Part shown: positions 1 through 64,000 of the stretch, in pieces
Layout: the number at the start of each line of letters is the position of its first letter
How positions within the stretch are numbered: the first letter of the stretch is position 1
Assembly: GCF_019145375.1 (NCBI RefSeq)
Contig: NZ_JAHSTX010000001.1
Span: forward strand, 2,765,001 to 2,829,000
Length of the DNA stretch: 64,000 nucleotides
Reading direction: 5' to 3'
Source of the DNA: Pseudomonas triticicola
GTDB taxonomy: Bacteria > Pseudomonadota > Gammaproteobacteria > Pseudomonadales > Pseudomonadaceae
Program-made: the position numbers and the translations under genes
Notes under the pieces: model-generated
Told to the model about the DNA's origin: nothing
The model's database searches: none
What the model saw: the letters and a program-made list of their open reading frames with translations, nothing else

Positions 1-1
1 C

Positions 2-91
2 AATCACGGGCAAGCGGCGGGACATGGAGCACTCCAATCTGCGGAAATCGGCGGCCAGCTTAATCTGCCGACCGGCATTCGCAAGCACTAA
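2..91 (+). CDS. possible 3' end of an unidentified gene cut by the window edge
   Basis: An open frame enters from the left edge and ends at TAA 89-91; the visible 29 residues end in LPTGIRKH. There is too little sequence to assign a family, and another frame is also open over the first 60 bases. It is listed only because the next 158 bases to the hydrolase gene look non-coding. Low confidence. Confidence 0.25.
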   Translation, partial: NHGQAAGHGALQSAEIGGQLNLPTGIRKH

Positions 92-249
92 CAACTGTTA
101 ACTGTTCAGCAAGCCCTCGCAACGTGTATCGTCCAGCTACTATTACCCCGAATTCCGCCTGTTTGGTGCCGCAGCATGGCACTTTGGCGCACGGCCGGTG
201 GTCATAGCCTGCGAACTTCAATCGGCACCTTCCTCTAAGGGATCTAGTC
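92..249. other. intergenic region upstream of the hydrolase-mlaA operon
   Basis: No convincing ORF was found here. The region should hold the promoter of the hydrolase-mlaA pair. A purine-rich AAGGGAT stretch about 6 bases before ATG 250 serves as ribosome binding site. No clear -35/-10 pair could be fixed by eye. Confidence 0.4.
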
Positions 250-1548
250 ATGCTCCGTTCCTTGCGCTTCGCCGCGCTGTTCAGCGGCCTTATCTTGAGT
301 GCGTCCGCGCTGGCGGTGGATATCGACGCCGCCAGTTATGGCTACCCGCTGACCAACCCGTTCGAGGCGACGATCGCCACGACACCACCGGATCTGCGTC
401 CGGAGTTGCCGTTGGACGACGACATCAATCAAACGGACCGCAGCCTCACCCTGCGCCCGGAGCGTGAATTCCAACTGCCGGACAATTTCTGGGCAGTCAA
501 AAAACTCACCTACCGCATCGCCACCCAGGACAAACCGGCGCCGCTGATCTTCCTGATCGCCGGCACCGGTGCGCGCTTTGACAGCACGCTCAACGAATAC
601 CTGAAAAAGCTGTATTACAAGGCCGGCTACCACGTCGTGCAGTTGTCGTCGCCGACCAGCTTCGACTTCATCAGCGCCGCCTCGCGTTTCGCCACTCCGG
701 GCGTGACCAAGGAAGATGCCGAAGACATGTATCGGGTGATGCAGGCCGTGCGGGCGCAGAACCCGAAACTGCCGGTCACCGAGTATTACCTGACCGGTTA
801 CAGCCTCGGCGCCCTCGATGCCGCGTTCGTCGCGCATCTGGACGAAACGCGCCGCAGCTTCAACTTCAAGAAAGTCCTGCTGCTCAACCCGCCGGTCAAC
901 CTCTACACCTCGGTGACCAACCTCGACAAGCTGGTACAGACCGAGGTCAAGGGCATCAACAACAGCACCACGTTCTATGAACTGGTACTGAGCAAGCTGA
1001 CCCGTTACTTCCAACAGAAAGGCTACATCGATCTCAACGATGCGCTGCTGTATGACTTCCAGCAGTCCAAACAGCACCTGACCAACGAACAGATGGCCAT
1101 GCTCATCGGCACGTCGTTCCGTTTCTCGGCGGCCGACATTGCCTATACCTCGGACCTGGTCAACCGTCGCGGCCTGATCACCCCGCCGAAATTCCCGATC
1201 ACCGAAGGCACCAGCCTCACGCCGTTCCTCAAGCGCGCGCTGCAATGCGATTTCGACTGCTACATCACCGAACAGGTTATTCCGATGTGGCGCGCGCGCA
1301 CCGACGGCGGCAGCCTGCTGCAACTGATCGATCAGGTCAGCCTGTATGCGCTCAAGGATTACCTGCACGACAGCCCGAAAATCGCCGTCATGCACAACGC
1401 CGACGACGTCATCCTCGGCCCTGGCGACCTGGGCTTCCTGCGTAAAACCTTCGGTGATCGCCTGACCGTTTATCCACTGGGCGGCCACTGCGGCAACCTT
1501 AACTATCGCGTCAACAGCGACGCCATGCTGGAGTTCTTCCGTGGCTAA
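250..1548 (+). CDS. exported alpha/beta-hydrolase-fold protein (serine hydrolase/lipase-like)
   Basis: 432 residues. A signal peptide covers about residues 1-22 (hydrophobic stretch ending SALA|VDID), so the protein is probably periplasmic. The segment LIFLIAGTG near residue 99 resembles an oxyanion-loop strand. GYSLG (nucleophile elbow, Ser185) is followed near the C-terminus by an Asp in HNADDVILG and a His in LGGHCGN, which together make a plausible Ser-Asp-His triad. The substrate is unknown. The stop overlaps the GTG start of mlaA by 8 bases, so the two are translationally coupled and may act together in outer-membrane lipid handling; that role is inferred only. Confidence 0.8.
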   Translation: MLRSLRFAALFSGLILSASALAVDIDAASYGYPLTNPFEATIATTPPDLRPELPLDDDINQTDRSLTLRPEREFQLPDNFWAVKKLTYRIATQDKPAPLIFLIAGTGARFDSTLNEYLKKLYYKAGYHVVQLSSPTSFDFISAASRFATPGVTKEDAEDMYRVMQAVRAQNPKLPVTEYYLTGYSLGALDAAFVAHLDETRRSFNFKKVLLLNPPVNLYTSVTNLDKLVQTEVKGINNSTTFYELVLSKLTRYFQQKGYIDLNDALLYDFQQSKQHLTNEQMAMLIGTSFRFSAADIAYTSDLVNRRGLITPPKFPITEGTSLTPFLKRALQCDFDCYITEQVIPMWRARTDGGSLLQLIDQVSLYALKDYLHDSPKIAVMHNADDVILGPGDLGFLRKTFGDRLTVYPLGGHCGNLNYRVNSDAMLEFFRG

Positions 1549-2329
1549 ATATCTCCTGCTGATTGCAGCGTTCCTCTGTGCAGGCGTGGCCCAGGCCGAC
1601 AACAGTAAAGCCGATGCCCCGGTAGTGGTCGACAGCGACGGCTTCAAGGAACCGCTGACCAAACTCAAGTTCAACCCGGGCCTGGACCAGCGCGAGTTCG
1701 AACGTTCGACGCTCAACGCGCTGAACGTCTATGACCCGCTGGAATCGTGGAACCGCCGGGTCTACCACTTCAACTATCGCTTCGACCAGTGGGTGTTCCT
1801 GCCGGTAGTCGATGGCTATCGCTACATCACGCCAAGCTTTGTGCGTACCGGGGTGAGCAACTTCTTCAACAACATTGGCGACGTGCCGAACCTGGTCAAC
1901 AGCCTGTTGCAGTTCAAGGGCCAGCGCTCGATGGAAACCACCGCGCGCCTGCTGCTCAACACCACGATCGGCATCGCCGGCCTGTGGGACCCGGCCACCG
2001 CCATGGGCCTGCCACGCCAGAACGAAGACTTCGGTCAGACCCTGGGCTTCTACGGCGTACCGGGCGGTGCCTACTTCGTACTGCCGATCTTCGGTCCGTC
2101 GAACATCCGCGACACCGCAGGTCTGGCCGTGGATTACACCGCCGACACTGCGATCAACTTCCTCAACGTCGCCGAAGTCAGCTCCAACCACCCGGAAGTC
2201 TGGGCCTTGCGTGCGATCGACAAGCGCTACCAGACCAGCTTCCGCTACGGCCAGATGAACTCGCCGTTCGAGTACGAGAAAGTGCGGTACGTGTACACCG
2301 AAGCGCGCAAGTTGCAGATCGCCGAGTAA
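1541..2329 (+). CDS. mlaA: MlaA/VacJ phospholipid-transport lipoprotein
   Basis: 262 residues, GTG start inside the end of the upstream gene. It matches the MlaA (VacJ) family, the outer-membrane component that removes mislocalised phospholipids from the outer leaflet and passes them to the Mla system. Typical family segments are YDPLESWNRRVYHFNYRFD, VSNFFNNIGDVPNLVNSLLQ, TIGIAGLWDPAT and NEDFGQTLGFYGVPGG. The N-terminus is a signal sequence ending GVAQAD. No clear lipobox Cys follows: the only early Cys (LCAGVAQA) lies inside the hydrophobic core, so lipidation is uncertain. The other mla genes are not here, as is usual. Confidence 0.93.
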   Translation: MAKYLLLIAAFLCAGVAQADNSKADAPVVVDSDGFKEPLTKLKFNPGLDQREFERSTLNALNVYDPLESWNRRVYHFNYRFDQWVFLPVVDGYRYITPSFVRTGVSNFFNNIGDVPNLVNSLLQFKGQRSMETTARLLLNTTIGIAGLWDPATAMGLPRQNEDFGQTLGFYGVPGGAYFVLPIFGPSNIRDTAGLAVDYTADTAINFLNVAEVSSNHPEVWALRAIDKRYQTSFRYGQMNSPFEYEKVRYVYTEARKLQIAE

Positions 2330-2348
2330 ATCGGCTGCCGCAAAACAC

Positions 2349-2438
2349 TGTGGGAGCGAGCCTGCTCGCGAACGCGGAGTTTCAGTCAACATCGATATTG
2401 ACTGGACTACCGCATTCGCGAGCAGGCTCGCTCCCACA
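2349..2438. repeat. REP pair (BIME), copy 1
   Basis: Two inverted copies of the ~24-base REP unit (TGTGGGAGCGAGCCTGCTCG then CGAA) are separated by about 42 bases, between the convergent mlaA and DUF808 genes. The same unit recurs through the window. The pair can fold into a long hairpin and may protect or end both transcripts. Confidence 0.9.
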
Positions 2439-2456
2439 TTTGTTATGTGTTGCTGA

Positions 2457-3371
2457 TTAACCCTTCAGCGCTTTCCAGAGCCTGCCTACGACCGAAACCA
2501 CCGCCAACACCGCTGCGCCAGCAATAATCCCCGCAACACCATTGAGCAGCATCGGCACGGCGAACCCGGCGCTCCCTGCCGCTGCGCCGACGCCTTCGAT
2601 CCAGTGATGCAGCACCGGCACGCCATGGGTGAGGATGCCGCCGCCGACCAGGAACATCGCCGCCGTGCCGACCACCGACAGGGTTTTCATCATGTACGGC
2701 GCGGCGCTGAGGATGCCGCCGCCGATCTTTTTCGCCATCTGCCCGGGCTTCTGTGTCAGCCACAGCCCCAGATCGTCGAGCTTGACGATGCCCGCCACCA
2801 AACCGTAGACGCCCACGGTCATGACAATGGCGATGCCGGACATGACCACCACTTGCTGCGTCAGCGAGGCATCTGCCACGGTGCCGAGGGTGATCGCAAT
2901 GATTTCTGCCGAGAGAATGAAGTCAGTGCGGATCGCGCCTTTGATCTTGTCCTTTTCGTACGCCACCAGATCGGTGGCGGGATCGGCCACTGCTTCGGTC
3001 AACTGCGTGTGCTCTGCCTCGTCTTCCTCTTTGCTGTGCAGAAACTTGTGCGCGAGCTTCTCGAAACCCTCGAAGCACAGGTACGCGCCGCCGACCATCA
3101 ACAGCGGCGTCACCAGCCACGGTACGAAAGCGCTGATCGCCAATGCCGACGGCACGAGGATCAGCTTGTTGACGAACGAGCCCTTGGCCACCGCCCAGAC
3201 CACGGGAATTTCCCGCTCGGCGCGCACGCCCGAAACCTGCTGGGCATTGAGCGCCAGATCATCACCGAGCACCCCGGCGGTCTTCTTCGCGGCCATCTTG
3301 GTCATCAATGCAACGTCATCCAGAACGGTGGCGATGTCATCGATCAGCACCAGCAAACTGCTTCCTGCCAT
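2457..3371 (-). CDS. DUF808 (YedI-like) inner-membrane protein
   Basis: 304 residues. The start [20 protein letters not shown] is typical of DUF808/YedI, as is [21 protein letters not shown]. Several hydrophobic helices follow (about residues 75-105, 175-225, 240-300), so this is an inner-membrane protein of unknown function. I chose ATG 3371 because AGGAAACAGGATT precedes it and because the open frame upstream runs into the divergent regulator gene. The TetR-type gene 135 bases away may control it. Confidence 0.88.
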
Positions 3372-3439
3372 GAATCCTGTTTCCTTCTGTGTATGAATGT
3401 TGCCAAGCATAACGCGACCGCCGGCCACAGGCTGCATTG

Positions 3440-3454
3440 TTGAGCGCCGCTCAA
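3440..3454. promoter_or_regulatory. palindrome between DUF808 and tetR-type gene, candidate operator
   Basis: TTGAGCG-C-CGCTCAA is a perfect 7+1+7 inverted repeat in the divergent intergenic region, 53 bases before the regulator start. TetR-family regulators often bind such palindromes next to their own gene. The assignment is inferred from position and symmetry only. Confidence 0.45.
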
Positions 3455-3506
3455 GGCCGGTGCTACCATGCGCCACCGCCAGAACAGGCAAGGAACCACC
3501 GGGTTT

Positions 3507-4115
3507 ATGAGCACAATCCGCGAGCGTAACAAAGAACTGATCCTGCGCGCCGCCAGCGAAGAGTTTGCCGACAAGGGCTTCGCGGCGACCAAAACCAGCG
3601 ACATCGCCGCCAAGGCGGGATTGCCCAAGCCCAACGTCTACTACTACTTCAAATCCAAGGAAAACCTCTATCGCGAGGTGCTGGAAAGCATCATCGAGCC
3701 GATTCTGCAGGCCTCGACCCCGTTCAACCCGGACGGTGTACCGAGCGAGGTGTTGAGCGGCTACATCCGCTCGAAGATCCGCATCTCCCGCGACCTGCCA
3801 TACGCCTCCAAGGTGTTCGCCAGCGAAATCATGCACGGCGCCCCGCACCTGAGCGCCGACCTGGTCGAGCAGCTCAACGCCCAGGCCAAGCACAACATCG
3901 CCTGCATCCAGAGCTGGATCGACCGCGGCCAGATCGCCCCGATCGACCCCAACCACCTGATGTTCAGCATCTGGGCCGCGACCCAGACCTACGCCGATTT
4001 CGACTGGCAGATTTCCGCAGTGACCGGGAAGGACAAGCTTGATGAGGCCGATTATGAAGCGGCGGCGCAGACGATTATCCGGTTGGTGTTGAAGGGGTGT
4101 GAGCCGGATCGGTGA
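3507..4115 (+). CDS. TetR/AcrR-family transcriptional regulator
   Basis: 202 residues. The N-terminal TetR helix-turn-helix spans about residues 6-52 ([20 protein letters not shown], then DIAAKAG and [13 protein letters not shown]). The C-terminal ligand/dimer domain resembles that of RutR-type regulators ([28 protein letters not shown]), so a pyrimidine or purine-like ligand is possible but unproven. I took ATG 3507 (MSTIRERN) rather than ATG 3468 because AAGGA lies about 13 bases before it and the HTH would otherwise carry a 13-residue basic leader. Divergent from DUF808. Confidence 0.88.
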
Positions 4116-4130
4116 TATCGGGGGAACCGC

Positions 4131-4195
4131 TTCGCGAGCAGGCTCGCTCCCACATTTGGAATGCATTCTCCTGTGGGAGCGAGCCTGCTCGCGAA
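4131..4195. repeat. REP pair (BIME), copy 2, downstream of the RAYT pseudogene
   Basis: Two inverted REP units are separated by about 17 bases. Together with the pair at 4772-4864 they bracket the RAYT gene on both sides, the classic arrangement in which the transposase sits between its own REP substrates. Confidence 0.9.
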
Positions 4196-4217
4196 TAGCC
4201 GCACCGCAGACCTCAAC

Positions 4218-4676
4218 TCATAACCAGATCGAATCCCACAACGGATAGTCGCCAAGGCTTTTGACCAGCCCTGCCCGCAATGGGTTGGCAATGACATACC
4301 GCGCCATCTTCACCAGATTCTCGTCTTTACGCAGTGCCCGGTCATGGAAACCAGGTTGCCAAAGGCTGGTCTTTCGGCCGGTCGAAAGCTTTACCGCTTT
4401 GGTGCTGAGGGATTTGGTTCGCTGCATCAATTCGCCGAGCGAGCCACTCTTCAATTCAATCAGCCAGTGAAAATGATCTGGCATTACGACCCAAGCCAGA
4501 GAATTAGCCAATCCCGTTTCCTCAGCTGCCCGGAATTGGCTTACAAGCATTCTGCCAAGGAAGAAATCGCTGAATACGGGTTATCTCCCGGCGGTATTGG
4601 CGGTCAGAAGGTAAATGCGGTTGTGTTCTGAATAGCGTCCGATGCGCAAGCGATGTGAAGCAGATAAACCCGGCAT
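4218..4676 (-). pseudogene. REP-associated tyrosine transposase (RAYT), interrupted by one nonsense codon
   Basis: Reading from ATG 4676 gives 152 codons of a Y1/HUH RAYT transposase. RIGRYSEHNRIYLLT is the conserved N-terminus, VVMPDHFHWLIEL carries the HUH metal-binding pair (His68, His70), and MARYVIANPLRAGLV contains the catalytic Tyr127. Codon 32 is TAA (plus-strand bases 4581-4583) in AGR*PVFSDFF; family members usually have Gln or Glu here, so a single C-to-T change in CAA would explain it. An ATG at 4550 could restart a 110-residue product that keeps both catalytic motifs but lacks the N-terminal strands. REP pairs flank it on both sides. Confidence 0.85.
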
Positions 4677-4771
4677 TCCGTTGCCTTTTCATATGTTGAT
4701 CATAAGAAGGCTAGCCGTGGAGATGGCGAAGGGAGTGCCAAGTTTTTAGCAAGATGTGTAGCGAGATCGTA

Positions 4772-4864
4772 TTCGCGAGCAGGCTCGCTCCCACAGGGGA
4801 TTTTTGGGGTTCAGACATTTTGTGTCCAACCCAGATCCAGTGTGGGAGCGAGCCTGCTCGCGAA
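4772..4864. repeat. REP pair (BIME), copy 3, upstream of the RAYT pseudogene
   Basis: Inverted REP units separated by about 45 bases form the upstream flank of the RAYT gene. The stretch 4677-4771 between the RAYT start and this pair shows no ORF. It presumably held the RAYT promoter. Confidence 0.9.
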
Positions 4865-4887
4865 AGCGCCTATTCAGACACTGACAT

Positions 4888-5328
4888 TCAAACAGCCACC
4901 CCGCCATCCGCCCTCAAATCCAGCGCCTCCACGGCTTTAATCGCCACCTGCTCATCCACGTCCGACAAGTCCCCACTGATCCCGATCGCGCCGAGCACTT
5001 CACCGGCCTGGTTGCGAATCAGCACGCCACCCGGTGCCGGCACAACGCTGCCCTGCCCCATGCTGTTCAGCGAAGAAAAAAACGCCGGGCGTTGTTGGGC
5101 GTCCTGGGCGAGCAGGCGTGAGCCTTTACCTAAGGCGATGGCGCCCCAGGCTTTGCCGATGGCGATGTCGGGGCGCAGCAGGCTGGCGCCGTCTTCGCGT
5201 TGCAGGGCGATCAGGTGGCCGCCGGTATCGAGTACAGCGATGGTCAGCGGTGCGGCGTTGATGCCACGTCCTGCGTTGATGGCTTCGCTGACCAGGTTGA
5301 CTGCGACTTTCAAGGTTAAAGCGCTCAT
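4888..5328 (-). CDS. GlcG/HbpS-family (DUF336) protein
   Basis: 146 residues. The whole length matches the small GlcG/HbpS fold (TIAVLDTGGHLIALQREDGA, RPDIAIGKAWGAIALGKGSR, VPAPGGVLIRNQAGEVLGAIG). Proteins of this family occur beside glycolate/glyoxylate genes and some bind haem or cobalamin; the biochemical role is unsettled. It is divergent from gcl across a 268-base region carrying two identical palindromes, so both directions are probably controlled by one regulator. Confidence 0.85.
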   Translation of the reverse strand: MSALTLKVAVNLVSEAINAGRGINAAPLTIAVLDTGGHLIALQREDGASLLRPDIAIGKAWGAIALGKGSRLLAQDAQQRPAFFSSLNSMGQGSVVPAPGGVLIRNQAGEVLGAIGISGDLSDVDEQVAIKAVEALDLRADGGVAV

Positions 5329-5421
5329 GGTGCCGTCCTCATTTTGTTATAGGGAAAGTCGTGGGACTGCGCGTTTGTGCCGCAGTCCGATGACACAAAT
5401 AGAACACAATGAGTTATTTTT

Positions 5422-5431
5422 TTGTATACAA
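5422..5431. promoter_or_regulatory. TTGTATACAA palindrome, candidate operator (glcG-like side)
   Basis: A perfect 10-base palindrome lies 94 bases upstream of the GlcG-like start. The identical sequence occurs before gcl. Such symmetric sites with a central TATA-like step are typical of GntR-family operators. No regulator gene is in the neighbourhood, so the binding protein is unknown. Confidence 0.55.
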
Positions 5432-5559
5432 TAATTCTCGAAAAGCGCCACATGCGACGAAAAGCCACAGCACATCGGGCTTCCGACGAATGAAACAGAC
5501 GCTTGAGAAAATGGATTGACCTGCGCCGTCCGCCGTGAATACACTCTGCGCAAAGCCAC

Positions 5560-5569
5560 TTGTATACAA
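5560..5569. promoter_or_regulatory. TTGTATACAA palindrome, candidate operator (gcl side)
   Basis: This is the second exact copy, 28 bases before the gcl ATG and therefore within or just after the likely promoter, where a bound repressor would block gcl. The two copies are 138 bases apart and serve the two divergent arms. Confidence 0.6.
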
Positions 5570-5596
5570 TTACAAAACGTAAAGAGGCACAAAACC

Positions 5597-7372
5597 ATGA
5601 GCAAAATGAGAGCAATCGAAGCCGCCGTTCTGGTGATGCGCCGCGAAGGGGTTGATACCGCTTTTGGCATCCCGGGCGCAGCGATCAACCCGCTGTACTC
5701 CGCCTTGCAGAAGGTTGGTGGCATCGATCACGTCCTTGCTCGCCACGTTGAAGGCGCCTCGCACATGGCCGAGGGCTACACCCGCACCAAGGCCGGCAAC
5801 ATCGGCGTGTGCATCGGCACGTCCGGCCCTGCGGGTACCGACATGGTCACCGGGCTCTACAGCGCCTCGGCCGACTCGATTCCAATCCTCTGCATCACCG
5901 GCCAAGCACCCCGCGCCCGTATGCACAAGGAAGACTTCCAGGCTGTCGACATCACCAGCATCGTCAAGCCGGTGACCAAGTGGGCGACCACCGTTCTGGA
6001 GCCGGGCCAGGTGCCTTATGCGTTCCAGAAAGCCTTTTATGAAATGCGCTCCGGCCGTCCAGGCCCGGTGCTGATCGATCTGCCGTTCGACGTGCAGATG
6101 GCCGAGATCGAATTCGACATCGACGCTTACCAACCGCTGCCATTGGCCAAACCGACTGCGACCCGCGTTCAGGTTGAGAAAGCTTTGGCTTTGCTGGATC
6201 AGGCTGAGCGCCCACTGCTGGTGGCCGGCGGCGGCATCATCAATGCCGACGCCAGCGATCTGCTGGTCGAGTTCGCCGAGCTGACTGGTATTCCGGTCAT
6301 CCCGACCCTGATGGGCTGGGGCACCATCCCTGACGATCACCCGCTGATGGTCGGCATGGTCGGTCTGCAGACTTCGCACCGTTACGGCAACGCGACGATG
6401 CTCAAATCCGACGTAGTGCTGGGCATCGGTAACCGTTGGGCCAACCGCCATACCGGTTCGGTTGACGTGTACACCGAAGGTCGCAAGTTCATTCACGTCG
6501 ACATCGAAGGCACGCAGATCGGTCGTGTGTTCACCCCGGATCTGGGCATCGTTTCCGACGCCGCCGCAGCGCTGACCGTGTTCATCGAAGTCGCCCGTGA
6601 ATGGCAAGCCGCCGGCAAGCTGAAGAACCGCAGCGCCTGGCTGCAGGATTGCCAGCAGCGCAAGGCCAGCCTGCATCGTAAGACCCACTTCGACAACGTG
6701 CCGGTCAAGCCGCAGCGCGTTTACGAAGAAATGAACCAGGTGTTCGGCAAGGACACCTGCTACGTCAGCACCATTGGTCTGTCGCAGATTGCCGGCGCGC
6801 AGTTCCTGCACGTCTACAAGCCGCGTCACTGGATCAACTGCGGCCAGGCAGGTCCGTTGGGCTGGACCATTCCGGCAGCGCTGGGCGTGGTGAAGGCCGA
6901 TCCGAACCGCAAAGTCGTGGCCCTGTCGGGGGACTATGATTTCCAGTTCATGATCGAAGAACTGGCGGTCGGCGCTCAGTTCAAACTGCCGTACATCCAC
7001 GTTGTGGTGAACAACTCGTACCTGGGCCTGATCCGTCAGGCCCAGCGCGGGTTCGAAATGGACTACTGCGTGCAGCTGTCCTTCGATAACCTGAATGCGC
7101 CGGAACTCAACGGTTACGGGGTTGACCACATCGCAGTCGCCGAAGGCCTCGGCTGTAAAGCGCTGCGTGTGTTCGAGCCGTCGGAAATCGCCCCAGCCCT
7201 GCGCAAGGCTGAACAGATGATCGAAGAGTTCAAGGTGCCGGTGATCGTTGAGATCATTCTGGAGCGTGTGACCAACATCTCCATGGGTACCGAGATCAAC
7301 GCGGTCAACGAGTTCGAAGACCTGGCACTGGTCGGCAACGATGCGCCGACGGCGATTTCGTTGCTCGATTGA
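5597..7372 (+). CDS. gcl: glyoxylate carboligase
   Basis: 591 residues, near the 593 of E. coli Gcl. A ThDP- and FAD-dependent enzyme that joins two glyoxylates to tartronate semialdehyde with loss of CO2. Residues 49-53 are RHVEG: Val51 stands where most ThDP enzymes have the catalytic Glu, the known hallmark of Gcl. The ThDP/Mg motif is [15 protein letters not shown] followed by VVVNN. I chose ATG 5597 because it follows AAAGAGGCAC and matches the family start [11 protein letters not shown]; the open frame extends further upstream but without support. It leads the pathway cluster gcl-hyi-glxR-ttuD-pykF. Confidence 0.97.
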
Positions 7373-7375
7373 TTG

Positions 7376-7500
7376 CTTTTAGCCCCCTCTCCCTCTGGGA
7401 GAGGGCTGGGGTGAGGGAAAGGTTTTGCGGTGTTCGCACAATCGGGATCAGACTCAGGATTCCCCCTCACCCTAACCCTCTCCCCAAGGAGAGGGGACTG
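7376..7500. repeat. CCCTCTCCC/GGGAGAGGG repeat, short form, between gcl and hyi
   Basis: Two inverted GC-rich arms (CCCCTCTCCCTCTGGGAGAG... and ...CCCTCACCCTAACCCTCTCC) surround about 45 bases of unrelated sequence. The arms match those of the larger elements at 15255-15469 and 57447-57667, so this is probably a shortened or solo-arm relative. It sits inside the gcl-hyi transcription unit. Confidence 0.75.
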
Positions 7501-7550
7501 ATCGCGTTCAGTCTGACCTACCGTGCCTCATCAGTTTTTAGGAGACCACC

Positions 7551-8333
7551 ATGCCGCGTTTCGCAGCCAACCTGTCCATGCTGTTCACCGAACAGGATTT
7601 CCTTGCCCGTTTCGACGCCGCCGCCAAGGCCGGTTTCAGTGGCGTGGAATACCTGTTCCCGTACGACTTCAGCTCGGCTGAAATCAAGGCAAAACTTGAG
7701 GCCAACGGGCTGACCCAAGTGCTGTTCAACCTGCCGGCCGGTGACTGGGCCAAGGGCGAGCGCGGTATTGCCTGCCTGCCGGATCGGGTCGAAGAGTTCC
7801 GCGCCGGGGTCGATCTGGCGATCGCTTACGCACAAGTGCTGGGCAACACCCAGGTCAACTGCCTGGCCGGTATCCGCCCGCAAGGCGTTGACGATGCCAC
7901 CGTGGAAAAGACCTTCGTTGCCAACCTCAAATATGCCGCCGACAAGCTACAAGCGGTGGGCATCAAACTGGTGATGGAAGCGATCAACACCCGCGACATT
8001 CCCGGTTTCTACCTGAACAACACGGCGCAAGCCCTGTCGATTCGCGAACAGGTCGGCAGCGCCTATCTGTTCCTGCAATACGACATCTATCACATGCAAA
8101 TCATGGAAGGCGATCTGGCCCGCACCCTGCAATCGCACTTGGGCGAGATCAACCACGTGCAACTCGCGGACAACCCGGGACGCAACGAGCCGGGCACCGG
8201 TGAGATCAACTACCGCTTCCTGTTCGAACACCTTGATCGCATCGGTTATCAGGGTTGGGTGGGTTGCGAGTACAAACCGCTGACCACCACCGAAGCGGGC
8301 CTGGGTTGGTTGAAATCGCACAACGCAATCTGA
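7551..8333 (+). CDS. hyi: hydroxypyruvate isomerase
   Basis: 260 residues of a TIM-barrel AP-endonuclease-2-like isomerase. It interconverts hydroxypyruvate and tartronate semialdehyde. Family segments: MPRFAANLSMLFTE at the start, FNLPAGDWAKGERGIAC, VMEAINTRDIPGF (Glu ligand), YDIYHMQIMEGDL and HVQLADNPGRNEPGTGEINY, then GCEYKP. AGGAGACCACC precedes the ATG. It lies between gcl and glxR as in many proteobacteria. Confidence 0.96.
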   Translation: MPRFAANLSMLFTEQDFLARFDAAAKAGFSGVEYLFPYDFSSAEIKAKLEANGLTQVLFNLPAGDWAKGERGIACLPDRVEEFRAGVDLAIAYAQVLGNTQVNCLAGIRPQGVDDATVEKTFVANLKYAADKLQAVGIKLVMEAINTRDIPGFYLNNTAQALSIREQVGSAYLFLQYDIYHMQIMEGDLARTLQSHLGEINHVQLADNPGRNEPGTGEINYRFLFEHLDRIGYQGWVGCEYKPLTTTEAGLGWLKSHNAI

Positions 8334-8359
8334 TTGACCACGCATTGCAAAAAATCTGG

Positions 8360-8400
8360 CGCAGCTGCGCTGCCCAACGGGGATAAATCCCCTCGCCACA
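8360..8400. repeat. short palindromic sequence between hyi and glxR
   Basis: GGGGATAAATCCCC and flanking bases (GCGCAGCTGCGC just before) form small hairpins of the sort seen in other Pseudomonas REP families. No coding potential. Confidence 0.4.
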
Positions 8401-8452
8401 AAAGCTCACCAGCCATGGGTTGGGGGCACGACAAAAACAAGAGGATTTTCTC

Positions 8453-9346
8453 ATGGCTAAAATCGGATTCATCGGCACCGGCATCATGGGCCACCCAATG
8501 GCGGCGAACCTGCAGAAAGCCGGTCACAGCCTGTTCCTGTCGCAACACCACGACGCGGCCCCGGCCGATCTGGTCGCCGCTGGCGCCGTCGCCCTGGCCA
8601 ACCCGCGCGAAGTGGCGCAGGAAGCCGAATTCATCATTGTCATGGTTCCGGACACCCCGCAGGTCGACGACGTACTGTTCCGCGCCGACGGCGTTGCGGC
8701 CGGTATCGGCAAGGGCAAAGTCGTGATCGACATGAGCTCGATTTCGCCGACCGCGACCAAAGCCTTCGCCGCCAAAATCAACGAGAAAGGCGCGCAGTAC
8801 CTCGACGCGCCAGTGTCCGGCGGTGAAGTCGGCGCCAAGGCCGCGACCCTGAGCATCATGGTCGGTGGCGACGCCGATGCTTTCGAACGCGCCCTGCCGC
8901 TGTTCCAGGCCATGGGCAAGAACATCACCCTGGTCGGCGGCAATGGCGACGGCCAGACCGCCAAAGTGGCGAACCAGATCATCGTCGCGCTGAACATTCA
9001 GGCTGTCGCTGAAGCCCTGCTGTTCGCTTCGAAAAACGGTGCCGACCCGGCCAAGGTGCGTGAAGCGCTGATGGGCGGTTTCGCTTCTTCGAAGATCCTC
9101 GAAGTGCACGGCGAGCGCATGATCAAAGGCACCTTCGACCCGGGCTTCCGCATCAGCCTGCACCAGAAGGACCTGAACCTGGCCCTGCAAGGCGCCAAGG
9201 AGCTGAACATCAACCTGCCGAACACCGCCAATGCCCAGCAGGTATTCAGCACCTGCGCGGCCATCGGCGGCAGCAACTGGGACCACTCGGCGCTGATCAA
9301 GGGCCTGGAACACATGGCCAATTTCTCGATTCGCGACAAAAAATAA
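8453..9346 (+). CDS. glxR: 2-hydroxy-3-oxopropionate (tartronate semialdehyde) reductase
   Basis: 297 residues of the beta-hydroxyacid dehydrogenase family. It reduces tartronate semialdehyde to glycerate with NAD(P)H. The Rossmann motif GFIGTGIMGHPMA is at residues 5-17. The substrate loop DAPVSGGEVGA and the catalytic Lys region GQTAKVANQI are both present. GAGGATTTTC precedes ATG 8453, and the in-frame upstream ATG at 8420 lacks such a site. Confidence 0.96.
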   Translation: MAKIGFIGTGIMGHPMAANLQKAGHSLFLSQHHDAAPADLVAAGAVALANPREVAQEAEFIIVMVPDTPQVDDVLFRADGVAAGIGKGKVVIDMSSISPTATKAFAAKINEKGAQYLDAPVSGGEVGAKAATLSIMVGGDADAFERALPLFQAMGKNITLVGGNGDGQTAKVANQIIVALNIQAVAEALLFASKNGADPAKVREALMGGFASSKILEVHGERMIKGTFDPGFRISLHQKDLNLALQGAKELNINLPNTANAQQVFSTCAAIGGSNWDHSALIKGLEHMANFSIRDKK

Positions 9347-9362
9347 AGCCTGCACAAAACCC

Positions 9363-9452
9363 TGTGGGAGCGAGCCTGCTCGCGAAAGCGGCTTCACATT
9401 CAACATCCATGTTGGCTGACATACCGCGTTCGCGAGCAGGCTCGCTCCCACA
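9363..9452. repeat. REP pair (BIME), copy 4
   Basis: Inverted REP units separated by about 42 bases lie between glxR and ttuD, inside a probable operon. They could stabilise the upstream mRNA segment or uncouple expression. Confidence 0.9.
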
Positions 9453-9500
9453 AGGGTTCCGAGTTGCCCTTTCGAATAACAAGAATTCCGGGAGCCCGCC

Positions 9501-10775
9501 ATGTCGGTCGATCCGCAACAACTGCTGCGCGAGCTGTTTGCCACAGCCATCGACGCGGCGCATCCGAACCAAGTCCTCGAAGCCCATTTGCCTGCTGATC
9601 GCACGGGGCGGGTGATCGTCATCGGCGCCGGCAAAGCCGCTGCTGCCATGGCGCAAGTGGTCGAGCGCTGCTGGGAGGGTGAAGTCACCGGCCTGGTGGT
9701 GACCCGCTACGGCCACGGCGCTCCGTGCGAAAAAATCGAAGTGGTCGAAGCCGCACACCCGGTGCCGGACGCGGCGGGTCTGGCTGTGGCCAAACGCGTG
9801 CTGGAGCTGGTCAGCAACCTGACTGAAGACGACCGCGTGATCTTCCTGCTCTCCGGCGGCGGCTCTGCCCTGCTCGCTCTGCCAGCCGAAGGCATCACCC
9901 TTGCCGATAAGCAGTCGATCAACAAAGCCCTGCTCAAATCCGGCGCAACCATCGGCGAGATGAACTGCGTGCGCAAGCACCTCTCGGCGATCAAGGGCGG
10001 ACGTCTCGGCAAGGCCTGCTGGCCGGCGACGGTTTATACCTACGCGATTTCCGATGTGCCCGGCGACCTCGCCACCGTCATTGCCTCCGGCCCGACCGTG
10101 GCCGACCCGAGCACCTCAGCCGAAGCACTGGCGATCATCAAGCGCTATGGCATCGACATTCCCGCCTCTGTGCGCACCTGGCTGCAAAGTCCGGAATCGG
10201 AAACCGTCAAACTCGGCGATCCGAGTCTGGCGCGCAGCCATTTCCAGTTGATCGCCCGTCCGCAGCAATCGCTGGACGCGGCGGCGGTGAAATGCCGTCA
10301 GGCCGGTTTCAGCACCTTGATTCTCGGCGACCTCGAAGGCGAATCCCGTGAAGTGGCGAAAGTCCACGCCGGCATCGCCCGACAGATCATCCACCACGGC
10401 CAGCCACTGGCGGCGCCCTGCGTGATTCTCTCCGGCGGTGAAACAACGGTAACCGTGCGCGGCAATGGCCGTGGCGGACGCAACGCCGAATTCCTCCTCA
10501 GCCTGACCGACAGCCTCAAGGGCCAGCCCGGCGTCTACGCGCTGGCCGGCGACACCGATGGCATCGACGGCTCGGAAGACAACGCCGGCGCAATCATGAC
10601 CCCGGACAGCTACGCCCGCGCCGCCGCACTGGGTCTGAGCGCCAGCGACGAGCTGGATAACAACAACGGCTACGGCTACTTCCAGGCGCTCGATGCGCTG
10701 ATTGTCACCGAGCCGACCCGCACCAACGTCAACGACTTCCGCGCCATTCTGATCCTTGAGAACTGCAAATCATGA
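9501..10775 (+). CDS. ttuD: glycerate 2-kinase of the MOFRL/GckA family (often annotated TtuD hydroxypyruvate reductase)
   Basis: 424 residues. It belongs to the MOFRL family whose members phosphorylate glycerate to 2-phosphoglycerate; many databases still call it hydroxypyruvate reductase. Visible motifs are VIGAGKAAAAMA, FLLSGGGSALLALP, NCVRKHLSAIKGGRL, SDVPGD, and the C-terminal MOFRL signature SGGETTVTVRGNGRGGRNAEF with AGDTDGIDGSEDNAGA. It gives the cluster the step from glycerate to lower glycolysis. The stop overlaps the pykF start (ATGA). Confidence 0.92.
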   Translation: MSVDPQQLLRELFATAIDAAHPNQVLEAHLPADRTGRVIVIGAGKAAAAMAQVVERCWEGEVTGLVVTRYGHGAPCEKIEVVEAAHPVPDAAGLAVAKRVLELVSNLTEDDRVIFLLSGGGSALLALPAEGITLADKQSINKALLKSGATIGEMNCVRKHLSAIKGGRLGKACWPATVYTYAISDVPGDLATVIASGPTVADPSTSAEALAIIKRYGIDIPASVRTWLQSPESETVKLGDPSLARSHFQLIARPQQSLDAAAVKCRQAGFSTLILGDLEGESREVAKVHAGIARQIIHHGQPLAAPCVILSGGETTVTVRGNGRGGRNAEFLLSLTDSLKGQPGVYALAGDTDGIDGSEDNAGAIMTPDSYARAAALGLSASDELDNNNGYGYFQALDALIVTEPTRTNVNDFRAILILENCKS

Positions 10776-12187
10776 CGCCTGATAAAAAGGTCAAAATCCT
10801 CGCCACCCTCGGCCCTGCCGTCGACGGCATCGACGACATCCGCGAGCTGGTCGAGGCTGGGGTCAATATCTTCCGCCTGAATTTCAGCCACGGTGATCAC
10901 GCCGACCACGCCAAGCGCTATCAGTGGATCCGCGAAGTCGAGCGTCAGCTCAACTACCCGCTGGGCATTCTGATGGATCTGCAAGGGCCGAAACTGCGCG
11001 TCGGCAAGTTCGCTGACGGCAAGGTGCAGTTGCATCGCGGTCAGGCGTTCCGCTTGGATCTTGATACGACAGCTGGCGATGAGCGCCGGGTCAACCTGCC
11101 GCATCCGGAGATCATTGCCGCGCTTGAAGCCGGCATGGATCTGCTGCTCGACGACGGCAAGCTGCGCCTGCGCGTGGTCACCAAGTACGCCGATGCGATC
11201 GACACCACCGTGCTCAACGGCGGCGAACTGTCTGATCGCAAAGGTGTGAACGTGCCGCAAGCGGTGTTGGACTTGAGCCCGCTGACCGCCAAGGATCGCC
11301 GCGATCTGAGCTTCGGCCTGGAATTGGGTGTGGACTGGGTCGCGCTGTCGTTCGTACAGCGCCCGCAGGACATTGTCGAAGCCCGCGCGTTGATCGGCGA
11401 CAAGGCATTCCTGATGGCGAAAATCGAGAAGCCTTCGGCGGTCGAGCAATTGCGTGAGATTGCTGAGTTGAGCGACGCCATCATGGTCGCTCGCGGGGAT
11501 CTTGGTGTGGAAGTGCCGGCGGAAAGCGTGCCGCAGATTCAGAAAAACATCATCACCACTTGCCGTGCGCTGGGCAAACCGGTGGTGGTGGCGACGCAGA
11601 TGCTCGAGTCGATGCGCTTCTCTCCTGCCCCGACCCGCGCCGAAGTCACCGACGTCGCCAACGCCGTGGCCGAAGGCGCCGATGCGGTGATGCTCTCGGC
11701 GGAAACCGCATCCGGCGAATACCCGCTGGAAGCCGTGCAGATGATGAGCAAGATCATCCGTCAGGTTGAGAACGGCCCGGATTATCAGACCCAGCTCGAC
11801 GTCAGCCGACCGAAAGCCGAGGCGACGGTTTCCGATGCGATCAGCTGTGCGATCCGCCGGATCAGCAACGTGCTGCCGGTGGCGGTGCTGGTCAATTACA
11901 GCGAGTCCGGCGCCTCGACGTTGCGCGCATCGCGGGAACGGCCGAAAGCACCGATCCTCAATCTGACGCCGAACCTGCAAACGGCGCGGCGCTTGAGCGT
12001 AGCGTGGGGCATTCATTCGGTGGTCAACGATCGTCTGCGTCAGGTCGACGAAGTCTGCTCGACCGCGCTGGAGATTGCTCAGGCGCAAGGCATGGCCGAG
12101 CGTGGCGACACGCTGCTGATCACCGCTGGCGTGCCGTTCGGGCAGCCGGGGTCGACCAATTCGCTGCGCATTGAGACGTTGATTTAG
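10772..12187 (+). CDS. pykF: pyruvate kinase
   Basis: 471 residues. It converts phosphoenolpyruvate and ADP to pyruvate and ATP. Motifs: KILATLGPAVDGIDDIRELV, NIFRLNFSHGDHADH, the active-site Lys/Glu segment FLMAKIEKPSAVEQL, MVARGDLGVEV, and VATQMLESM...PTRAEVTDVANA. Coupled to ttuD by a 4-base overlap, which fits a route glyoxylate to tartronate semialdehyde to glycerate to 2-phosphoglycerate to (enolase) PEP to pyruvate. Confidence 0.96.
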   Translation: MTPDKKVKILATLGPAVDGIDDIRELVEAGVNIFRLNFSHGDHADHAKRYQWIREVERQLNYPLGILMDLQGPKLRVGKFADGKVQLHRGQAFRLDLDTTAGDERRVNLPHPEIIAALEAGMDLLLDDGKLRLRVVTKYADAIDTTVLNGGELSDRKGVNVPQAVLDLSPLTAKDRRDLSFGLELGVDWVALSFVQRPQDIVEARALIGDKAFLMAKIEKPSAVEQLREIAELSDAIMVARGDLGVEVPAESVPQIQKNIITTCRALGKPVVVATQMLESMRFSPAPTRAEVTDVANAVAEGADAVMLSAETASGEYPLEAVQMMSKIIRQVENGPDYQTQLDVSRPKAEATVSDAISCAIRRISNVLPVAVLVNYSESGASTLRASRERPKAPILNLTPNLQTARRLSVAWGIHSVVNDRLRQVDEVCSTALEIAQAQGMAERGDTLLITAGVPFGQPGSTNSLRIETLI

Positions 12188-12203
12188 CGCCTGTACCGGC
12201 CTC

Positions 12204-12295
12204 TTCGCGAGCAGGCTCGCTCCCACATTGGTTCTGTGTCGATCACAGAACCGAGACTGGACGCAGATCCATGTGGGAGCGAGCCTGCTCGCGAA
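12204..12295. repeat. REP pair (BIME), copy 5
   Basis: Inverted REP units with about 44 bases between them lie just after the pykF stop and before the urea transporter. It probably marks the end of the glyoxylate cluster. Confidence 0.9.
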
Positions 12296-12332
12296 GCAGG
12301 CGCCTCGGTTTTCCCTGACTTTCAGAACTGCC

Positions 12333-13247
12333 ATGCCTGCCAATCACTTCAACACCCACTGCCCCGACTGGGCCGAGGCTTTGCTCAACGGTTTCAGTCA
12401 GATTTTCTTCCAGCGCCATCCGCTGTGCGGCCTGCTGTGTCTGTTGGCGATTCTGCTGACCGCGCCGGTACTGTTCGCCGGGGCGCTGCTCGGTGGCGTT
12501 GCTGGTCTGCTCACCGCGCAGCGGCGCAACTACGCCAAGGCCGATCGCCAGGCCGGGTTGTTCAGCTACAACGGCGTGCTGCTCGGCCTGCTGCTGAGCC
12601 TGTATTTCCCGTGGTCGCCGCTGCTGCCGCCGTTGATTCTTGCGGCGGGCGGCTTGAGCGCGATGCTCACTCAGCAATGGCTCAAACACGTGTACCGCAG
12701 TCGCGCCATACCGGCGTATACCTCGCCGTTCGTGGCGCTCAGCTGGGTGCTGCTGATGTTCGCCGAGCCGTTCGCGCCAGCGGCATCGGTCGACCTGAAC
12801 ACGACAAATCTGCTGGCCGCTGAAATGCGCGGATTCGGCCAGGTGATGTTTCTCGACCATCCATTGGCCGGGGCGTTGATCGCCAGCGGTTTGCTGCTCG
12901 CCGATCGCCGTGCGTTCTGCTGGGCGCTGCTGGCGTCGGCGATCGGCCTCGGCTCGAGTCTGCTGCACCACGAAACCTCCGCCGCACTGCTCGGGCTCGG
13001 TGGCTATAACGCCGTACTCGCCGCCCTCGCCTTCAGCGCTCAGCGACAAAATCCGTGGCTGCCGCTGCTCGCCATTGTCCTGGCGCTGCTGGTGACGCCG
13101 CTGTTTGCCGCCCTTGGGTTGGCGACGCTGACCGCGCCGTTCATCCTCGCTTGCTGGTTGATTCGTGCCGGTATTCAAATGCTTGGCAAAGCGTCGCTTG
13201 CGCATGAGTCTTGCGCTCACGAGGAGAATCACCCTAGGCTGCGCTGA
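12333..13247 (+). CDS. urea transporter family protein
   Basis: 304 residues, almost entirely hydrophobic, with about 10 membrane segments. It matches the bacterial UT family: FSQIFFQRHPLCGLLCLLAI at the N-terminus, GLFSYNGVLLGLLL (the family LxGxNxxL-type segment), AIPAYTSPFV, and the second-half repeat GYNAVLAALAF. The two NG/GYN segments in an inverted two-fold arrangement are the urea filter regions. I chose ATG 12333 (MPANHFN) because the open frame upstream lies in the REP sequence. No urease genes are near. Confidence 0.85.
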   Translation: MPANHFNTHCPDWAEALLNGFSQIFFQRHPLCGLLCLLAILLTAPVLFAGALLGGVAGLLTAQRRNYAKADRQAGLFSYNGVLLGLLLSLYFPWSPLLPPLILAAGGLSAMLTQQWLKHVYRSRAIPAYTSPFVALSWVLLMFAEPFAPAASVDLNTTNLLAAEMRGFGQVMFLDHPLAGALIASGLLLADRRAFCWALLASAIGLGSSLLHHETSAALLGLGGYNAVLAALAFSAQRQNPWLPLLAIVLALLVTPLFAALGLATLTAPFILACWLIRAGIQMLGKASLAHESCAHEENHPRLR

Positions 13248-13268
13248 TCTTCGATTCAGGCGTTATCC

Positions 13269-14093
13269 ATGGACAGCAGCAACAATTGGCGCGAACGGCT
13301 TTACGTCATGATTTTCCAGAGCGACACCCCGGCCGGGCGTCGCTTCGACGGCATCCTGCTGGTGATCATCCTCGCCAGTCTGGTGATCGTGATGCTCGAC
13401 AGTATCGACAGCATTCACCGTAATTACGCCGACGTTCTGGCCTATATCGAGTGGGGCTTCACGGCGATTTTTCTCGGCGAATACATCCTGCGTCTGTACT
13501 GCTCGCCCAAGCCGCTGCGCTATGCCTTCAGCTTTTATGGCCTGGTGGATCTGCTGGCGATCGTGCCGGGCATCCTCGCGCTGTACTACAGCGATGCGCA
13601 GTATCTGCTGATCATCCGCATCATTCGGATGCTGCGGATTTTCCGCGTGCTCAAGCTCAGCCCGTATCTCAAGCAAGCCAACTATCTGATGTCGGCGCTG
13701 CGTGGCAGCAAGCAGAAAATCGTCGTGTTTCTGGTCAGCGTATGCACGCTGGTAACGGTGTTCGGCACGCTGATGTACGTGATCGAAGGCCCGGAGCATG
13801 GTTTCACCAGTATTCCCAAGGGCATCTATTGGGCGATCGTGACCTTGACCACTGTCGGCTTCGGCGACATCGTGCCGAAGACGCCGCTGGGCCAGGTCAT
13901 TTCCTCGCTGGTGATGATCACCGGTTACTCGATCATCGCCGTGCCCACAGGGATTTTCACCGCAGAGCTGGCCAATGCCATGCGCGGCGAACAGCTGCAA
14001 CATGACTGCCCGGGCTGTCAGAAAAAGACCCACGAGCAGAGCGCGGCGTTCTGTTCGCGCTGCGGCAGTCAGCTGTTCAAGAAAGTGGAATAA
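13269..14093 (+). CDS. voltage-gated-type potassium channel with C-terminal zinc ribbon
   Basis: 274 residues. Six membrane segments with an S4-like helix at 117-130 (RIIRMLRIFRVLKL) and a pore selectivity filter TVGFGD at 195-200 (Phe in place of the commoner Tyr). The C-terminal tail, residues about 240-274, contains CPGC and CSRCG, a four-Cys zinc ribbon. It resembles the bacterial 'ion transporter' family of Kch/KvAP-like channels. The cytoplasmic zinc ribbon may sense redox or metal, or bind a partner; this is inferred. Confidence 0.88.
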   Translation: MDSSNNWRERLYVMIFQSDTPAGRRFDGILLVIILASLVIVMLDSIDSIHRNYADVLAYIEWGFTAIFLGEYILRLYCSPKPLRYAFSFYGLVDLLAIVPGILALYYSDAQYLLIIRIIRMLRIFRVLKLSPYLKQANYLMSALRGSKQKIVVFLVSVCTLVTVFGTLMYVIEGPEHGFTSIPKGIYWAIVTLTTVGFGDIVPKTPLGQVISSLVMITGYSIIAVPTGIFTAELANAMRGEQLQHDCPGCQKKTHEQSAAFCSRCGSQLFKKVE

Positions 14094-14116
14094 GCACAGA
14101 GCTTTTTAATCTTTAA

Positions 14117-14144
14117 GCGACTATGCGTGGCCCGCTATAGTCGC
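14117..14144. promoter_or_regulatory. inverted repeat before sbp
   Basis: GCGACTAT and ATAGTCGC form a perfect 8-base inverted repeat with a 12-base loop, 24 bases after the channel gene and 53 before sbp. There is no T-run, so it is more likely an operator or leader hairpin than a strong terminator. No regulator can be named. Confidence 0.35.
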
Positions 14145-14196
14145 TGGCAAATCGCCTCATTTTTGACACGACACCCCACAGAACAAGGAATGCGCA

Positions 14197-15195
14197 GTGA
14201 AAAAACTCTTTGGCGCCTCACTTCTCGCCGCCGGCCTGGCCTTGGCCAACATCGCCGAAGCAGCACCGACGCTGCTTAACGTTTCCTACGACGTGATGCG
14301 CGATTTCTACAAGGACTACAACACTGCGTTCCAGAAGCACTGGCAAGCCGAGCACAACGAAAACATCACCGTGCAGATGTCCTTCGGCGGCTCGAGCAAG
14401 CAGGCGCGTTCGGTGATCGACGGCCTGCCGGCTGACGTCATCACCATGAACATGGCCACCGACATCAACGCCCTCGCCGACAACGGCAAACTGGTCCCGG
14501 ACAACTGGGTCACGCGCCTGCCGAACAACAGCGCGCCGTTTACCTCGGCCACGGTGTTCATCGTCCGCAAGGGCAACCCGAAAGCTTTGAAAGATTGGCC
14601 GGATCTGCTCAAGGATGGCGTGCAGGTGATCGTGCCCAACCCGAAGACTTCCGGTAATGGCCGCTACACCTACCTGTCGGCCTGGGGCTACGTGCTGAAA
14701 AACGGTGGTGACGAGAACAAGGCCAAGGACTTCGTCGGCAAGCTGTTCAAGCAGGCGCCGGTACTCGACACCGGTGGCCGCGCCGCCACCACCACGTTCA
14801 TGACCAACCAGATCGGCGACGTACTGGTGACCTTCGAAAACGAAGCGGAAATGATCGCCCGCGAGTTCGGTCGCGATCAGTTCGAAGTCATCTACCCGAC
14901 CGTCTCCGCAGAAGCCGAGCCACCGGTTTCGGTGGTCGATAAAGTCGTCGACAAGAAAGGCTCGCGCGCTGCGGCTGATGAGTATCTGAAGTACCTGTGG
15001 TCGCCGGAAGGTCAGGAAATAGCGGCGGCCAACTACCTGCGCCCGCGTGACCCGGCGGTGCTGGCGAAGTACACCGACCGTTTCCCGAAAGTGGACTTCC
15101 TTTCGGTGGAGAAGACCTTTGGTGACTGGCGCACGGTGCAGAAAACCCACTTCAATGATGGTGGCGTGTTTGATCAGATTTATAGCGGGCAGTAA
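14197..15195 (+). CDS. sbp: periplasmic sulfate-binding protein
   Basis: 332 residues. The signal peptide MKKLFGASLLAAGLALANIAEA is followed by the sulfate/thiosulfate-binding protein fold. Family motifs: TLLNVSYDVMRDFYKDYN, SFGGSSKQARSVIDGLPADV, NPKTSGNGRYTYLSAWGY, GDVLVTFENEAE. It delivers sulfate to the CysTWA ABC importer. The permease and ATPase genes are not next to it; an MFS gene follows instead, so it is an orphan binding protein as in several pseudomonads. AAGGAATGCGCA precedes GTG/ATG; ATG 14197... is read as MKKLF. Confidence 0.95.
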   Translation: MKKLFGASLLAAGLALANIAEAAPTLLNVSYDVMRDFYKDYNTAFQKHWQAEHNENITVQMSFGGSSKQARSVIDGLPADVITMNMATDINALADNGKLVPDNWVTRLPNNSAPFTSATVFIVRKGNPKALKDWPDLLKDGVQVIVPNPKTSGNGRYTYLSAWGYVLKNGGDENKAKDFVGKLFKQAPVLDTGGRAATTTFMTNQIGDVLVTFENEAEMIAREFGRDQFEVIYPTVSAEAEPPVSVVDKVVDKKGSRAAADEYLKYLWSPEGQEIAAANYLRPRDPAVLAKYTDRFPKVDFLSVEKTFGDWRTVQKTHFNDGGVFDQIYSGQ

Positions 15196-15211
15196 GGCTT
15201 GATCTGAAAAA

Positions 15212-15244
15212 CAAAAAGGCGACCCGCTGAGGTCGCCTTTTTGT
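15212..15244 (+). terminator. Rho-independent terminator of sbp
   Basis: AAAAAGGCGACC, a CGCTGA loop, then GGTCGCCTTTTT form a strong stem followed by T's, 17 bases after the sbp stop. Confidence 0.9.
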
Positions 15245-15254
15245 TGAGCCAGAA

Positions 15255-15469
15255 GCCCCTCACCCCAGCCCTCTCCCAAGGGGAGAGGGAGCCGACCGAG
15301 CCGTCTCGCGTCAAACATCGACCTGAAGGACCGAGTCGATTATGGATTGGAACGATGTTTTGGGTTCGAACCGATTATGGATTCACTGTCTCACCTTCAG
15401 GTCGGCATATATTCCAGGCATCCCCCGATCAGTCCCCTCTCCCTCCGGGAGAGGGCTAGGGTGAGGGGC
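15255..15469. mobile_element. MITE-like element with CCCTCTCCC/GGGAGAGGG ends, copy A
   Basis: About 215 bases bounded by inverted GC-rich arms (CCCCTCACCCCAGCCCTCTC... and ...GAGGGCTAGGGTGAGGGGCT). Inside lie a second inverted pair, CGACCTGAAG near 15321 and CTTCAGGTCG near 15401. No ORF of note. The same outer arms and the internal GCCGACCGAG and TCAGGTCGGC segments recur at 57447-57667. It looks like a non-autonomous palindromic element. It fills most of the sbp-MFS intergenic region. Confidence 0.75.
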
Positions 15470-15623
15470 TTTTGTTGAATGAACAAACACATCCAGCCTT
15501 CCCCCCGTAACCATCCAGAAGTCATTACACAACGTAATAACAGTTATCATCCGAAAACGTCTTCTGCCCGTCCACGTTGTCCATTAGCCTCTCCGCTTTC
15601 CTGTGCCCGACCCGAGATCCTCT
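15470..15623. other. promoter region of the MFS transporter gene
   Basis: Non-coding by eye. It contains ATTAC-ACAAC-GTAAT near 15524-15538, an inverted repeat that could be an operator. No regulator gene adjoins it. Confidence 0.35.
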
Positions 15624-16823
15624 ATGACCACCACTCCTCACGCAATGACCCGAGGCATGGTCCTGCTGTTCGCGTTTTGCTGCGGCGCCATTGTTGCCAA
15701 CATCTACTATGCACAACCGATTATTGGCCTGATCGCGCCGGACATCGGCCTCTCCGACACCATGGCCAGTTTCATCGTCTCGCTGACGCAGATCGGCTAT
15801 GCGTTGGGCCTGTTCTTTCTGGTGCCATTGGGGGATCTGCTGGAAAACCGGCGGCTGATGATCATCACCACGGTCGTGGCGATCGCCAGTCTGCTTGGCG
15901 CCGCGTTCACTGAACAGCCGAACGTGTTCCTGCTGATCTCGCTGCTGGTCGGCTTCAGCTCGGTGTCGGTGCAGATCCTGATTCCGCTGGCCGCGCATCT
16001 GGCGCCGGAAGAGTCCCGTGGTCGCGTGGTGGGCGGGATCATGGGCGGTTTGCTGCTGGGTATTCTGTTGGCGCGACCGGTGTCGAGTGTGGTCGCCGAT
16101 CACCTCGGCTGGCGCGCCATGTTCATGATCGCCGCAGCGTTGATGGCGGCAATCAGCGTGGTGCTGGCGCTGACCGTGCCCAAGCGCCAGCCGGATCACA
16201 GCGCAACTTATGGCCAATTGATCGGCTCGCTGTGGACGCTGCTGCGCCAGCAACCGGTGCTGCGTCAGCGGGCGTTTTATCAGGGCTGCATGTTCGCCAC
16301 GTTCAGCCTGTTCTGGACCGCCGTGCCGCTGGAACTGGCGCGCAACCATGGCCTGTCGCAAAGCGAAATCGCGATCTTCGCTCTGGTGGGCGCCATCGGT
16401 GCCATCGCCGCGCCAATCAGCGGCCGCCTCGCTGATGCCGGCCACACACGCATCGCCTCGCTGCTGGCCATGCTGTTCGCCAGCCTGAGTTTCCTCCCCG
16501 CCTTCATCCACCCGGCCTACAGCGTCATCGGCCTGGCCGTGACCGGCGTGGTGCTGGACTTCTGCGTGCAGATGAACATGGTCCTCGGCCAACGTGCGGT
16601 GTACTCGCTGGACGCGAAAAGTCGTGGCCGTTTGAACGCGCTGTACATGACCAGCATCTTTATCGGCGGCGCCTTCGGCTCCTCGGTGGCCAGCGCGGTG
16701 TACGAGCATGGCGGCTGGTTGTGGATCGTAATTGTTGGCAGCGTCTTTCCGCTGTTGGCGTTGCTGCGGTTTTTGAGTGCATCGCAAAACGCTGCGCTGG
16801 CGCAGCGAAAAGTCGCGTCCTGA
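15624..16823 (+). CDS. major facilitator superfamily transporter
   Basis: 399 residues with about 12 membrane segments. The start ANIYYAQPIIGLIAPDIGLS and the loop LGDLLENRRLMI match the YgaY-like MFS subfamily of putative drug or metabolite exporters; the motif-A loop is PLGDLLENRR. The substrate is unknown. I took ATG 15624 (MTTTPHAMTRG) because the first helix begins 13 residues later and no better site is seen upstream. Confidence 0.88.
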   Translation: MTTTPHAMTRGMVLLFAFCCGAIVANIYYAQPIIGLIAPDIGLSDTMASFIVSLTQIGYALGLFFLVPLGDLLENRRLMIITTVVAIASLLGAAFTEQPNVFLLISLLVGFSSVSVQILIPLAAHLAPEESRGRVVGGIMGGLLLGILLARPVSSVVADHLGWRAMFMIAAALMAAISVVLALTVPKRQPDHSATYGQLIGSLWTLLRQQPVLRQRAFYQGCMFATFSLFWTAVPLELARNHGLSQSEIAIFALVGAIGAIAAPISGRLADAGHTRIASLLAMLFASLSFLPAFIHPAYSVIGLAVTGVVLDFCVQMNMVLGQRAVYSLDAKSRGRLNALYMTSIFIGGAFGSSVASAVYEHGGWLWIVIVGSVFPLLALLRFLSASQNAALAQRKVAS

Positions 16824-16835
16824 CGCGATGTCATA

Positions 16836-16922
16836 GTGGGAGCGAGCCTGCTCGCGAAGGCGGTGTGTCAACCACAGATCAGTGCCTGACCTGACGCCTT
16901 CGCAAGCAGGCTCGCTCCCACA
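16836..16922. repeat. REP pair (BIME), copy 6
   Basis: Inverted REP units; the right arm has one change (TTCGCAAGCAGG for TTCGCGAGCAGG). It lies between the convergent MFS and hicB genes. Confidence 0.88.
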
Positions 16923-16935
16923 ATTGGACGTACCT

Positions 16936-17340
16936 TCAATACCGAACCAGTTTCTCCATCGCCGCATCCGCCAGAAACGAGGAGCGGCTTTTGACGTTGT
17001 GCTCGCGCACATAGCGATCAATACGCTGAATCACATAGCCGGGCAGCGTAACGTTGACCTTTTCGGTCTTGCCCAGGTATGGCGAGATATCCAGCTCCAG
17101 CATGCCCCAGCCCATCTCGGCAAAATCCGGATGATTGCGATGCGCCGCTGCCGAGGTCGGCATCGGAATCGCCTGACCGGCCGCCGCGATCTCCTGCAGC
17201 ATGAGGTGAGCCACTTCCACGGCCGCGTTGTAGGCCTCCTCAAAGCTGTCCCCGGCAGTGACTGCGCCGGGAATATCGGGGATCTGAATGCCGATGGCAG
17301 TGTTCTCGTCACCCCACTCGATGCAGATGGGATATTGCAT
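16936..17340 (-). CDS. hicB: HicB-family antitoxin
   Basis: 134 residues. The N-terminal HicB partial-RNase-H-like domain (MQYPICIEWGDENTAIGIQI, DIPGAVTAGDSFEEAYNAAVE) is followed by a C-terminal DNA-binding segment of ribbon-helix-helix type (EKVNVTLPGYVIQRIDRYVR, SRSSFLADAAMEKL). It neutralises HicA and should repress the operon. Its ATG overlaps the hicA TAA by one base (TAATG), so the order is toxin then antitoxin. Confidence 0.93.
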   Translation of the reverse strand: MQYPICIEWGDENTAIGIQIPDIPGAVTAGDSFEEAYNAAVEVAHLMLQEIAAAGQAIPMPTSAAAHRNHPDFAEMGWGMLELDISPYLGKTEKVNVTLPGYVIQRIDRYVREHNVKSRSSFLADAAMEKLVRY

Positions 17341-17552
17341 TACGGATCTCCTTCATGACGGGTTGGCGGGCTGAATAACCCCGCGCGCCGCCGAATGCTT
17401 TTGACTGTCCCCAGCGGTAAATCCTTTTTCGGATGCGGGACGGCAATCGTGTTCGGGTTGTAACGATGAGTGAAGATGTGATGACTGCCCGCAACCCGAT
17501 CCAGCGTCCAGCCCGCCTCCTCCAGCTCCTTCATCAATAGCCTGCTCTGCAC
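17340..17552 (-). CDS. hicA: HicA-family mRNA interferase toxin
   Basis: 70 residues of the double-stranded-RNA-binding-like HicA fold: SRLLMKELEEAGWTLDRVAGSHHIF carries the catalytic His in GSHHIF (about residue 24), followed by NTIAVPHPKKDLPLGTVKSI. It cleaves mRNA when free of HicB. I chose GTG 17552 because AAGGAGG sits 6 bases before it; a TTG one codon earlier is too close to that site. An 18-residue tail after VKSIRRRAGLF is slightly longer than usual. Confidence 0.92.
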   Translation of the reverse strand: MQSRLLMKELEEAGWTLDRVAGSHHIFTHRYNPNTIAVPHPKKDLPLGTVKSIRRRAGLFSPPTRHEGDP

Positions 17553-17583
17553 CAACCGCCTCCTTGGCCTGGCCCATTAAAAG

Positions 17584-17597
17584 TAACTCTAGAGTTA
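17584..17597. promoter_or_regulatory. TAACTCTAGAGTTA palindrome, candidate HicB operator
   Basis: A perfect 14-base palindrome lies 32 bases upstream of the hicA start, in the expected promoter zone. HicB proteins repress their own operon through such sites. Assignment is by position and symmetry. Confidence 0.65.
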
Positions 17598-17661
17598 TCT
17601 TTACTCAAGCACAGAATGGGGCGGAGTGATGGTTGGTTGTTTTACAAGGTGTGATTCAAGC

Positions 17662-17697
17662 GGCAAAAAAACGGCGATCCCAGGATCGCCGTTTCTC
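17662..17697 (-). terminator. terminator of the proline-rich lipoprotein gene
   Basis: AAACGGCGATC, CCAG loop, GATCGCCGTTT, with A's on the plus strand (T's on the minus transcript). It follows the lipoprotein stop at 17698 directly. Confidence 0.85.
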
Positions 17698-18102
17698 TTA
17701 CTGCCCGAACTTCTTGCCCAACCCCGGCGGGACGCCGTGGATGTTGGTGTCTTCCCACGGGCCGTTGGGGCTGACCGAGCGGCTCCAGCCGTTGTTCCAG
17801 CGGTAGTAGGTGCGCTGGCGGTAGAAAGTGTTGGTCTGGTCGTCGAGCACGTAGACGCCGAGTTTCTGGTCCCAGTGGCTGTTGCCGCCCGGTGGCGGGG
17901 CGAAGCTGGCCGAGGTGCGGGGCACGGGCTTGGCGGGTTTGGCCGGGATGCTCTTGCCGGGGCTTGGCGAGGTCGACGGGGTTGGACTTGGCTGAGACGG
18001 CGGGATTGGCGGCAGGCTGGTGGTCGGTTCCGGGCGTTGTACCGCACATGCACTCAAGCCCAGGGCCAGTGTGAGGACTGTGATGCGGGCGATGGTGTGC
18101 AT
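17698..18102 (-). CDS. proline-rich lipoprotein of unknown function
   Basis: 134 residues. A signal peptide with lipobox LSAC (Cys19) indicates an outer-membrane lipoprotein. Residues about 27-70 are a Pro/Ser/Lys-rich spacer, and a C-terminal segment follows with many aromatics (YYRWNNGWSRSVSPNGPWED). I do not recognise a named family. It follows the ccm operon on the same strand, 25 bases after ccmI, and may be cotranscribed, but no link to cytochrome maturation is known. Confidence 0.75.
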   Translation of the reverse strand: MHTIARITVLTLALGLSACAVQRPEPTTSLPPIPPSQPSPTPSTSPSPGKSIPAKPAKPVPRTSASFAPPPGGNSHWDQKLGVYVLDDQTNTFYRQRTYYRWNNGWSRSVSPNGPWEDTNIHGVPPGLGKKFGQ

Positions 18103-18127
18103 GGCGGTGCTTTCCTGTTGGGTCCGG

Positions 18128-19327
18128 TTATTTGTCCGGGCTGTCGATAGTCAGTTTTTGTGGCGCGGTGGTGCTGCTGGCCAGTGGGCCGCTACGACCG
18201 ATCCACTCACCGGAGGTCGGTTGACCGGCCCGTGAGATGCGCGCAACCAGTTGGACTTCAGGGAAGTTGGACAGTTTCAACTGCGGCATCATTGCATCGG
18301 CATCGCCCAGTTCGACGGTCACCGGCAGGTCAGCCACGGTCAGACGTTTGGCCGCCAGCGGCGCCGGTGGGCCAGAAGTGGCGCGGGCGAAGATGAACAC
18401 GCTGTCGCCCGGTTGCACCTTGCCTTTGAGTTCGCTGGCCAGATCAACGCTGACTGTCAGCAACGCGCTTTTCGGCGCCGCTGCCTCGGCAACCTGGCCA
18501 CCGCTGGCTTTCAGGCGTTCGGCGGCACGCTCGATGCCGCCTTGCAGCGCAACGCGAGAGTTGTCATCCGGCGGCAGTTGCGCGAGCAGGCGATTCCAGT
18601 AGTCGATGGCCTCCTGATAACGCTGACCTTCGAACGCGGCGATGCCGAGCAGGCCGAGGCTGGTGACTTCTTTCGGATCGGCCTTCAGCGCTTCGTCGGT
18701 CAGTTTCTGAATCTGCTCCGACCACTTTTTACCGTCAGCAAAATACTGCGCCTGCGCCCACTGGCCGAGCAACTCCGGCTGGCGACCGGCGAGGTTGGCG
18801 GCGCGTTCAAACATCTTCGCCGCGTCTGCCGGGCGGTCCTGAGCCATGTAGGTACGGCCGAGGAAATACAGACCTTCAGCGGAATCCGGTTGTGCGGCAA
18901 CCGCACGTTCCAGACGCTGGGTCATCTCTTCCATCGACTGCGGTGCCTGAGCGAATTCGCGGGTCAGTTCGACCTTGTCGGCGGCGCCGAAATGCAGGTA
19001 CAGACCGAGGCCCAGCACCGGTACCAGCACAGCGGCCAGCAGCGGCAACGGTTTACCCAGACGCGAGGCACGCGGCGCGACGGCGCCTTCGGTGTCGGCG
19101 AGCAGTTCACGCGCAGCTTCCGCGCGGCCGCTGTCCAGTTGCGCGGCGTCGAGCACGCCCTCGGCCTGCTGCGCTTGCAGCTCGGCCACCCGTTCCTGGT
19201 ACAGCGCGACGTTCAACGCGGTGCGATCTTCTTCCCGCTGGGCGCGGCGTTCGCGCAGTACCGGGATCAGCAGAAAACTCAGGGCGACCAGAAGCAACAG
19301 CCCTGCGGCGAGCCAGAAATCAATCAT
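18128..19327 (-). CDS. ccmI: c-type cytochrome biogenesis protein CcmI (CycH)
   Basis: 399 residues. Two N-terminal membrane helices ([21 protein letters not shown] and about residues 93-112) frame a cytoplasmic leucine/glutamate-rich loop. A periplasmic TPR region follows ([30 protein letters not shown]). The C-terminal periplasmic domain is the CcmI-2 type. It presents apocytochrome to CcmF/CcmH for haem attachment. The start overlaps the ccmH stop. Last of nine ccm genes. Confidence 0.93.
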
Positions 19328-19794
19328 TCTTGGTTTTTATCCAACAGTTGGTCGAGACGCTGACGTTCTTCGGCAGACAGCGATGACGGCGTTTCGGCAC
19401 GCTGCCCGCGACGCCTGCGCACGATCAGCGCGATCACCACGAAACCACCGAGCAGCAGCCCGGCCGGGCCGAACCACAGCAGCGCGGTCTTGGCATTGAG
19501 CGCCGGTTTGTAGCGGACGAAATCACCGTAGCGATCGACCATGAAGTCGATGATCTGCTGATTGTCCTTGCCCTCGCCGAGCATGCGGAAAATCTCTTTG
19601 CGCAGGTCGGCGGCAATCGGTGCGTTGGAGTCGGCGATGTCCTGGTTCTGGCATTTGGGGCAGCGCAGTTCCTTGGTCAGTTCGCGGAAACGCTCGCGGT
19701 CGCCCTCTTTGGCAAATTCGTAGGTGTCGATGGCCGCGTGGGCGGCACCGGCCAGGCTCAAACCCAGCACCACCGCTGCGAGAAAACGCTTCAT
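19324..19794 (-). CDS. ccmH: CcmH thiol reductase of cytochrome c maturation
   Basis: 156 residues. Signal peptide to about residue 20, then the LRCPKCQ motif (Cys45, Cys48) that reduces apocytochrome thiols, and a C-terminal membrane helix ([21 protein letters not shown]). Short single-domain CcmH, with CcmI encoded separately, as usual in Pseudomonas. Overlaps ccmG by 4 bases. Confidence 0.95.
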
Positions 19795-20327
19795 GGCTGG
19801 GCCTCATCGACCAGCGCCTGATACTTGGCCGCGAGTTTTTCGCGCCAGACCTGCTCGTCGATCACCCCGACGAACTTGTCGCGAATGATGCCTTTGGCGT
19901 CGATAAAGAAGGTTTCCGGCGCGCCGTAGACACCGAGGTTGAGGCCCAGCGAACCCTCGTCGTCACGAATATCCAGCGCATAAGGATTGTGAAACTCGGC
20001 CAGCCACTTCAAGGCGTCGGCATTGGTGTCCTTGTAGTTGATGCCGTAGATCACCACGCCGCGCTCGGCGAGTTTGTTCAGCACCGGGTGCTCGACCCGG
20101 CAGGAGATGCACCAGGTGCCCCAGACATTGACCAGCGCCGGCTTGCCGAGAATGTCGGCCTTGGTCAGCGTCTTGTCACCCTGCACACTCGGCAGGGAAA
20201 ACTCCGGGAACGGCTTGTCGATCATCGCCGACGGCAGCTCCGCCGGATCCAGATACAGCCCGCGATAAAGAAACACCGCCACCAGCAGAAATATCGCCAG
20301 CGGCAACAACATCAACCAACGCCTCAT
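19791..20327 (-). CDS. ccmG: CcmG/DsbE thioredoxin-like protein
   Basis: 178 residues. An N-terminal membrane anchor and a periplasmic thioredoxin fold with active site WCISC (Cys73, Cys76). NYKDTNADALKWLAEFHNPY and GVYGAPETFFIDAKG are typical of the family. It keeps CcmH and apocytochrome Cys residues reduced. Overlaps both neighbours by 4 bases. Confidence 0.96.
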   Translation of the reverse strand: MRRWLMLLPLAIFLLVAVFLYRGLYLDPAELPSAMIDKPFPEFSLPSVQGDKTLTKADILGKPALVNVWGTWCISCRVEHPVLNKLAERGVVIYGINYKDTNADALKWLAEFHNPYALDIRDDEGSLGLNLGVYGAPETFFIDAKGIIRDKFVGVIDEQVWREKLAAKYQALVDEAQP

Positions 20328-22312
20328 GCCGCCGCTCCCGTCATGCCCAGTGCTTCGCGCACTTTGCTTTTCACCTTGACCCGATAACGCCGATCCAGCG
20401 CCGCCAGCAAACCACCCAATCCGGTGAGCAAGCCGCCGAACCAGATCCAGCGCACGAACGGTTTGACGTGAACGCGCACGGCCCAGGCGCCGTTATCCAG
20501 CGGCTCGCCGAGGGCGACGTATAGATCGCGGGTGAAACCGGCATCGATGCCGGCTTCGGTCATCACCGAGTTCTGCACGGTGTACAGACGTTTTTCCGGG
20601 TGCAGCACGCTGATTTCCTTGCCGTCACGAATGACGCGGATGGTGCCTTTGTCCGAGGTAAAGTTCGGCCCTTCGAAATGCTTGGCGCCTTCGAAGACGA
20701 ACTGATAACCGGCCAGGTCCATCGACTCGCCCGGCGCCAGACGCAGGTCGCGCTCGGCACTGTTCTGGCTCGACAACACCACGCCCAACGCGCACACGGC
20801 GATGCCAAGATGGGCGATCTGCATGCCCCAATAGCTGCGGGCCAGCGTCGGCAGACCTTTGATCAGGCCTTTGTGGCGGGTCTTGTCGAACAGATCGCGC
20901 ACGCCGGCGAGCAACACCCATGCCGCCAGCAGGAACGTCGCGATCACTGCCCAGTTGAAATCGCCATATGCCACGCCGGCCACCACGGCCAGTGCAACAC
21001 TGCCGAGCAGCACCGGAGTGAGCATGCTCGCCAGCCATTTCACTGGCGTGTCCTTCCAACGCACGATCACACCGATCGCCATGACCAGCATCAGCAACGC
21101 CATCAACGGAATGAACAACGCATTGAAATAAGGCGGGCCGACCGACAGCTTGGCGCCACTGATCGCATCGAGAATCAGCGGGTACAAAGTGCCAAGCAGG
21201 ATCATCGATGCAGCGACGACCAGCACCAGGTTATTGCCCAGTAGCAAAGTCTCGCGCGACCACAGATTGAAACCGACCTGGCTTTTCACCACCGGCGCAC
21301 GCAGCGCAAACAGCGTCAGCGAACCGCCCACGACGAACAGCAGGAAAATCAGGATAAACACGCCGCGCTCCGGATCGGAGGCAAACGCATGCACCGAAGT
21401 CAGCACGCCCGAACGTACGAGGAAGGTGCCGAGCAGGCTCAACGAGAACGCGGCGATCGCCAGCAACACCGTCCAGCTCTTGAACACGCCGCGTTTCTCG
21501 GTGACCGCCAGCGAGTGAATCAGCGCGGTGCCGACCAGCCACGGCATGAACGAGGCGTTTTCCACCGGGTCCCAGAACCACCAGCCGCCCCAGCCGAGTT
21601 CGTAATACGCCCACCACGAACCGAGGGTGATGCCGATACCGAGGAAGGCCCAGGCGACGATGGTCCATGGCCGCGACCAGCGCGCCCACGCCGCATCGAG
21701 ACGCCCGCCGAGCAGCGCGGCGATAGCGAACGCGAACGCTACCGAGAAACCGACGTAACCCATGTACAGCATTGGCGGATGCACGATCAGGCCAATGTCC
21801 TGCAGCAACGGGTTTAGGTCGCGACCGTCGGCGGGAATCTGTGGCAGGATCCGCGAAAACGGGTTCGAGGTAAGAATCAGGAACAGCAGGAAACCGGTGC
21901 TGATCATGCCCATCACCGCCAGTACCCGGGCGAGCATGACTTGTGGCAATTGCCGGGAGAACACCGACACGGCGAAGGTCCAGCCGCCGAGGATCAACGC
22001 CCACAGCAGCAGCGAACCTTCGTGGGCGCCCCACACCGCGCTGAATTTGTAGTACCACGGCAGCGCGCTGTTGGAGTTCATCGCCACATAGCCGACCGAG
22101 AAATCGTCGGTCATGAACGCGTAGGTCAGGCAGCCGAAGGCAAACAGCAGAAAGGCAAACTGGCCCCACGCCGCCGGTTGCGCCAGGCTCATCCACAAGC
22201 GGTCGCCGCGCCACGCGCCGAGCATCGGCACCAGCGCTTGGACCAGTGCAAAACACAGCGCGAGGATCATCGCCAGATGGCCCAGCTCAGGAATAAACAG
22301 TGCGGCGGCCAT
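20324..22312 (-). CDS. ccmF: haem lyase subunit CcmF
   Basis: 662 residues with about 15 membrane segments. The haem-handling WWD domain is GWGGWWFWDPVENASFMPWL. External His residues lie in the segments GAHEGSLLLW and VHPPMLYMGY. With CcmH and CcmI it forms the enzyme that attaches haem to apocytochrome c. Its stop overlaps ccmG by 4 bases. Confidence 0.97.
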   Translation of the reverse strand: MAAALFIPELGHLAMILALCFALVQALVPMLGAWRGDRLWMSLAQPAAWGQFAFLLFAFGCLTYAFMTDDFSVGYVAMNSNSALPWYYKFSAVWGAHEGSLLLWALILGGWTFAVSVFSRQLPQVMLARVLAVMGMISTGFLLFLILTSNPFSRILPQIPADGRDLNPLLQDIGLIVHPPMLYMGYVGFSVAFAFAIAALLGGRLDAAWARWSRPWTIVAWAFLGIGITLGSWWAYYELGWGGWWFWDPVENASFMPWLVGTALIHSLAVTEKRGVFKSWTVLLAIAAFSLSLLGTFLVRSGVLTSVHAFASDPERGVFILIFLLFVVGGSLTLFALRAPVVKSQVGFNLWSRETLLLGNNLVLVVAASMILLGTLYPLILDAISGAKLSVGPPYFNALFIPLMALLMLVMAIGVIVRWKDTPVKWLASMLTPVLLGSVALAVVAGVAYGDFNWAVIATFLLAAWVLLAGVRDLFDKTRHKGLIKGLPTLARSYWGMQIAHLGIAVCALGVVLSSQNSAERDLRLAPGESMDLAGYQFVFEGAKHFEGPNFTSDKGTIRVIRDGKEISVLHPEKRLYTVQNSVMTEAGIDAGFTRDLYVALGEPLDNGAWAVRVHVKPFVRWIWFGGLLTGLGGLLAALDRRYRVKVKSKVREALGMTGAAA

Positions 22313-22315
22313 CGA

Positions 22316-22771
22316 TCAACCCTCCTTCACAGGCGTCGGTGCGGATTGACCGCTGTCCTTCAGCGCTTTGGTCACTTCCGGCGGCATGTACTTCTCGTCG
22401 TGCTTGGCCAGCACTTCATCGGCGACCACTACGCCATCAGCATTGAGCTTACCGAGGGCAACGATGCCCTGCCCTTCGCGGAACAGATCCGGAAGGATGC
22501 CGCGATAGGCGATGGTCACGGATTTGTTGAAGTCGGTGACGACGAATCTGACGTCCAGCGAATCCTTTGAGCGTTGCAGCGAACCGGCCTCGACCATGCC
22601 GCCGGCGCGGATGCGCGTGTCTTGCGGCGCTTCGCCGTTGGCGATCTGCGTCGGCGTGTAAAACAGATTGATGTTTTCCTGCAACGCGCTCAGGGCCAGG
22701 CCGACAGCAGCGCCCACTCCGACCAGAATCGCCAGAATGATGATCAGACGTTTTTTGCGCAGCGCATTCAC
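22316..22771 (-). CDS. ccmE: haem chaperone CcmE
   Basis: 151 residues. An N-terminal membrane anchor ([21 protein letters not shown]) and a beta-barrel OB-fold domain with the haem-binding motif HDEKY (His124, which forms a covalent bond with haem). The start is GTG 22771, overlapping the ccmD TGA as GTGA; the nearby ATG is in another frame. Confidence 0.96.
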
Positions 22772-22944
22772 TTGCCGTTCTCCCGGCGCAGACGACGCGC
22801 CTCTTGTTGCAGATAACGCTTGCGCGCCGCAATCGGCGCCACCACGTTGAGGGCCAGCACCGCCAGGCAGATGCCGTAGGCCGACCAGACATACAGGCCG
22901 TGATGGCCCATGGCGAGAAAATCGCCGAATGAAGCAAAACTCAT
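22768..22944 (-). CDS. ccmD: small membrane protein CcmD
   Basis: 58 residues, [20 protein letters not shown] at the start, then one membrane helix and a basic tail ([19 protein letters not shown]). CcmD helps release haem-loaded CcmE from the CcmABCD complex. It overlaps ccmC (ATGA) and ccmE (GTGA). Too short for routine ORF calls but well supported by position and sequence. Confidence 0.93.
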
Positions 22945-23696
22945 CGCACCGCCTCCAGACTCTGCTGCACTTCAGTCTTCACCCAACTGGCGCGGGCCTC
23001 GCGCTTGAGCACTTCAAGACGCATGCGCAGCAACAGCACAGCGCCGAAGAAGCAGTAGAAACCCAGCACGGTCAGCAGCAGCGGCAGCCACATTTCCGCG
23101 GGCATCGCCGGTTTTTCCGTGAGGGTGAATGTCGCGCCCTGGTGCAGGGTGTTCCACCACTCCACCGAGTATTTGATGATCGGAATGTTGATCACGCCAA
23201 CGATCGCCAGCACCGCGCAGGCCTTGGCGGCGCTGTCGCGGTTGCTGATGGCATTGCCCAGCGCGATCACGCCGAAATACAGAAACAGCAGGATCAGCAT
23301 TGAGGTCAGGCGCGCATCCCACACCCACCACGAGCCCCAGGTCGGTTTGCCCCAGATCGCCCCGGTAACCAGCGCCACGGCGGTCATCCACGCACCGATC
23401 GGTGCGGCGCATTGCAGGGCGACATCGGCCAGTTTCATCTTCCACACCAGCCCGACCACACCGCACACCGCGAGCATCACGTAGATCGACTGGGCGAGCA
23501 TCGCTGCAGGTACGTGGATATAGATGATGCGAAAGCTGTTGCCTTGCTGGTAATCCGGCGGCGCGAACGCCAGGCCCCAGACCACGCCAACGCCGATCAG
23601 CAGCAACGCTGCAATGCTCAACCACGGCAGGAACTTGCCGCTGATGCCGTAGAACCACTTGGGCGAGCCGAGCTTGTGAAACCAGGTCCAGTTCAT
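22941..23696 (-). CDS. ccmC: haem transfer protein CcmC
   Basis: 251 residues with six membrane segments and the WWD motif [19 protein letters not shown]. It loads haem onto CcmE. I took ATG 23696 ([16 protein letters not shown]), the family start, over the longer open frame beginning at 23747. Confidence 0.96.
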
Positions 23697-23793
23697 ACTG
23701 TTTCCATCACGGTTGCCGCTCATCATCGCGAGCTGGCAGAGGGTCATGCCTTTCTTCTGGAAGAAGTGGTCAATTTTTGACCAGGCCTCATTA
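23697..23793. other. ccmB-ccmC spacer
   Basis: About 97 bases inside the otherwise tightly packed ccm operon. No ORF or clear promoter seen. Confidence 0.4.
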
Positions 23794-24462
23794 TTATTCG
23801 CCGACGCTGATCTTCAGGCCAGCGGCTATTGCAAAGGGTGTCAGGGTGATCGCCAGCGCTGTGAGGCTGGCCATCCACAACAGGTATCCGGTCGCCGGCA
23901 TGCCCTGCAGCGCCGCTTGCAACGCGCCACTGCCAAGGATCAACACCGGGATGTACAACGGCAGAATCAGCAGCGCCAGCAACAGACCGCCGCGCTTCAG
24001 GCCGACCGTCAGCGCCGCGCCGACTGCACCGAGCAGGCTCAACACCGGCGTGCCCAGCAGCAACGACAGCAGCAGGACCGGCAGGCACGCGGCCGGCAAA
24101 CCGAGCATCAACGCCAGCAACGGCGACAGCAGCACCAGTGCCAGACCGGAGAACAGCCAGTGTGCCAGCACCTTGGCCAGGACCAGAAGCGGCAGCGGGT
24201 GCGACGAAAGGACCCACTGCTCCAGCGAGCCGTCTTCGAAGTCACTGCGAAACAATCCGTCCAGCGACAGCAGGACCGACAACAACGCCGCCACCCAGAC
24301 TAACCCCGGGGACAGGTTTTGCAAGACTTGAGTTTCCGGGCCGACGGCCAGCGGGAAAAGGGCAATGACGATGGCAAAGAAAATCAGCGGATTGGCCAGC
24401 TCCGCCGGGCGGCGGAACAGCAGTCGCGATTCGCGGGCAAGCAGCAGGCCGAAGACACTCAT
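23794..24462 (-). CDS. ccmB: CcmB membrane subunit of the haem-maturation ABC transporter
   Basis: 222 residues with six membrane segments. Family features: [21 protein letters not shown] at the start, [18 protein letters not shown] and [21 protein letters not shown]. With CcmA and CcmCD it drives release of holo-CcmE. Start ATG 24462 overlaps ccmA by 4 bases. Confidence 0.95.
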
Positions 24463-25094
24463 ACCGCCCATTTCCCCAGATCGATGTCGCGGTAACCGGG
24501 CGGCATGCGGCTCAGCGTATGGTGCGTGGTCAGCACCACCAGGCCGCCGCGTTCGCAATGCCCGGCCAGATGCTCTTCCAACTGAGCGACGCCCTGCTTG
24601 TCCAGCGCGGTAAAAGGTTCGTCGAGAATCCACAACGGCGGGCTGTCCAGATACAAGCGCGCCAGCGCTACACGACGCTGCTGGCCGGCGGAAAGGCTGT
24701 GGCAGGGAACGTCTTCGAAACCGCGCAATCCTACTGCTGCCAGAGCCTGCCAGATCGCCTCGCGTTCGGCGGGATGATGCAGGGCGCAGAGCCACGAGAG
24801 GTTTTCTTCGGGAGTGAGCAGATCCTTGATCCCGGCGGCGTGGCCGATCCACAACAGGTTTCGCGCCAGTTCGCTGCGTTGCTCGGTGAGCGGCTGACCG
24901 TTGAGCAGCACCTGGCCATCGGTGGGTTGCATCAAACCGGCGAGCAGACGTAAAAGACTGGTCTTGCCGCTGCCGTTGGGGCCGCTGATCTGCACCATGT
25001 CACCACTGGCCAGGCGCAATTCGAGGTTTTCGAAGAGCAGCCGCAGATCGCGTTCACACGCCAGGGCAACGGTTTGCAGGACAGGACTGGTCAA
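24459..25094 (-). CDS. ccmA: CcmA ATPase of the haem-maturation ABC transporter
   Basis: 211 residues. Walker [12 protein letters not shown], signature [14 protein letters not shown], Walker [13 protein letters not shown], switch His in TTHH. First gene of the ccm operon. The start is TTG 25094 ([17 protein letters not shown]); no ATG or GTG in frame upstream fits. Divergent from the FliK-like gene; both promoters must lie in 25095-25291. Confidence 0.95.
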
Positions 25095-25291
25095 GGGATC
25101 ACGGGCCTTATACGGTTCAAGTCGGCTCTGGAGCGGCCGTTAAAGAGATGCAGCATAGATGCTTTGATCGCTCGATCTGGCGAGCTGGATCAAACAATTG
25201 CCAGGTTTTTTGAACGAAGCGCACGACGCGCGGCATTATACATGCCGTGCCTTACTCTCAAGAGCGCAATTTCCTCAGGTTGTGTCCGCGT

Positions 25292-26866
25292 ATGACAGGC
25301 GAAATGAACATCCTCCCGCTGCCGCCCACCGTGCCGGCGAGCGCTCGCCCGCAGATGGGTGAACTGCTCAAGCTGCTGACGCCGGTCGAGGGCTTGATCG
25401 GCGCGGGGCAAAGCGCCAAGGCTGAGGTGTTGTCGCTCAAGCAGGCCGATCAGACCTTTGAATTGTTGCTCAAAGTGACCCTCGACAGCGGCCGTCAGAC
25501 CACCGTGCAGGCCAGCAGCAACCTGCCGTTGCCACAGGGCACCAACCTGGCGATCACTCAGCCCTCGGCCGGCAATCTGGCGATCACCGTACAGCAAGGG
25601 ATCGCCAGCAGCGTCGCCACCCTGACCCGCATCGATACCGCGCAATTGCCCGCCGGCACCTTGCTGCAAGGCAAAGTCGTGACCTCGCAGGCACTGCCGC
25701 AGACGCCGGGGCAAGCGGCGGTATTTCGCTCGATGGTCACCCTGCTCAACACCGCATTGAGCGGCAGCACCTTGACCGTCGACAGCCCGCAGCCGCTGCG
25801 CATCGGCACGTTGTTGTCGGCGCAGGTGCAGGACGCGCAGACCCTTAAATTCGTGCCGCTGAGCAGCCGTCAGGAACAACTGGCGGTCAGTCAGCAATTG
25901 CTCGGTCAGCAAAGTCGTCAGGGCTCGCTCGATGGCCTGCTGAAGATGTTGCAAAATCTGCCACCGGCGACTGACCAGACCTCGGCCGATCTGCGCGCGG
26001 TGGTCGACAAGCTGCTCGCCAGCCTGCCGGACCTGCAGCAAATGAGCACCGCCAAAGGCGTGGCGCTGGCCTTGGCCAACAGCGGCGCGTTCCTCGAAGC
26101 GAAATTGCTCGGCGGACAAAACCCGACTCTCGCCCCGGACATGAAAGCCGACCTGCTCAAGCTGATCGCGCAACTGACCCCGGGCCTGCCGAGCAACACC
26201 AATTTCAATGCGATCATCGCCGCCAATACTCTGGCCCAGGCACTGCCGAGTTTCGTCCGGAACGCCCTCGGCACCCTCGGCCAGGTCAGCGCCAAACCGG
26301 TGCCGAGCAGCTTCCCGTTGCCCGAACGACTGCTGGCGAAACTGGAAGGCGAAGGTGATCTCGAACAACTGCTGCGCCTCGCCGCCGCAGCGGTGTCGCG
26401 CCTGCAAAGCCATCAGTTGTCGAGCCTGGAACAGACCGGCGTCACCGACGATGGCCGCCTGCTCAGCACCTGGCAGCTGGAAATCCCCATGCGCAACCTG
26501 CAGGACATCGTGCCGCTGCAGGTCAAATTCCAGCGTGAAGAAGCGCCGGAGCGCGAACCGCAGCCGCATGAACGCCGTGATGAGCGCGAAGCCAAACAGC
26601 AACTGTGGCGCGTCGATCTGGCCTTCGATCTGGAACCGCTCGGGCCGATGCAGATTCAGGCGCAACTGATCGCCGGCAGCCTGTCCAGTCAGCTGTGGGC
26701 TGAGCGTCCGTACACCGCCGACCTGATTGAGAACAACCTGTTCGCCCTGCGCCAGCGCTTGCTCGACTCCGGGCTCAACGTCGGCGACCTCGACTGCCAC
26801 CACGGCACTCCGCCGCAAGGCAACCAAACCCGCCTCGAACACCGCTGGGTCGACGAAACCGCATGA
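25292..26866 (+). CDS. FliK-like hook-length-control domain protein (outside the flagellar cluster)
   Basis: 524 residues. The C-terminal third (about residues 400-524: LWRVDLAFDLEPLGPMQIQA, PYTADLIENNLFALRQRLLD) is a FliK/YscP-type C-terminal domain. The N-terminal two thirds are Gln/Leu/Ala-rich and low in complexity, as in FliK rulers. A second, standard fliK lies at 57678-59045, so this is a paralogue. It overlaps by 4 bases a small gene like the FlhB cytoplasmic tail. Start ATG 25292 is preferred over 25247; ATG 25304 is also possible. Confidence 0.78.
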   Translation: MTGEMNILPLPPTVPASARPQMGELLKLLTPVEGLIGAGQSAKAEVLSLKQADQTFELLLKVTLDSGRQTTVQASSNLPLPQGTNLAITQPSAGNLAITVQQGIASSVATLTRIDTAQLPAGTLLQGKVVTSQALPQTPGQAAVFRSMVTLLNTALSGSTLTVDSPQPLRIGTLLSAQVQDAQTLKFVPLSSRQEQLAVSQQLLGQQSRQGSLDGLLKMLQNLPPATDQTSADLRAVVDKLLASLPDLQQMSTAKGVALALANSGAFLEAKLLGGQNPTLAPDMKADLLKLIAQLTPGLPSNTNFNAIIAANTLAQALPSFVRNALGTLGQVSAKPVPSSFPLPERLLAKLEGEGDLEQLLRLAAAAVSRLQSHQLSSLEQTGVTDDGRLLSTWQLEIPMRNLQDIVPLQVKFQREEAPEREPQPHERRDEREAKQQLWRVDLAFDLEPLGPMQIQAQLIAGSLSSQLWAERPYTADLIENNLFALRQRLLDSGLNVGDLDCHHGTPPQGNQTRLEHRWVDETA

Positions 26867-27192
26867 ACGATTCCACTGCCCCACGCCAGGCCATCGCCCT
26901 CAAATATGACGGCAACCACGCCCCGACCCTCACCGCCAAGGGCGACGAAGAACTGGCCGAAGAAATTCTGCGCATCGCCCGCGATTACGAAGTGCCGATC
27001 TACGAAAACGCCGAACTGGTGCGCCTGCTGGCGCGGATGGAACTGGGCGACAGCATTCCCGAAGAGCTCTATCGCACCATCGCCGAGATCATCGCGTTTG
27101 CCTGGAATCTGAAGGGCAAATTCCCCGAGGGGCAGGATCCGGATGCGCCGATGGTCGAGAAGGACATCACCGCCCGTGGGGATGACTACTGA
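26863..27192 (+). CDS. small FlhB-C-terminal-like (EscU/YscU/HrcU family) protein
   Basis: 109 residues. AIALKYDGNHAPTLTAKGDEELAEEILRIARDYEVPIYENAELVRLLARMELGDSIPEELYRTIAEIIAF (split here for reading: AIALKYDGNHAP, then AKGDEELAEEILRIA, then VPIYENAELVRLL, then IPEELYRTIAEIIA) aligns with the part of FlhB after its NPTH cleavage site. It lacks the membrane domain and the NPTH motif itself. Homologues (FhlB/FlhX-like) can stand in for the cleaved FlhB tail. Coupled to the FliK-like gene by ATGA. Confidence 0.82.
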   Translation: MNDSTAPRQAIALKYDGNHAPTLTAKGDEELAEEILRIARDYEVPIYENAELVRLLARMELGDSIPEELYRTIAEIIAFAWNLKGKFPEGQDPDAPMVEKDITARGDDY

Positions 27193-27236
27193 GCTGCAGT
27201 CGCAGTCTCTTCTGCGCCCTGCCATATACCGTTTGT

Positions 27237-27262
27237 CGCTACTGTCAGGTCTGACAGTAGCG
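27237..27262. promoter_or_regulatory. lux-box-like palindrome upstream of the RCC1-repeat gene
   Basis: A perfect inverted repeat of 12 bases each side of a GT centre, with core CTGTCAGGTCTGACAG, centred 95 bases before the RCC1 gene ATG. It shares CTGTCA-N4-TGACAG with sites at 44546 and 51881 and fits the LuxR-type pattern CT-N12-AG. It could instead act as a small terminator for the preceding gene, but it has no T-run. Confidence 0.55.
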
Positions 27263-27344
27263 CATGCCCGATCCCGCAGCGCTTGATTACGGACCAGACC
27301 TGACCAGGTTGCCCGCAGGTCCACAATCTTGAGGGATTGATTCC

Positions 27345-28739
27345 ATGCCAAACGAGAAAGATGAATTGCCCCTGAACATAAACCCTGAAGGCGGACTGCT
27401 GGTCATGGGCGCACGCGGCAATCGGGGTGGTCTTGGCAACTTCTACACGCGCAGCTGGCGACTTGTAGCGCTGGACGCCTCAACGCTCAAACCGTTGAAC
27501 GTCACGTGGCAGTATGTTGGAGACAAGCAGTCCGCCACTGCTAGCGAATTTTTCGATGTCCGGCCTTATGAGGAACTGATCGTCTGGTCGGGCAAGAATC
27601 GGATAACCCTGAACCCGTCAAACATTATCGGTACATCATTCGCCCTGTGCGCTGTTTTGGACAGCCGGGCAGTCCATGCATGGGGTCACGTCGATGGCGG
27701 CGGCACTTTGCCGGAACCGGTAAGAGAAGCGCACGACGTCGTAGAGTTGTCGGCCGGGATGAGAGCCTTTGCGATTCGGCGCGCGCAAGGCAATGTCCTC
27801 GCTTGGGGACTTCAGCCCAGCGGGACCGTCCCCGAAGATATCGCACAGCTGAATACGGTTGTCGCGGTGTCGGGAAGCACTTATGTTTTCGTAGCCCTTC
27901 TTGAGTCGCGCAGGCTTGTCGCATGGGGCATGCCCGAGATGGGAGGCGCACTTCCGCCCGAAATCGCCGATTTGACCGATATCATGCAAGCGTCTGGTGG
28001 CCAGTATGGTTTCGCCGCGCTGCGCAGCACTGGCAACGTCGTCTGTTGGGGCTATCATGACCATTCAGCGCAGCTGCCGGACGATATCGCGTTGCTCACC
28101 GACATAACCAGACTGGCTTGCTCGACTCATGCTTTCGCAGTAGTGAGCGACAATGGCCAAGTGCGCGCATGGGGGCATGAATCGCTTGGAGGCCAAGTGC
28201 CGTCGGACATCGCAGCACTGAGAGATATCGTCGACCTGGTCAGTAACAGCTCAGCCTTTGCAGCACGCAGAAGCAATGGCGCACTGGTCGCATGGGGACA
28301 TATGCCGCCCATGCCAGAAGAGATTGCCAGTCGCAACGACATCGTCCACGTCATAGGCTCCGGATCCGGATTTGTCGTGCTGTGCGGGGATGGCTCAGTG
28401 CACGCTTGGGCTACCCTCCCCAGCGATATCGTTAACATTCCGCCAGACATTCGCCAGTTGAGAGACATTGTCGCCATTAATGCCAACCAAGACGCGGTCG
28501 TAGCATTGCGCAGCAACGGCGTGGCAGTTGCGTGGGGAAGAGAGAACGGCGGCGGCGATACCAGCGCAGTTGCCCATTTGCTCACTGACGTGCGTGCTGT
28601 GTACGGAGGAGGCGATACTTTCGTGGCACTCAGGGCAGATCGTCGAGTAGTGGCTTGGGGCAACGCCGACTTCGGCGGTAACGGTGAGCAGAAAGCCCTG
28701 TATCAACTGATCAGTTACACAAAAACTCCGGCCAGCTGA
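27345..28739 (+). CDS. RCC1-repeat beta-propeller protein of unknown function
   Basis: 464 residues. After a distinct N-terminal domain of about 95 residues, the protein consists of RCC1-type repeats of about 50 residues with the pattern (V/L)xAWGxxxxGGxxPxDIAxLxDIxxV...FxALRxxG, for example RLVAWGMPEMGGALPPEIAD and VRAWGHESLGGQVPSDIAAL. No signal peptide or membrane segment is visible. Its GC content is visibly lower than that of the flanking genes, which suggests acquisition. GAGGGATTGATTCC precedes the ATG. A lux-box-like site lies upstream. RCC1-type bacterial proteins are often secreted or act on host or inhibitor proteins, but no role can be assigned. Confidence 0.85.
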   Translation: MPNEKDELPLNINPEGGLLVMGARGNRGGLGNFYTRSWRLVALDASTLKPLNVTWQYVGDKQSATASEFFDVRPYEELIVWSGKNRITLNPSNIIGTSFALCAVLDSRAVHAWGHVDGGGTLPEPVREAHDVVELSAGMRAFAIRRAQGNVLAWGLQPSGTVPEDIAQLNTVVAVSGSTYVFVALLESRRLVAWGMPEMGGALPPEIADLTDIMQASGGQYGFAALRSTGNVVCWGYHDHSAQLPDDIALLTDITRLACSTHAFAVVSDNGQVRAWGHESLGGQVPSDIAALRDIVDLVSNSSAFAARRSNGALVAWGHMPPMPEEIASRNDIVHVIGSGSGFVVLCGDGSVHAWATLPSDIVNIPPDIRQLRDIVAINANQDAVVALRSNGVAVAWGRENGGGDTSAVAHLLTDVRAVYGGGDTFVALRADRRVVAWGNADFGGNGEQKALYQLISYTKTPAS

Positions 28740-28782
28740 TCCGGACAACTGCGGATCGCTATGCCTGCGATGCAATCGAGAA

Positions 28783-28852
28783 AAAAGATCGCAGCCTTCG
28801 ACAGCGCTTACACGAGATTTATACAGGCGCTGCCTCCGATGCGATCTTTTGA
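28783..28852. terminator. imperfect hairpin with GATCGCAGC arms after the RCC1-repeat gene
   Basis: AAAAAAGATCGCAGCCTTCG and, inverted, CGATGCGATCTTTTGATCTT flank a GCGC-rich centre. It lies between the convergent RCC1 gene and the DUF2802 gene and could serve both. The arms resemble a common Pseudomonas intergenic repeat. Confidence 0.55.
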
Positions 28853-28881
28853 TCTTGCTTGCCGCTTGAAGCTTGAAGCCC

Positions 28882-29277
28882 CTAGCTGCCTTTGTGCAAC
28901 TTGCGCATCAACTCCGCCTCAGCCTGGGTCAACCCGCACGACTGAGTCAGTTCATCGACACTCGCGCCCATGCCCACCAGTTTCGCCGCCTGGGCGAATG
29001 ACAGGCTCGACGGGTCGCGTTGTTCCAGGGCAACGATCTTATCCGGCAACGGGCTTACCACCGCGCGCAACTCGTGCAGGGCTTCGCCCATGCGCACGTT
29101 GCCGTTCTGGTAATCGTCGACGCGTTTGGCCAGTTCCTTGATGCGCTGATCACGCAGCGCATCGCCCTGGGCCTGCTGCGCAGCGATCACTCGCTGCGCC
29201 TTGATGTACGAGACGAACATCGCCAGCGTGCCGGCCCAGAACAGGAACAGAACAATTACCGCAACCTCGAGAATCAA
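28882..29277 (-). CDS. DUF2802 protein, end of the chemotaxis block
   Basis: 131 residues. One N-terminal membrane helix (VAVIVLFLFWAGTLAMFVSYI), a coiled-coil-like stretch, then a DUF2802 C-terminus ending with a helix-turn-helix-like segment (SFAQAAKLVGMGASVDELTQ, LTQAEAELMRKLH). Always found after cheW in pseudomonads; function unknown. It ends the minus-strand chemotaxis operon. Confidence 0.85.
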   Translation of the reverse strand: MILEVAVIVLFLFWAGTLAMFVSYIKAQRVIAAQQAQGDALRDQRIKELAKRVDDYQNGNVRMGEALHELRAVVSPLPDKIVALEQRDPSSLSFAQAAKLVGMGASVDELTQSCGLTQAEAELMRKLHKGS

Positions 29278-29278
29278 A

Positions 29279-29764
29279 TCAGATGCTCTCCAGTTCCGAC
29301 CATTCTTCTTCGCTCATCATCTTGTCCAGCTCGACCAGAATCAGCAGTTCGTTGTTCTTGTTGCACACGCCCTGGATGAACTTGGCCGACTCTTCGTTAC
29401 CGACGTTCGGCGCGGTTTCGATTTCCGACTGACGCAGGTAAACCACTTCGGCGACGCTGTCGACCATGATGCCGACGACTTGCTTGTCGGCTTCGATGAT
29501 GACGATACGGGTGTTGTCGCTGATCTCACCGCTGTGCAGGCCGAAGCGCTGACGGGTGTCGATCACGGTGACCACGTTACCGCGCAGGTTGATGATGCCC
29601 AGCACGTAGCTCGGTGCACCCGGCACTGGCGCGATCTCGGTGTAGCGCAGCACTTCCTGCACGCGCATCACGTTGATGCCGTAGGTTTCGTTATCCAGTT
29701 TGAAGGTCACCCATTGCAGGATCGGATCTTCAGAACCTTTTGCATTCGACGCCTGACTACTCAT
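29279..29764 (-). CDS. cheW: chemotaxis coupling protein CheW
   Basis: 161 residues, a single CheW domain (QWVTFKLDNETYGINVMRVQ, LRYTEIAPVPGAPSYVLGII, NLRGNVVTVIDTRQRFGL). It links receptors to CheA in the polar arrays. Only 1 base separates it from the DUF2802 gene; the CheW-like gene lies 90 bases upstream. Confidence 0.95.
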   Translation of the reverse strand: MSSQASNAKGSEDPILQWVTFKLDNETYGINVMRVQEVLRYTEIAPVPGAPSYVLGIINLRGNVVTVIDTRQRFGLHSGEISDNTRIVIIEADKQVVGIMVDSVAEVVYLRQSEIETAPNVGNEESAKFIQGVCNKNNELLILVELDKMMSEEEWSELESI

Positions 29765-29854
29765 ACCCTGACCCCTCGAAAAAACCGCCCCGGGCGGTGT
29801 GTGTTCTGTGTGGTGGCACTGGAAAATGCCATCGCCTGATTGTTATGTCGGCTG

Positions 29855-30808
29855 CTATGTCGGTTTATGTAGCGGCTTGTTGCCACTCAAGTACTTTGCC
29901 CCGCCGCTGGCGATCAACTCGGCCAGTGCGGATACGTCAAGCAATGCACACATGTGCTCGATCACGGTGCCGGCGAGCCATGGCCGCTGACCCCGGTGAC
30001 TTCTCCATTTGATTTCATTCGGGTCCAGGCGCAACGAGCGGCTGACCTGATGCACCGCCAGCCCCCACTCGTAACCTTGTACCGAAATCACATATTGCAG
30101 GCCCTGCCGGAAGTCATCGCGATAACGATCCGGCATGACCCATCGTGCTGTGTCCAAGACTTTCAGATTACCGGCCTGACTCGGCAGAATCCCGAGGAAC
30201 CACTCCGGCTGACCAAACAGCGGCGTCAGCTCGTGGCCGGCCAGCGAATAGATCGAGCCGAGGCACACCAGTGGCACCGCCAGGGTCAGCCCGGCAACAT
30301 CGAACAGCAAGCATTCGAAGGCTTCGGCAGCCCAGGCCGGACGGCCATCGGGCTCGACCGGTGGCGGCGGGTTGTTCGGCGGCAGGTGCACTTCCACCAG
30401 CGGCGGGACCAGCACCTGCGGTTCCGCCACTGGCGGCGCGGGTTCAGGCTCCGGCTCGGGTTCCGGCACGGTCAATAATTGCGTTTGCAGCAGCGGCGCC
30501 AGTGTCGACAGTGGCGCGCGCGGTTCGTCGATCAGCGCCACCGGTGCTTTGGCCACGGGGGCAGCAGCAGGCGCGGCAATCGGAGCGACGGATTTCTGCG
30601 CGTCACGGGCCTGCTCTTCCAGCACCGCGGCCTGGAACTCGTCCATGGCCTCGGTGCTTTCCACCACTTCAGGCTGCGCCGGTTCGACGACTGGCGGCAG
30701 CGCTTCGGCCGGCGCAGGCAAGTCCTCGGGCAGGTCGAGCAACAGGTCTTCCAGATAGGACTGCAAGGCCTGTTGCGGACGTGACGTGAGTTTCACTGGG
30801 CGGTTCAT
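29855..30808 (-). CDS. CheW-domain protein, ParP-like array localisation factor
   Basis: 317 residues. Residues 1-155 are a Pro/Ala/Glu-rich linker; the C-terminus is a CheW/AIF-like domain (FECLLFDVAGLTLAVPLVCL, LFGQPEWFLGILPSQAGNLK, YEWGLAVHQVSRSLRLDPNE). The pairing with an adjacent ParA-like ATPase is that of ParC-ParP, which holds chemotaxis arrays at the cell pole and passes them to daughter cells. Function by homology and context. Confidence 0.8.
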   Translation of the reverse strand: MNRPVKLTSRPQQALQSYLEDLLLDLPEDLPAPAEALPPVVEPAQPEVVESTEAMDEFQAAVLEEQARDAQKSVAPIAAPAAAPVAKAPVALIDEPRAPLSTLAPLLQTQLLTVPEPEPEPEPAPPVAEPQVLVPPLVEVHLPPNNPPPPVEPDGRPAWAAEAFECLLFDVAGLTLAVPLVCLGSIYSLAGHELTPLFGQPEWFLGILPSQAGNLKVLDTARWVMPDRYRDDFRQGLQYVISVQGYEWGLAVHQVSRSLRLDPNEIKWRSHRGQRPWLAGTVIEHMCALLDVSALAELIASGGAKYLSGNKPLHKPT

Positions 30809-30846
30809 CGGTGATCAGCGCCTGACAGGGAAATCGCATCGTCTGC

Positions 30847-30870
30847 TTCGCGAGCAGGCTCGCTCCCACA
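30847..30870. repeat. single REP unit
   Basis: One unpaired copy of the REP unit (TTCGCGAGCAGGCTCGCTCC then CACA) lies between the ParA-like and CheW-like genes inside the operon. The lack of a partner makes it unusual in this window. Confidence 0.85.
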
Positions 30871-30898
30871 GGGTTCGGGCAAGCAGATCGAAATCATC

Positions 30899-31687
30899 TC
30901 AGGCCACCTGCGGAACAAGTTGCTGCGCGAGCAGGTGCTTGAGTAACGCGCGGTATGCCAGCACGCCACGGCTCTTGCCGTCGAATTGCGAAGGCGTGAC
31001 GCCCGCCCGGCTGGCGTCGCGCAGACGAGTATCGACCGGGATGTAGCCGTGCCAGATGTCTTCGGGGAATTTGTCACGCAGCACGCGCAAGGTGCCCATC
31101 GACGCCTGCGTGCGGCGGTCGAACAGCGTCGGCACAATGCTGAACGGCAGCGGCTGTTTGCGCGAGCGATTGATCATCGCCAGGGTGTTGACCATGCGCT
31201 CCAGACCTTTCACGGCGAGGTGCTCGGTCTGTACCGGGATCACCAGTTGCTGGCTCGCCGCGAGGGCGTTGACCATCAGCACACCGAGCAACGGCGGGCT
31301 GTCGATGATCGCGTAATCGAAGTCCTGCCACAGTTGCGCCAGACTCTTGGCGATCACCAGACCCAGGCCACTCTGCCCCGGCGACTGGCGCTCAAGGGTG
31401 GCCAGTGCGGTGCTCGATGGCAGCAGGGAAATGCGTTCGTCGCTGGTCGACAACAGCAACTGCCCCGGCAGGCCGTGCGGCACGCTGCCCTTGTGCAGAA
31501 ACAGGTCGTAGTTGCTGTGTTCCAGGCTGTCGGGGTCGTAGCCGAAATAGCTGGTCATCGAGCCGTGCGGGTCGAGATCGACCACAACCACGCGCTTGCC
31601 CGCCTCGGCCAGCAATCCGGCTAAAGCGATGGAGGATGTGGTTTTACCGACACCACCCTTTTGATTGGCGACTGCCCAGACTCTCAT
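30899..31687 (-). CDS. ParA-family ATPase, ParC-like chemotaxis array positioner
   Basis: 262 residues. Deviant Walker A NQKGGVGKTTSSIALA, Walker A' VVVDLDPHGSMTSYFGYD, Walker B YAIIDSPPLLGVL. In polar flagellates the ParA-like protein in the chemotaxis operon recruits ParP and the arrays to the pole. It is distinct from the chromosome-partition ParA. Located between motD and the CheW-like gene. Confidence 0.88.
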   Translation of the reverse strand: MRVWAVANQKGGVGKTTSSIALAGLLAEAGKRVVVVDLDPHGSMTSYFGYDPDSLEHSNYDLFLHKGSVPHGLPGQLLLSTSDERISLLPSSTALATLERQSPGQSGLGLVIAKSLAQLWQDFDYAIIDSPPLLGVLMVNALAASQQLVIPVQTEHLAVKGLERMVNTLAMINRSRKQPLPFSIVPTLFDRRTQASMGTLRVLRDKFPEDIWHGYIPVDTRLRDASRAGVTPSQFDGKSRGVLAYRALLKHLLAQQLVPQVA

Positions 31688-31730
31688 TCAGTTCGTTCCT
31701 CCCGGCCAGGTTGATTGGTCGAGACATGCT

Positions 31731-32621
31731 TCAGCGTGTTAATGCGGGCGACGGAGAATTGACGGCACTCTCGCGTCCCGGCGTCTTGACCGGGGTCGGT
31801 GCAGTTTGTGTGCCAGCGCGCTTCAACGCCGCGTCCGGTTGCGCATTGGCGGTTCCGGTGCCGGTGAGGCTGCGGCGTACATCGAGATTGCGCGACACCA
31901 CCAGCACCACGCGACGGTTCTTCGCCCGGCCTTCGACCGTGGCGTTGTTGGCCACCGGCTGGAATTCGCCGTAGCCCACCGACGCCAGTCGCCCAGGGTT
32001 TACGCCCTGCATGGCGAGCATGCGCACGATGCTCGCCGAGCGCGCCGAGGACAGTTCCCAGTTGGTCGGGTACTGCGCGGTGCGGATCGGTTGATCGTCG
32101 GTGAAGCCTTCGACGTGGATCGGGTTGTCGAACGGTTTGAGGATCGCCGCGACCTTGTCGATGATGTTGAACGCGATGTCGCTCGGCATGGCGTCGCCGC
32201 TGCCAAACAACAGGCTGGAATTGAGCTCGATCTCGACCCACAACTCGTTGCCGCGCACGGTCATCTGGTTGGAGCTGATCAAGTCACCGAACGCGGCGCT
32301 GATGTCATCGGCGATGCTTTTCAGCGGATCGCTGGCCCCGGAAATGCCGGCGTCGACCTGCTCGGCATCCTTGACCAGCGGCTTGGCCGGGGTCACGGTT
32401 TTCGGTCGTTCGTCGCCGATCGGAATCGGTTTGAGCGAGCGGTCGGAGTCGGTAAACACGCCGATCAGCGCTTCGGAAATGACTTTGTACTTGCCTTCGT
32501 TGATCGACGAGATCGAGTACATCACCACGAAAAACGCGAACAGCAAAGTGATGAAATCCGCGTAGGACACGAGCCAGCGCTCGTGATTGACGTGTTCTTC
32601 CTGGTGGCGACGACGAGCCAT
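31731..32621 (-). CDS. motD: flagellar stator protein MotD (MotB paralogue)
   Basis: 296 residues. One membrane helix (SYADFITLLFAFFVVMYSIS, with the ion-channel Asp) and a C-terminal OmpA/MotB peptidoglycan-binding domain (IHVEGFTDDQPIRTAQYPTN, LASVGYGEFQPVANN). With MotC it forms the second stator pair of Pseudomonas. A polar Thr/Pro-rich tail of about 45 residues follows the domain. Confidence 0.94.
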   Translation of the reverse strand: MARRRHQEEHVNHERWLVSYADFITLLFAFFVVMYSISSINEGKYKVISEALIGVFTDSDRSLKPIPIGDERPKTVTPAKPLVKDAEQVDAGISGASDPLKSIADDISAAFGDLISSNQMTVRGNELWVEIELNSSLLFGSGDAMPSDIAFNIIDKVAAILKPFDNPIHVEGFTDDQPIRTAQYPTNWELSSARSASIVRMLAMQGVNPGRLASVGYGEFQPVANNATVEGRAKNRRVVLVVSRNLDVRRSLTGTGTANAQPDAALKRAGTQTAPTPVKTPGRESAVNSPSPALTR

Positions 32622-32633
32622 GAGGTTATTCCC

Positions 32634-33374
32634 TTAGTCCATGAAGCCTTGCAGCTTCAACTCAATGGAACGAGGGTTTTCACCTTCGGCGATCGACAGA
32701 ATTCCTTCCAGCAACATTTCGCGATAACGCGACTGCCGCAACGCAATGGACTTGAGCTTGGCCGCGACCGGCAAGAGGATCAGGTTGGCACTGGCCACGC
32801 CATAGATGGTCGCGACGAACGCCACGGCAATGCCGTTACCCAGTTGCGACGGATCGGCGAGGTTGCCCATTACGTGAATCAGGCCCATCACCGCACCGAT
32901 GATGCCAATGGTCGGCGCATAGCCGCCCATGCTTTCGAACACTTTGGCCGCTTCGATATCGCGGGATTCCTGGGTGTAGAAATCCACTTCGAGAATGCTG
33001 CGAATGGCTTCCGGCTCGGCGCCATCGACCAGCAGTTGCAGACCTTTGCGCGAGTAGCTGTCAGGTTCGGCGTCGGCCACGCCTTCGAGGCCGAGCAAGC
33101 CTTCCTTGCGCGCCGTCAGGCTCCAATTGACCACGCGGTCGATGCCGCCGGCCAGGTCGACACGCGGCGGAAAGAAGATCCAGGCGAGAATCTGCATGGC
33201 GCGCTTGAACGCGCTCATCGGCGATTGCAGCAGCGCAGCACCGACCGTGCCGCCTAGCACGATCAGCGCTGCCGGGCCGTTGGCCAGCGCGCCGAGGTGA
33301 CCGCCTTCAAGGTAGTTGCCGCCGATGATGGCGACAAACGCCATGATGAGGCCGATAAGGCTGAGAACATCCAT
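32634..33374 (-). CDS. motC: flagellar stator protein MotC (MotA paralogue)
   Basis: 246 residues with four membrane segments: [20 protein letters not shown] at the start, ALIVLGGTVGAALLQSP, and GGYAPTIGIIGAVMGLIHVM with VAFVATIYGVASANLILLPV in the second half, where the conserved Pro residues of MotA lie. The ATG overlaps the cheB TGA by one base (TGATG). Confidence 0.94.
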   Translation of the reverse strand: MDVLSLIGLIMAFVAIIGGNYLEGGHLGALANGPAALIVLGGTVGAALLQSPMSAFKRAMQILAWIFFPPRVDLAGGIDRVVNWSLTARKEGLLGLEGVADAEPDSYSRKGLQLLVDGAEPEAIRSILEVDFYTQESRDIEAAKVFESMGGYAPTIGIIGAVMGLIHVMGNLADPSQLGNGIAVAFVATIYGVASANLILLPVAAKLKSIALRQSRYREMLLEGILSIAEGENPRSIELKLQGFMD

Positions 33375-34519
33375 CAGATACACGCCTCGACGATGTGCTT
33401 GCCGATGTCGTCCAGACCGTACACCGCGTCAGCCAGATCGGCTTTGACGATGGCCATCGGCATGCCGTAGATCACGCAGCTTGCTTCGTCCTGCGCCCAC
33501 ACCGAACTGCCGCCCTGCTTGAGCAGACGCGCGCCTTCGCGGCCGTCGGCGCCCATGCCGGTCAGCACCACTGCCAGAACTTTGTCGCCGTAAGACTTGG
33601 CTGCAGAACCGAAGGTGATGTCCACGCACGGCTTGTAATTCAGACGTTCGTCACCCGGCAGAATCTTCACCGCGCCACGGCCGTCGATCATCATCTGCTT
33701 GCCACCCGGTGCCAGCAGCGCCAGGCCCGGACGCAGGATGTCGCCATCCTCGGCTTCCTTGACGCTGATACGGCAGAGCTTGTCGAGACGTTCGGCAAAC
33801 GCTTTGGTGAACGCCGCCGGCATGTGCTGGATCAGCACGATCGGCGCCGGGAAGTTCGCCGGCAACTGCGTCAGTACGCGTTGCAGCGCGACCGGGCCGC
33901 CGGTCGAGGTACCGATGGCAACCAGTTTGTAGGCTTTGCGTTTCGGTGCTGGCGACGAAGCGCTGGCAGCGGATGCACGGGCAGGCGCTGGCGCAGGCGC
34001 CGGACGTGCCGGGACAGGGCTGCTGTGGCTCGTGTGGCTGCCGTAGCTCGACGCTGCCGGAGCAGGCGTCGGCGCTGGCGCAGCGGCGGGAGCCGGCGCG
34101 CTGTAGGCACTGAAACGACGATTGCTGCGCGAGATGCTGTGGACTTTCTCGCACAGCAGCTGCTTGACCTTCTCGGGGTTGCGCGAGATGTCTTCGAAAT
34201 TCTTCGGCAGGAAATCCACCGCGCCGGCGTCCAGCGCATCGAGGGTGACCCGCGCGCCTTCGTGGGTCAGCGAGGAGAACATCAACACCGGGGTCGGGCA
34301 GCGCTGCATGATGTGCCGCACTGCCGTGATGCCGTCCATCATCGGCATCTCGTAGTCCATGGTGATCACGTCAGGCTTGAGTGCCATGGCCTGATCGATC
34401 GCCTCTTTACCGTTGGTGGCCGTGCCGACCACCTGGATGCTCGGATCCGCCGAAAGAATTTCCGAGACGCGGCGGCGGAAAAAACCCGAATCGTCCACCA
34501 CCAGGACTTTGACTGCCAT
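33374..34519 (-). CDS. cheB: chemotaxis methylesterase CheB
   Basis: 381 residues. N-terminal receiver domain with phospho-acceptor Asp55 ([13 protein letters not shown]), an Ala/Pro-rich linker (about 140-195), then the methylesterase domain with active-site Ser in [12 protein letters not shown], His in [10 protein letters not shown] and Asp in [11 protein letters not shown]. It removes methyl groups from chemoreceptors. I chose ATG 34519 ([10 protein letters not shown]) over an ATG two codons upstream. Confidence 0.96.
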
Positions 34520-34538
34520 AAACACTCCATTAGGTGCA

Positions 34539-34558
34539 GCGGCGCGTCATCGCGCCGC
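34539..34558. other. GC-rich hairpin between cheA and cheB
   Basis: GCGGCGCG-TCAT-CGCGCCGC is a perfect 8-base stem without a T-run in the spacer between cheA and cheB. It may modulate translation or decay rather than end transcription. Confidence 0.5.
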
Positions 34559-34568
34559 CGCCCCGGAT

Positions 34569-36848
34569 TCAAATACGCTTTGTGGCGTAACGCTTGAGCA
34601 TGCTTGGAACATCGAGAATCAGCGCAATGCGGCCGTCACCGGTGATGGTGGCGCCGGACATGCCCGGAGTTCCCTGGAGCATTTTGCCCAATGGCTTGAT
34701 GACCACTTCTTCCTGGCCGACCAGTTGATCGACGACGAAGCCGATCCGCTGAGTGCCCACCGAAAGAATCACCACATGGCCTTCGCGCTGCTCTTCGTGA
34801 GCGGCGGAGCTGACCAGCCAGCGCTTGAGGTAGAACAATGGCAGCGCCTTGTCGCGCACGATCACCACTTCCTGACCGTCGACGACATTGGTGGTCGACA
34901 GGTCGAGGTGGAAGATTTCGTTGACGTTGACCAGCGGGAACGCAAAGGCCTGATTGCCGAGCATGACCATCAGCGTCGGCATGATCGCCAGGGTCAACGG
35001 CACCTTGATGACGATCTTCGAGCCCTGGCCCTTGGTCGAGTAGATGTTGATCGAACCGTTGAGCTGGGAAATCTTGGTCTTCACCACGTCCATGCCGACA
35101 CCACGGCCGGACACGTCGGAGATCTCGGTCTTGGTCGAGAAACCCGGGGCGAAAATCAGGTTGTAGCACTCGGTATCGCTCAAGCGATCGGCGGCGTCCT
35201 TGTCCATCACACCGCGTTTTACCGCGATCGAACGCAGGACGTTCGGGTCCATGCCTTTGCCGTCGTCGGAGATCGACAGGAGGATATGGTCGCCTTCCTG
35301 CTCGGCCGCCAGCACCACGCGACCGCCACGGGCCTTGCCCGATGCTTCACGTTCTTCCGGCGACTCGATGCCATGGTCGACGGCGTTGCGCACCAAGTGG
35401 ACCAGCGGGTCGGCCAGAGCCTCGACAAGGTTTTTGTCGAGGTCGGTTTCTTCACCCACCAGTTCCAGGTTGATCTCTTTCTTGAGCTGCCGTGCGAGGT
35501 CGCGGACCAGACGCGGGAAGCGCCCGAAGACCTTCTTGATCGGCTGCATCCGCGTCTTCATTACGGCGGTCTGCAGGTCAGCGGTGACCACGTCGAGGTT
35601 CGACACGGCCTTGGACATGGCTTCGTCGCCGCTGTTGAGGCCCAGGCGCACCAGACGGTTACGCACCAGCACCAGCTCGCCGACCATGTTCATGATCTCG
35701 TCGAGCCGCGCGGTATCGACGCGCACGGTGGTTTCTGCTTCGCTGGCCGGTTTTTCTGCCGGTGCAGCGGCTGGCGCACGGGCCGCAGCCGGTGCAGCAG
35801 CGGCGGCCGGTTTCGGCGCCTCGGCTTTCGGTTCAGGCTTGGCGGCAGGTTTCGGCGCAGCAGCGGCAGCCGGAGCTTTCGCCGCTGGCGTGGCGACGCT
35901 CGACGCAGAGCCGGCAGTCGCAGCGCTGGCGTCAAACTTGCCTTTGCCGTGCAATTCGTCGAGCAGCGATTCGAATTCGTGATCGCTGATCAGGTCGCTG
36001 CCCGCCGCAGCGGCTGCCGGTGCAGCAGGTGCGGCCGGGGCCGAAGCGATGGCCGATTCCAGCGCGTCAACGGCGAAGTTGCCCTTGCCGTGCAACTGAT
36101 CGAGCAAGGCTTCGAATTCGTCGTCGGTGATGTCCGAGCTGTCGCCTGCAGCAGGCGCAGCCGGAGCCGCTGGTGCTGGCGCCGGAGCGACCGCATCGAC
36201 AGCAAACTGGCCCTTGCCGTGCAGCTGATCGAGCAGCGACTCAAATTCGGCGTCGGTGATTTCATCGCTGGCCGCCGTGTCGGCAACCGGCGCGGGCGCC
36301 ACAGCAGCAGCCGGAGCCTCAGCCTGGGCCTTGACGGCGTTCAGCGAGTCCAGCAATTGTTCGAATTCGTTATCGGTGATGTCTTCCGAGGAGTCGCTTT
36401 CAACGACCAGTTCTTCGATCATCTCGGCAACCGGCGAAGCCGGGGCTTCATCCGCCGATTGCGGCTCGGCCAGACGCGCCAGCGCGGCCAGCAGTTCCGG
36501 CGTCGCAGCGGTGATCGGTGCACGCTCACGGACTTCGCTGAACATGCTGTTCACCGCGTCCAGTGCCTCGAGCACCACGTCCATCAGTTCTGCATCAACG
36601 CGACGCTCACCCTTGCGCAGGATGTCGAAGACGTTTTCGGCGATGTGACAGCACTCCACCAGCTCATTGAGCTGAAGGAAGCCGGCGCCCCCTTTTACAG
36701 TGTGGAAACCGCGAAAAATTGCATTGAGCAGATCTGCATCATCCGGGCGGCTTTCCAGCTCGACCAGTTGTTCGGACAGTTGCTCAAGAATCTCGCCGGC
36801 CTCAACCAGGAAATCCTGAAGGATCTCTTCATCGGCGCCGAAGCTCAT
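34569..36848 (-). CDS. cheA: chemotaxis histidine kinase CheA
   Basis: 759 residues. Hpt (P1) domain with His49 in FRGFHTVKGGAGF; a long Ala/Pro linker from about residue 130 to 370; dimerisation P3 starting at about 385 (VDTARLDEIMNMVGEL); HATPase (NAVDHGIESPEEREASGK, SDDGKGMD, GRGVGMDVV); CheW-like P5 at the end. The linker holds four copies of (S)DITDxEFExLLDQLHGKG (plus-strand about 35940-36390), a motif that resembles the CheY-binding N-terminus of FliM. No classic P2 domain is evident. Confidence 0.95.
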   Translation of the reverse strand: MSFGADEEILQDFLVEAGEILEQLSEQLVELESRPDDADLLNAIFRGFHTVKGGAGFLQLNELVECCHIAENVFDILRKGERRVDAELMDVVLEALDAVNSMFSEVRERAPITAATPELLAALARLAEPQSADEAPASPVAEMIEELVVESDSSEDITDNEFEQLLDSLNAVKAQAEAPAAAVAPAPVADTAASDEITDAEFESLLDQLHGKGQFAVDAVAPAPAPAAPAAPAAGDSSDITDDEFEALLDQLHGKGNFAVDALESAIASAPAAPAAPAAAAAGSDLISDHEFESLLDELHGKGKFDASAATAGSASSVATPAAKAPAAAAAPKPAAKPEPKAEAPKPAAAAAPAAARAPAAAPAEKPASEAETTVRVDTARLDEIMNMVGELVLVRNRLVRLGLNSGDEAMSKAVSNLDVVTADLQTAVMKTRMQPIKKVFGRFPRLVRDLARQLKKEINLELVGEETDLDKNLVEALADPLVHLVRNAVDHGIESPEEREASGKARGGRVVLAAEQEGDHILLSISDDGKGMDPNVLRSIAVKRGVMDKDAADRLSDTECYNLIFAPGFSTKTEISDVSGRGVGMDVVKTKISQLNGSINIYSTKGQGSKIVIKVPLTLAIMPTLMVMLGNQAFAFPLVNVNEIFHLDLSTTNVVDGQEVVIVRDKALPLFYLKRWLVSSAAHEEQREGHVVILSVGTQRIGFVVDQLVGQEEVVIKPLGKMLQGTPGMSGATITGDGRIALILDVPSMLKRYATKRI

Positions 36849-36901
36849 TAATGGGGTGCTCCTACAGGTCTAAAAACCCAAAAAACCCGAATTCCGAAAC
36901 T

Positions 36902-37690
36902 CTAGAATCCAAGGCTGGATAACAAATCGTCCACATCGTCCTGACCGGACACAACGTCTTCTCGTTTATCGGCATGAATCTGCGGACCTTCACCCTGCGA
37001 GAGATGTTTTTGTGGATCTTTTTCAGCAAGCATTGCGGCGCGGTCATGTTCGATGCCCGCAAAGCGGTCGACCTGACTGGCCATGAGCACGAGTTTGAGC
37101 AGATTGCTTTCGACTTCGGTGACCAATTGGGTCACACGCTTGATCACTTGACCTGTGAGGTCCTGGTAATCCTGAGCCAGCAGGATGTCATTGAGGTTGC
37201 TCGACACCGCACGGTTGTCCGTGCTGCTGCGTGACAGAAAACCGTCGACCCGGCGCGCCAGTTCACGGAACTCTTCAGCCCCGACCTCGCGACGCATGAA
37301 GCGGCCCCAATCGGCGCTCAACGTCTGCGCTTCATCAGCGAGACTGTTGACCACCGGCGTGGCGCTTTCCACCAGATCCATGGTGCGGTTGGCCGCGGCT
37401 TCCGTCAGCTTGACCACATAGCCCAGGCGTTCGGTGGCGTCGGTGATTTGCGACACTTCCTCGGCCTGCGGCATGTGCGGATCAATCTGGAAATTGACGA
37501 TCGCACTGTGCAGTTCACGTGTGAGCTTGCCCACTTCCTGATACAGGCCGCGGTCACGGGTCTGATTGAGCTCATGGATCAGTTGCACCGCGTCGCCGAA
37601 CCTGCCTTTTTCAAGGCTCTCGACCAGTTCGACCGCGTGTTTTTTCAGGGTCGATTCGAAATCGCCCTGTGATGATTCGTTATGCTCCAT
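36902..37690 (-). CDS. cheZ: chemotaxis phosphatase CheZ
   Basis: 262 residues, helical throughout. TDATERLGYVVKLTEAAANR and the active-site segment ILLAQDYQDLTGQVIKRVTQ (Asp/Gln pair DYQDLTGQ) match CheZ, which dephosphorylates CheY-P. The C-terminal peptide QDDVDDLLSSLGF is the CheY-docking helix. Start ATG 37690 (MEHNESSQ) chosen over an in-frame ATG 5 codons upstream. Confidence 0.95.
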   Translation of the reverse strand: MEHNESSQGDFESTLKKHAVELVESLEKGRFGDAVQLIHELNQTRDRGLYQEVGKLTRELHSAIVNFQIDPHMPQAEEVSQITDATERLGYVVKLTEAAANRTMDLVESATPVVNSLADEAQTLSADWGRFMRREVGAEEFRELARRVDGFLSRSSTDNRAVSSNLNDILLAQDYQDLTGQVIKRVTQLVTEVESNLLKLVLMASQVDRFAGIEHDRAAMLAEKDPQKHLSQGEGPQIHADKREDVVSGQDDVDDLLSSLGF

Positions 37691-37708
37691 AGCTCCCCCG
37701 CGCATTCA

Positions 37709-38080
37709 TCAGCCGATGCGTTCGAAAATCTTCTCGATTTTGTCTTTCAACGCTTGAGCCGTGAAAGGTTTGACCACGTAACCGTTCACACCGGCCTGGG
37801 CGGCCTCGATGATCTGCTCGCGCTTGGCTTCAGCAGTCACCATCAACACCGGGAGGTGCTTGAGTTTTTCATCGGCGCGCACGTGACGCAGCAGGTCGAT
37901 ACCGGTCATGCCCGGCATGTTCCAGTCCGTTACCAGAAAGTCGATGCTGCCGCTGTTGAGCACCGGAATGGCAGTGGTGCCATCGTCGGCCTCGACGGTG
38001 TTGGTGAACCCAAGATCGCGCAGCAGGTTCTTGATGATCCGCCGCATCGTTGAGAAGTCATCAACGATGAGGATTTTCAT
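37709..38080 (-). CDS. cheY: chemotaxis response regulator CheY
   Basis: 123 residues, single receiver domain: Asp7/Asp8, phospho-acceptor Asp52 (FLVTDWNMPGMTG), Thr/Lys in MVTAEAKREQ and VKPFTA. Phosphorylated by CheA; binds FliM to switch rotation. I took ATG 38080 (MKILIVDDF), the usual family start. A GGAGG lies further upstream, so a TTG start at 38104 or 38092 adding 4-8 residues cannot be excluded. Confidence 0.95.
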   Translation of the reverse strand: MKILIVDDFSTMRRIIKNLLRDLGFTNTVEADDGTTAIPVLNSGSIDFLVTDWNMPGMTGIDLLRHVRADEKLKHLPVLMVTAEAKREQIIEAAQAGVNGYVVKPFTAQALKDKIEKIFERIG

Positions 38081-38247
38081 GTCTTTGTTCAATTCGACCT
38101 CCAAGCAGTCTTAAACGCGCCCAGCACCTGGACGCGCCACTTCAATCAATCGGCGCAGCACTTAAAGTTTGTCTGGAGCACAACGGATCGAGACCGGCGC
38201 CGTTCATCACCGCACCAGCCTCGTTTCGCAGTGTCCCCACACTGCCT
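38081..38247. other. fliA-cheY spacer
   Basis: About 140 bases without ORF. A sigma-28-like -10 (GCCGATTG near 38145-38152 on the minus strand) is present, but the matching -35 spacing is poor, so I do not call a promoter. Confidence 0.35.
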
Positions 38248-38988
38248 TCAGCGCGCTCGCCACTCCCCCAAACGCCCCCGCAGACGGGCCGCGCACTGGC
38301 TGTGTAACTGGCTGACCCGCGATTCACTGACGCCAAGGACTTCACCGATTTCCTTGAGGTTCAGCTCTTCGTCGTAGTACAGCGCCAACACCAGTCGCTC
38401 ACGCTCCGGCAAATTGGCAATCGCGTCCGCCAGCGCCGCCTGGAAGCGTTCATCTTCCAGATCGCGTGACGGCTCCATATGAGCACTCGCGCCATCCTCG
38501 TGCAGCCCTTCGTGTTCGCCGTCCTGCAACAGGTCGTCGAAACTGAACAGGCGACTGCCCAAGGTGTCATTCAGAATCCCGTAGTAATCGTCGAGACTCA
38601 ATTGGAGTTCGGCCGCAACCTCGTGATCTTTAGCGTCACGGCCGGTTTTAGCTTCAATCGAGCGAATCGCGTCGCTGACCATCCTGGTATTACGGTGAAC
38701 CGAGCGTGGCGCCCAATCCCCTTTGCGCACTTCATCGAGCATCGCGCCGCGGATTCGAATGCCCGCGTACGTTTCGAAACTGGCGCCTTTGCTGGCGTCG
38801 TATTTGGTCGAGACTTCGAGCAAACCGATCATCCCGGCCTGGATCAGGTCTTCGACCTGCACGCTGGCCGGCAGGCGCGCCAGCAAGTGATAGGCAATGC
38901 GTTTGACCAGTGGCGCGTAACGCTCGATCAATTCGTATTGCGCGTCACGCGCCGACTTTTTGTAAAGATTCATGCCACTGGCGGTCAT
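38248..38988 (-). CDS. fliA: flagellar sigma factor FliA (sigma-28)
   Basis: 246 residues. Region 2 (LIERYAPLVKRIAYHLLARL, VEDLIQAGMIGLLEVSTKYD, ASFETYAGIRIRGAMLDEVR), region 3, and region 4 (LPERERLVLALYYDEELNLK, EIGEVLGVSESRVSQLHSQC). It directs late flagellar and chemotaxis gene transcription. Start ATG 38988 overlaps the fleN stop by 4 bases. Confidence 0.97.
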   Translation of the reverse strand: MTASGMNLYKKSARDAQYELIERYAPLVKRIAYHLLARLPASVQVEDLIQAGMIGLLEVSTKYDASKGASFETYAGIRIRGAMLDEVRKGDWAPRSVHRNTRMVSDAIRSIEAKTGRDAKDHEVAAELQLSLDDYYGILNDTLGSRLFSFDDLLQDGEHEGLHEDGASAHMEPSRDLEDERFQAALADAIANLPERERLVLALYYDEELNLKEIGEVLGVSESRVSQLHSQCAARLRGRLGEWRAR

Positions 38989-39815
38989 ATCACAGGCCCT
39001 GCGGTTTGCTGCACGAGACGCTCGACGAAAAATTCCAGATGCCCGCGCGGGTTGGCCGGCAGCGGCCAGGTGTCGACCTTCTGGGCGATGGCCTTGAAGG
39101 CCAGCGCGCACTTGGAACGGGGAAAGGCTTCGTAGACGGCGCGCTGCTTCTGCACGGCCTTGCGCACGCTTTCGTCGTACGGCACGGCGCCGACGTATTG
39201 TAGGGCGACGTCGAGGAAGCGATCCGTGACCTTGGTCAACTTGGCGAACAGGTTGCGCCCTTCCTGCGGGCTCTGCGCCATGTTGGCCAGTACGCGGAAG
39301 CGGTTCATGCCGTAGTCGCGGTTGAGCAACTTGATCAGCGCGTAAGCGTCGGTGATCGAAGTCGGCTCGTCGCAGACCACCAGCAACACTTCCTGGGCGG
39401 CGCGTACGAAACTGACTACCGAGTCACCAATACCCGCAGCGGTGTCGATCACCAGCACGTCGAGATTGTCGCCGATGTCGCTGAACGCCTGGATCAGGCC
39501 GGCGTGCTGCGCCGGGCTCAGGTGCACCATGCTCTGCGTGCCGGAGGCCGCCGGCACGATGCGAATCCCGCCCGGGCCCTGCAACAGCACGTCGCGCAGT
39601 TCGCAACGGCCTTCGATGACGTCGGCCAGTGTGCGCTTGGGTGTCAGCCCCAGCAGAACGTCGACGTTCGCCAGGCCCAGGTCGGCGTCCAGCAGCATGA
39701 CCCGACGGCCAAGCTCTGCCAGCGCCAGCGACAAGTTCACTGACACGTTAGTCTTGCCGACGCCACCTTTGCCGCCGGTCACCGCGATCACCTGTACGGG
39801 ATGCATGCTGCCCAT
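38985..39815 (-). CDS. fleN: flagellar number regulator FleN (FlhG)
   Basis: 276 residues. MinD/ParA ATPase: TGGKGGVGKTNVSVNLSLAL, LLDADLGLANVDVLLGL, VLVIDTAAGIGDSVVSF. FleN binds FleQ and limits the cell to one polar flagellum. It lies after flhF with a 116-base spacer. Confidence 0.96.
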   Translation of the reverse strand: MGSMHPVQVIAVTGGKGGVGKTNVSVNLSLALAELGRRVMLLDADLGLANVDVLLGLTPKRTLADVIEGRCELRDVLLQGPGGIRIVPAASGTQSMVHLSPAQHAGLIQAFSDIGDNLDVLVIDTAAGIGDSVVSFVRAAQEVLLVVCDEPTSITDAYALIKLLNRDYGMNRFRVLANMAQSPQEGRNLFAKLTKVTDRFLDVALQYVGAVPYDESVRKAVQKQRAVYEAFPRSKCALAFKAIAQKVDTWPLPANPRGHLEFFVERLVQQTAGPVI

Positions 39816-39931
39816 GTTATTTCTTTACCTTGTCTTGCATAGACGGAGGCCACATTACTGGCTGCGCGTTCCTGATCGGAACAATGCGTGGCAGACCATC
39901 GATGTAGGTACAAAAACTGTTCATGATTACC

Positions 39932-41272
39932 TCAGCCAACCTGCTTGGTCGGGCTGTGATAGATATCAGCGAACATGTCAGCCATGGCTTCTTCGCTGGG
40001 TTCTTCCTGCATTTGCACGCTGACGGCGCGGCTGACCAACTGATGACGACGCGGCAGATGCAAATCATCCGGAATCCGTGGGCCATCGGTCAGATACGCG
40101 ACCGGCAATTCATGACTGATCGCCAGGCTCAACACTTCGCCGAGACTGGCCGTTTCATCCAGTTTAGTCAGGATGCAGCCGGCCAGCCCGCAACGCTTGT
40201 AACTGTGATAAGCGGCGGTTAGAACCTGTTTCTGGCTGGTGGTTGCCAGGACCAGATAGTTTTTTGAGCGAATGCCACGCCCGGCCAGGCTCTCAAGCTG
40301 CATGCGCAACGCCGGATCACTGGCTTGCAGGCCGGCAGTATCGATCAAAACCACGCGTTTGCGTAGCAGTGGATCCAATGCCTGCACCAGCGACTGACCC
40401 GGATCGACGTGCGTTACCGGCACGTTGAGGATGCGCCCGAGGGTTTTCAGTTGTTCCTGCGCGCCGATGCGGAAGCTGTCCATGCTCACCAGTGCAACGT
40501 TCTGCGCGCCGTACTTGAGCACGTAACGCGCGGCGAGCTTGGCCAGCGTGGTGGTCTTGCCCATGCCGGCGGGGCCGACCATGGCAATCACACCGCCCTC
40601 TTCCAGCGGCTCGACTTCCGGTACGGCAATCATCCGCGCCAGGTGGGCCAGCAGCATGCGCCAGGCCTGACGGGGTTCTTCGATATCGGTGATCATCGCC
40701 AGCAGATCGCGCGACAGCGGGCCGGACAGGCCAATGCGCTGCAGACGGCGATACAGATTGGCCTGGGCCGGACGGCTGCCTTGCAGCTGATTCCAGGCCA
40801 GGGTGCCGAGCTGCACTTCCATCAGCTCGCGCAGGCTGTTCAATTCAAAACGCATCGACTCCAGCGCACGCGGATCGACACCCGCCGAGGCCTGCGCAGG
40901 TGCTGCGGCCGGGCGCGTCGGTGCGGCGTAGGTCGGCTCGCTCAGCGGCTCGGCAGCAGTCAGCGGCAGGCCTGCGGTCAACGGCAGCCCTGCGAACAAC
41001 TGCTGATTGGTGTTGCCGTCGGCTTCGCCACGCAGGCTCAGCTCGGCCTGGGCGGTGACGATGCGCGACTGGGTCTTGCGCAGCTCGTCTTCGAGTTCCA
41101 TGTTCGGAACCCGTGGCGCCAGCGCCGACAATTTGTAATCCAGAGCCGCCGTCAACTCGACGCCGCCGGCAATGCGGCGGTTGCCGATGATGGCGGCATC
41201 AGCGCCCAGCTCATCGCGAACCAGCTTCATGGCCTGACGCATATCGGCGGCGAAAAAACGCTTAACTTGCAT
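39932..41272 (-). CDS. flhF: signal-recognition-type GTPase FlhF
   Basis: 446 residues. N-terminal basic B domain (MQVKRFFAADMRQAMKLVRD), then N and G domains of the SRP GTPase type: GPAGMGKTTTLAKLAARYVL, SMDSFRIGAQEQLKTLGRIL, VLIDTAGLQ, TKLDETASLGEVLSL. It places the flagellum at the pole. The linker contains a small direct repeat AGLPLT-AGLPLT. Confidence 0.96.
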   Translation of the reverse strand: MQVKRFFAADMRQAMKLVRDELGADAAIIGNRRIAGGVELTAALDYKLSALAPRVPNMELEDELRKTQSRIVTAQAELSLRGEADGNTNQQLFAGLPLTAGLPLTAAEPLSEPTYAAPTRPAAAPAQASAGVDPRALESMRFELNSLRELMEVQLGTLAWNQLQGSRPAQANLYRRLQRIGLSGPLSRDLLAMITDIEEPRQAWRMLLAHLARMIAVPEVEPLEEGGVIAMVGPAGMGKTTTLAKLAARYVLKYGAQNVALVSMDSFRIGAQEQLKTLGRILNVPVTHVDPGQSLVQALDPLLRKRVVLIDTAGLQASDPALRMQLESLAGRGIRSKNYLVLATTSQKQVLTAAYHSYKRCGLAGCILTKLDETASLGEVLSLAISHELPVAYLTDGPRIPDDLHLPRRHQLVSRAVSVQMQEEPSEEAMADMFADIYHSPTKQVG

Positions 41273-41283
41273 AAACCACTACC

Positions 41284-43413
41284 TCAGCCGTTGGGCCCTA
41301 CTGTCGCAACGATGGTCACTTGCTTGTTGTCCGGTACTTCCTGGTAGGCCAGTACATGCAGCCCTGGCACTGCGAGGCGGCCGAAGCGCGAGAGCATCGC
41401 GCGAATCGGGCCTGCTACCAGCAGGATCACCGGTTGGCCTTGCATTTCCTGACGCTGGGCCGCTTCGATCAACGAACGCTGCAGCTTCTCGGCCATGCTC
41501 GGCTCCAGCAGAACGCCCTCTTCCGAGCCTTGTCCTGCCTTCTGCAGACTATTGAGCAATATCTGTTCCAACCTTGGTTCCAATGTGATTACAGGCAGCT
41601 CGGACTCAGTGCCTACAATGCTTTGGACGATGGCGCGCGATACGCCGACCCGCACAGCGGCGACCAGCGCGGCGGTATCTTGACTCTTCGCGGCGTTGTT
41701 CGCGATCGCCTCGGCGATGCTGCGAATGTCGCGCACCGGCACGTGCTCGGCGAGCAGCGCTTGCAGAACCTTGAGCAACTGCGACAGCGAAACCACGCCC
41801 GGCACCAGCTCTTCAGCCAGTTTCGGCGAGCTCTTGGCCAGCAATTGCATGAGTTGCTGCACTTCCTCGTGGCCGATCAGCTCACTGGAGTGCTTGTACA
41901 GAATCTGGTTCAAGTGCGTGGCGACCACGGTGCTGGCGTCAACCACGGTATAGCCGAGCGATTGCGCCTGGGCACGCTGGCTGATTTCGATCCACACCGC
42001 CTCGAGGCCGAAAGCCGGATCTTTGGCGTTGATCCCGTTGAGCGAGCCGTACACCTGGCCCGGGTTGATCGCCAGTTCGCGATCCGGGTAGATCTCGGCC
42101 TCGGCGAGAATCACGCCCATCAGCGTCAGGCGGTAAGCGCTCGGCGCCAGATCGAGGTTGTCGCGGATGTGCACGGTCGGCATCAGGAAGCCCAGATCCT
42201 GCGAGAGCTTCTTGCGCACGCCCTTGATCCGCGCGAGCAATTGCCCACCCTGATTGCGGTCCACCAACGGGATCAGGCGATAGCCGACTTCGAGGCCGAT
42301 CATGTCGATCGGCGTCACGTCGTCCCAGCCCAGCTCCTTGGTTTCCATGGCGCGGGCCGGCGACGGCAGCAGTTCCTGCTGACGCTTGACCTCTTCCAGC
42401 GCCACGACCTTGGCAACGTTCTGCTTTTTCCAGAACAGGTATGCGCCGCCTGCGGCCAGCGCGGCCATGCTCAGGAACGAGAAGTGCGGCATGCCGGGCA
42501 CCAGGCCCATCACCGCCATCAAACCAGCGGCCACGGCCAGCGCTTTCGGCGAGGCGAACATCTGCCGGTTGATCTGCTTGCCCATGTCTTCCGAGCCGGA
42601 AGCACGGGTCACCATGATCGCCGCTGCTGTAGATAACAACAGTGATGGCAATTGCGCCACTAAACCGTCACCGATGGTCAGCAAGGCGTAAACCTTGCCC
42701 GCATCGCCGAAGCTCATGCCGTGCTGGAAGATACCGACCGCCATACCGCCGATGAGGTTGATGAACAGAATCAGCAGGCCGGCGATCGCGTCACCACGGA
42801 CGAACTTGCTGGCACCGTCCATCGAACCGTAGAACTCCGCCTCCTGGGCGACTTCCTGACGGCGCGACTTGGCTTGATTCTGGTCGATCAGGCCGGCGTT
42901 GAGGTCGGCGTCGATCGCCATTTGTTTGCCGGGCATCGCATCGAGGGTGAAACGCGCGCTCACCTCGGAAATTCGCCCGGCACCTTTGGTTACCACGACG
43001 AAGTTGATGATCATGAGGATCGCGAAAACCACGATACCGACCACGTAGTTACCGCCGATCACCACCTCACCGAAGGCCTGAATCACCTTACCGGCGGCGG
43101 CGTGGCCGTCCTGACCGTGGAGCATCACCACCCGCGTCGAGGCCACGTTCAAAGCCAGGCGCAGCAACGTTGCGACCAGCAGAATGGTCGGGAACACGGC
43201 GAAATCCAGCGGCCGCAGCGCATACACGCAGACCAGCAGGACGACGATGGACAGGGCAATGTTGAAGGTAAAGAAGACGTCGAGCAGGAACGGCGGTACC
43301 GGCAACATCATCATCGCCAGCATGACCAGCAGCAACAACGGCACGCCCAAATTGCCTCGACTGAGATCGGCAACGTTGGTGCGTGCTGTATTGAATAACT
43401 GAGTGCGATCCAC
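41284..43413 (-). CDS. flhA: flagellar export gate protein FlhA
   Basis: 709 residues. Eight membrane segments in the first 330 residues, with the FHIPEP-type signature MPGKQMAIDADLNAGLIDQN and RREVAQEAEFYGSMDGASKF. The large cytoplasmic domain binds export chaperones. Start codon GTG 43413, after AAAGGAACGGGGAAAACCG. It has a sigma-54 type promoter about 60 bases upstream. flhB, its usual neighbour, is displaced by the 8.5-kb island. Confidence 0.97.
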   Translation of the reverse strand: MDRTQLFNTARTNVADLSRGNLGVPLLLLVMLAMMMLPVPPFLLDVFFTFNIALSIVVLLVCVYALRPLDFAVFPTILLVATLLRLALNVASTRVVMLHGQDGHAAAGKVIQAFGEVVIGGNYVVGIVVFAILMIINFVVVTKGAGRISEVSARFTLDAMPGKQMAIDADLNAGLIDQNQAKSRRQEVAQEAEFYGSMDGASKFVRGDAIAGLLILFINLIGGMAVGIFQHGMSFGDAGKVYALLTIGDGLVAQLPSLLLSTAAAIMVTRASGSEDMGKQINRQMFASPKALAVAAGLMAVMGLVPGMPHFSFLSMAALAAGGAYLFWKKQNVAKVVALEEVKRQQELLPSPARAMETKELGWDDVTPIDMIGLEVGYRLIPLVDRNQGGQLLARIKGVRKKLSQDLGFLMPTVHIRDNLDLAPSAYRLTLMGVILAEAEIYPDRELAINPGQVYGSLNGINAKDPAFGLEAVWIEISQRAQAQSLGYTVVDASTVVATHLNQILYKHSSELIGHEEVQQLMQLLAKSSPKLAEELVPGVVSLSQLLKVLQALLAEHVPVRDIRSIAEAIANNAAKSQDTAALVAAVRVGVSRAIVQSIVGTESELPVITLEPRLEQILLNSLQKAGQGSEEGVLLEPSMAEKLQRSLIEAAQRQEMQGQPVILLVAGPIRAMLSRFGRLAVPGLHVLAYQEVPDNKQVTIVATVGPNG

Positions 43414-43473
43414 CGGTTTTCCCCGTTCCTTTAAAGCAAACTTTTGACGCCCCGAACGGGCGCAGGGCGGCTA

Positions 43474-43490
43474 TTGCAAGAAGCTTTCCA
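43474..43490 (-). promoter_or_regulatory. sigma-54 type promoter of flhA
   Basis: Minus strand TGGAAAG-CTTC-TTGCAA keeps GG-N10-GC of the -24/-12 consensus TGGCACG-N4-TTGCA. It is placed 61-77 bases before the flhA GTG, as expected for FleQ/RpoN-controlled early flagellar genes. Confidence 0.75.
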
Positions 43491-43554
43491 ACTTTTGCCG
43501 GGGAATGAAATAGAGCGGTTTTGCTTGTGATTGTCGGCTGATTGGGCTGGCCCC

Positions 43555-43644
43555 TTCGCGAGCAGGCTCGCTCCCACAGTTTGAAATGCATTCCCAATCG
43601 GACATTTGGAATACGGCCCCTGTGGGAGCGAGCCTGCTCGCGAA
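43555..43644. repeat. REP pair (BIME), copy 8
   Basis: Inverted REP units with about 42 bases between them, within the first long direct repeat and upstream of the structured leader. Confidence 0.9.
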
Positions 43645-43689
43645 GAGGCCATCGAATGCGGCGCATTTTTTCGATTTAAACGAAGCTGT

Positions 43690-44034
43690 TTAAAAGACAC
43701 CTGCAGACACGGTCTCAAGGCTACAAATCCTTGCGCCATTGCCTACAGCCAAGCCAGAATCCGCCGGCTTGTGCGCTTTGGGGTCGGGTTCTATTGTTGT
43801 CCGGTCGCTGACGAATCAGCGATCGGGTTTAGCGACTCGAACTCATGTCAAAGGTGCATCAGCGTTCCAGGCTTCGTTGCGGATCTGTATGTTCGCGATT
43901 TCGTCATGGTGGCTGTATGCGGGAGACCTTCGGGTCTGCCGGGTGCCTTTGACCGGTTCGCTAACCCGCGTACAGCCGCCACCCTTCCTGTTTAGCGACA
44001 GGTTGTAGCGGCTCCACTTCAAAGGAGCTTCACC
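43690..44034 (+). promoter_or_regulatory. structured leader region of DUF6124 gene, copy 1, with P4-immunity-like seqA/B/C layout
   Basis: About 345 bases, clearly conserved in copy 2. GTCGCTGA-CGAA-TCAGCGAT forms a hairpin at about 43804-43823. TTTAGCGAC occurs at 43828-43836 and again at 43991-43999, on either side of the C4-like RNA whose loop holds TCGCTAA (43958-43964), complementary to both. This is the layout of P4 CI: seqA, seqB inside the small RNA, seqC. It suggests control of the downstream gene by antisense-type pairing or attenuation. Confidence 0.6.
43908..43983 (+). ncRNA. C4-like antisense RNA element, copy 1
   Basis: 76 bases. A 16-pair outer stem (43908-43923 with 43965-43980), inner hairpin AGACC-TTCG-GGTCT (43924-43937), second short hairpin CCGG-N10-CCGG (43939-43956), then the unpaired TTCGCTAA. 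Size and shape match the C4 antisense RNA of phages P1/P7 (about 77 bases) as I remember the family. The three stem differences to copy 2 all keep pairing. Confidence 0.6.
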
Positions 44035-44394
44035 ATGATCAAACCAACACCCAACCCGCCCGAATCCGACCCCACCTCCCCCTACGAATCCCTCGATTCG
44101 AAAAAACTTCATCAAGCCGCCGATCGCGCCCTCGACCACTACCTCTGCCCACCCGGCTCCACCCCGCCACCCTTCAGCCCCCGCGCCATGTACGCCGTCA
44201 CCGCCGACACCAAAAACGAAGACCTGCTGGCCAACGCCTGCGAAACCCTCGCCTCGGCCAAAACCATCGCCCAGGAATTCGCCGGACTGGTCAAGCCATC
44301 GCAACGCCGAACATTGATGGGCATCGCACAACTGATCATGCTCGGAGAATTGGCGGTGAATCGGGTGCTGGATAATCTGGAATTGCCGCACTAG
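44035..44394 (+). CDS. DUF6124-type small protein, copy 1
   Basis: 119 residues: MIKPTPNPPESDPTSPYESL, a Pro-rich middle, then helical ANACETLASAKTIAQEFAGL and RRTLMGIAQLIMLGELAVNR. Soluble, no signal peptide. It matches what is annotated DUF6124 in pseudomonads; function unknown. AAAGGAGCTTCACC gives a strong ribosome binding site. Some 80% of positions match copy 2 (50946-51305) by eye. Its long, phage-immunity-like leader is unusual for so small a gene. Confidence 0.85.
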   Translation: MIKPTPNPPESDPTSPYESLDSKKLHQAADRALDHYLCPPGSTPPPFSPRAMYAVTADTKNEDLLANACETLASAKTIAQEFAGLVKPSQRRTLMGIAQLIMLGELAVNRVLDNLELPH

Positions 44395-44416
44395 CGCCTC
44401 CTGACCCATTATCCCA

Positions 44417-44439
44417 GTGGGAGCGAGCCTGCTCGCGAA
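44417..44439. repeat. single REP unit
   Basis: One unpaired REP unit between the first DUF6124 gene and its terminator. It makes an ATG-less extension of the Ig-protein frame look open, which is why I do not use that start. Confidence 0.85.
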
Positions 44440-44467
44440 AGCTGACTTACAGGCAATATCTTCCCCC

Positions 44468-44512
44468 CAAAAAACCGCCGTTCCGAAGCAACCGGGACGG
44501 CAGTTTTTTTAT
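44468..44512 (+). terminator. terminator after DUF6124 copy 1
   Basis: AAAACCGCCGTTCC and GGGACGGCAGTTTTTTT form a stem with a T-run, about 75 bases after the DUF6124 stop and before the lux-box-like site. Confidence 0.8.
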
Positions 44513-44545
44513 TCACCCAATGACCATTCGTCGGAGACATGTCTT

Positions 44546-44567
44546 CACCTGTCAGATCTGACAGGTG
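44546..44567. promoter_or_regulatory. lux-box-like palindrome upstream of the Ig-repeat gene
   Basis: A perfect 22-base palindrome whose central 20 bases begin ACCTGTCAGA and end TCTGACAGGT. This keeps the ACCTGT...ACAGGT ends of the Vibrio lux box and the CT-N12-AG rule of Pseudomonas las/rhl boxes. It is centred 74 bases before ATG 44630, a position suited to a LuxR-type activator at about -42 of a promoter near 44588. No luxR or luxI gene is in the window. Confidence 0.65.
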
Positions 44568-44629
44568 CGCAACTTTCAATTATGCGCTCTGATACCCCCT
44601 GCACGTTCCCTCGCGCAGGAGCCTACTTC

Positions 44630-47600
44630 ATGATCACCTCAATCCCACCGGACAATACCGTCCTCGTCCTGAGCCCGCCGATGATCAACGGCCAGACCAC
44701 GCCTGTGGTAGGCGCACATATTGGCGTGCCTTTGGTGGCCTATGATCTGGTCACCGACGGAGAAGGCGCCGTTGTCCTCGTCGATCCACCGTTGGCGGGC
44801 ACCATGGATCCCGGCGATGTCATGGAGCTTTGGCTTGAGGGGGAGTCAGCTGCGCTGGACAGCGAAACAATTGTCGATCCGAACGTGCGCACCACGTTAC
44901 GCATTCCCAAGGGCCGACTGCATCCGGACCTGGTCAACAAGCTGTACTACACCGTTAGGCGCGGCAGCAGCAATATCGGCACTTTCACACCACCGCTGGA
45001 AATCCTCTACAACCGCATCCGCCCCGGGCTGAAGGATCGCCTGACCGACCCGGGTGGCCACTCCGAACTCAAGTTGCTATTGCCGGACGTGATCAAGAAC
45101 GGCGTCGGCCCGGACTTCGTCAGCGCCGAAGTGTGCGTGGCCTACCCGTATTGCAGGGCTTATGACGTCATCACCCTCAAGTGCAACGGCGAACTGCTGG
45201 AACCCAAGCCCAAGGTCAATCCGAATCAGGCGCCGCAACCGCCGAATCCCGGTGACGAACACCCCATCACCATTTGCTTCACCGTCACTCGCGTGTTTCT
45301 CGACAAGGCGAAACGGCTGGATAAAAAACTGCATTTTTCCTACACCGTCACCGACCAGATCGGCAACGGCCCGGATACTGTTGCGCCGTGGTCGCCGTTG
45401 CAGACGGTGGATGAGGATCTGGATGGCACTCGTCTGCCGATGCCGATCCTGCTGGAACGCCCGGAAGACTATCCCGGTGATGACGCGAGCATCATCGATC
45501 TGGAAAAACTCGCGGGTAATCCGCTGCTGCTGGTCGTCCTGACCACCGATAACCGTTTCGTCGTGGGCTACGACGTTATCGCGACCTATACCGCGACTAA
45601 CACGGGGCAACCTGTCGACGTAGTGGTGACTGTCCCCGGCAAAGTCGAAGCGGATCCGTTCGGAGTCAAAAAAACCCTGTTTCTTGAGGTAGCCAACGAC
45701 AAGATATTTGCGGCGAGCAACGTCACCGTCACCTACGAACTGCGCAAGCCTGATGGCGATCTTGTGGGAAGTTCCTACACGGCCAAAGCTGAGGTAAGCG
45801 ACACGGCCCCGATTGATCTGCAACCAGAAATCACCTCGGTAAAAGACTCCCTAAACAAAGAGATTCCACATAACGGTGGCACCGTCGATCCTCAGGTGAA
45901 GCTGACCGGTACTGCGACACCACGGCAGCGAGTCGAGGTTCTCGAGGGAAGTACCTCAAAAGGAAAATGGCCGGTCAATGCAGATGGCGAATGGACTTAC
46001 GAAACCACGTTGTCGGGCGTCGGAACTCGGACATTTACCGCGAAAGCAGACTACGGCACGGGGCAGGTCTCTGCAGACAGGACGTTCACCCTTTCGGATG
46101 CACTGACGCCTGTCATAGATTCGGTGAAGGACTCCGCAGGCGTGGAAATACCCAACAACGGGTTCACATCCGATACCGCCATCAAATTGAGCGGCACCGC
46201 CACACCGCGTCTGAAAGTCGAGATTTTTGATGGCGCTGTCTCGAGAGGCAGCGCGGAGGTGAATGGCAGCACCGGCAAATGGGAACTTGAGGTGACGGGA
46301 CTGACTCTCTCCACGCACAGCTTTACTGCCAAGGCGCTGTACGGTTCAGGTGCCGTGTCGGCCGCCAGAACACTGACCGTCACAGCCGCCACCGCCCCGA
46401 CATTGACCTCCGTGAAGGGCTCGCCCAGCGGTGTCGAAATCCCTCAAGGCGGGGTGACGGTGGAAACGGCCGTAATCCTGAGCGGTGTCGCTGCCAAGGG
46501 CCAGAAAATCAGGGTGCTTGACGGCACGACAGCCAAAGGTGAACCCACCGCCGACCCGGCAACCGGGATCTGGACGTTGACCGTCACCGGCCTGACGGTC
46601 GCCCCGCACAGTTTCACCGCCAAGGCGCTTTACGGTTCCGGCGCCGTATCGGCTGCCAGAACGCTGACAGTCGTGCAAATTCTTGTGCCCGAACTCCGCT
46701 TGATCACTGACTCAGCATCGATCGAGATTCCCAACAATGGTCAAACCACCCATACAACGATCATCTTGAGCGGGATTGCCACCCCGGGCACCGTGATTGA
46801 CCTGGTGAACTATGGTGCGCCTCTGCCCAACACCAACATTCAAGTCAATGCGCAAGGTACATGGACGTTTCAACTCACTGGACTCAGTGTCGGGACCACC
46901 TATAACTTGCGCGCCAGGCGCCAAGGGGGATCGGTTTCAAACGCCCGGAACGTGGTAGTCGTAGCCGCCACCGCTCCGACTTTGACATCGGTCAAAGGCT
47001 CTCCCAGCGGCGTCGAAATTCCCCAAGGCGGCAGCACCGTTGAAACAGCTGTCACCCTGAGCGGCGTCGCGGCCAAAGGCCAGAAAGTCGAAATCTTTGA
47101 CGGCACTGTCTCCAAAGGTCAGGCGACTGCACATGCCACAACCGGGGTCTGGACGTTGCTCGTCAGTGCCCTCACTGTGGCAGCACACAGCTTCAAGGCC
47201 AAGGCGTTGTATGGCACGGGTGCCGAGTCAGCGGTCAGGACGATGACCGTGACGGCCGCCACCGCCCCGACACTGACCTCCGTGAAGGGCTCGCCCAGCG
47301 GTGTCGAAATCCCTAACGCAGGTTTCACGGTAGAAACCGCCGTAAAGCTGTCCGGCGTCGCTGCCAAGGGTCAGCAAATCGAAGTGTTCGACGGTACAAC
47401 CTCAAAAGGCAAAGCGGCTGCCGATCGCACAACGGGCATATGGGAACTGCCGGTTACAGGTCTGAATGTTGCTGCGCACAGCTTCAAGGCCAAGGCGTTG
47501 TATGGCACAGGTGCCGAGTCAGCGGTCAGGACGATGACCGTGACGGCCGCCACCGCCCCGACATTGACCTCCGTGAAGGGCTCGCCCAGCGGTGTCGAAA

Positions 47601-50290
47601 TCCCTCAAGGCGGGGTGACGGTGGAAACGGCCGTAATCCTGAGCGGTGTCGCTGCCAAGGGCCAGAAAGTCAGGGTGCTTGACGGCACGACAGCCAAAGG
47701 TGAACCCACCGCCGACCCGGCAACCGGGATCTGGACGTTGACCGTCACCGGCCTGACGGTCGCCCCGCACAGTTTCACCGCCAAGGCGCTTTACGGTTCC
47801 GGCGCCGTATCGGCTGCCAGAACGCTGACAGTCGTGCAAATTCTTGTGCCCGAACTCCGCTTGATCACTGACTCAGCATCGATCGAGATTCCCAACAATG
47901 GTCAAACCACCCATACAACGATCATCTTGAGCGGGATTGCCACCCCGGGCACCGTGATTGACCTGGTGAACTATGGTGCGCCTCTGCCCAACACCAACAT
48001 TCAAGTCAATGCGCAAGGTACATGGACGTTTCAACTCACTGGACTCAGTGTCGGGACCACCTATAACTTGCGCGCCAGGCGCCAAGGGGGATCGGTTTCA
48101 AACGCCCGGAACGTGGTAGTCGTAGCCGCCACCGCTCCGACTTTGACATCGGTCAAAGGCTCTCCCAGCGGCGTCGAAATTCCCCAAGGCGGCAGCACCG
48201 TTGAAACAGCTGTCACCCTGAGCGGCGTCGCGGCCAAAGGCCAGAAAGTCGAAATCTTTGACGGCACTGTCTCCAAAGGTCAGGCGACTGCACATGCCAC
48301 AACCGGGGTCTGGACGTTGCTCGTCAGTGCCCTCACTGTGGCAGCACACAGCTTCAAGGCCAAGGCGTTGTATGGCACGGGTGCCGAGTCAGCGGTCAGG
48401 ACGATGACCGTGACGGCCGCCACCGCCCCGACACTGACCTCCGTGAAGGGCTCGCCCAGCGGTGTCGAAATCCCTAACGCAGGTTTCACGGTAGAAACCG
48501 CCGTAAAGCTGTCCGGCGTCGCTGCCAAGGGTCAGCAAATCGAAGTGTTCGACGGTACAACCTCAAAAGGCAAAGCGGCTGCCGATCGCACAACGGGCAT
48601 ATGGGAACTGCCGGTTACAGGTCTGAATGTTGCTGCGCACAGCTTCAAGGCCAAGGCGTTGTATGGCACAGGTGCCGAGTCAGCGGTCAGGACGATGACC
48701 GTGACGGCCGCCACCGCCCCGACATTGACCTCCGTGAAGGGCTCGCCCAGCGGTGTCGAAATCCCTCAAGGCGGGGTGACGGTGGAAACGGCCGTAATCC
48801 TGAGCGGTGTCGCTGCCAAGGGCCAGAAAGTCAGGGTGCTTGACGGCACGACAGCCAAAGGTGAACCCACCGCCGACCCGGCAACCGGGATCTGGACGTT
48901 GACCGTCACCGGCCTGACGGTCGCCCCGCACAGTTTCACCGCCAAGGCGCTTTACGGTTCCGGCGCCGTATCGGCTGCCAGAACGCTGACAGTCGTGCAA
49001 ATTCTTGTGCCCGAACTCCGCTTGATCACTGACTCAGCATCGATCGAGATTCCCAACAATGGTCAAACCACCCATACAACGATCATCTTGAGCGGGATTG
49101 CCACCCCGGGCACCGTGATTGACCTGGTGAACTATGGTGCGCCTCTGCCCAACACCAACATTCAAGTCAATGCGCAAGGTACATGGACGTTTCAACTCAC
49201 TGGACTCAGTGTCGGGACCACCTATAACTTGCGCGCCAGGCGCCAAGGGGGATCGGTTTCAAACGCCCGGAACGTGGTAGTCGTAGCCGCCACCGCTCCG
49301 ACTTTGACATCGGTCAAAGGCTCTCCCAGCGGCGTCGAAATTCCCCAAGGCGGCAGCACCGTTGAAACAGCTGTCACCCTGAGCGGCGTCGCGGCCAAAG
49401 GCCAGAAAGTCGAAATCTTTGACGGCACTGTCTCCAAAGGTCAGGCGACTGCACATGCCACAACCGGGGTCTGGACGTTGCTCGTCAGTGCCTTGGCTGT
49501 GGCAGCGCACAGCTTTACCGCCAAAGCTTTGTATGGGAGCAATCCTGTGTCGGCAGCACGGACCTTCACCGTGGCAGTGGCGACGGCCCCAACCATAGCC
49601 TCTGTCAAAGGGACTCTCAGCGGCAGGGAAATTCCGAAGGGCGGGACAACAGCCGAACTGGCGGTGACCCTCAGAGGCATCGCTGCCAAAGGACTAAAAG
49701 TCGAGGTTTTCGATCATGCAGTGCTCCAACGTGAAGCAACCGTCGATGGTGCCACTGGTGAGTGGACCATTAACGTAAATGGTCTCGGCAGGGTAGAACA
49801 CAGTTTCAAAGTAAAAGCACTATATGGAACGAGGCCAGAGTCAGCGCCTTGGAACTTTACAGTTCTTAAAGCCATACATATTCCACAGGGACGGCTATTA
49901 ATCGGCCAGTCTATAAGTACTGAAACGTGTAGGATTACGTTTTTGCATCAAAATCAAGTGAACTGTTATATAAACTGCGAGCATTGGAGAATCTTTCCGT
50001 ATGTGCCCTACTCGCCAGGATCAATTACATATCAACTCGACTTTATTGGCCAAACGACAGAGCGAGTAAATCTCAAGGCCAATGGGGGGAACATTTCAGG
50101 GCTAACGACTATCACCTTTGATTTTCTTAATTCATCCGGAGCAACGATGGGCACCATAAGTAAGACTATTAACAGGGGGGCGGAGTACCATTTAATTGAT
50201 TCAGGAAGACTACCTGGGATTGCGTCGGTAAGGATAACTGTAACCGGCCAAATTTATATTACTAATTGGGAGTTTGGCAAGGTGCCATAG
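44630..50290 (+). CDS. giant Ig-like-repeat protein with unique C-terminal tip
   Basis: 1886 residues from ATG 44630, chosen because AGGAG lies 8 bases before it and because a longer frame would run through the lux-box-like site, terminator and a REP. Residues 1 to about 400 form a unique N-terminal region without signal peptide. Then come 14 bacterial Ig-like domains of about 97 residues (pattern [16 protein letters not shown]...FDGTxSKG...HSFxAKALYG). They are arranged as d1, d2, ABCD, ABCD, ABC', d14; each ABCD unit is 387 residues. The last ~140 residues ([20 protein letters not shown] onward) are unrelated and AT-rich. It resembles large adhesin or toxin-delivery proteins, but the export route and role are unknown. 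Confidence 0.88.
46387..47547 (+). repeat. 1161-base tandem repeat, unit 1
   Basis: Encodes Ig-like domains A-B-C-D. It differs from unit 2 by very little; the visible change is ATC to GTC in GQK(I/V)RV near 46508. Boundaries are set at the start of ACCGCCCCGACATTGACCTC-type sequence and are approximate. Confidence 0.9.
47548..48708 (+). repeat. 1161-base tandem repeat, unit 2
   Basis: Encodes domains A-B-C-D, and looks identical to unit 3 over their common length by eye. Near-identity at third codon positions means recent duplication or ongoing homogenisation. Confidence 0.9.
48709..49490 (+). repeat. 1161-base tandem repeat, partial unit 3
   Basis: Domains A-B and most of C. Identity to unit 2 stops near 49490, inside domain C, where [11 protein letters not shown] becomes [11 protein letters not shown]. 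From there the sequence enters the diverged domain 14. Confidence 0.88.
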
Positions 50291-50467
50291 GCAGACTTTT
50301 TGCCCTCGCTTTCGGGTAATTGCAGAAATGCAGCCGACGTAAAACCCCAACCGAGTTTGAAGCTCGGCTGGGGAGAAAAGGGTACAGACTTATCTACCGT
50401 CAACTTTGGCCAAGGACTGAAATAGAGAGGTTTGAGCGTGAATTGTCCGCTAACCGGAAATGCCCCT

Positions 50468-50555
50468 TTCGCGAGCGGGCTCGCTCCCACAAAGAAATGC
50501 ACTCCCAATGTGTGAGTGGAATGCAATTCAACTGTGAGAGCGAGCTTGCTCGCGA
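50468..50555. repeat. REP pair (BIME), copy 9, diverged
   Basis: Inverted REP units with changes (TTCGCGAGCGGGCTCGCTCC; GTGAGAGCGAGCTTGCTCGC). It corresponds to the pair at 43555-43644. Confidence 0.85.
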
Positions 50556-50814
50556 AGGGGCCAGTGAAGTCAGCGCAAATCGCCTTTTAAACTCAGGCGT
50601 TTAAACGACACCTTCAGATACGCCTTTCAGGCTACAAATTCTTGCGCCATTGCCTACAGCTACGCCAGAATCCGCCGGCTTGTGCGCTTTGGGGTCGGGT
50701 TCTATTGTGGGTCGGTCGCTGACGAATCAGCGATCGGGTTTAGCGACCCGGACCATCTCAGTGCATCAGCGTTCGTGGCTTCGTTGTGGGATTTTTCGCC
50801 CGCAATTACGTTAT

Positions 50815-50891
50815 GGCGGCTGTATGCGGGAGACCTTTGGGTCTACCGGGGTGCCTGTGACCGGTTCGCTAACCTGCGTACAGCTGCCACC
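50815..50891 (+). ncRNA. C4-like antisense RNA element, copy 2
   Basis: 77 bases. Outer stem 50815-50830 with 50873-50888, inner hairpin AGACC-TTTG-GGTCT, second hairpin CCGG-N-CCGG, unpaired TTCGCTAA. Compared with copy 1, T to C in the left arm (U-G to C-G) and two C to T changes in the right arm (G-C to G-U) preserve the stem. Confidence 0.6.
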
Positions 50892-50945
50892 TTCACTTGT
50901 TTAGCGACAGGGAAAGAGTGGCTCCATAACCTCAGGAGCTTCACC

Positions 50946-51305
50946 ATGATCAAACCAACACCCAACCCACCCGAAACCGACCTCGCCTCCCCCTACGAAT
51001 CCCTCGATTCCAAAAAGCTCAACGACGCCGCCGAACGCGCGCTCGACCATTACCTCTGCCCACCCGGCCCCACGCCACCGCCACGCAAAACCCGCCGGAT
51101 GTACGCCGTTACCGCCGACTTCAAAAACGAGGAGCTGCTGGCCGATGCCAGCGAAACGCTCGCTTCTGCCAGAACCATCGCCCATGACTTCGCCCATCTC
51201 ATCCCCGCGTCGCAGCGCAGGACGCTGTTGGGGATTGCGCAACTGATTATGCTCGGAGAACTGGCGGTGAATCGGGTGATGGATAATCTGGATTTGCCGC
51301 AGTAG
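50946..51305 (+). CDS. DUF6124-type small protein, copy 2
   Basis: 119 residues, paralogue of 44035-44394: MIKPTPNPPETDLASPYESL, ADASETLASARTIAHDFAHL, RRTLLGIAQLIMLGELAVNR. CAGGAGCTTCACC precedes the ATG. The reading frame is open upstream into the leader, but the start is fixed by the paralogue and the ribosome binding site. Confidence 0.85.
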   Translation: MIKPTPNPPETDLASPYESLDSKKLNDAAERALDHYLCPPGPTPPPRKTRRMYAVTADFKNEELLADASETLASARTIAHDFAHLIPASQRRTLLGIAQLIMLGELAVNRVMDNLDLPQ

Positions 51306-51352
51306 CACGGTTGTGTGACGAGCCTTGAGTGAGGGGGCGTGGCTGCTGACGT

Positions 51353-51445
51353 CTTCGCGGGCAAGCCCGCTCCCACACGGATCTGCGCCGTTCACAAATC
51401 CCTGATCCACAGACGAACATGTGGGAGCAGGCTTGCTTCTGGCGG
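51353..51445. repeat. REP-like pair of another subtype
   Basis: CTTCGCGGGCAAGCCCGCTC then CCACA, and GTGGGAGCAGGCTTGCTTCTG further on, form an imperfect inverted pair. Different core (GGGCAAGCCC) from the other REPs in this window. Confidence 0.7.
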
Positions 51446-51492
51446 CGATCCGCCGAAGGCGACCTCACAGCCAGCACATATTTTCAGGCATA

Positions 51493-51535
51493 AAAAAACC
51501 GCTGGCCCGTTGAACAGGGCCGGCGGTTTTTTCGT
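51493..51535. terminator. bidirectional terminator between DUF6124 copy 2 and the small minus-strand gene
   Basis: AAAAAACCGCTGGCCC, GTTGAACA loop, GGGCCGGCGGTTTTTT. A-run and T-run on both sides let it serve both convergent genes. Confidence 0.88.
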
Positions 51536-51559
51536 TTCAGCGGCCTTGCGATCGATTGC

Positions 51560-51796
51560 TCAATACCGGAGGATTTTTACTTTTCCATTCTTGCTCCTGG
51601 GCAATTCGAACTCGACCTCGCCGCCCACTTTGATATTCGCCTGCAAGGCATCAGCCAATGGAATGCTGAATCGGTATTCTTTGGCAATCAGAAAAAAACC
51701 CGTGGCTTCGGCAAAGGAAAGGGATCGTCCCGATTGCTTCGGCGTGATGGTCCCTTTGCCGGTTTTTTCATCGTAGCTGCTGAAAATACCTTTCAT
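51560..51796 (-). CDS. small protein with cold-shock-domain-like N-terminus, unknown function
   Basis: 78 residues. MKGIFSSYDEKTGKGTITPK resembles the opening of cold-shock proteins (K-G-x-x...GxGxITP), but the RNA-binding aromatic motifs are incomplete. The C-terminal half is VGGEVEFELPRSKNGKVKIL. It may be an OB-fold nucleic-acid binder. Start ATG 51796 with AAGGGAGCAAGGCA upstream; a longer frame to 51865 lacks a site. A lux-box-like site lies 94 bases upstream. Confidence 0.7.
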   Translation of the reverse strand: MKGIFSSYDEKTGKGTITPKQSGRSLSFAEATGFFLIAKEYRFSIPLADALQANIKVGGEVEFELPRSKNGKVKILRY

Positions 51797-51880
51797 TGCC
51801 TTGCTCCCTTGCACTCGCCCGCCCGGCCGTGCGAGCGCGCGGCAGCACCTTGCATCAAACTGCAAAATTACGGCGAGCGC

Positions 51881-51900
51881 ACCTGTCAGAGTTGACAGTA
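51881..51900. promoter_or_regulatory. lux-box-like site upstream of the small minus-strand gene
   Basis: ACCTGTCAGAGTTGACAGTA keeps CTGTCA-N4-TGACAG and the left ACCTGT end of the site at 44546. It is centred 94 bases before the 51796 start. It also lies 36 bases after the flhB stop. Confidence 0.55.
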
Positions 51901-51935
51901 AGGGGAGATCTCAGACCAATGGCTGCGCAGCAACA

Positions 51936-53075
51936 TCAAGAATCCCGACGCAAATCCGGCGGAATCGGCAAATCATCCTTCAACGGATCCGGCCGTTTGC
52001 CCTTGCCCGCCTGATGCTGGCGGATCTGGTAGACGTACGCCAGCACCTGCGCCACCGCCAGATACAGCCCGCCAGGAATTTCCTGCTCAAGCTCAGTTGA
52101 GTAATAGATTGAGCGCGCCAGCGCGGGCGATTCAAGCAGCATGACGTTGTTGGCCACTGCGATTTCGCGGATTTTCAGGGCGATGAAATCGCTGCCCTTG
52201 GCCAGTAGCACCGGCGCGCCGCCCTTTTCCGAGTCGTATTTGAGTGCGACGGCGTAGTGGGTCGGGTTGGTGATGACCACGTCGGCTTCGGGAATCGCCG
52301 CCATCATCCGGCGTTGCGACATTTCGCGCTGGGTCTGGCGGATGCGTTGTTTGACCTCCGGGCGGCCTTCCTGATCCTTGTGCTCGTCGCGTACTTCCTG
52401 CTTGGTCATCAGCAGTTTCTTGTGCGCTTCCCAGAGCTGCACCGGCACGTCGACGGCCGCGATGATGATCAGGCCGCAGGCCAGCCACAGGGTGCTCCAG
52501 CCCACCAGCAAGACGCTGTGAATGATCGCCATGTCCAGTGGCTCGTGGGCAATGCGCAGAAAGTCATCGACGTCGGCGGACAGCACCACCAGCGCCACGC
52601 CCAGGGTAATCAGAAATTTCGCCAGGGCCTTGAGCAGTTCGACCACAGCCTTGAACGAAAACATGCGCTTGATGCCGGCTGCCGGGTTCATCCGGCTGAA
52701 TTTGGGCGCCAGCGACTTTGCGGCAAACAGCCAGCCACCGAGAGAGATCGGCCCGATGATGGCGGCGAGCAACAGCGTGATCATCACCGGCTGAATCGCC
52801 AGCAACGCGATCAGGCCCGACTCCAGCAAGAATCGGCCCATGGCGCCTTGATCCATGACCACTTCGCGGGACAGGGTGAAGTTCAGGCGCATCACGTCCA
52901 TCATTTCTTGCGCGAGCATGCCGCCGAAGATCAGCAGCGCAGAGGCACCGGCCATCATCACGGCCAGAGTGTTGAGCTCTTTGGAGCGGGCAATCTCACC
53001 CTTCTCACGGGAGTCCTTTTTGCGTTTCTCCGTGGGGTCTTCTGTTTTGTCCTGACCGCTTTCGCTCTCTGCCAT
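51936..53075 (-). CDS. flhB: flagellar export switch protein FlhB
   Basis: 379 residues. Four membrane segments, then the cytoplasmic domain with the self-cleavage motif NPTH in ADVVITNPTHYAVALKYD. It changes export specificity from hook to filament under FliK control. The polar C-terminal tail (GKGKRPDPLKDDLPIPPDL) is typical for Pseudomonas. Last gene of the fliL operon. Confidence 0.97.
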   Translation of the reverse strand: MAESESGQDKTEDPTEKRKKDSREKGEIARSKELNTLAVMMAGASALLIFGGMLAQEMMDVMRLNFTLSREVVMDQGAMGRFLLESGLIALLAIQPVMITLLLAAIIGPISLGGWLFAAKSLAPKFSRMNPAAGIKRMFSFKAVVELLKALAKFLITLGVALVVLSADVDDFLRIAHEPLDMAIIHSVLLVGWSTLWLACGLIIIAAVDVPVQLWEAHKKLLMTKQEVRDEHKDQEGRPEVKQRIRQTQREMSQRRMMAAIPEADVVITNPTHYAVALKYDSEKGGAPVLLAKGSDFIALKIREIAVANNVMLLESPALARSIYYSTELEQEIPGGLYLAVAQVLAYVYQIRQHQAGKGKRPDPLKDDLPIPPDLRRDS

Positions 53076-53078
53076 GAC

Positions 53079-53864
53079 TCAGCGCGCCCGTGCCAGTTCG
53101 CGTAGCAACTGCAAGGCTTCGCTGGCCAGCGGTTGATACTGGTTGAGAATGTCCGCCAGCCCCACCCAGACAATGAACAGGCCGAGCACCATGGTCAGTG
53201 GGAAACCGATCGAAAAGATGTTCAGTTGCGGCGCAGCGCGGGTCATCACGCCGAAAGCGATGTTGACTACCAGCAGTGCGGTGATTGCCGGCAACACCAA
53301 CAGCAATGCGGCGCCCAGTACCCAGCCGAGTTTGCCGGCCAGCTCCCAGTAATGCTCAACCATCAACCCGCCGCCGACCGGCAGCGTGGTGAAGCTTTCA
53401 GTGAGGACTTCGAATACAACCAGATGGCCGTTCATCGACAGGAACAACAGCGTCACCAGCATGGTGAAGAACTGCCCGATCACCGCCACCGAAACGCCGT
53501 TGGTAGGGTCGATCATCGAGGCGAAGCCCATACCCATCTGCACCGCGACAATCTGCCCGGCGACGGCGAAGGCCTGGAAGAACAGTTGCAGGGAAAATCC
53601 GAGCACGGCGCCGACCAGAATCTGCTCGCCGATCAGCAGCAGGCCGCTGAGATCCAGCGGGCTGACGGCGGGCATCGGCGGCAGCGCCGGGGTGATGACC
53701 ACAGTGATCGCCACGGCGAAATACAGGCGCACGCGGCGCGGAATCAGGGTGGTGCCGAACACCGGCATGACCATCAGCATCGAGGCGACGCGAAACAGCG
53801 GCAACATGAACGACGCCACCCAGGTGCTGATCTGGGTGTCGGTCAGCTGAAGCAGCGATTGCAT
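53079..53864 (-). CDS. fliR: flagellar export protein FliR
   Basis: 261 residues with about six hydrophobic segments. WVASFMLPLFRVASMLMVMP, GEQILVGAVLGFSLQLFFQA and VQMGMGFASMIDPTNGVSVA are family segments. Part of the FliPQR export gate. 3-base gaps to both neighbours. Confidence 0.96.
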   Translation of the reverse strand: MQSLLQLTDTQISTWVASFMLPLFRVASMLMVMPVFGTTLIPRRVRLYFAVAITVVITPALPPMPAVSPLDLSGLLLIGEQILVGAVLGFSLQLFFQAFAVAGQIVAVQMGMGFASMIDPTNGVSVAVIGQFFTMLVTLLFLSMNGHLVVFEVLTESFTTLPVGGGLMVEHYWELAGKLGWVLGAALLLVLPAITALLVVNIAFGVMTRAAPQLNIFSIGFPLTMVLGLFIVWVGLADILNQYQPLASEALQLLRELARAR

Positions 53865-53867
53865 GGC

Positions 53868-54137
53868 TTAGCCGATGACCATCGGAATGTTTTTGTACAG
53901 CTGGATGATGTATTCCATGAACGTCTGCACGATCCACGGACCGCCGATGATCAGGGTCACCAGCATCACCAGCAGACGCGGCAGGAAGCTCAGGGTCTGT
54001 TCGTTGATCTGCGTGGCGGCCTGGAACATCGACACCAGCAGGCCGACCAGCAGGCTCGGCACCACCAGGATGGCGACCATCATGGTGGTCAGCCACAGGG
54101 CCTCACGAAAGATATCGACCGCGACTTCCGGCGTCAT
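53868..54137 (-). CDS. fliQ: flagellar export protein FliQ
   Basis: 89 residues with two membrane helices: [54 protein letters not shown]. Export gate subunit. Start overlaps the fliP stop by 4 bases. Confidence 0.96.
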
Positions 54138-54892
54138 GGCGAAACACCTCCAAAACTGCTGGCCAGAGTACCGATGATCAGCGCCCAGCCATCGACCAGC
54201 ACGAACAGCATGATCTTGAACGGCAGCGAAATGATCAGCGGCGAGAGCATCATCATACCCATGGCCATCAGCACGCTCGCGACAACCAGGTCGATGATCA
54301 GGAACGGAATGAAGATCATGAAGCCGATCTGGAAGGCGGTTTTAAGCTCGGAGGTCACGAACGCCGGTACCAGAATGGTCAGCGGCGCCTGATCCGGGCT
54401 GGCAATGTCGGTGCGCTTGGACAGGCGCATGAACAGCTCCAGATCGCTGGTGCGGGTCTGCGCGAGCATGAAGTCCTTGATCGGCACCTGAGCCTTTTCC
54501 ACCGCTTGCTGGGCGGTGAGGGTTTCCGCCAGATACGGTTGCAGCGCGTCGTTGTTCACCCGGTCGAACACCGGCGCCATGATGAACAGCGTCAGGAACA
54601 GCGCCATGCCGGTGAGGATCTGGTTCGACGGCGTCTGTTGCAGGCCGAGGGCCTGACGCAGTATCGAGAAAACGATGATGATCCGCGTGAAACTGGTCAT
54701 CAGAATGACCGCCGCCGGAATAAAGCTCAGCGCGGTCATGATCAGCAGGATCTGCAGACTGACCGAATATTCCTGCGCGCCGTCGGCATTGGTGCCCAGC
54801 GTGATCGCCGGGATCGACAACGGATCGGCGGCGAACGCCAGCGGCGCGGCCAGCAACAGGACCAGCGTCAAGACGATGCGGAGCGCACCCAT
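54134..54892 (-). CDS. fliP: flagellar export protein FliP
   Basis: 252 residues. A cleavable signal sequence, then family segments [60 protein letters not shown], and [20 protein letters not shown]. Core of the export gate. Overlaps fliO by one base. Confidence 0.97.
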
Positions 54893-55344
54893 TACTTCGT
54901 ATCCTTTTGGTCCTTGCCAAGAATTTTCAGCAGATGCTGAGCAAATTCCGGCGTCGCTTTTTCACTGGCGGTGGGGACTTCGACCGGCTCTTTGAGCACG
55001 TGCAGCGCGGTGATGGTGCCGGGGCTGAGGCCGAGCAGAATCTGCTCGTTGCCGACCTGCACCAGCATCAAGCGGTCACGCGGACCGAGCGCGCGTGAGC
55101 CGATCAGCTCGATTACCTGGCCCTTGCCCGCTGGCCCCGCCTGCTGTACGCGGCGCAACAGCCAGGCGAGGAAAAAGATCAAACCCAGCACCAGCAGCAA
55201 ACCGAACACCAGTTGCGTCAACTGACCGGCCACGCCGCTGTTGACCATTGGCGCGGTGGCGGCAGGCGCGGCAGTGGTTGCGCTCGGCTCGGCAGCCAGC
55301 ACGCTCAACGGCCATGCCAGCAGCACCCAGAGAAACCTTTTCAC
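54892..55344 (-). CDS. fliO: flagellar assembly protein FliO
   Basis: 150 residues. Signal-like N-terminus ([20 protein letters not shown]), membrane helix [20 protein letters not shown], and the cytoplasmic segment [20 protein letters not shown] with [17 protein letters not shown]. Helps assemble FliP. Directly abuts fliN. Confidence 0.93.
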
Positions 55345-55803
55345 TCAGCGCAGCTTCTTGATGCGTTCGCTTGGACTTATCACGTCGGTCAGGCGGATGC
55401 CGAACTTCTCGTTGACCACTACTACTTCGCCGTGGGCGATCAAGGTGCCGTTGACCAGCACGTCGAGCGGCTCACCGGCCAGACGATCAAGCTCAATCAC
55501 CGAACCCTGGTTGAGTTGCAGCAGGTTGCGGATGTTGATGTCGGTGCTGCCGACTTCCATGGAGATCGACACCGGAATATCGAGAATCACGTCCAGGTTC
55601 GGACCGTCGAGGGTCACCGGATCGTTGTTCTTCGGCACGCTGCCGAACTCTTCCATCGGCAGACGGTTGGAGCTGGAAGTGCCTGCGTCGGCAGCCAGCA
55701 GTGCATCGATGTCAGCCTGGCCGGCATCACCGGTTTCTTCCAGGGCCGCAGCCCATTCATCGGCCAGTGCCTGGTCGTCCTGCGCGTTCATATCGTCGTT
55801 CAT
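55345..55803 (-). CDS. fliN: flagellar switch protein FliN
   Basis: 152 residues. The C-terminal SpoA/FliN domain (LDVILDIPVSISMEVGSTDI, LLQLNQGSVIELDRLAGEPL, GEVVVVNEKFGIRLTDVISP) forms the C-ring. The acidic N-terminus is variable. Either of two adjacent ATGs (55806, 55803) could start; the second has the better spacing, 7 bases, from GAGG. Confidence 0.95.
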   Translation of the reverse strand: MNDDMNAQDDQALADEWAAALEETGDAGQADIDALLAADAGTSSSNRLPMEEFGSVPKNNDPVTLDGPNLDVILDIPVSISMEVGSTDINIRNLLQLNQGSVIELDRLAGEPLDVLVNGTLIAHGEVVVVNEKFGIRLTDVISPSERIKKLR

Positions 55804-55858
55804 CATGTGTCCTCGGCGGGCAACAATTCGGTTAAATACGGGGGTGAAAAGCGCCGCC

Positions 55859-56827
55859 TCAACGACGCTCGATCGGCTCGATCACTTGCAACGCGAGGTT
55901 GCCTTTGTGCGAGCCCATCTTGACCTTGAAGGCCGGCACGCCGTTGGCGCGCATGATCATGTCTTCCGGCATCTCGACCGGGATCACATCGCCCGGTTGC
56001 ATGTGCAGGATGTCGCGCAGCTTCAACTGGCGGCGGGCCACGGTGGCGCCGATCGGCACGTCGACATCGAGCACGTCCTGGCGCAGGGCGTTGACCCAGC
56101 GCTCGTCCTGATCGTCGAGGTCGGACTGGAAACCGGCGTCGAGCATCTCGCGCACCGGCTCGATCATCGAGTACGGCATGGTCACGTGCAGATCGCCGCC
56201 ACCGCCATCGAGTTCGATGTGGAAGGTGGAGACCACAATCGCTTCGCTCGGGCCGACGATGTTGGCCATGGCCGGGTTCACTTCCGAGTTGATGTACTCG
56301 AAATTGACTTCCATGATCGCCTGCCAGGCTTCTTTCAGATCGACGAAAGCCTGCTCGAGCACCATGCGCACTACGCGCAGTTCGGTCGGGGTGAATTCCC
56401 GCCCTTCGATCTTGGCGTGACGGCCGTCGCCACCGAAGAAGTTGTCCACCAGCTTGAACACCAGTTTGGCGTCGAGGATGAACAGCGCGGTGCCGCGCAG
56501 CGGTTTGATCTTGACCAGGTTGAGGCTGGTCGGCACGTACAGCGAGTGCACGTATTCGCCGAATTTCATCACCTGCACGCCACCGACGGCCACGTCCGCC
56601 GAGCGGCGCAGCATGTTGAACATGCTGATGCGGGTGTAGCGGGCAAAGCGCTCGTTGATCATTTCCAGCGTCGGCATGCGTCCACGGACGATGCGATCCT
56701 GGCTGGTCAGGTCGTAGCTTTTGACACTGCCGGGTTCGGCAGCATTATCGGTCTGTACCAGACCATCATCGACGCCATGCAGCAGCGCATCGATTTCATC
56801 CTGGGACAGCAGATCCTGCACGGCCAT
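55859..56827 (-). CDS. fliM: flagellar switch protein FliM
   Basis: 322 residues. N-terminal CheY-binding peptide LLSQDEIDALLHGVDDG, a middle GGxG-type domain (ADVAVGGVQVMKFGEYVHSL, FFGGDGRHAKIEGREFTPTE) and a C-terminal SpoA domain. CheY-P binds here to switch rotation. Confidence 0.97.
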   Translation of the reverse strand: MAVQDLLSQDEIDALLHGVDDGLVQTDNAAEPGSVKSYDLTSQDRIVRGRMPTLEMINERFARYTRISMFNMLRRSADVAVGGVQVMKFGEYVHSLYVPTSLNLVKIKPLRGTALFILDAKLVFKLVDNFFGGDGRHAKIEGREFTPTELRVVRMVLEQAFVDLKEAWQAIMEVNFEYINSEVNPAMANIVGPSEAIVVSTFHIELDGGGGDLHVTMPYSMIEPVREMLDAGFQSDLDDQDERWVNALRQDVLDVDVPIGATVARRQLKLRDILHMQPGDVIPVEMPEDMIMRANGVPAFKVKMGSHKGNLALQVIEPIERR

Positions 56828-56836
56828 GTCGTGTTC

Positions 56837-57340
56837 CTACTGCAGTACGAAATTAGTGAAAAGCAACTGTTCGATGACCACTTTGCCCAGTTCTTTCTGC
56901 GCCACTTCCTGGACGCTGGCGGTGGCCTTCTGGCGCAACATCTCTTGCCCGACCGGTGTCGCCAGTGTGGCGAAATCCTGACCGGAGAAGAGCATCACCA
57001 GGTTGTTGCGGATAACCGGCATGTGCACTTTGAGCGCGTCCAGATCGGCCTGATTACGCGCCAGCATGGTGATGCTCACCTGCATGTAGCGCTGACGGCC
57101 GTTCTGGTTGTAGTTGGCAACGAAGGCCGGCGCCATCGGCTCGAAAATCGCCGCCTGTTTGCCGACCGGCGCTGCTTCAGCGGCCTCGGCAGGCTTGCTC
57201 TGCGCGCCGTGCATGAAGAACCAGGTCGCCCCGACGGATGCACCGATCGCCACCAGCAACGCCAGCACGATCACGATGATCAGCTTGAGTTTGCCTTTAG
57301 TTGCGGGGTCTTTTACTGCTGCAGCTTCGCTCTTCGCCAT
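56837..57340 (-). CDS. fliL: flagellar basal-body protein FliL
   Basis: 167 residues. One membrane helix (LIIVIVLALLVAIGASVGAT), then the periplasmic FliL domain (MQVSITMLARNQADLDALKV, PVIRNNLVMLFSGQDFATLA) ending VVIEQLLFTNFVLQ. Stator-associated ring. First gene of fliLMNOPQR-flhB. Confidence 0.95.
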   Translation of the reverse strand: MAKSEAAAVKDPATKGKLKLIIVIVLALLVAIGASVGATWFFMHGAQSKPAEAAEAAPVGKQAAIFEPMAPAFVANYNQNGRQRYMQVSITMLARNQADLDALKVHMPVIRNNLVMLFSGQDFATLATPVGQEMLRQKATASVQEVAQKELGKVVIEQLLFTNFVLQ

Positions 57341-57391
57341 GCCAATAATCCGTCACTAATCGGGGGTTTCACAGTCGCACGGCAAGGCAAG

Positions 57392-57407
57392 AGCAAGTGT
57401 TATGCCA
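57392..57407 (-). promoter_or_regulatory. sigma-54 type promoter of the fliL operon
   Basis: Minus strand TGGCATAACACTTGCT keeps GG-N10-GC and has close matches to TGGCAC and TTGC. It is placed about 52-67 bases before the fliL ATG. Confidence 0.82.
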
Positions 57408-57446
57408 GAAGTGTCGGAGGTCGAGAACGACGCTAAAGTCAAAAGC

Positions 57447-57667
57447 ACCCTCACCCCAGCCCTCTCCCGTAGGGAGAGGGGGCCGACCGAGATGTAATGG
57501 GGCTGGACATCGACCTGCACAACCGAGGTGAGTGCAAGTTAAGGGCGGGAACCAACAGGTCACCGAATGTCGAACGGATTCAGCGATGCTCGTTCAGGTC
57601 GGCGTAGTTCTTCAAGATTCCCCAATCGGTCCCCTCTCCCTCTGGGAGAGGGCTAGGGTGAGGGGCT
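57447..57667. mobile_element. MITE-like element with CCCTCTCCC/GGGAGAGGG ends, copy B
   Basis: About 220 bases. Outer arms ACCCTCACCCCAGCCCTCTC and GAGAGGGCTAGGGTGAGGGG; inside, GCCGACCGAG, CATCGACCTG and TTCAGGTCGGC correspond to copy A at 15255-15469. It sits after fliK, upstream of the fliL sigma-54 promoter, so it does not break either gene. No ORF. Confidence 0.78.
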
Positions 57668-57677
57668 CTTGATTTGC

Positions 57678-59045
57678 TCAGGCGTAATAGTCGACCGCGC
57701 TGCTGCCAATCACGCTGGTAGTCTGCGCCGCCACTTCAGCGACAGTAGCCGGCGCCAATTCCTCATCCACCGAATCCAAGCGGCCACCCGCAGCACTGGT
57801 CCGGCCACTCTGGCCCTGCTGCGCCTGTTCCTGACCTTGCTGACCCTGCCAGCCACGGTTCTGGTCGGCGACATTGACATCCACCTGGCCCATGCCCTGC
57901 TGGTTGAACATGTCGCGCAGACGATGCATCTGGCTGTCGAGCGCTTCACGCACGCTTGGATGCGCGCTCATGAAAGTCACCTGGGTCTGCTGGTCGGGGA
58001 CCATGTTGACGCGAATATCCAGACGCCCCAGCTCCGCCGGCTGCAACTGAATGTCGGCCGCTTTGAGGTTGACGCTGGACAGGTACATGACGCGGTTGAC
58101 CACTTCTTCGGTCCAGCCGCTCTGGTGCATGGCGATCGGCTGATTCACCGGCAGCGCATTGGCGGTTTTCGGCGTAGCGGCCTGGGTCAGTGCCGCCAGA
58201 CGGTTGGCGAAGTCGTCGACACGGGTGTCGCTGGTGGCGGACTTCAGATCCTTCAGGCCATCGTCGATCAGCCCGCTGAAAGCTTGTTCGCCGCCTTGGC
58301 TGGTGCTGTCCTTGTCGGCCTGCACGTCGAGCATGCTGGCCATGCCGGCGGCGAAGTTCTGCGCGGCGGTCAACTCGCCATCGGCCTGAGCCTGAGCAGG
58401 CGAGGCTTTCGGTTGCGCCTGGCTGGCGGCGGAAATATGCCCGCCCTGCTCCATCGCCATGCGCACGGCCGGCATCGAGTCGAGCGGGTCGGCTGTCGGA
58501 TCAAATTCGCTGTCGGTGGCCGCCGGATCTTTGACCATGCCAGCCACCACTGCCAATGCCGGGGTTTCGGTTTCGGCGTGGGCTGGGGTTGCGACTGCTG
58601 GAGCCTGCACGACAGGCGCCGCCACCAACGGCTGAACGACTTGCGCCAGGGCCGGATCAAGCGCCGGGTCTACAGGCGCGGCATCGGCCACAGGGGTTTG
58701 TACCGTTTCAGTGGTGTCATTGGCAGTGGCAGTCGCGTCGTCGCTCGCCGCCGCTTTGTCGGCAGGCAACGCTTTGCCGCTATCGGCAACTGCTGGCTCG
58801 GGCGCGGCAGACTGATCTTTGCCGATATCCTTTTTGCCGCTGCTGTCCGCGACCTTGTCGCGTGCCGGCTTGACTGAATTGTCAGCGCTCACGGCAGGCT
58901 TGGCCGGCGCCTGATCGGCAAACACTCTGGCGAAGCTGGAAGCCTTGTCCCCGGCGTCTGCGGCCATTGCCGACGATTTGGCAGAGGCGGCTTGCGCCTT
59001 GGCCTGGGCGGCGGTCTGAAGAAGAATGTTGGGGGTCGCAGGCAT
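57678..59045 (-). CDS. fliK: flagellar hook-length control protein FliK
   Basis: 455 residues. Ala/Asp/Pro-rich ruler region and the FliK C-terminal domain at about 325-420 (EEVVNRVMYLSSVNLKAADI, QLQPAELGRLDIRVNMVPDQ, VTFMSAHPSVREALDSQMHR, LRDMFNQQGM). It measures hook length and triggers the FlhB switch. It has its own sigma-54 type promoter. Confidence 0.93.
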   Translation of the reverse strand: MPATPNILLQTAAQAKAQAASAKSSAMAADAGDKASSFARVFADQAPAKPAVSADNSVKPARDKVADSSGKKDIGKDQSAAPEPAVADSGKALPADKAAASDDATATANDTTETVQTPVADAAPVDPALDPALAQVVQPLVAAPVVQAPAVATPAHAETETPALAVVAGMVKDPAATDSEFDPTADPLDSMPAVRMAMEQGGHISAASQAQPKASPAQAQADGELTAAQNFAAGMASMLDVQADKDSTSQGGEQAFSGLIDDGLKDLKSATSDTRVDDFANRLAALTQAATPKTANALPVNQPIAMHQSGWTEEVVNRVMYLSSVNLKAADIQLQPAELGRLDIRVNMVPDQQTQVTFMSAHPSVREALDSQMHRLRDMFNQQGMGQVDVNVADQNRGWQGQQGQEQAQQGQSGRTSAAGGRLDSVDEELAPATVAEVAAQTTSVIGSSAVDYYA

Positions 59046-59095
59046 GACACGGTCTCCGCTGCACTGGGATCGTAGGTACAGTTGAGCAAGATGAC

Positions 59096-59111
59096 TGCAA
59101 GTGCCGGGCCA
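59096..59111 (-). promoter_or_regulatory. sigma-54 type promoter of fliK
   Basis: Minus strand TGGCCCGGCACTTGCA keeps GG-N10-GC with TGGC and TTGCA matches, about 51-66 bases before the fliK ATG. Confidence 0.78.
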
Positions 59112-59150
59112 GTTTGGCCAGACACTTGCGAAAAGCGCCGGGCGGCAGCT

Positions 59151-59498
59151 TCAGTGGATGTGGGCGTGGTGCTTTTCGCTTTCGTACACCGGGCGTACTT
59201 CGGCGAATTCGGAATGGATATCGGCCACCAGTTGAGCGAGCGCTTCCGGACTTTTGTCCTTGGCATTCGACTCAAGATCCTGGCACAACTCGGCCAGTCG
59301 AACCGCGCCCATGTTGCTGGCACTGCCCTTGAAGCTATGGGCTACATCGGAAAGCGCTTTGGCGCTGGTGCTGTCCTGCAACTCGTGCAGGCGGCTTTGC
59401 GAATCTGCCAGAAAAGTCTCCAGCAATTCCGTATAGCCGTCCTCCATCACCTCGCGCAAAGTATCGAGGACTTCGCGATCTACATGTGGGTCTGTCAC
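59151..59498 (-). CDS. hptB: histidine phosphotransfer protein HptB
   Basis: 115 residues, a single Hpt domain with phospho-acceptor His54 in VAHSFKGSASNMGA. In P. aeruginosa HptB takes phosphate from several hybrid kinases and passes it to HsbR. The order hptB-hsbR-hsbA is kept here, within the flagellar cluster. The C-terminus ends His-rich (EKHHAHIH). Confidence 0.88.
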   Translation of the reverse strand: MTDPHVDREVLDTLREVMEDGYTELLETFLADSQSRLHELQDSTSAKALSDVAHSFKGSASNMGAVRLAELCQDLESNAKDKSPEALAQLVADIHSEFAEVRPVYESEKHHAHIH

Positions 59499-59528
59499 TT
59501 GCTCACTCCTTGATCAAGAATGGGCGGA

Positions 59529-61241
59529 TTATGCCTCAATCTTCCAGAAAAACGCCACGCTGGCACTACGACCCTGGTCTGACCAAGTGGCGTTGCGCCC
59601 CAGTTGCCGGACCAGACCGATGCCGCGTCCCGACAAGCGGACGTTATCCACGGGCCGCTCCATGACCCGCGCCACATCAAAACCTTTGCCGCTATCCTCG
59701 ACGCGAATGACCAGCCGCCCACCCTCGCCTTGCGGCTGGACCTGCAAATGCACGCGCACGAAACCGTCTTGCAGCGCCTCCAGTCGCGCCGCGCGCATTT
59801 CGTAGTAACGGGCAAAACCAGTGGCATCACGCTTGAGGCTCGAGTCCAGCCCGAGCACGCCATGCTCCAGCGCGTTGGAATACAGCTCGGCGAGCACGCT
59901 GTACAGCGCTCCGCTCTGCGCGCGCAGGCCATGCACCTCTAGCAGCAACTGCAAGAGGAACGGCAACGGATTGAAGCGCCTGAGCGTGGCGCCGCGAAAT
60001 TCGAAACTGGCCGACCAGTCCAGCGGGCACGACTGGCCGCTGTCGGAATACACCGGCGCCGCGCCGTGGGCCTGCGCCGACTCAAGCAGACTGACCTCGA
60101 CCATGCTCACATCATCACGGACCTGTCCGCGAAAATCGCGCAGTGCCTGTTCGATATCCTCGAACAGCCGATCCGGCTCGCGGTTCGCCGCAAACACCTG
60201 CTGCAAGCGCTCGACGCCGAACAACTGGTCATTGGCATCACAGGTATCGATCACCCCGTCCGATAACAGAAACACCCGATCATCGACGGCCATCGGATAC
60301 ACATCCGTACGGTCATCGAAGGCTTGCGCGCTGAGAATCCCCAGGGGCAAATGCCGCGCCGGCAACGGCACGCGCTCGCCGCTGACCATGCGGTGCAAGT
60401 AACCGTCGGGCATGCCGCCGTTCCATACCTCCACTGAACGGCTCTGGAAACTCAGACTGAGCAAGGTAGCGCAGCAGAACATGTCCACCGGCAGGATGCG
60501 CTTGAGCTTGGCGTTCATCTCGCGCAGGGTTTCGGCCAGGCCGTAGCCTTTGGCGGTCATCCCATAAAACACTTCGGCCAGCGGCATCGCCCCCACCGCT
60601 GCCGGCAAGCCATGCCCGGTGAAATCGCCGAGCATGACGTGCATGTCACCGGCCGGCGTGTACGCCGCGAGCAACAGATCACCATTGAACAGCGCGTAAG
60701 GCGATTGCAGGTAACGGATGTTCGGCGCACTCAGGCACCCGGAATGCGCGACCTTGTCGAACACCGCTTTGGCCACGCGTTGTTCGTTGAGCAGATAGTC
60801 ATGATGTTTCGCGATCAGATCGCGCTGCTGCAGGACCGTGGCCTGAAGGCGACGCAAGCGATCCATCGCCTTGATTTTGGCGGCAAGGATCACCTGGTTG
60901 TACGGCTTCGCCAGAAAATCGTCACCACCAGCCTCCAGACAACGGGCCAGCGCTTCACTCTCGGTCAGCGACGTGAGGAAAATGATCGGCACCAGCGCTT
61001 CACCCGCCAGCGCCTTGATCTGCCGCGCCGCCTCGAAGCCGTCCATCACCGGCATCAGCGCGTCCATCAATACCAGATCAGGCTGCTGATCTTTGAACGT
61101 TTCCACCGCCTCGGCACCATTGGCCGCTGTCAGCACCTGATGGCCCTGACGGCGGACGATGGTCGATAGCAGCAGCCGGTCGGCGGCACTGTCTTCGGCG
61201 ATAAGAATGGTCAGCGGCTCTTGCGCCTGCATGGGCGTCAA
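59529..61241 (-). CDS. hsbR: response regulator / PP2C phosphatase / anti-sigma kinase HsbR
   Basis: 570 residues. Receiver domain with Asp60 (LVLMDALMPVMDG) and Lys in DDFLAKPYN; SpoIIE-type PP2C phosphatase at about 165-390 (GDLLLAAYTPAGDMHVMLGD, FTGHGLPAAVGAM, VFLLSDGVIDTCDANDQLFG); C-terminal HATPase of the RsbW type at about 430-565 (ELYSNALEHGVLGLDSSLKR, RVEDSGKGFD, GRGIGLVRQLG). It acts as phosphatase or kinase on HsbA. Overlaps hsbA by 4 bases. Confidence 0.9.
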   Translation of the reverse strand: MTPMQAQEPLTILIAEDSAADRLLLSTIVRRQGHQVLTAANGAEAVETFKDQQPDLVLMDALMPVMDGFEAARQIKALAGEALVPIIFLTSLTESEALARCLEAGGDDFLAKPYNQVILAAKIKAMDRLRRLQATVLQQRDLIAKHHDYLLNEQRVAKAVFDKVAHSGCLSAPNIRYLQSPYALFNGDLLLAAYTPAGDMHVMLGDFTGHGLPAAVGAMPLAEVFYGMTAKGYGLAETLREMNAKLKRILPVDMFCCATLLSLSFQSRSVEVWNGGMPDGYLHRMVSGERVPLPARHLPLGILSAQAFDDRTDVYPMAVDDRVFLLSDGVIDTCDANDQLFGVERLQQVFAANREPDRLFEDIEQALRDFRGQVRDDVSMVEVSLLESAQAHGAAPVYSDSGQSCPLDWSASFEFRGATLRRFNPLPFLLQLLLEVHGLRAQSGALYSVLAELYSNALEHGVLGLDSSLKRDATGFARYYEMRAARLEALQDGFVRVHLQVQPQGEGGRLVIRVEDSGKGFDVARVMERPVDNVRLSGRGIGLVRQLGRNATWSDQGRSASVAFFWKIEA

Positions 61242-61543
61242 CTGATGTCGAAGAGTTTGTCGAAGTTGGAAATCGCGAGGATTTTCTTCACATCGGTGCT
61301 GCTGTTGACGACGCGGATATCCGAATTGTCGCCACCAGCGTGATCACGCAGCAGGAGCAGCATGCCCAACGCGGAGCTGTCGAGGTAAGTGGCCTCTTTG
61401 AGATCGACCACGATGGATTCGGGTTTGTGTGGGAGCCGTTCATACGACTCGCGAAATTCCTGATGGCGACCGAAATCGAACCGGCCTTTGACGGCGATGG
61501 TGAGCTTTTTCTGGTCTGGAGAGACTTCTGTAACGACTGACAT
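61238..61543 (-). CDS. hsbA: anti-anti-sigma factor HsbA (STAS domain)
   Basis: 101 residues, STAS fold with the phosphorylatable Ser in ATYLDSSALGMLLLLRDH (Ser56). In P. aeruginosa HsbA binds FlgM or a diguanylate cyclase depending on its phosphorylation, linking FliA-driven motility with biofilm. First gene of the three. Confidence 0.9.
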   Translation of the reverse strand: MSVVTEVSPDQKKLTIAVKGRFDFGRHQEFRESYERLPHKPESIVVDLKEATYLDSSALGMLLLLRDHAGGDNSDIRVVNSSTDVKKILAISNFDKLFDIS

Positions 61544-61626
61544 TGACTGGCTTCCTTGTCATTGACGAACCTGTACAAGGTGTAGCACCTGGATAGGCTT
61601 GGGGCAAGGCGCAACGGTGGAACAAG

Positions 61627-61716
61627 TGTGGGAGCGAGCCTGCTCGCGAAGGCGTTCTGGCAGTTGACTACAGTGTTGACTGACACGGCGCTTTCGCGAG
61701 CAGGCTCGCTCCCACA
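61627..61716. repeat. REP pair (BIME), copy 10
   Basis: Inverted REP units with about 42 bases between them, in the fliJ-hsbA spacer. Confidence 0.9.
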
Positions 61717-61733
61717 GGGTTTGGCGGTGTGGT

Positions 61734-62183
61734 TTAGAAGGCATCACGCCGTGGCAAGCGCTGGGACAATTCATCCAGCAGCTTCTGCTCGCGCTTGTCT
61801 TCCAGGCGTTGCGCCTCGTCGCGATAGCGCTGCACCAGTTTGCGCAAACCCTCGACGCGGGCAAACGCCTGCTGCCATTCCTCACGCGCCTTGTCGAGCT
61901 TGTTCTGGTGCCAGACCAGGCTCTGCCGTTGCTGGTCGACGGCAGTGTCGAGTTGCGCCAGAAACCCCTGAAAACCCAGCAGCCATTGCCCGGTCACGCC
62001 GGTGCTGCCGCGCACGATCCATTGCTGCGAGTAATCCAGACGAAAGGCATTGAGGTCGGCCAGTTTGCTTTCGGCAACTTTGACTTGGCCCTGAAAGTAG
62101 GCGAGGCGCTGCACGGCGGCTTTCTCGGCCTTTTCGGCCATATCCACCACCGGTGCCAGGCGCGCGGCGCGGCTGACGGCCAT
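61734..62183 (-). CDS. fliJ: flagellar export chaperone FliJ
   Basis: 149 residues, a long antiparallel coiled coil (AEKAEKAAVQRLAYFQGQVK, ALLQ-type heptads, KLDKAREEWQQAFARVEGLR). It links the FliI ATPase to FlhA. 6 bases from fliI. Confidence 0.93.
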   Translation of the reverse strand: MAVSRAARLAPVVDMAEKAEKAAVQRLAYFQGQVKVAESKLADLNAFRLDYSQQWIVRGSTGVTGQWLLGFQGFLAQLDTAVDQQRQSLVWHQNKLDKAREEWQQAFARVEGLRKLVQRYRDEAQRLEDKREQKLLDELSQRLPRRDAF

Positions 62184-62189
62184 GGCCGG

Positions 62190-63548
62190 TTACCCGCCCG
62201 CCGCAGGGGCGAACAGGGTTTCCAGATAGGCCTGGCTTTCACCCAGATTGATTTTGTCGTTGAGGCCTTGGCGCTGGTACCTGACCAACTGCGGTTGCAG
62301 GGAAATCGCCAGATCGGTCTCGCGGTCGCCACCGGCAACGTAGGCACCGACGCTGATCAGATCGCGGCTCTGCTGATAGCGCGACCACAACTGCTTGAAG
62401 TACTGCGCGCGCTGCATGTGATCCGGCGAAACCACCGCCGGCATGACCCGGCTGATCGAGGCTTCGATGTCGATCGCCGGATAGTGGCCTTCCTCGGCCA
62501 GGCGTCGTGACAGCACGATATGGCCGTCGAGCACACCCCGCGCCGAGTCGGCAATCGGGTCCTGCTGGTCGTCGCCTTCGGACAGTACGGTGTAGAACGC
62601 CGTGATCGAACCGCCGCCCTTCTCCGCGTTACCGGCACGCTCCACCAGTTTCGGCAGTTTGGCGAACACCGAGGGCGGATAGCCCTTGGTTGCTGGCGGT
62701 TCGCCGATGGCCAGAGCGATTTCCCGCTGGGCCTGGGCGAAACGGGTCAGCGAGTCCATCAGCAGCAGAACGTTCTTGCCCTTGTCGCGGAAATACTCGG
62801 CGATGCGCGTGCAATACATTGCCGCGCGCATACGCATCAGCGGTGCGTCGTCCGCTGGCGAGGCGACCACTACCGAACGTTTGAGGCCTTCTTCACCGAG
62901 AATGTGTTCGATGAATTCTTTAACTTCGCGACCACGCTCACCGATCAGGCCGACGACGATGATGTCGGCCTCGGTGAAGCGGGTCATCATGCCCAACAGC
63001 ACCGATTTACCGACACCGGTACCGGCGAACAGACCCAGACGCTGACCACGGCCGACCGTCAGCAAACCGTTGATGCAACGGATGCCGACGTCCAGCGGTA
63101 CGCTGATCGGATCACGGTTGAGCGGGTTGATTGTCGGGCCATCCATCGGCACCCAGTCTTCGGCTTTCATGCCGCCCTTGCCGTCCAGCGCGCGACCGGC
63201 GCCGTCGAGGACACGGCCGAGCATGCTCATGCCCATCGGTAAACGACCGGTATCGGCCAGGGGCACCACGCGGGCGCCCGGGGCAATGCCGGCGACGCTG
63301 CCGACCGGCATCAGAAAGACTTTGCTGCCGGAAAAACCCATGACCTCCGCTTCCACCTGAGACGGATGGTAGCTGTCGTCATTGATCACCATGCAGCGGG
63401 TGCCCATGGCGGCGCGCAGGCCTTCGGCTTCGAGGGTCAGGCCGACCATGCGCAGCAGCCGACCTTCAAGGATCGGCGCGCCGGCAATCTCGGTGGCCTC
63501 GGCGTAGGTGCTCAGGCGCTTGGCGAAGCTGGTGCGTTCAAGGCGCAT
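62190..63548 (-). CDS. fliI: flagellum-specific ATP synthase FliI
   Basis: 452 residues. P-loop [51 protein letters not shown], as in F1-beta-like type III export ATPases. Start ATG 63548 overlaps the fliH end by 11 bases. Confidence 0.97.
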
Positions 63549-64000
63549 CGCTGGCGTCCGCGCGCGGCTCGTCAGAGTCGACAGCCGCTGGGGTGTCTTC
63601 GGGAATGTCCAGACTCAAGTCAGGCGCTGCCGGATGCAAGGCCTGCTCGTGCAACTGGTCGAACAGTTTGGCCATGACCTGGGTCACCCGCGATTCGACG
63701 CTGGCGTCGATGCGGCTGTGCTCGGTTTCAACCCGGCAGCCGCCCGGCAACAGCGACTCGTCTTCAACGATGCGCCAGGTTTCTTCGTGGCGTTCGCGCA
63801 GGGCTTTGACCTGGGCGAAATCCTGCGGATTGACGTACAGGCGCACGTTTTCCACGCCCAGCGGCAATAGCTTGAGGGCATCGCGCATGACGTGTTCGAT
63901 CTGCGTTGAATCGATGGCCAGTTCGCGCTTGATCACCTGCTTGGTGATGTGTTGCACGAGGTCGACCAGCGACTTTTCAATCTGGGTGTCTTGCTCGGCG
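63538..64000 (-). CDS. fliH: flagellar export regulator FliH (partial; N-terminus beyond the window)
   Basis: The frame is open from the right window edge, [20 protein letters not shown] being the first visible residues, to the stop at 63538, about 153 residues. [20 protein letters not shown] and [12 protein letters not shown] are typical of the FliH C-terminal domain that inhibits and positions FliI. The tail after about residue 120 is acidic and Pro-rich. The start codon lies outside the window. Confidence 0.93.

Follow-up and report, generated by a model that had tools for sequence, protein, structure and literature searches.

The window, that is, the whole stretch of 64,000 nucleotides that was analysed from this 5.82 Mb Pseudomonas genome, holds two C4 antisense RNA units in the gap between two genes which we take to be flhA (41284-43413) and flhB (51936-53075). 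When these 64 kb were scanned with Rfam, only four matches exceeded the curated cut-offs, two to C4 and two to the c4-a1b1 element. The second cassette lies 6.9 kb from the first, and both are followed by a gene for a 119-aa DUF6124 protein, the elements being arranged in the order a1-b1-C4-a2-b2 (Table 1). The space between the cassettes is occupied by a 1957-aa open frame with Ig-like repeats (Big_3_5; 44417-50290), which found no match in the flhA-flhB regions of 12 relatives. REP-like palindromes were seen by eye on both sides of each cassette (43549-43640, 44418-44440, 50470-50560 and 51340-51440). RNAs of the C4 class are about 77 nt long and are released by RNase P from a leader transcript.

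Table 1. Parts of the two cassettes, in positions of the window
Feature	Position	Strand	Basis
Promoter-like TTGTGC-N17-TATTGT, immediately 5' of the a1b1 hairpin	43769..43797	+	pattern match, predicted
c4-a1b1 element: upstream target region, two hairpins	43791..43843	+	RF03163, 52.5 bits, cut-off 46.7
a1 site TTAGCGA, complements junction loop	43829..43835	+	7 nt exact
b1 site TCAAAGG, complements apical loop	43848..43854	+	7 nt exact
C4 antisense RNA, cassette 1	43902..43986	+	RF01695, 82.3 bits, cut-off 45, E 1.3e-14; fold z -5.4
Apical loop GTGCCTTTGA of C4 hairpin 2, b' in P1 naming	43943..43952	+	unpaired in fold; complements b1, b2
Junction loop of C4, a' in P1 naming	43958..43964	+	unpaired in fold; complements a1, a2
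a2 site TTAGCGA	43992..43998	+	7 nt exact
b2 site TCAAAGG, overlaps Shine-Dalgarno AAAGGAG	44019..44025	+	7 nt exact; start codon 44035
DUF6124 protein, 119 aa, cassette 1	44035..44394	+	PF19619, 67.8 bits, cut-off 27
c4-a1b1 element, cassette 2; a1 at 50740-50746	50702..50754	+	RF03163, 56.0 bits
C4 antisense RNA, cassette 2	50809..50894	+	RF01695, 72.7 bits
C4 loops, cassette 2: apical (own pairing weak); junction	50850-50860; 50866-50872	+	
a2 site, cassette 2	50901..50907	+	7 nt exact
DUF6124 protein, 119 aa, cassette 2	50946..51305	+	PF19619, 69.3 bits

An earlier, sequence-only reading had placed a folded C4-like element between two copies of TTTAGCGAC, which are found at 43828-43836 and 43991-43999. 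The element is real: C4 and c4-a1b1 both score above their cut-offs, in the first leader as well as in the second. The predicted fold of the first C4 has an energy of -48 kcal/mol, which was equalled by none of 200 shuffles, and leaves both recognition loops unpaired. The loops are named here after the P1 record AF234172, so that a' denotes the junction loop, 7 nt long, and b' the apical one. The pairing of TCGCTAA with TTAGCGA that had been proposed also stands, as TCGCTAA is the junction loop and the exact complement of a1 and a2. The likeness drawn to C4 and P4 CI was sound as far as the Rfam matches and the covariation go; it was incomplete in that a second pairing and a family of 25 units had been missed. 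In this second pairing, the apical loop of cassette 1 complements b1 and b2 over 7 nt each. Across the two cassettes of the window, a' pairs over 7/7 nt at all four of its sites. The apical loop of cassette 2 pairs weakly, with 3 nt upstream and 4 nt at the Shine-Dalgarno sequence, and a 5-nt downstream run adjoins a2; in a related cassette (L032) the apical loop differs by one base and has a 6-nt match, as judged by eye. As a positive control, the loops of P1 were put through the same procedure and returned runs starting at the sites annotated as a1, b1, a2 and b2. With P4, the runs were 9 and 7 nt long downstream, and 5 and 4 nt upstream.

The window holds two members of a larger set. Genome-wide, there are 25 C4s, all above the cut-off, along with 27 c4-a1b1 matches (12 of them above the cut-off) and 27 DUF6124 matches. 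A c4-a1b1 match lies upstream of 24 of the 25 C4s. Two C4s each precede two DUF6124 genes, one precedes a DUF3077 gene, and another a protein without a Pfam match. Among the 25 paralogues, two-sided changes were seen in 13 of the 23 predicted pairs of the C4 stems, and the loops covary with their targets, so the covariation that the sequence-only reading had looked to is present at both levels.

The specificity of the loops was assessed by comparing all C4s with all leaders, each loop being scored by the longest perfectly complementary run that a given leader offers. The own leader was the best or tied for 25 (a'/a1), 22 (a'/a2), 16 (b'/b1) and 18 (b'/b2) of the 25 C4s. By duplex energy, computed for the loops alone against narrow windows, the corresponding numbers were 22, 20, 13 and 13. 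In all four pairings and with both scores, the observed mean own-leader complementarity was reached by none of 20000 permutations. Chance is excluded by this permutation test together with the Rfam model scores. The mean match of b' was 6.8 nt, against 3.7-4.0 nt in equal-length windows within the gene. Taking the two loops together as an address, there are 24 distinct addresses among the 25 C4s, the common one being that of L010 and L023. When both loops were held to a joint threshold, 18 of 25 own pairs passed at the upstream and 22 of 25 at the downstream sites, compared with 7/600 and 9/600 non-own pairs; the predicted cross-talk is therefore rare. Duplex energies that include the flanks of the loops gave a clear own-target signal in just one of the four pairings and are uninformative, because the shared GC stems dominate them. 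At both L010 and L023, one C4 is followed by two tandem DUF6124 genes.

Upstream of the pairing elements, the promoter-like pattern occurs in 21 of the 25 cassettes, against a mean of 0.27 and a maximum of 4 in 200 mononucleotide shuffles, the pattern having been defined after inspection of these same leaders. Further upstream, a dyad TTTAAA-N-TTTAAA is seen about 127 nt 5' of the a1b1 hairpin in five of the 25 cassettes, including both of those in the window (43667-43690 and 50582-50605), and a GTTTAAA or TTTAAAC half-site lies at -112 to -115 in 15 of the 25. The dyad is perhaps a regulator site or the edge of the unit. A conserved block ending in CAGAATCCGCCGG (43725-43768 here) was found by eye 5' of the -35 box in 16 of the 25 cassettes, and some of the others have a different conserved sequence in common. 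Three further structural candidates turned out not to be general. The first, considered as a conserved element between b1 and C4 and as a sign of the early termination proposed before 44035, is a hairpin whose end lies no more than 6 nt from the 5' end of C4; it was present in seven of the 25 leaders of this genome. A hairpin hiding the Shine-Dalgarno sequence (CTCC-N-GGAG) was found in 10/25, 12/30, 14/43 and 6/19 leaders of four genomes, and an a2 within the loop of a perfect 4-bp stem in 5/25, 7/35, 13/47 and 8/26. Outside the complete units, c4-a1b1 matches below the cut-off and with no adjacent C4 match were noted at L026:669-721, L027:881-933 and L028:805-855; these may be decayed units or targets in trans. 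Another locus (L029) has a DUF6124 gene (domain match 676-864) without a C4, adjoining a PrrF RNA (460-607).

The same arrangement is met with in other Pseudomonas genomes. At least 536 DUF6124 loci were confirmed, of which 80 were kept, and 79 loci of named Pseudomonas genomes were fetched. In 77 of the 79, a C4 lies 46-58 nt upstream of the start of the DUF6124 match; the two loci without one are L088 and L097, the latter having only 130 nt upstream. Pooled with the cassettes of our genome, these gave 102 cassettes, or 99 after the removal of three without an anchor, with 47 unique addresses. For these addresses, the own site had the best or tied longest match in 47 (a'/a1), 43 (a'/a2), 32 (b'/b1) and 37 (b'/b2) cases, and none of 20000 permutations reached the observed mean. 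Three more Pseudomonas genomes were found to have 35, 47 and 26 C4s above the cut-off with 34, 47 and 26 distinct addresses, one sub-threshold match each being excluded in G010 and G127. With the four genomes taken separately, the own-versus-other signal was matched by 0 of 10000 permutations in each genome, and this for every one of the four pairings. The signal is uneven: in G062 the apical loop is weak, the own site being best or tied in 22/47 for b'/b1 and in 35/47 for b'/b2, and in G127 the a'/a1 pairing is best at the own site in 13/26, the position anchor being found in just 13/26. Products that start with a [TVI]P[ND]PP-type motif follow 23/25, 25/35, 35/47 and 16/26 C4s in the four genomes.

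Of 149 genomes sampled within the genus, 137 have C4 above the cut-off and 117 have DUF6124, with up to 27 and 38 per genome, respectively, among the matches listed; on these listed matches, the two copy numbers correlate with a Spearman coefficient of 0.87. The 11 genomes without a C4 match are all without DUF6124, and DUF3077 is absent from 11/11 of them. C4 without DUF6124 occurs in 20 genomes, and eight genomes that are rich in C4 and poor in DUF6124 have 8-22 DUF3077 matches each, the two protein families overlapping weakly. In a class-wide sample of 369 genomes, including our own, C4 was found in 24 and DUF6124 in one, which is our own. A single DUF6124 query matched one of 50,697 phage records, at the edge of that record, and none of 72,556 plasmid records. 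Occupancy of the flhA-flhB site itself varies. The gap measures 197-257 bp in seven of 12 same-genus relatives, and 10 of the 12 have no DUF6124 match there. A relative with a 97% identical FlhA has one cassette at this place, 87% identical over 727 bp and with an apical loop that differs by one base, and in G004 a C4-like stretch and a weak match to DUF6124 are seen. Thus, cassettes come and go at a site.

The addresses change beneath nearly constant proteins. Four paralogues of this genome (L002, which is cassette 1 of the window, L015, L016 and L022) encode proteins that are 97-98% identical under different addresses; their apical loops are 30-54% identical, except for L015/L016 (89%). Among these four, dN is 0.008-0.013 and dS 0.25-0.47, and purifying selection on the DUF6124 protein is judged to be strong at the same time as the address is changing. 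Sharing of addresses was counted for 173 of 210 cassettes, namely those whose gene was readable and whose product has the motif, an address being called shared when the apical loops are within two edits and the junction loops are the same. Among pairs with at least 85% coding identity, the address was common in two of 47 from the same genome and in 94 of 476 from different genomes (Fisher p 0.005, for pairs that are not independent and that include orthologues). Faster divergence of addresses within than between genomes was not supported, as the loop divergence of same-genome paralogues did not differ significantly from that of loosely defined orthologues (p 0.085).

Cassettes of different genomes were regarded as orthologous when both flanks matched with at least 80% identity over at least 250 nt (194 cassettes). 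This gave 26 pairs, of which 20 had changed the address and six had kept it. All 26 map to 10 chromosomal sites, with at least one change at each, so the sample is small and does not yield a rate for the genus. When the b'/b2 matches were averaged within sites, the own ones were longer than the cross ones at 10 of 10 sites, the means being 7.35 and 4.33 nt. Single pairs are mixed (L041/L060 and L102/L107); in L041/L060, one loop has a longer match in the other allele than in the allele it belongs to (7 vs 4 nt). One such pair is L018 and L296, with flanks 95-96% identical, in which only 3/13 positions of b1, 5/11 of b' and 8/18 of b2 are identical as against 265/292 elsewhere. Each of these alleles pairs with itself, and some differences are also found in the promoter spacer and in the a2 hairpin. 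In L022 and L033, with flanks 97-99% identical, there are many differences from b1 through b2, in a pattern that looks like recombination. The diversification may have been brought about by avoidance of cross-silencing after duplication, by recombination between cassettes, or by selection for heteroimmunity on entry into a cell.

The nearest known systems are phage immunity regions. C4-type pairing in P1, with a block of translation at b2 and termination favoured, was reportedly described by Citron and Schuster. The same two effects are given for P1 (annotation; Weiss et al., PMC5320573) and P4 in the parts of these sources that we used, and in the part of Weiss et al. consulted, the specificity of P1 and P7 is ascribed to loop changes, with reference to Citron and Schuster. 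The cassettes resemble P1/P7 C4 (RF01695) in the RNA fold, the order a1-b1-C4-a2-b2, the two-loop pairing and the position of the second pairing at the ribosome-binding site. They differ in the target, which is DUF6124 or a DUF3077 relative and not icd-ant; the immI region of P1 controls icd and the antirepressor ant, whereas the gene downstream here encodes DUF6124. They differ also in number, with 25 to 47 copies per genome in four genomes, nearly all with different addresses and with alleles that differ. P4 CI, with its seqA, seqB and seqC, is alike in placing an antisense RNA between two target regions, and a model built from our 25 C4s matched the P4 leader at 48.5 bits. According to the portion of the P4 literature consulted, that system governs replication genes through transcription termination, a step that is predicted for the cassettes described here.

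A bacterial parallel is also available. In the sections of Weiss et al. 2016 (PMC5320573) that we drew upon, 21 C4-like sRNAs (Group 1) are described in Acinetobacter baumannii as, to those authors' knowledge, the first such large group in a single genome, and the read coverage there points to processing at a motif GGW. Group 1 is similarly a large family of one chromosome with variable loops; those sections name no targets for it, whereas own-leader targets and a defined downstream protein family can be given here. The Gifsy-1 IsrK-orf45-anrP leader (PMC4825925) was compared as well: the isrK model (RF01394) overlaps 43804-43878 and scores 24.4 bits against a cut-off of 50. As far as the consulted parts go, C4 is listed in Proteobacteria and phages by Weinberg et al. 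2010 and treated as a P1/P7 phage regulator in a 2025 review. In the partly accessible literature on C4 and Pseudomonas, no such cassettes are described; most subscription journals lay outside that search, and a description may exist elsewhere.

Taken together, the cassettes are probably self-silencing, insulated antisense units related to P1 C4 and P4 CI. The RNA family, the architecture, the two-loop complementarity, the insulation, the concerted turnover and the purifying selection on the protein can be read from the DNA; for the start of transcription, the processing, the repression and the termination, we infer the following course. One promoter would give a transcript with a1, b1, C4, a2, b2 and the DUF6124 frame, in which b2 lies on the ribosome-binding site. 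A single transcript through all these parts fits the promoter-like pattern, which ends just 5' of the a1b1 hairpin. C4 would then be excised and would pair, by its two separate loops, with a1/b1 and a2/b2 on transcripts of its own kind. With a matching C4 present, translation of DUF6124 would be off and, by analogy with P1 and P4, transcription of the gene as well. The two loops together would serve as the address, which would change with loop and targets jointly, even at one chromosomal position. Since nearly all addresses within a genome differ, each cassette would mostly silence itself, like the heteroimmune P1 and P7. The sequence-only reading had left a choice between a domesticated switch that controls a DUF6124 gene of the chromosome and an immunity device against phages; we infer the former, which is well supported, while the latter finds weak support.

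As to what such units might be for, it is conceivable, if rather doubtful, that they are elements of zygotic induction or incompatibility, in which DUF6124 stays silent with a matching C4 and is expressed on entry into a naive cell, so that new addresses are favoured. Such a role would suit the address differences between alleles at 10 sites, the near-identical products under different addresses and the patchy flhA-flhB site, where a relative with a single cassette has nearly the same address. It would also suit the viral contigs, which were scanned with one 18-base pattern and in which DUF6124 stands beside C4 in 26 of 80 listed loci, where it may be a phage gene or belong to a host flank. 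However, neither mobility genes nor defined ends could be seen at the flhA-flhB site, DUF6124 is almost absent from the phage and plasmid records searched, and the comparison of paralogue with orthologue loops was not significant.

A less probable role, and one we consider improbable, is immunity in trans, in which chromosomal C4s would act on the transcripts of phages with identical target sites; for Acinetobacter, the idea is brought up by Weiss et al. 2016 (PMC5320573) in the part consulted. Contigs classed as viral do have C4 cassettes with other products, and the C4s in the listed loci (L110-L189) precede small proteins of several kinds, some of which look DUF3077-like by eye. After six weak or cut matches had been excluded, 82 of 88 viral C4 matches were examined, 31 in loci with DUF6124 and 51 in loci without. 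One of these 51 leaders (L185) is matched near the own level by a C4 of our genome (L011), with 7 and 8 nt at the a1/b1 positions and 7 and 6 nt at the a2/b2 positions. At a threshold of 6 nt in each of the two loops, 28 of the 51 are matched somewhere; over 30 rounds with shuffled loops, the mean was 10.2 and the highest count 26. Four junction-loop classes are common to the 19 chromosomal and 16 viral ones, and in the four genomes a class seen in the viral set is carried by 22 of 99 cassettes with the motif product and 15 of 34 others. On the other side, 50 of the 51 viral leaders have no 7-nt match in both loops, in a phage sample limited to 80 listed loci of at least 120 stretches found with the one pattern, and the cassettes as a rule match their own leaders, a property that immunity in trans would not require. 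A phage shield thus finds weak support: L185 and the 6-nt matches suggest that some phages could be cross-recognized, and they do not form a general pattern. That the cassettes are neutral remnants of prophage immunity regions, in decay, multiplied by duplication and no longer functional, is hardly credible, since decayed units do exist (the orphan a1b1 elements of L026-L028 and, by eye, a shortened C4 region in L030) but the purifying selection on the protein, the compensated changes of loops and targets, the promoter-like pattern and the correlated copy numbers all speak against it.

The protein under this control is small. DUF6124 is predicted to form three helices (mean pLDDT 79.3, pTM 0.47). 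Searched by sequence, it had no solved structure, and fold comparisons with the PDB and with viral models gave nothing at E 0.001 or better; no function is assigned to it, because there was no structural match. Searches of PHROG and, for three products, of the PADLOC anti-phage families gave no matches at E up to 1. No paper was found under DUF6124, and a single one under DUF3077, whose topic, from the part available, is furfural tolerance.

What matters in these cassettes is that likely targets of chromosomal C4s can be identified, and that a single genome has 24 to 47 distinct addresses. The natural, compensated differences between alleles make the specificity rules of loop-loop antisense pairing directly testable, and the cassettes provide a large natural collection of putative RNA repressors that are orthogonal to one another. 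The question is raised as to why a small family of the DUF6124 type is kept under so many private locks. One answer, offered tentatively and with low confidence, is that Pseudomonas possesses a chromosomal heteroimmunity, with dozens of cassettes under private two-loop addresses, whose alleles at one site switch by a concerted change of loop and target. DUF6124 or DUF3077 would be released only in cells without the matching C4, and the addresses might then be self/non-self labels or incompatibility types among strains.
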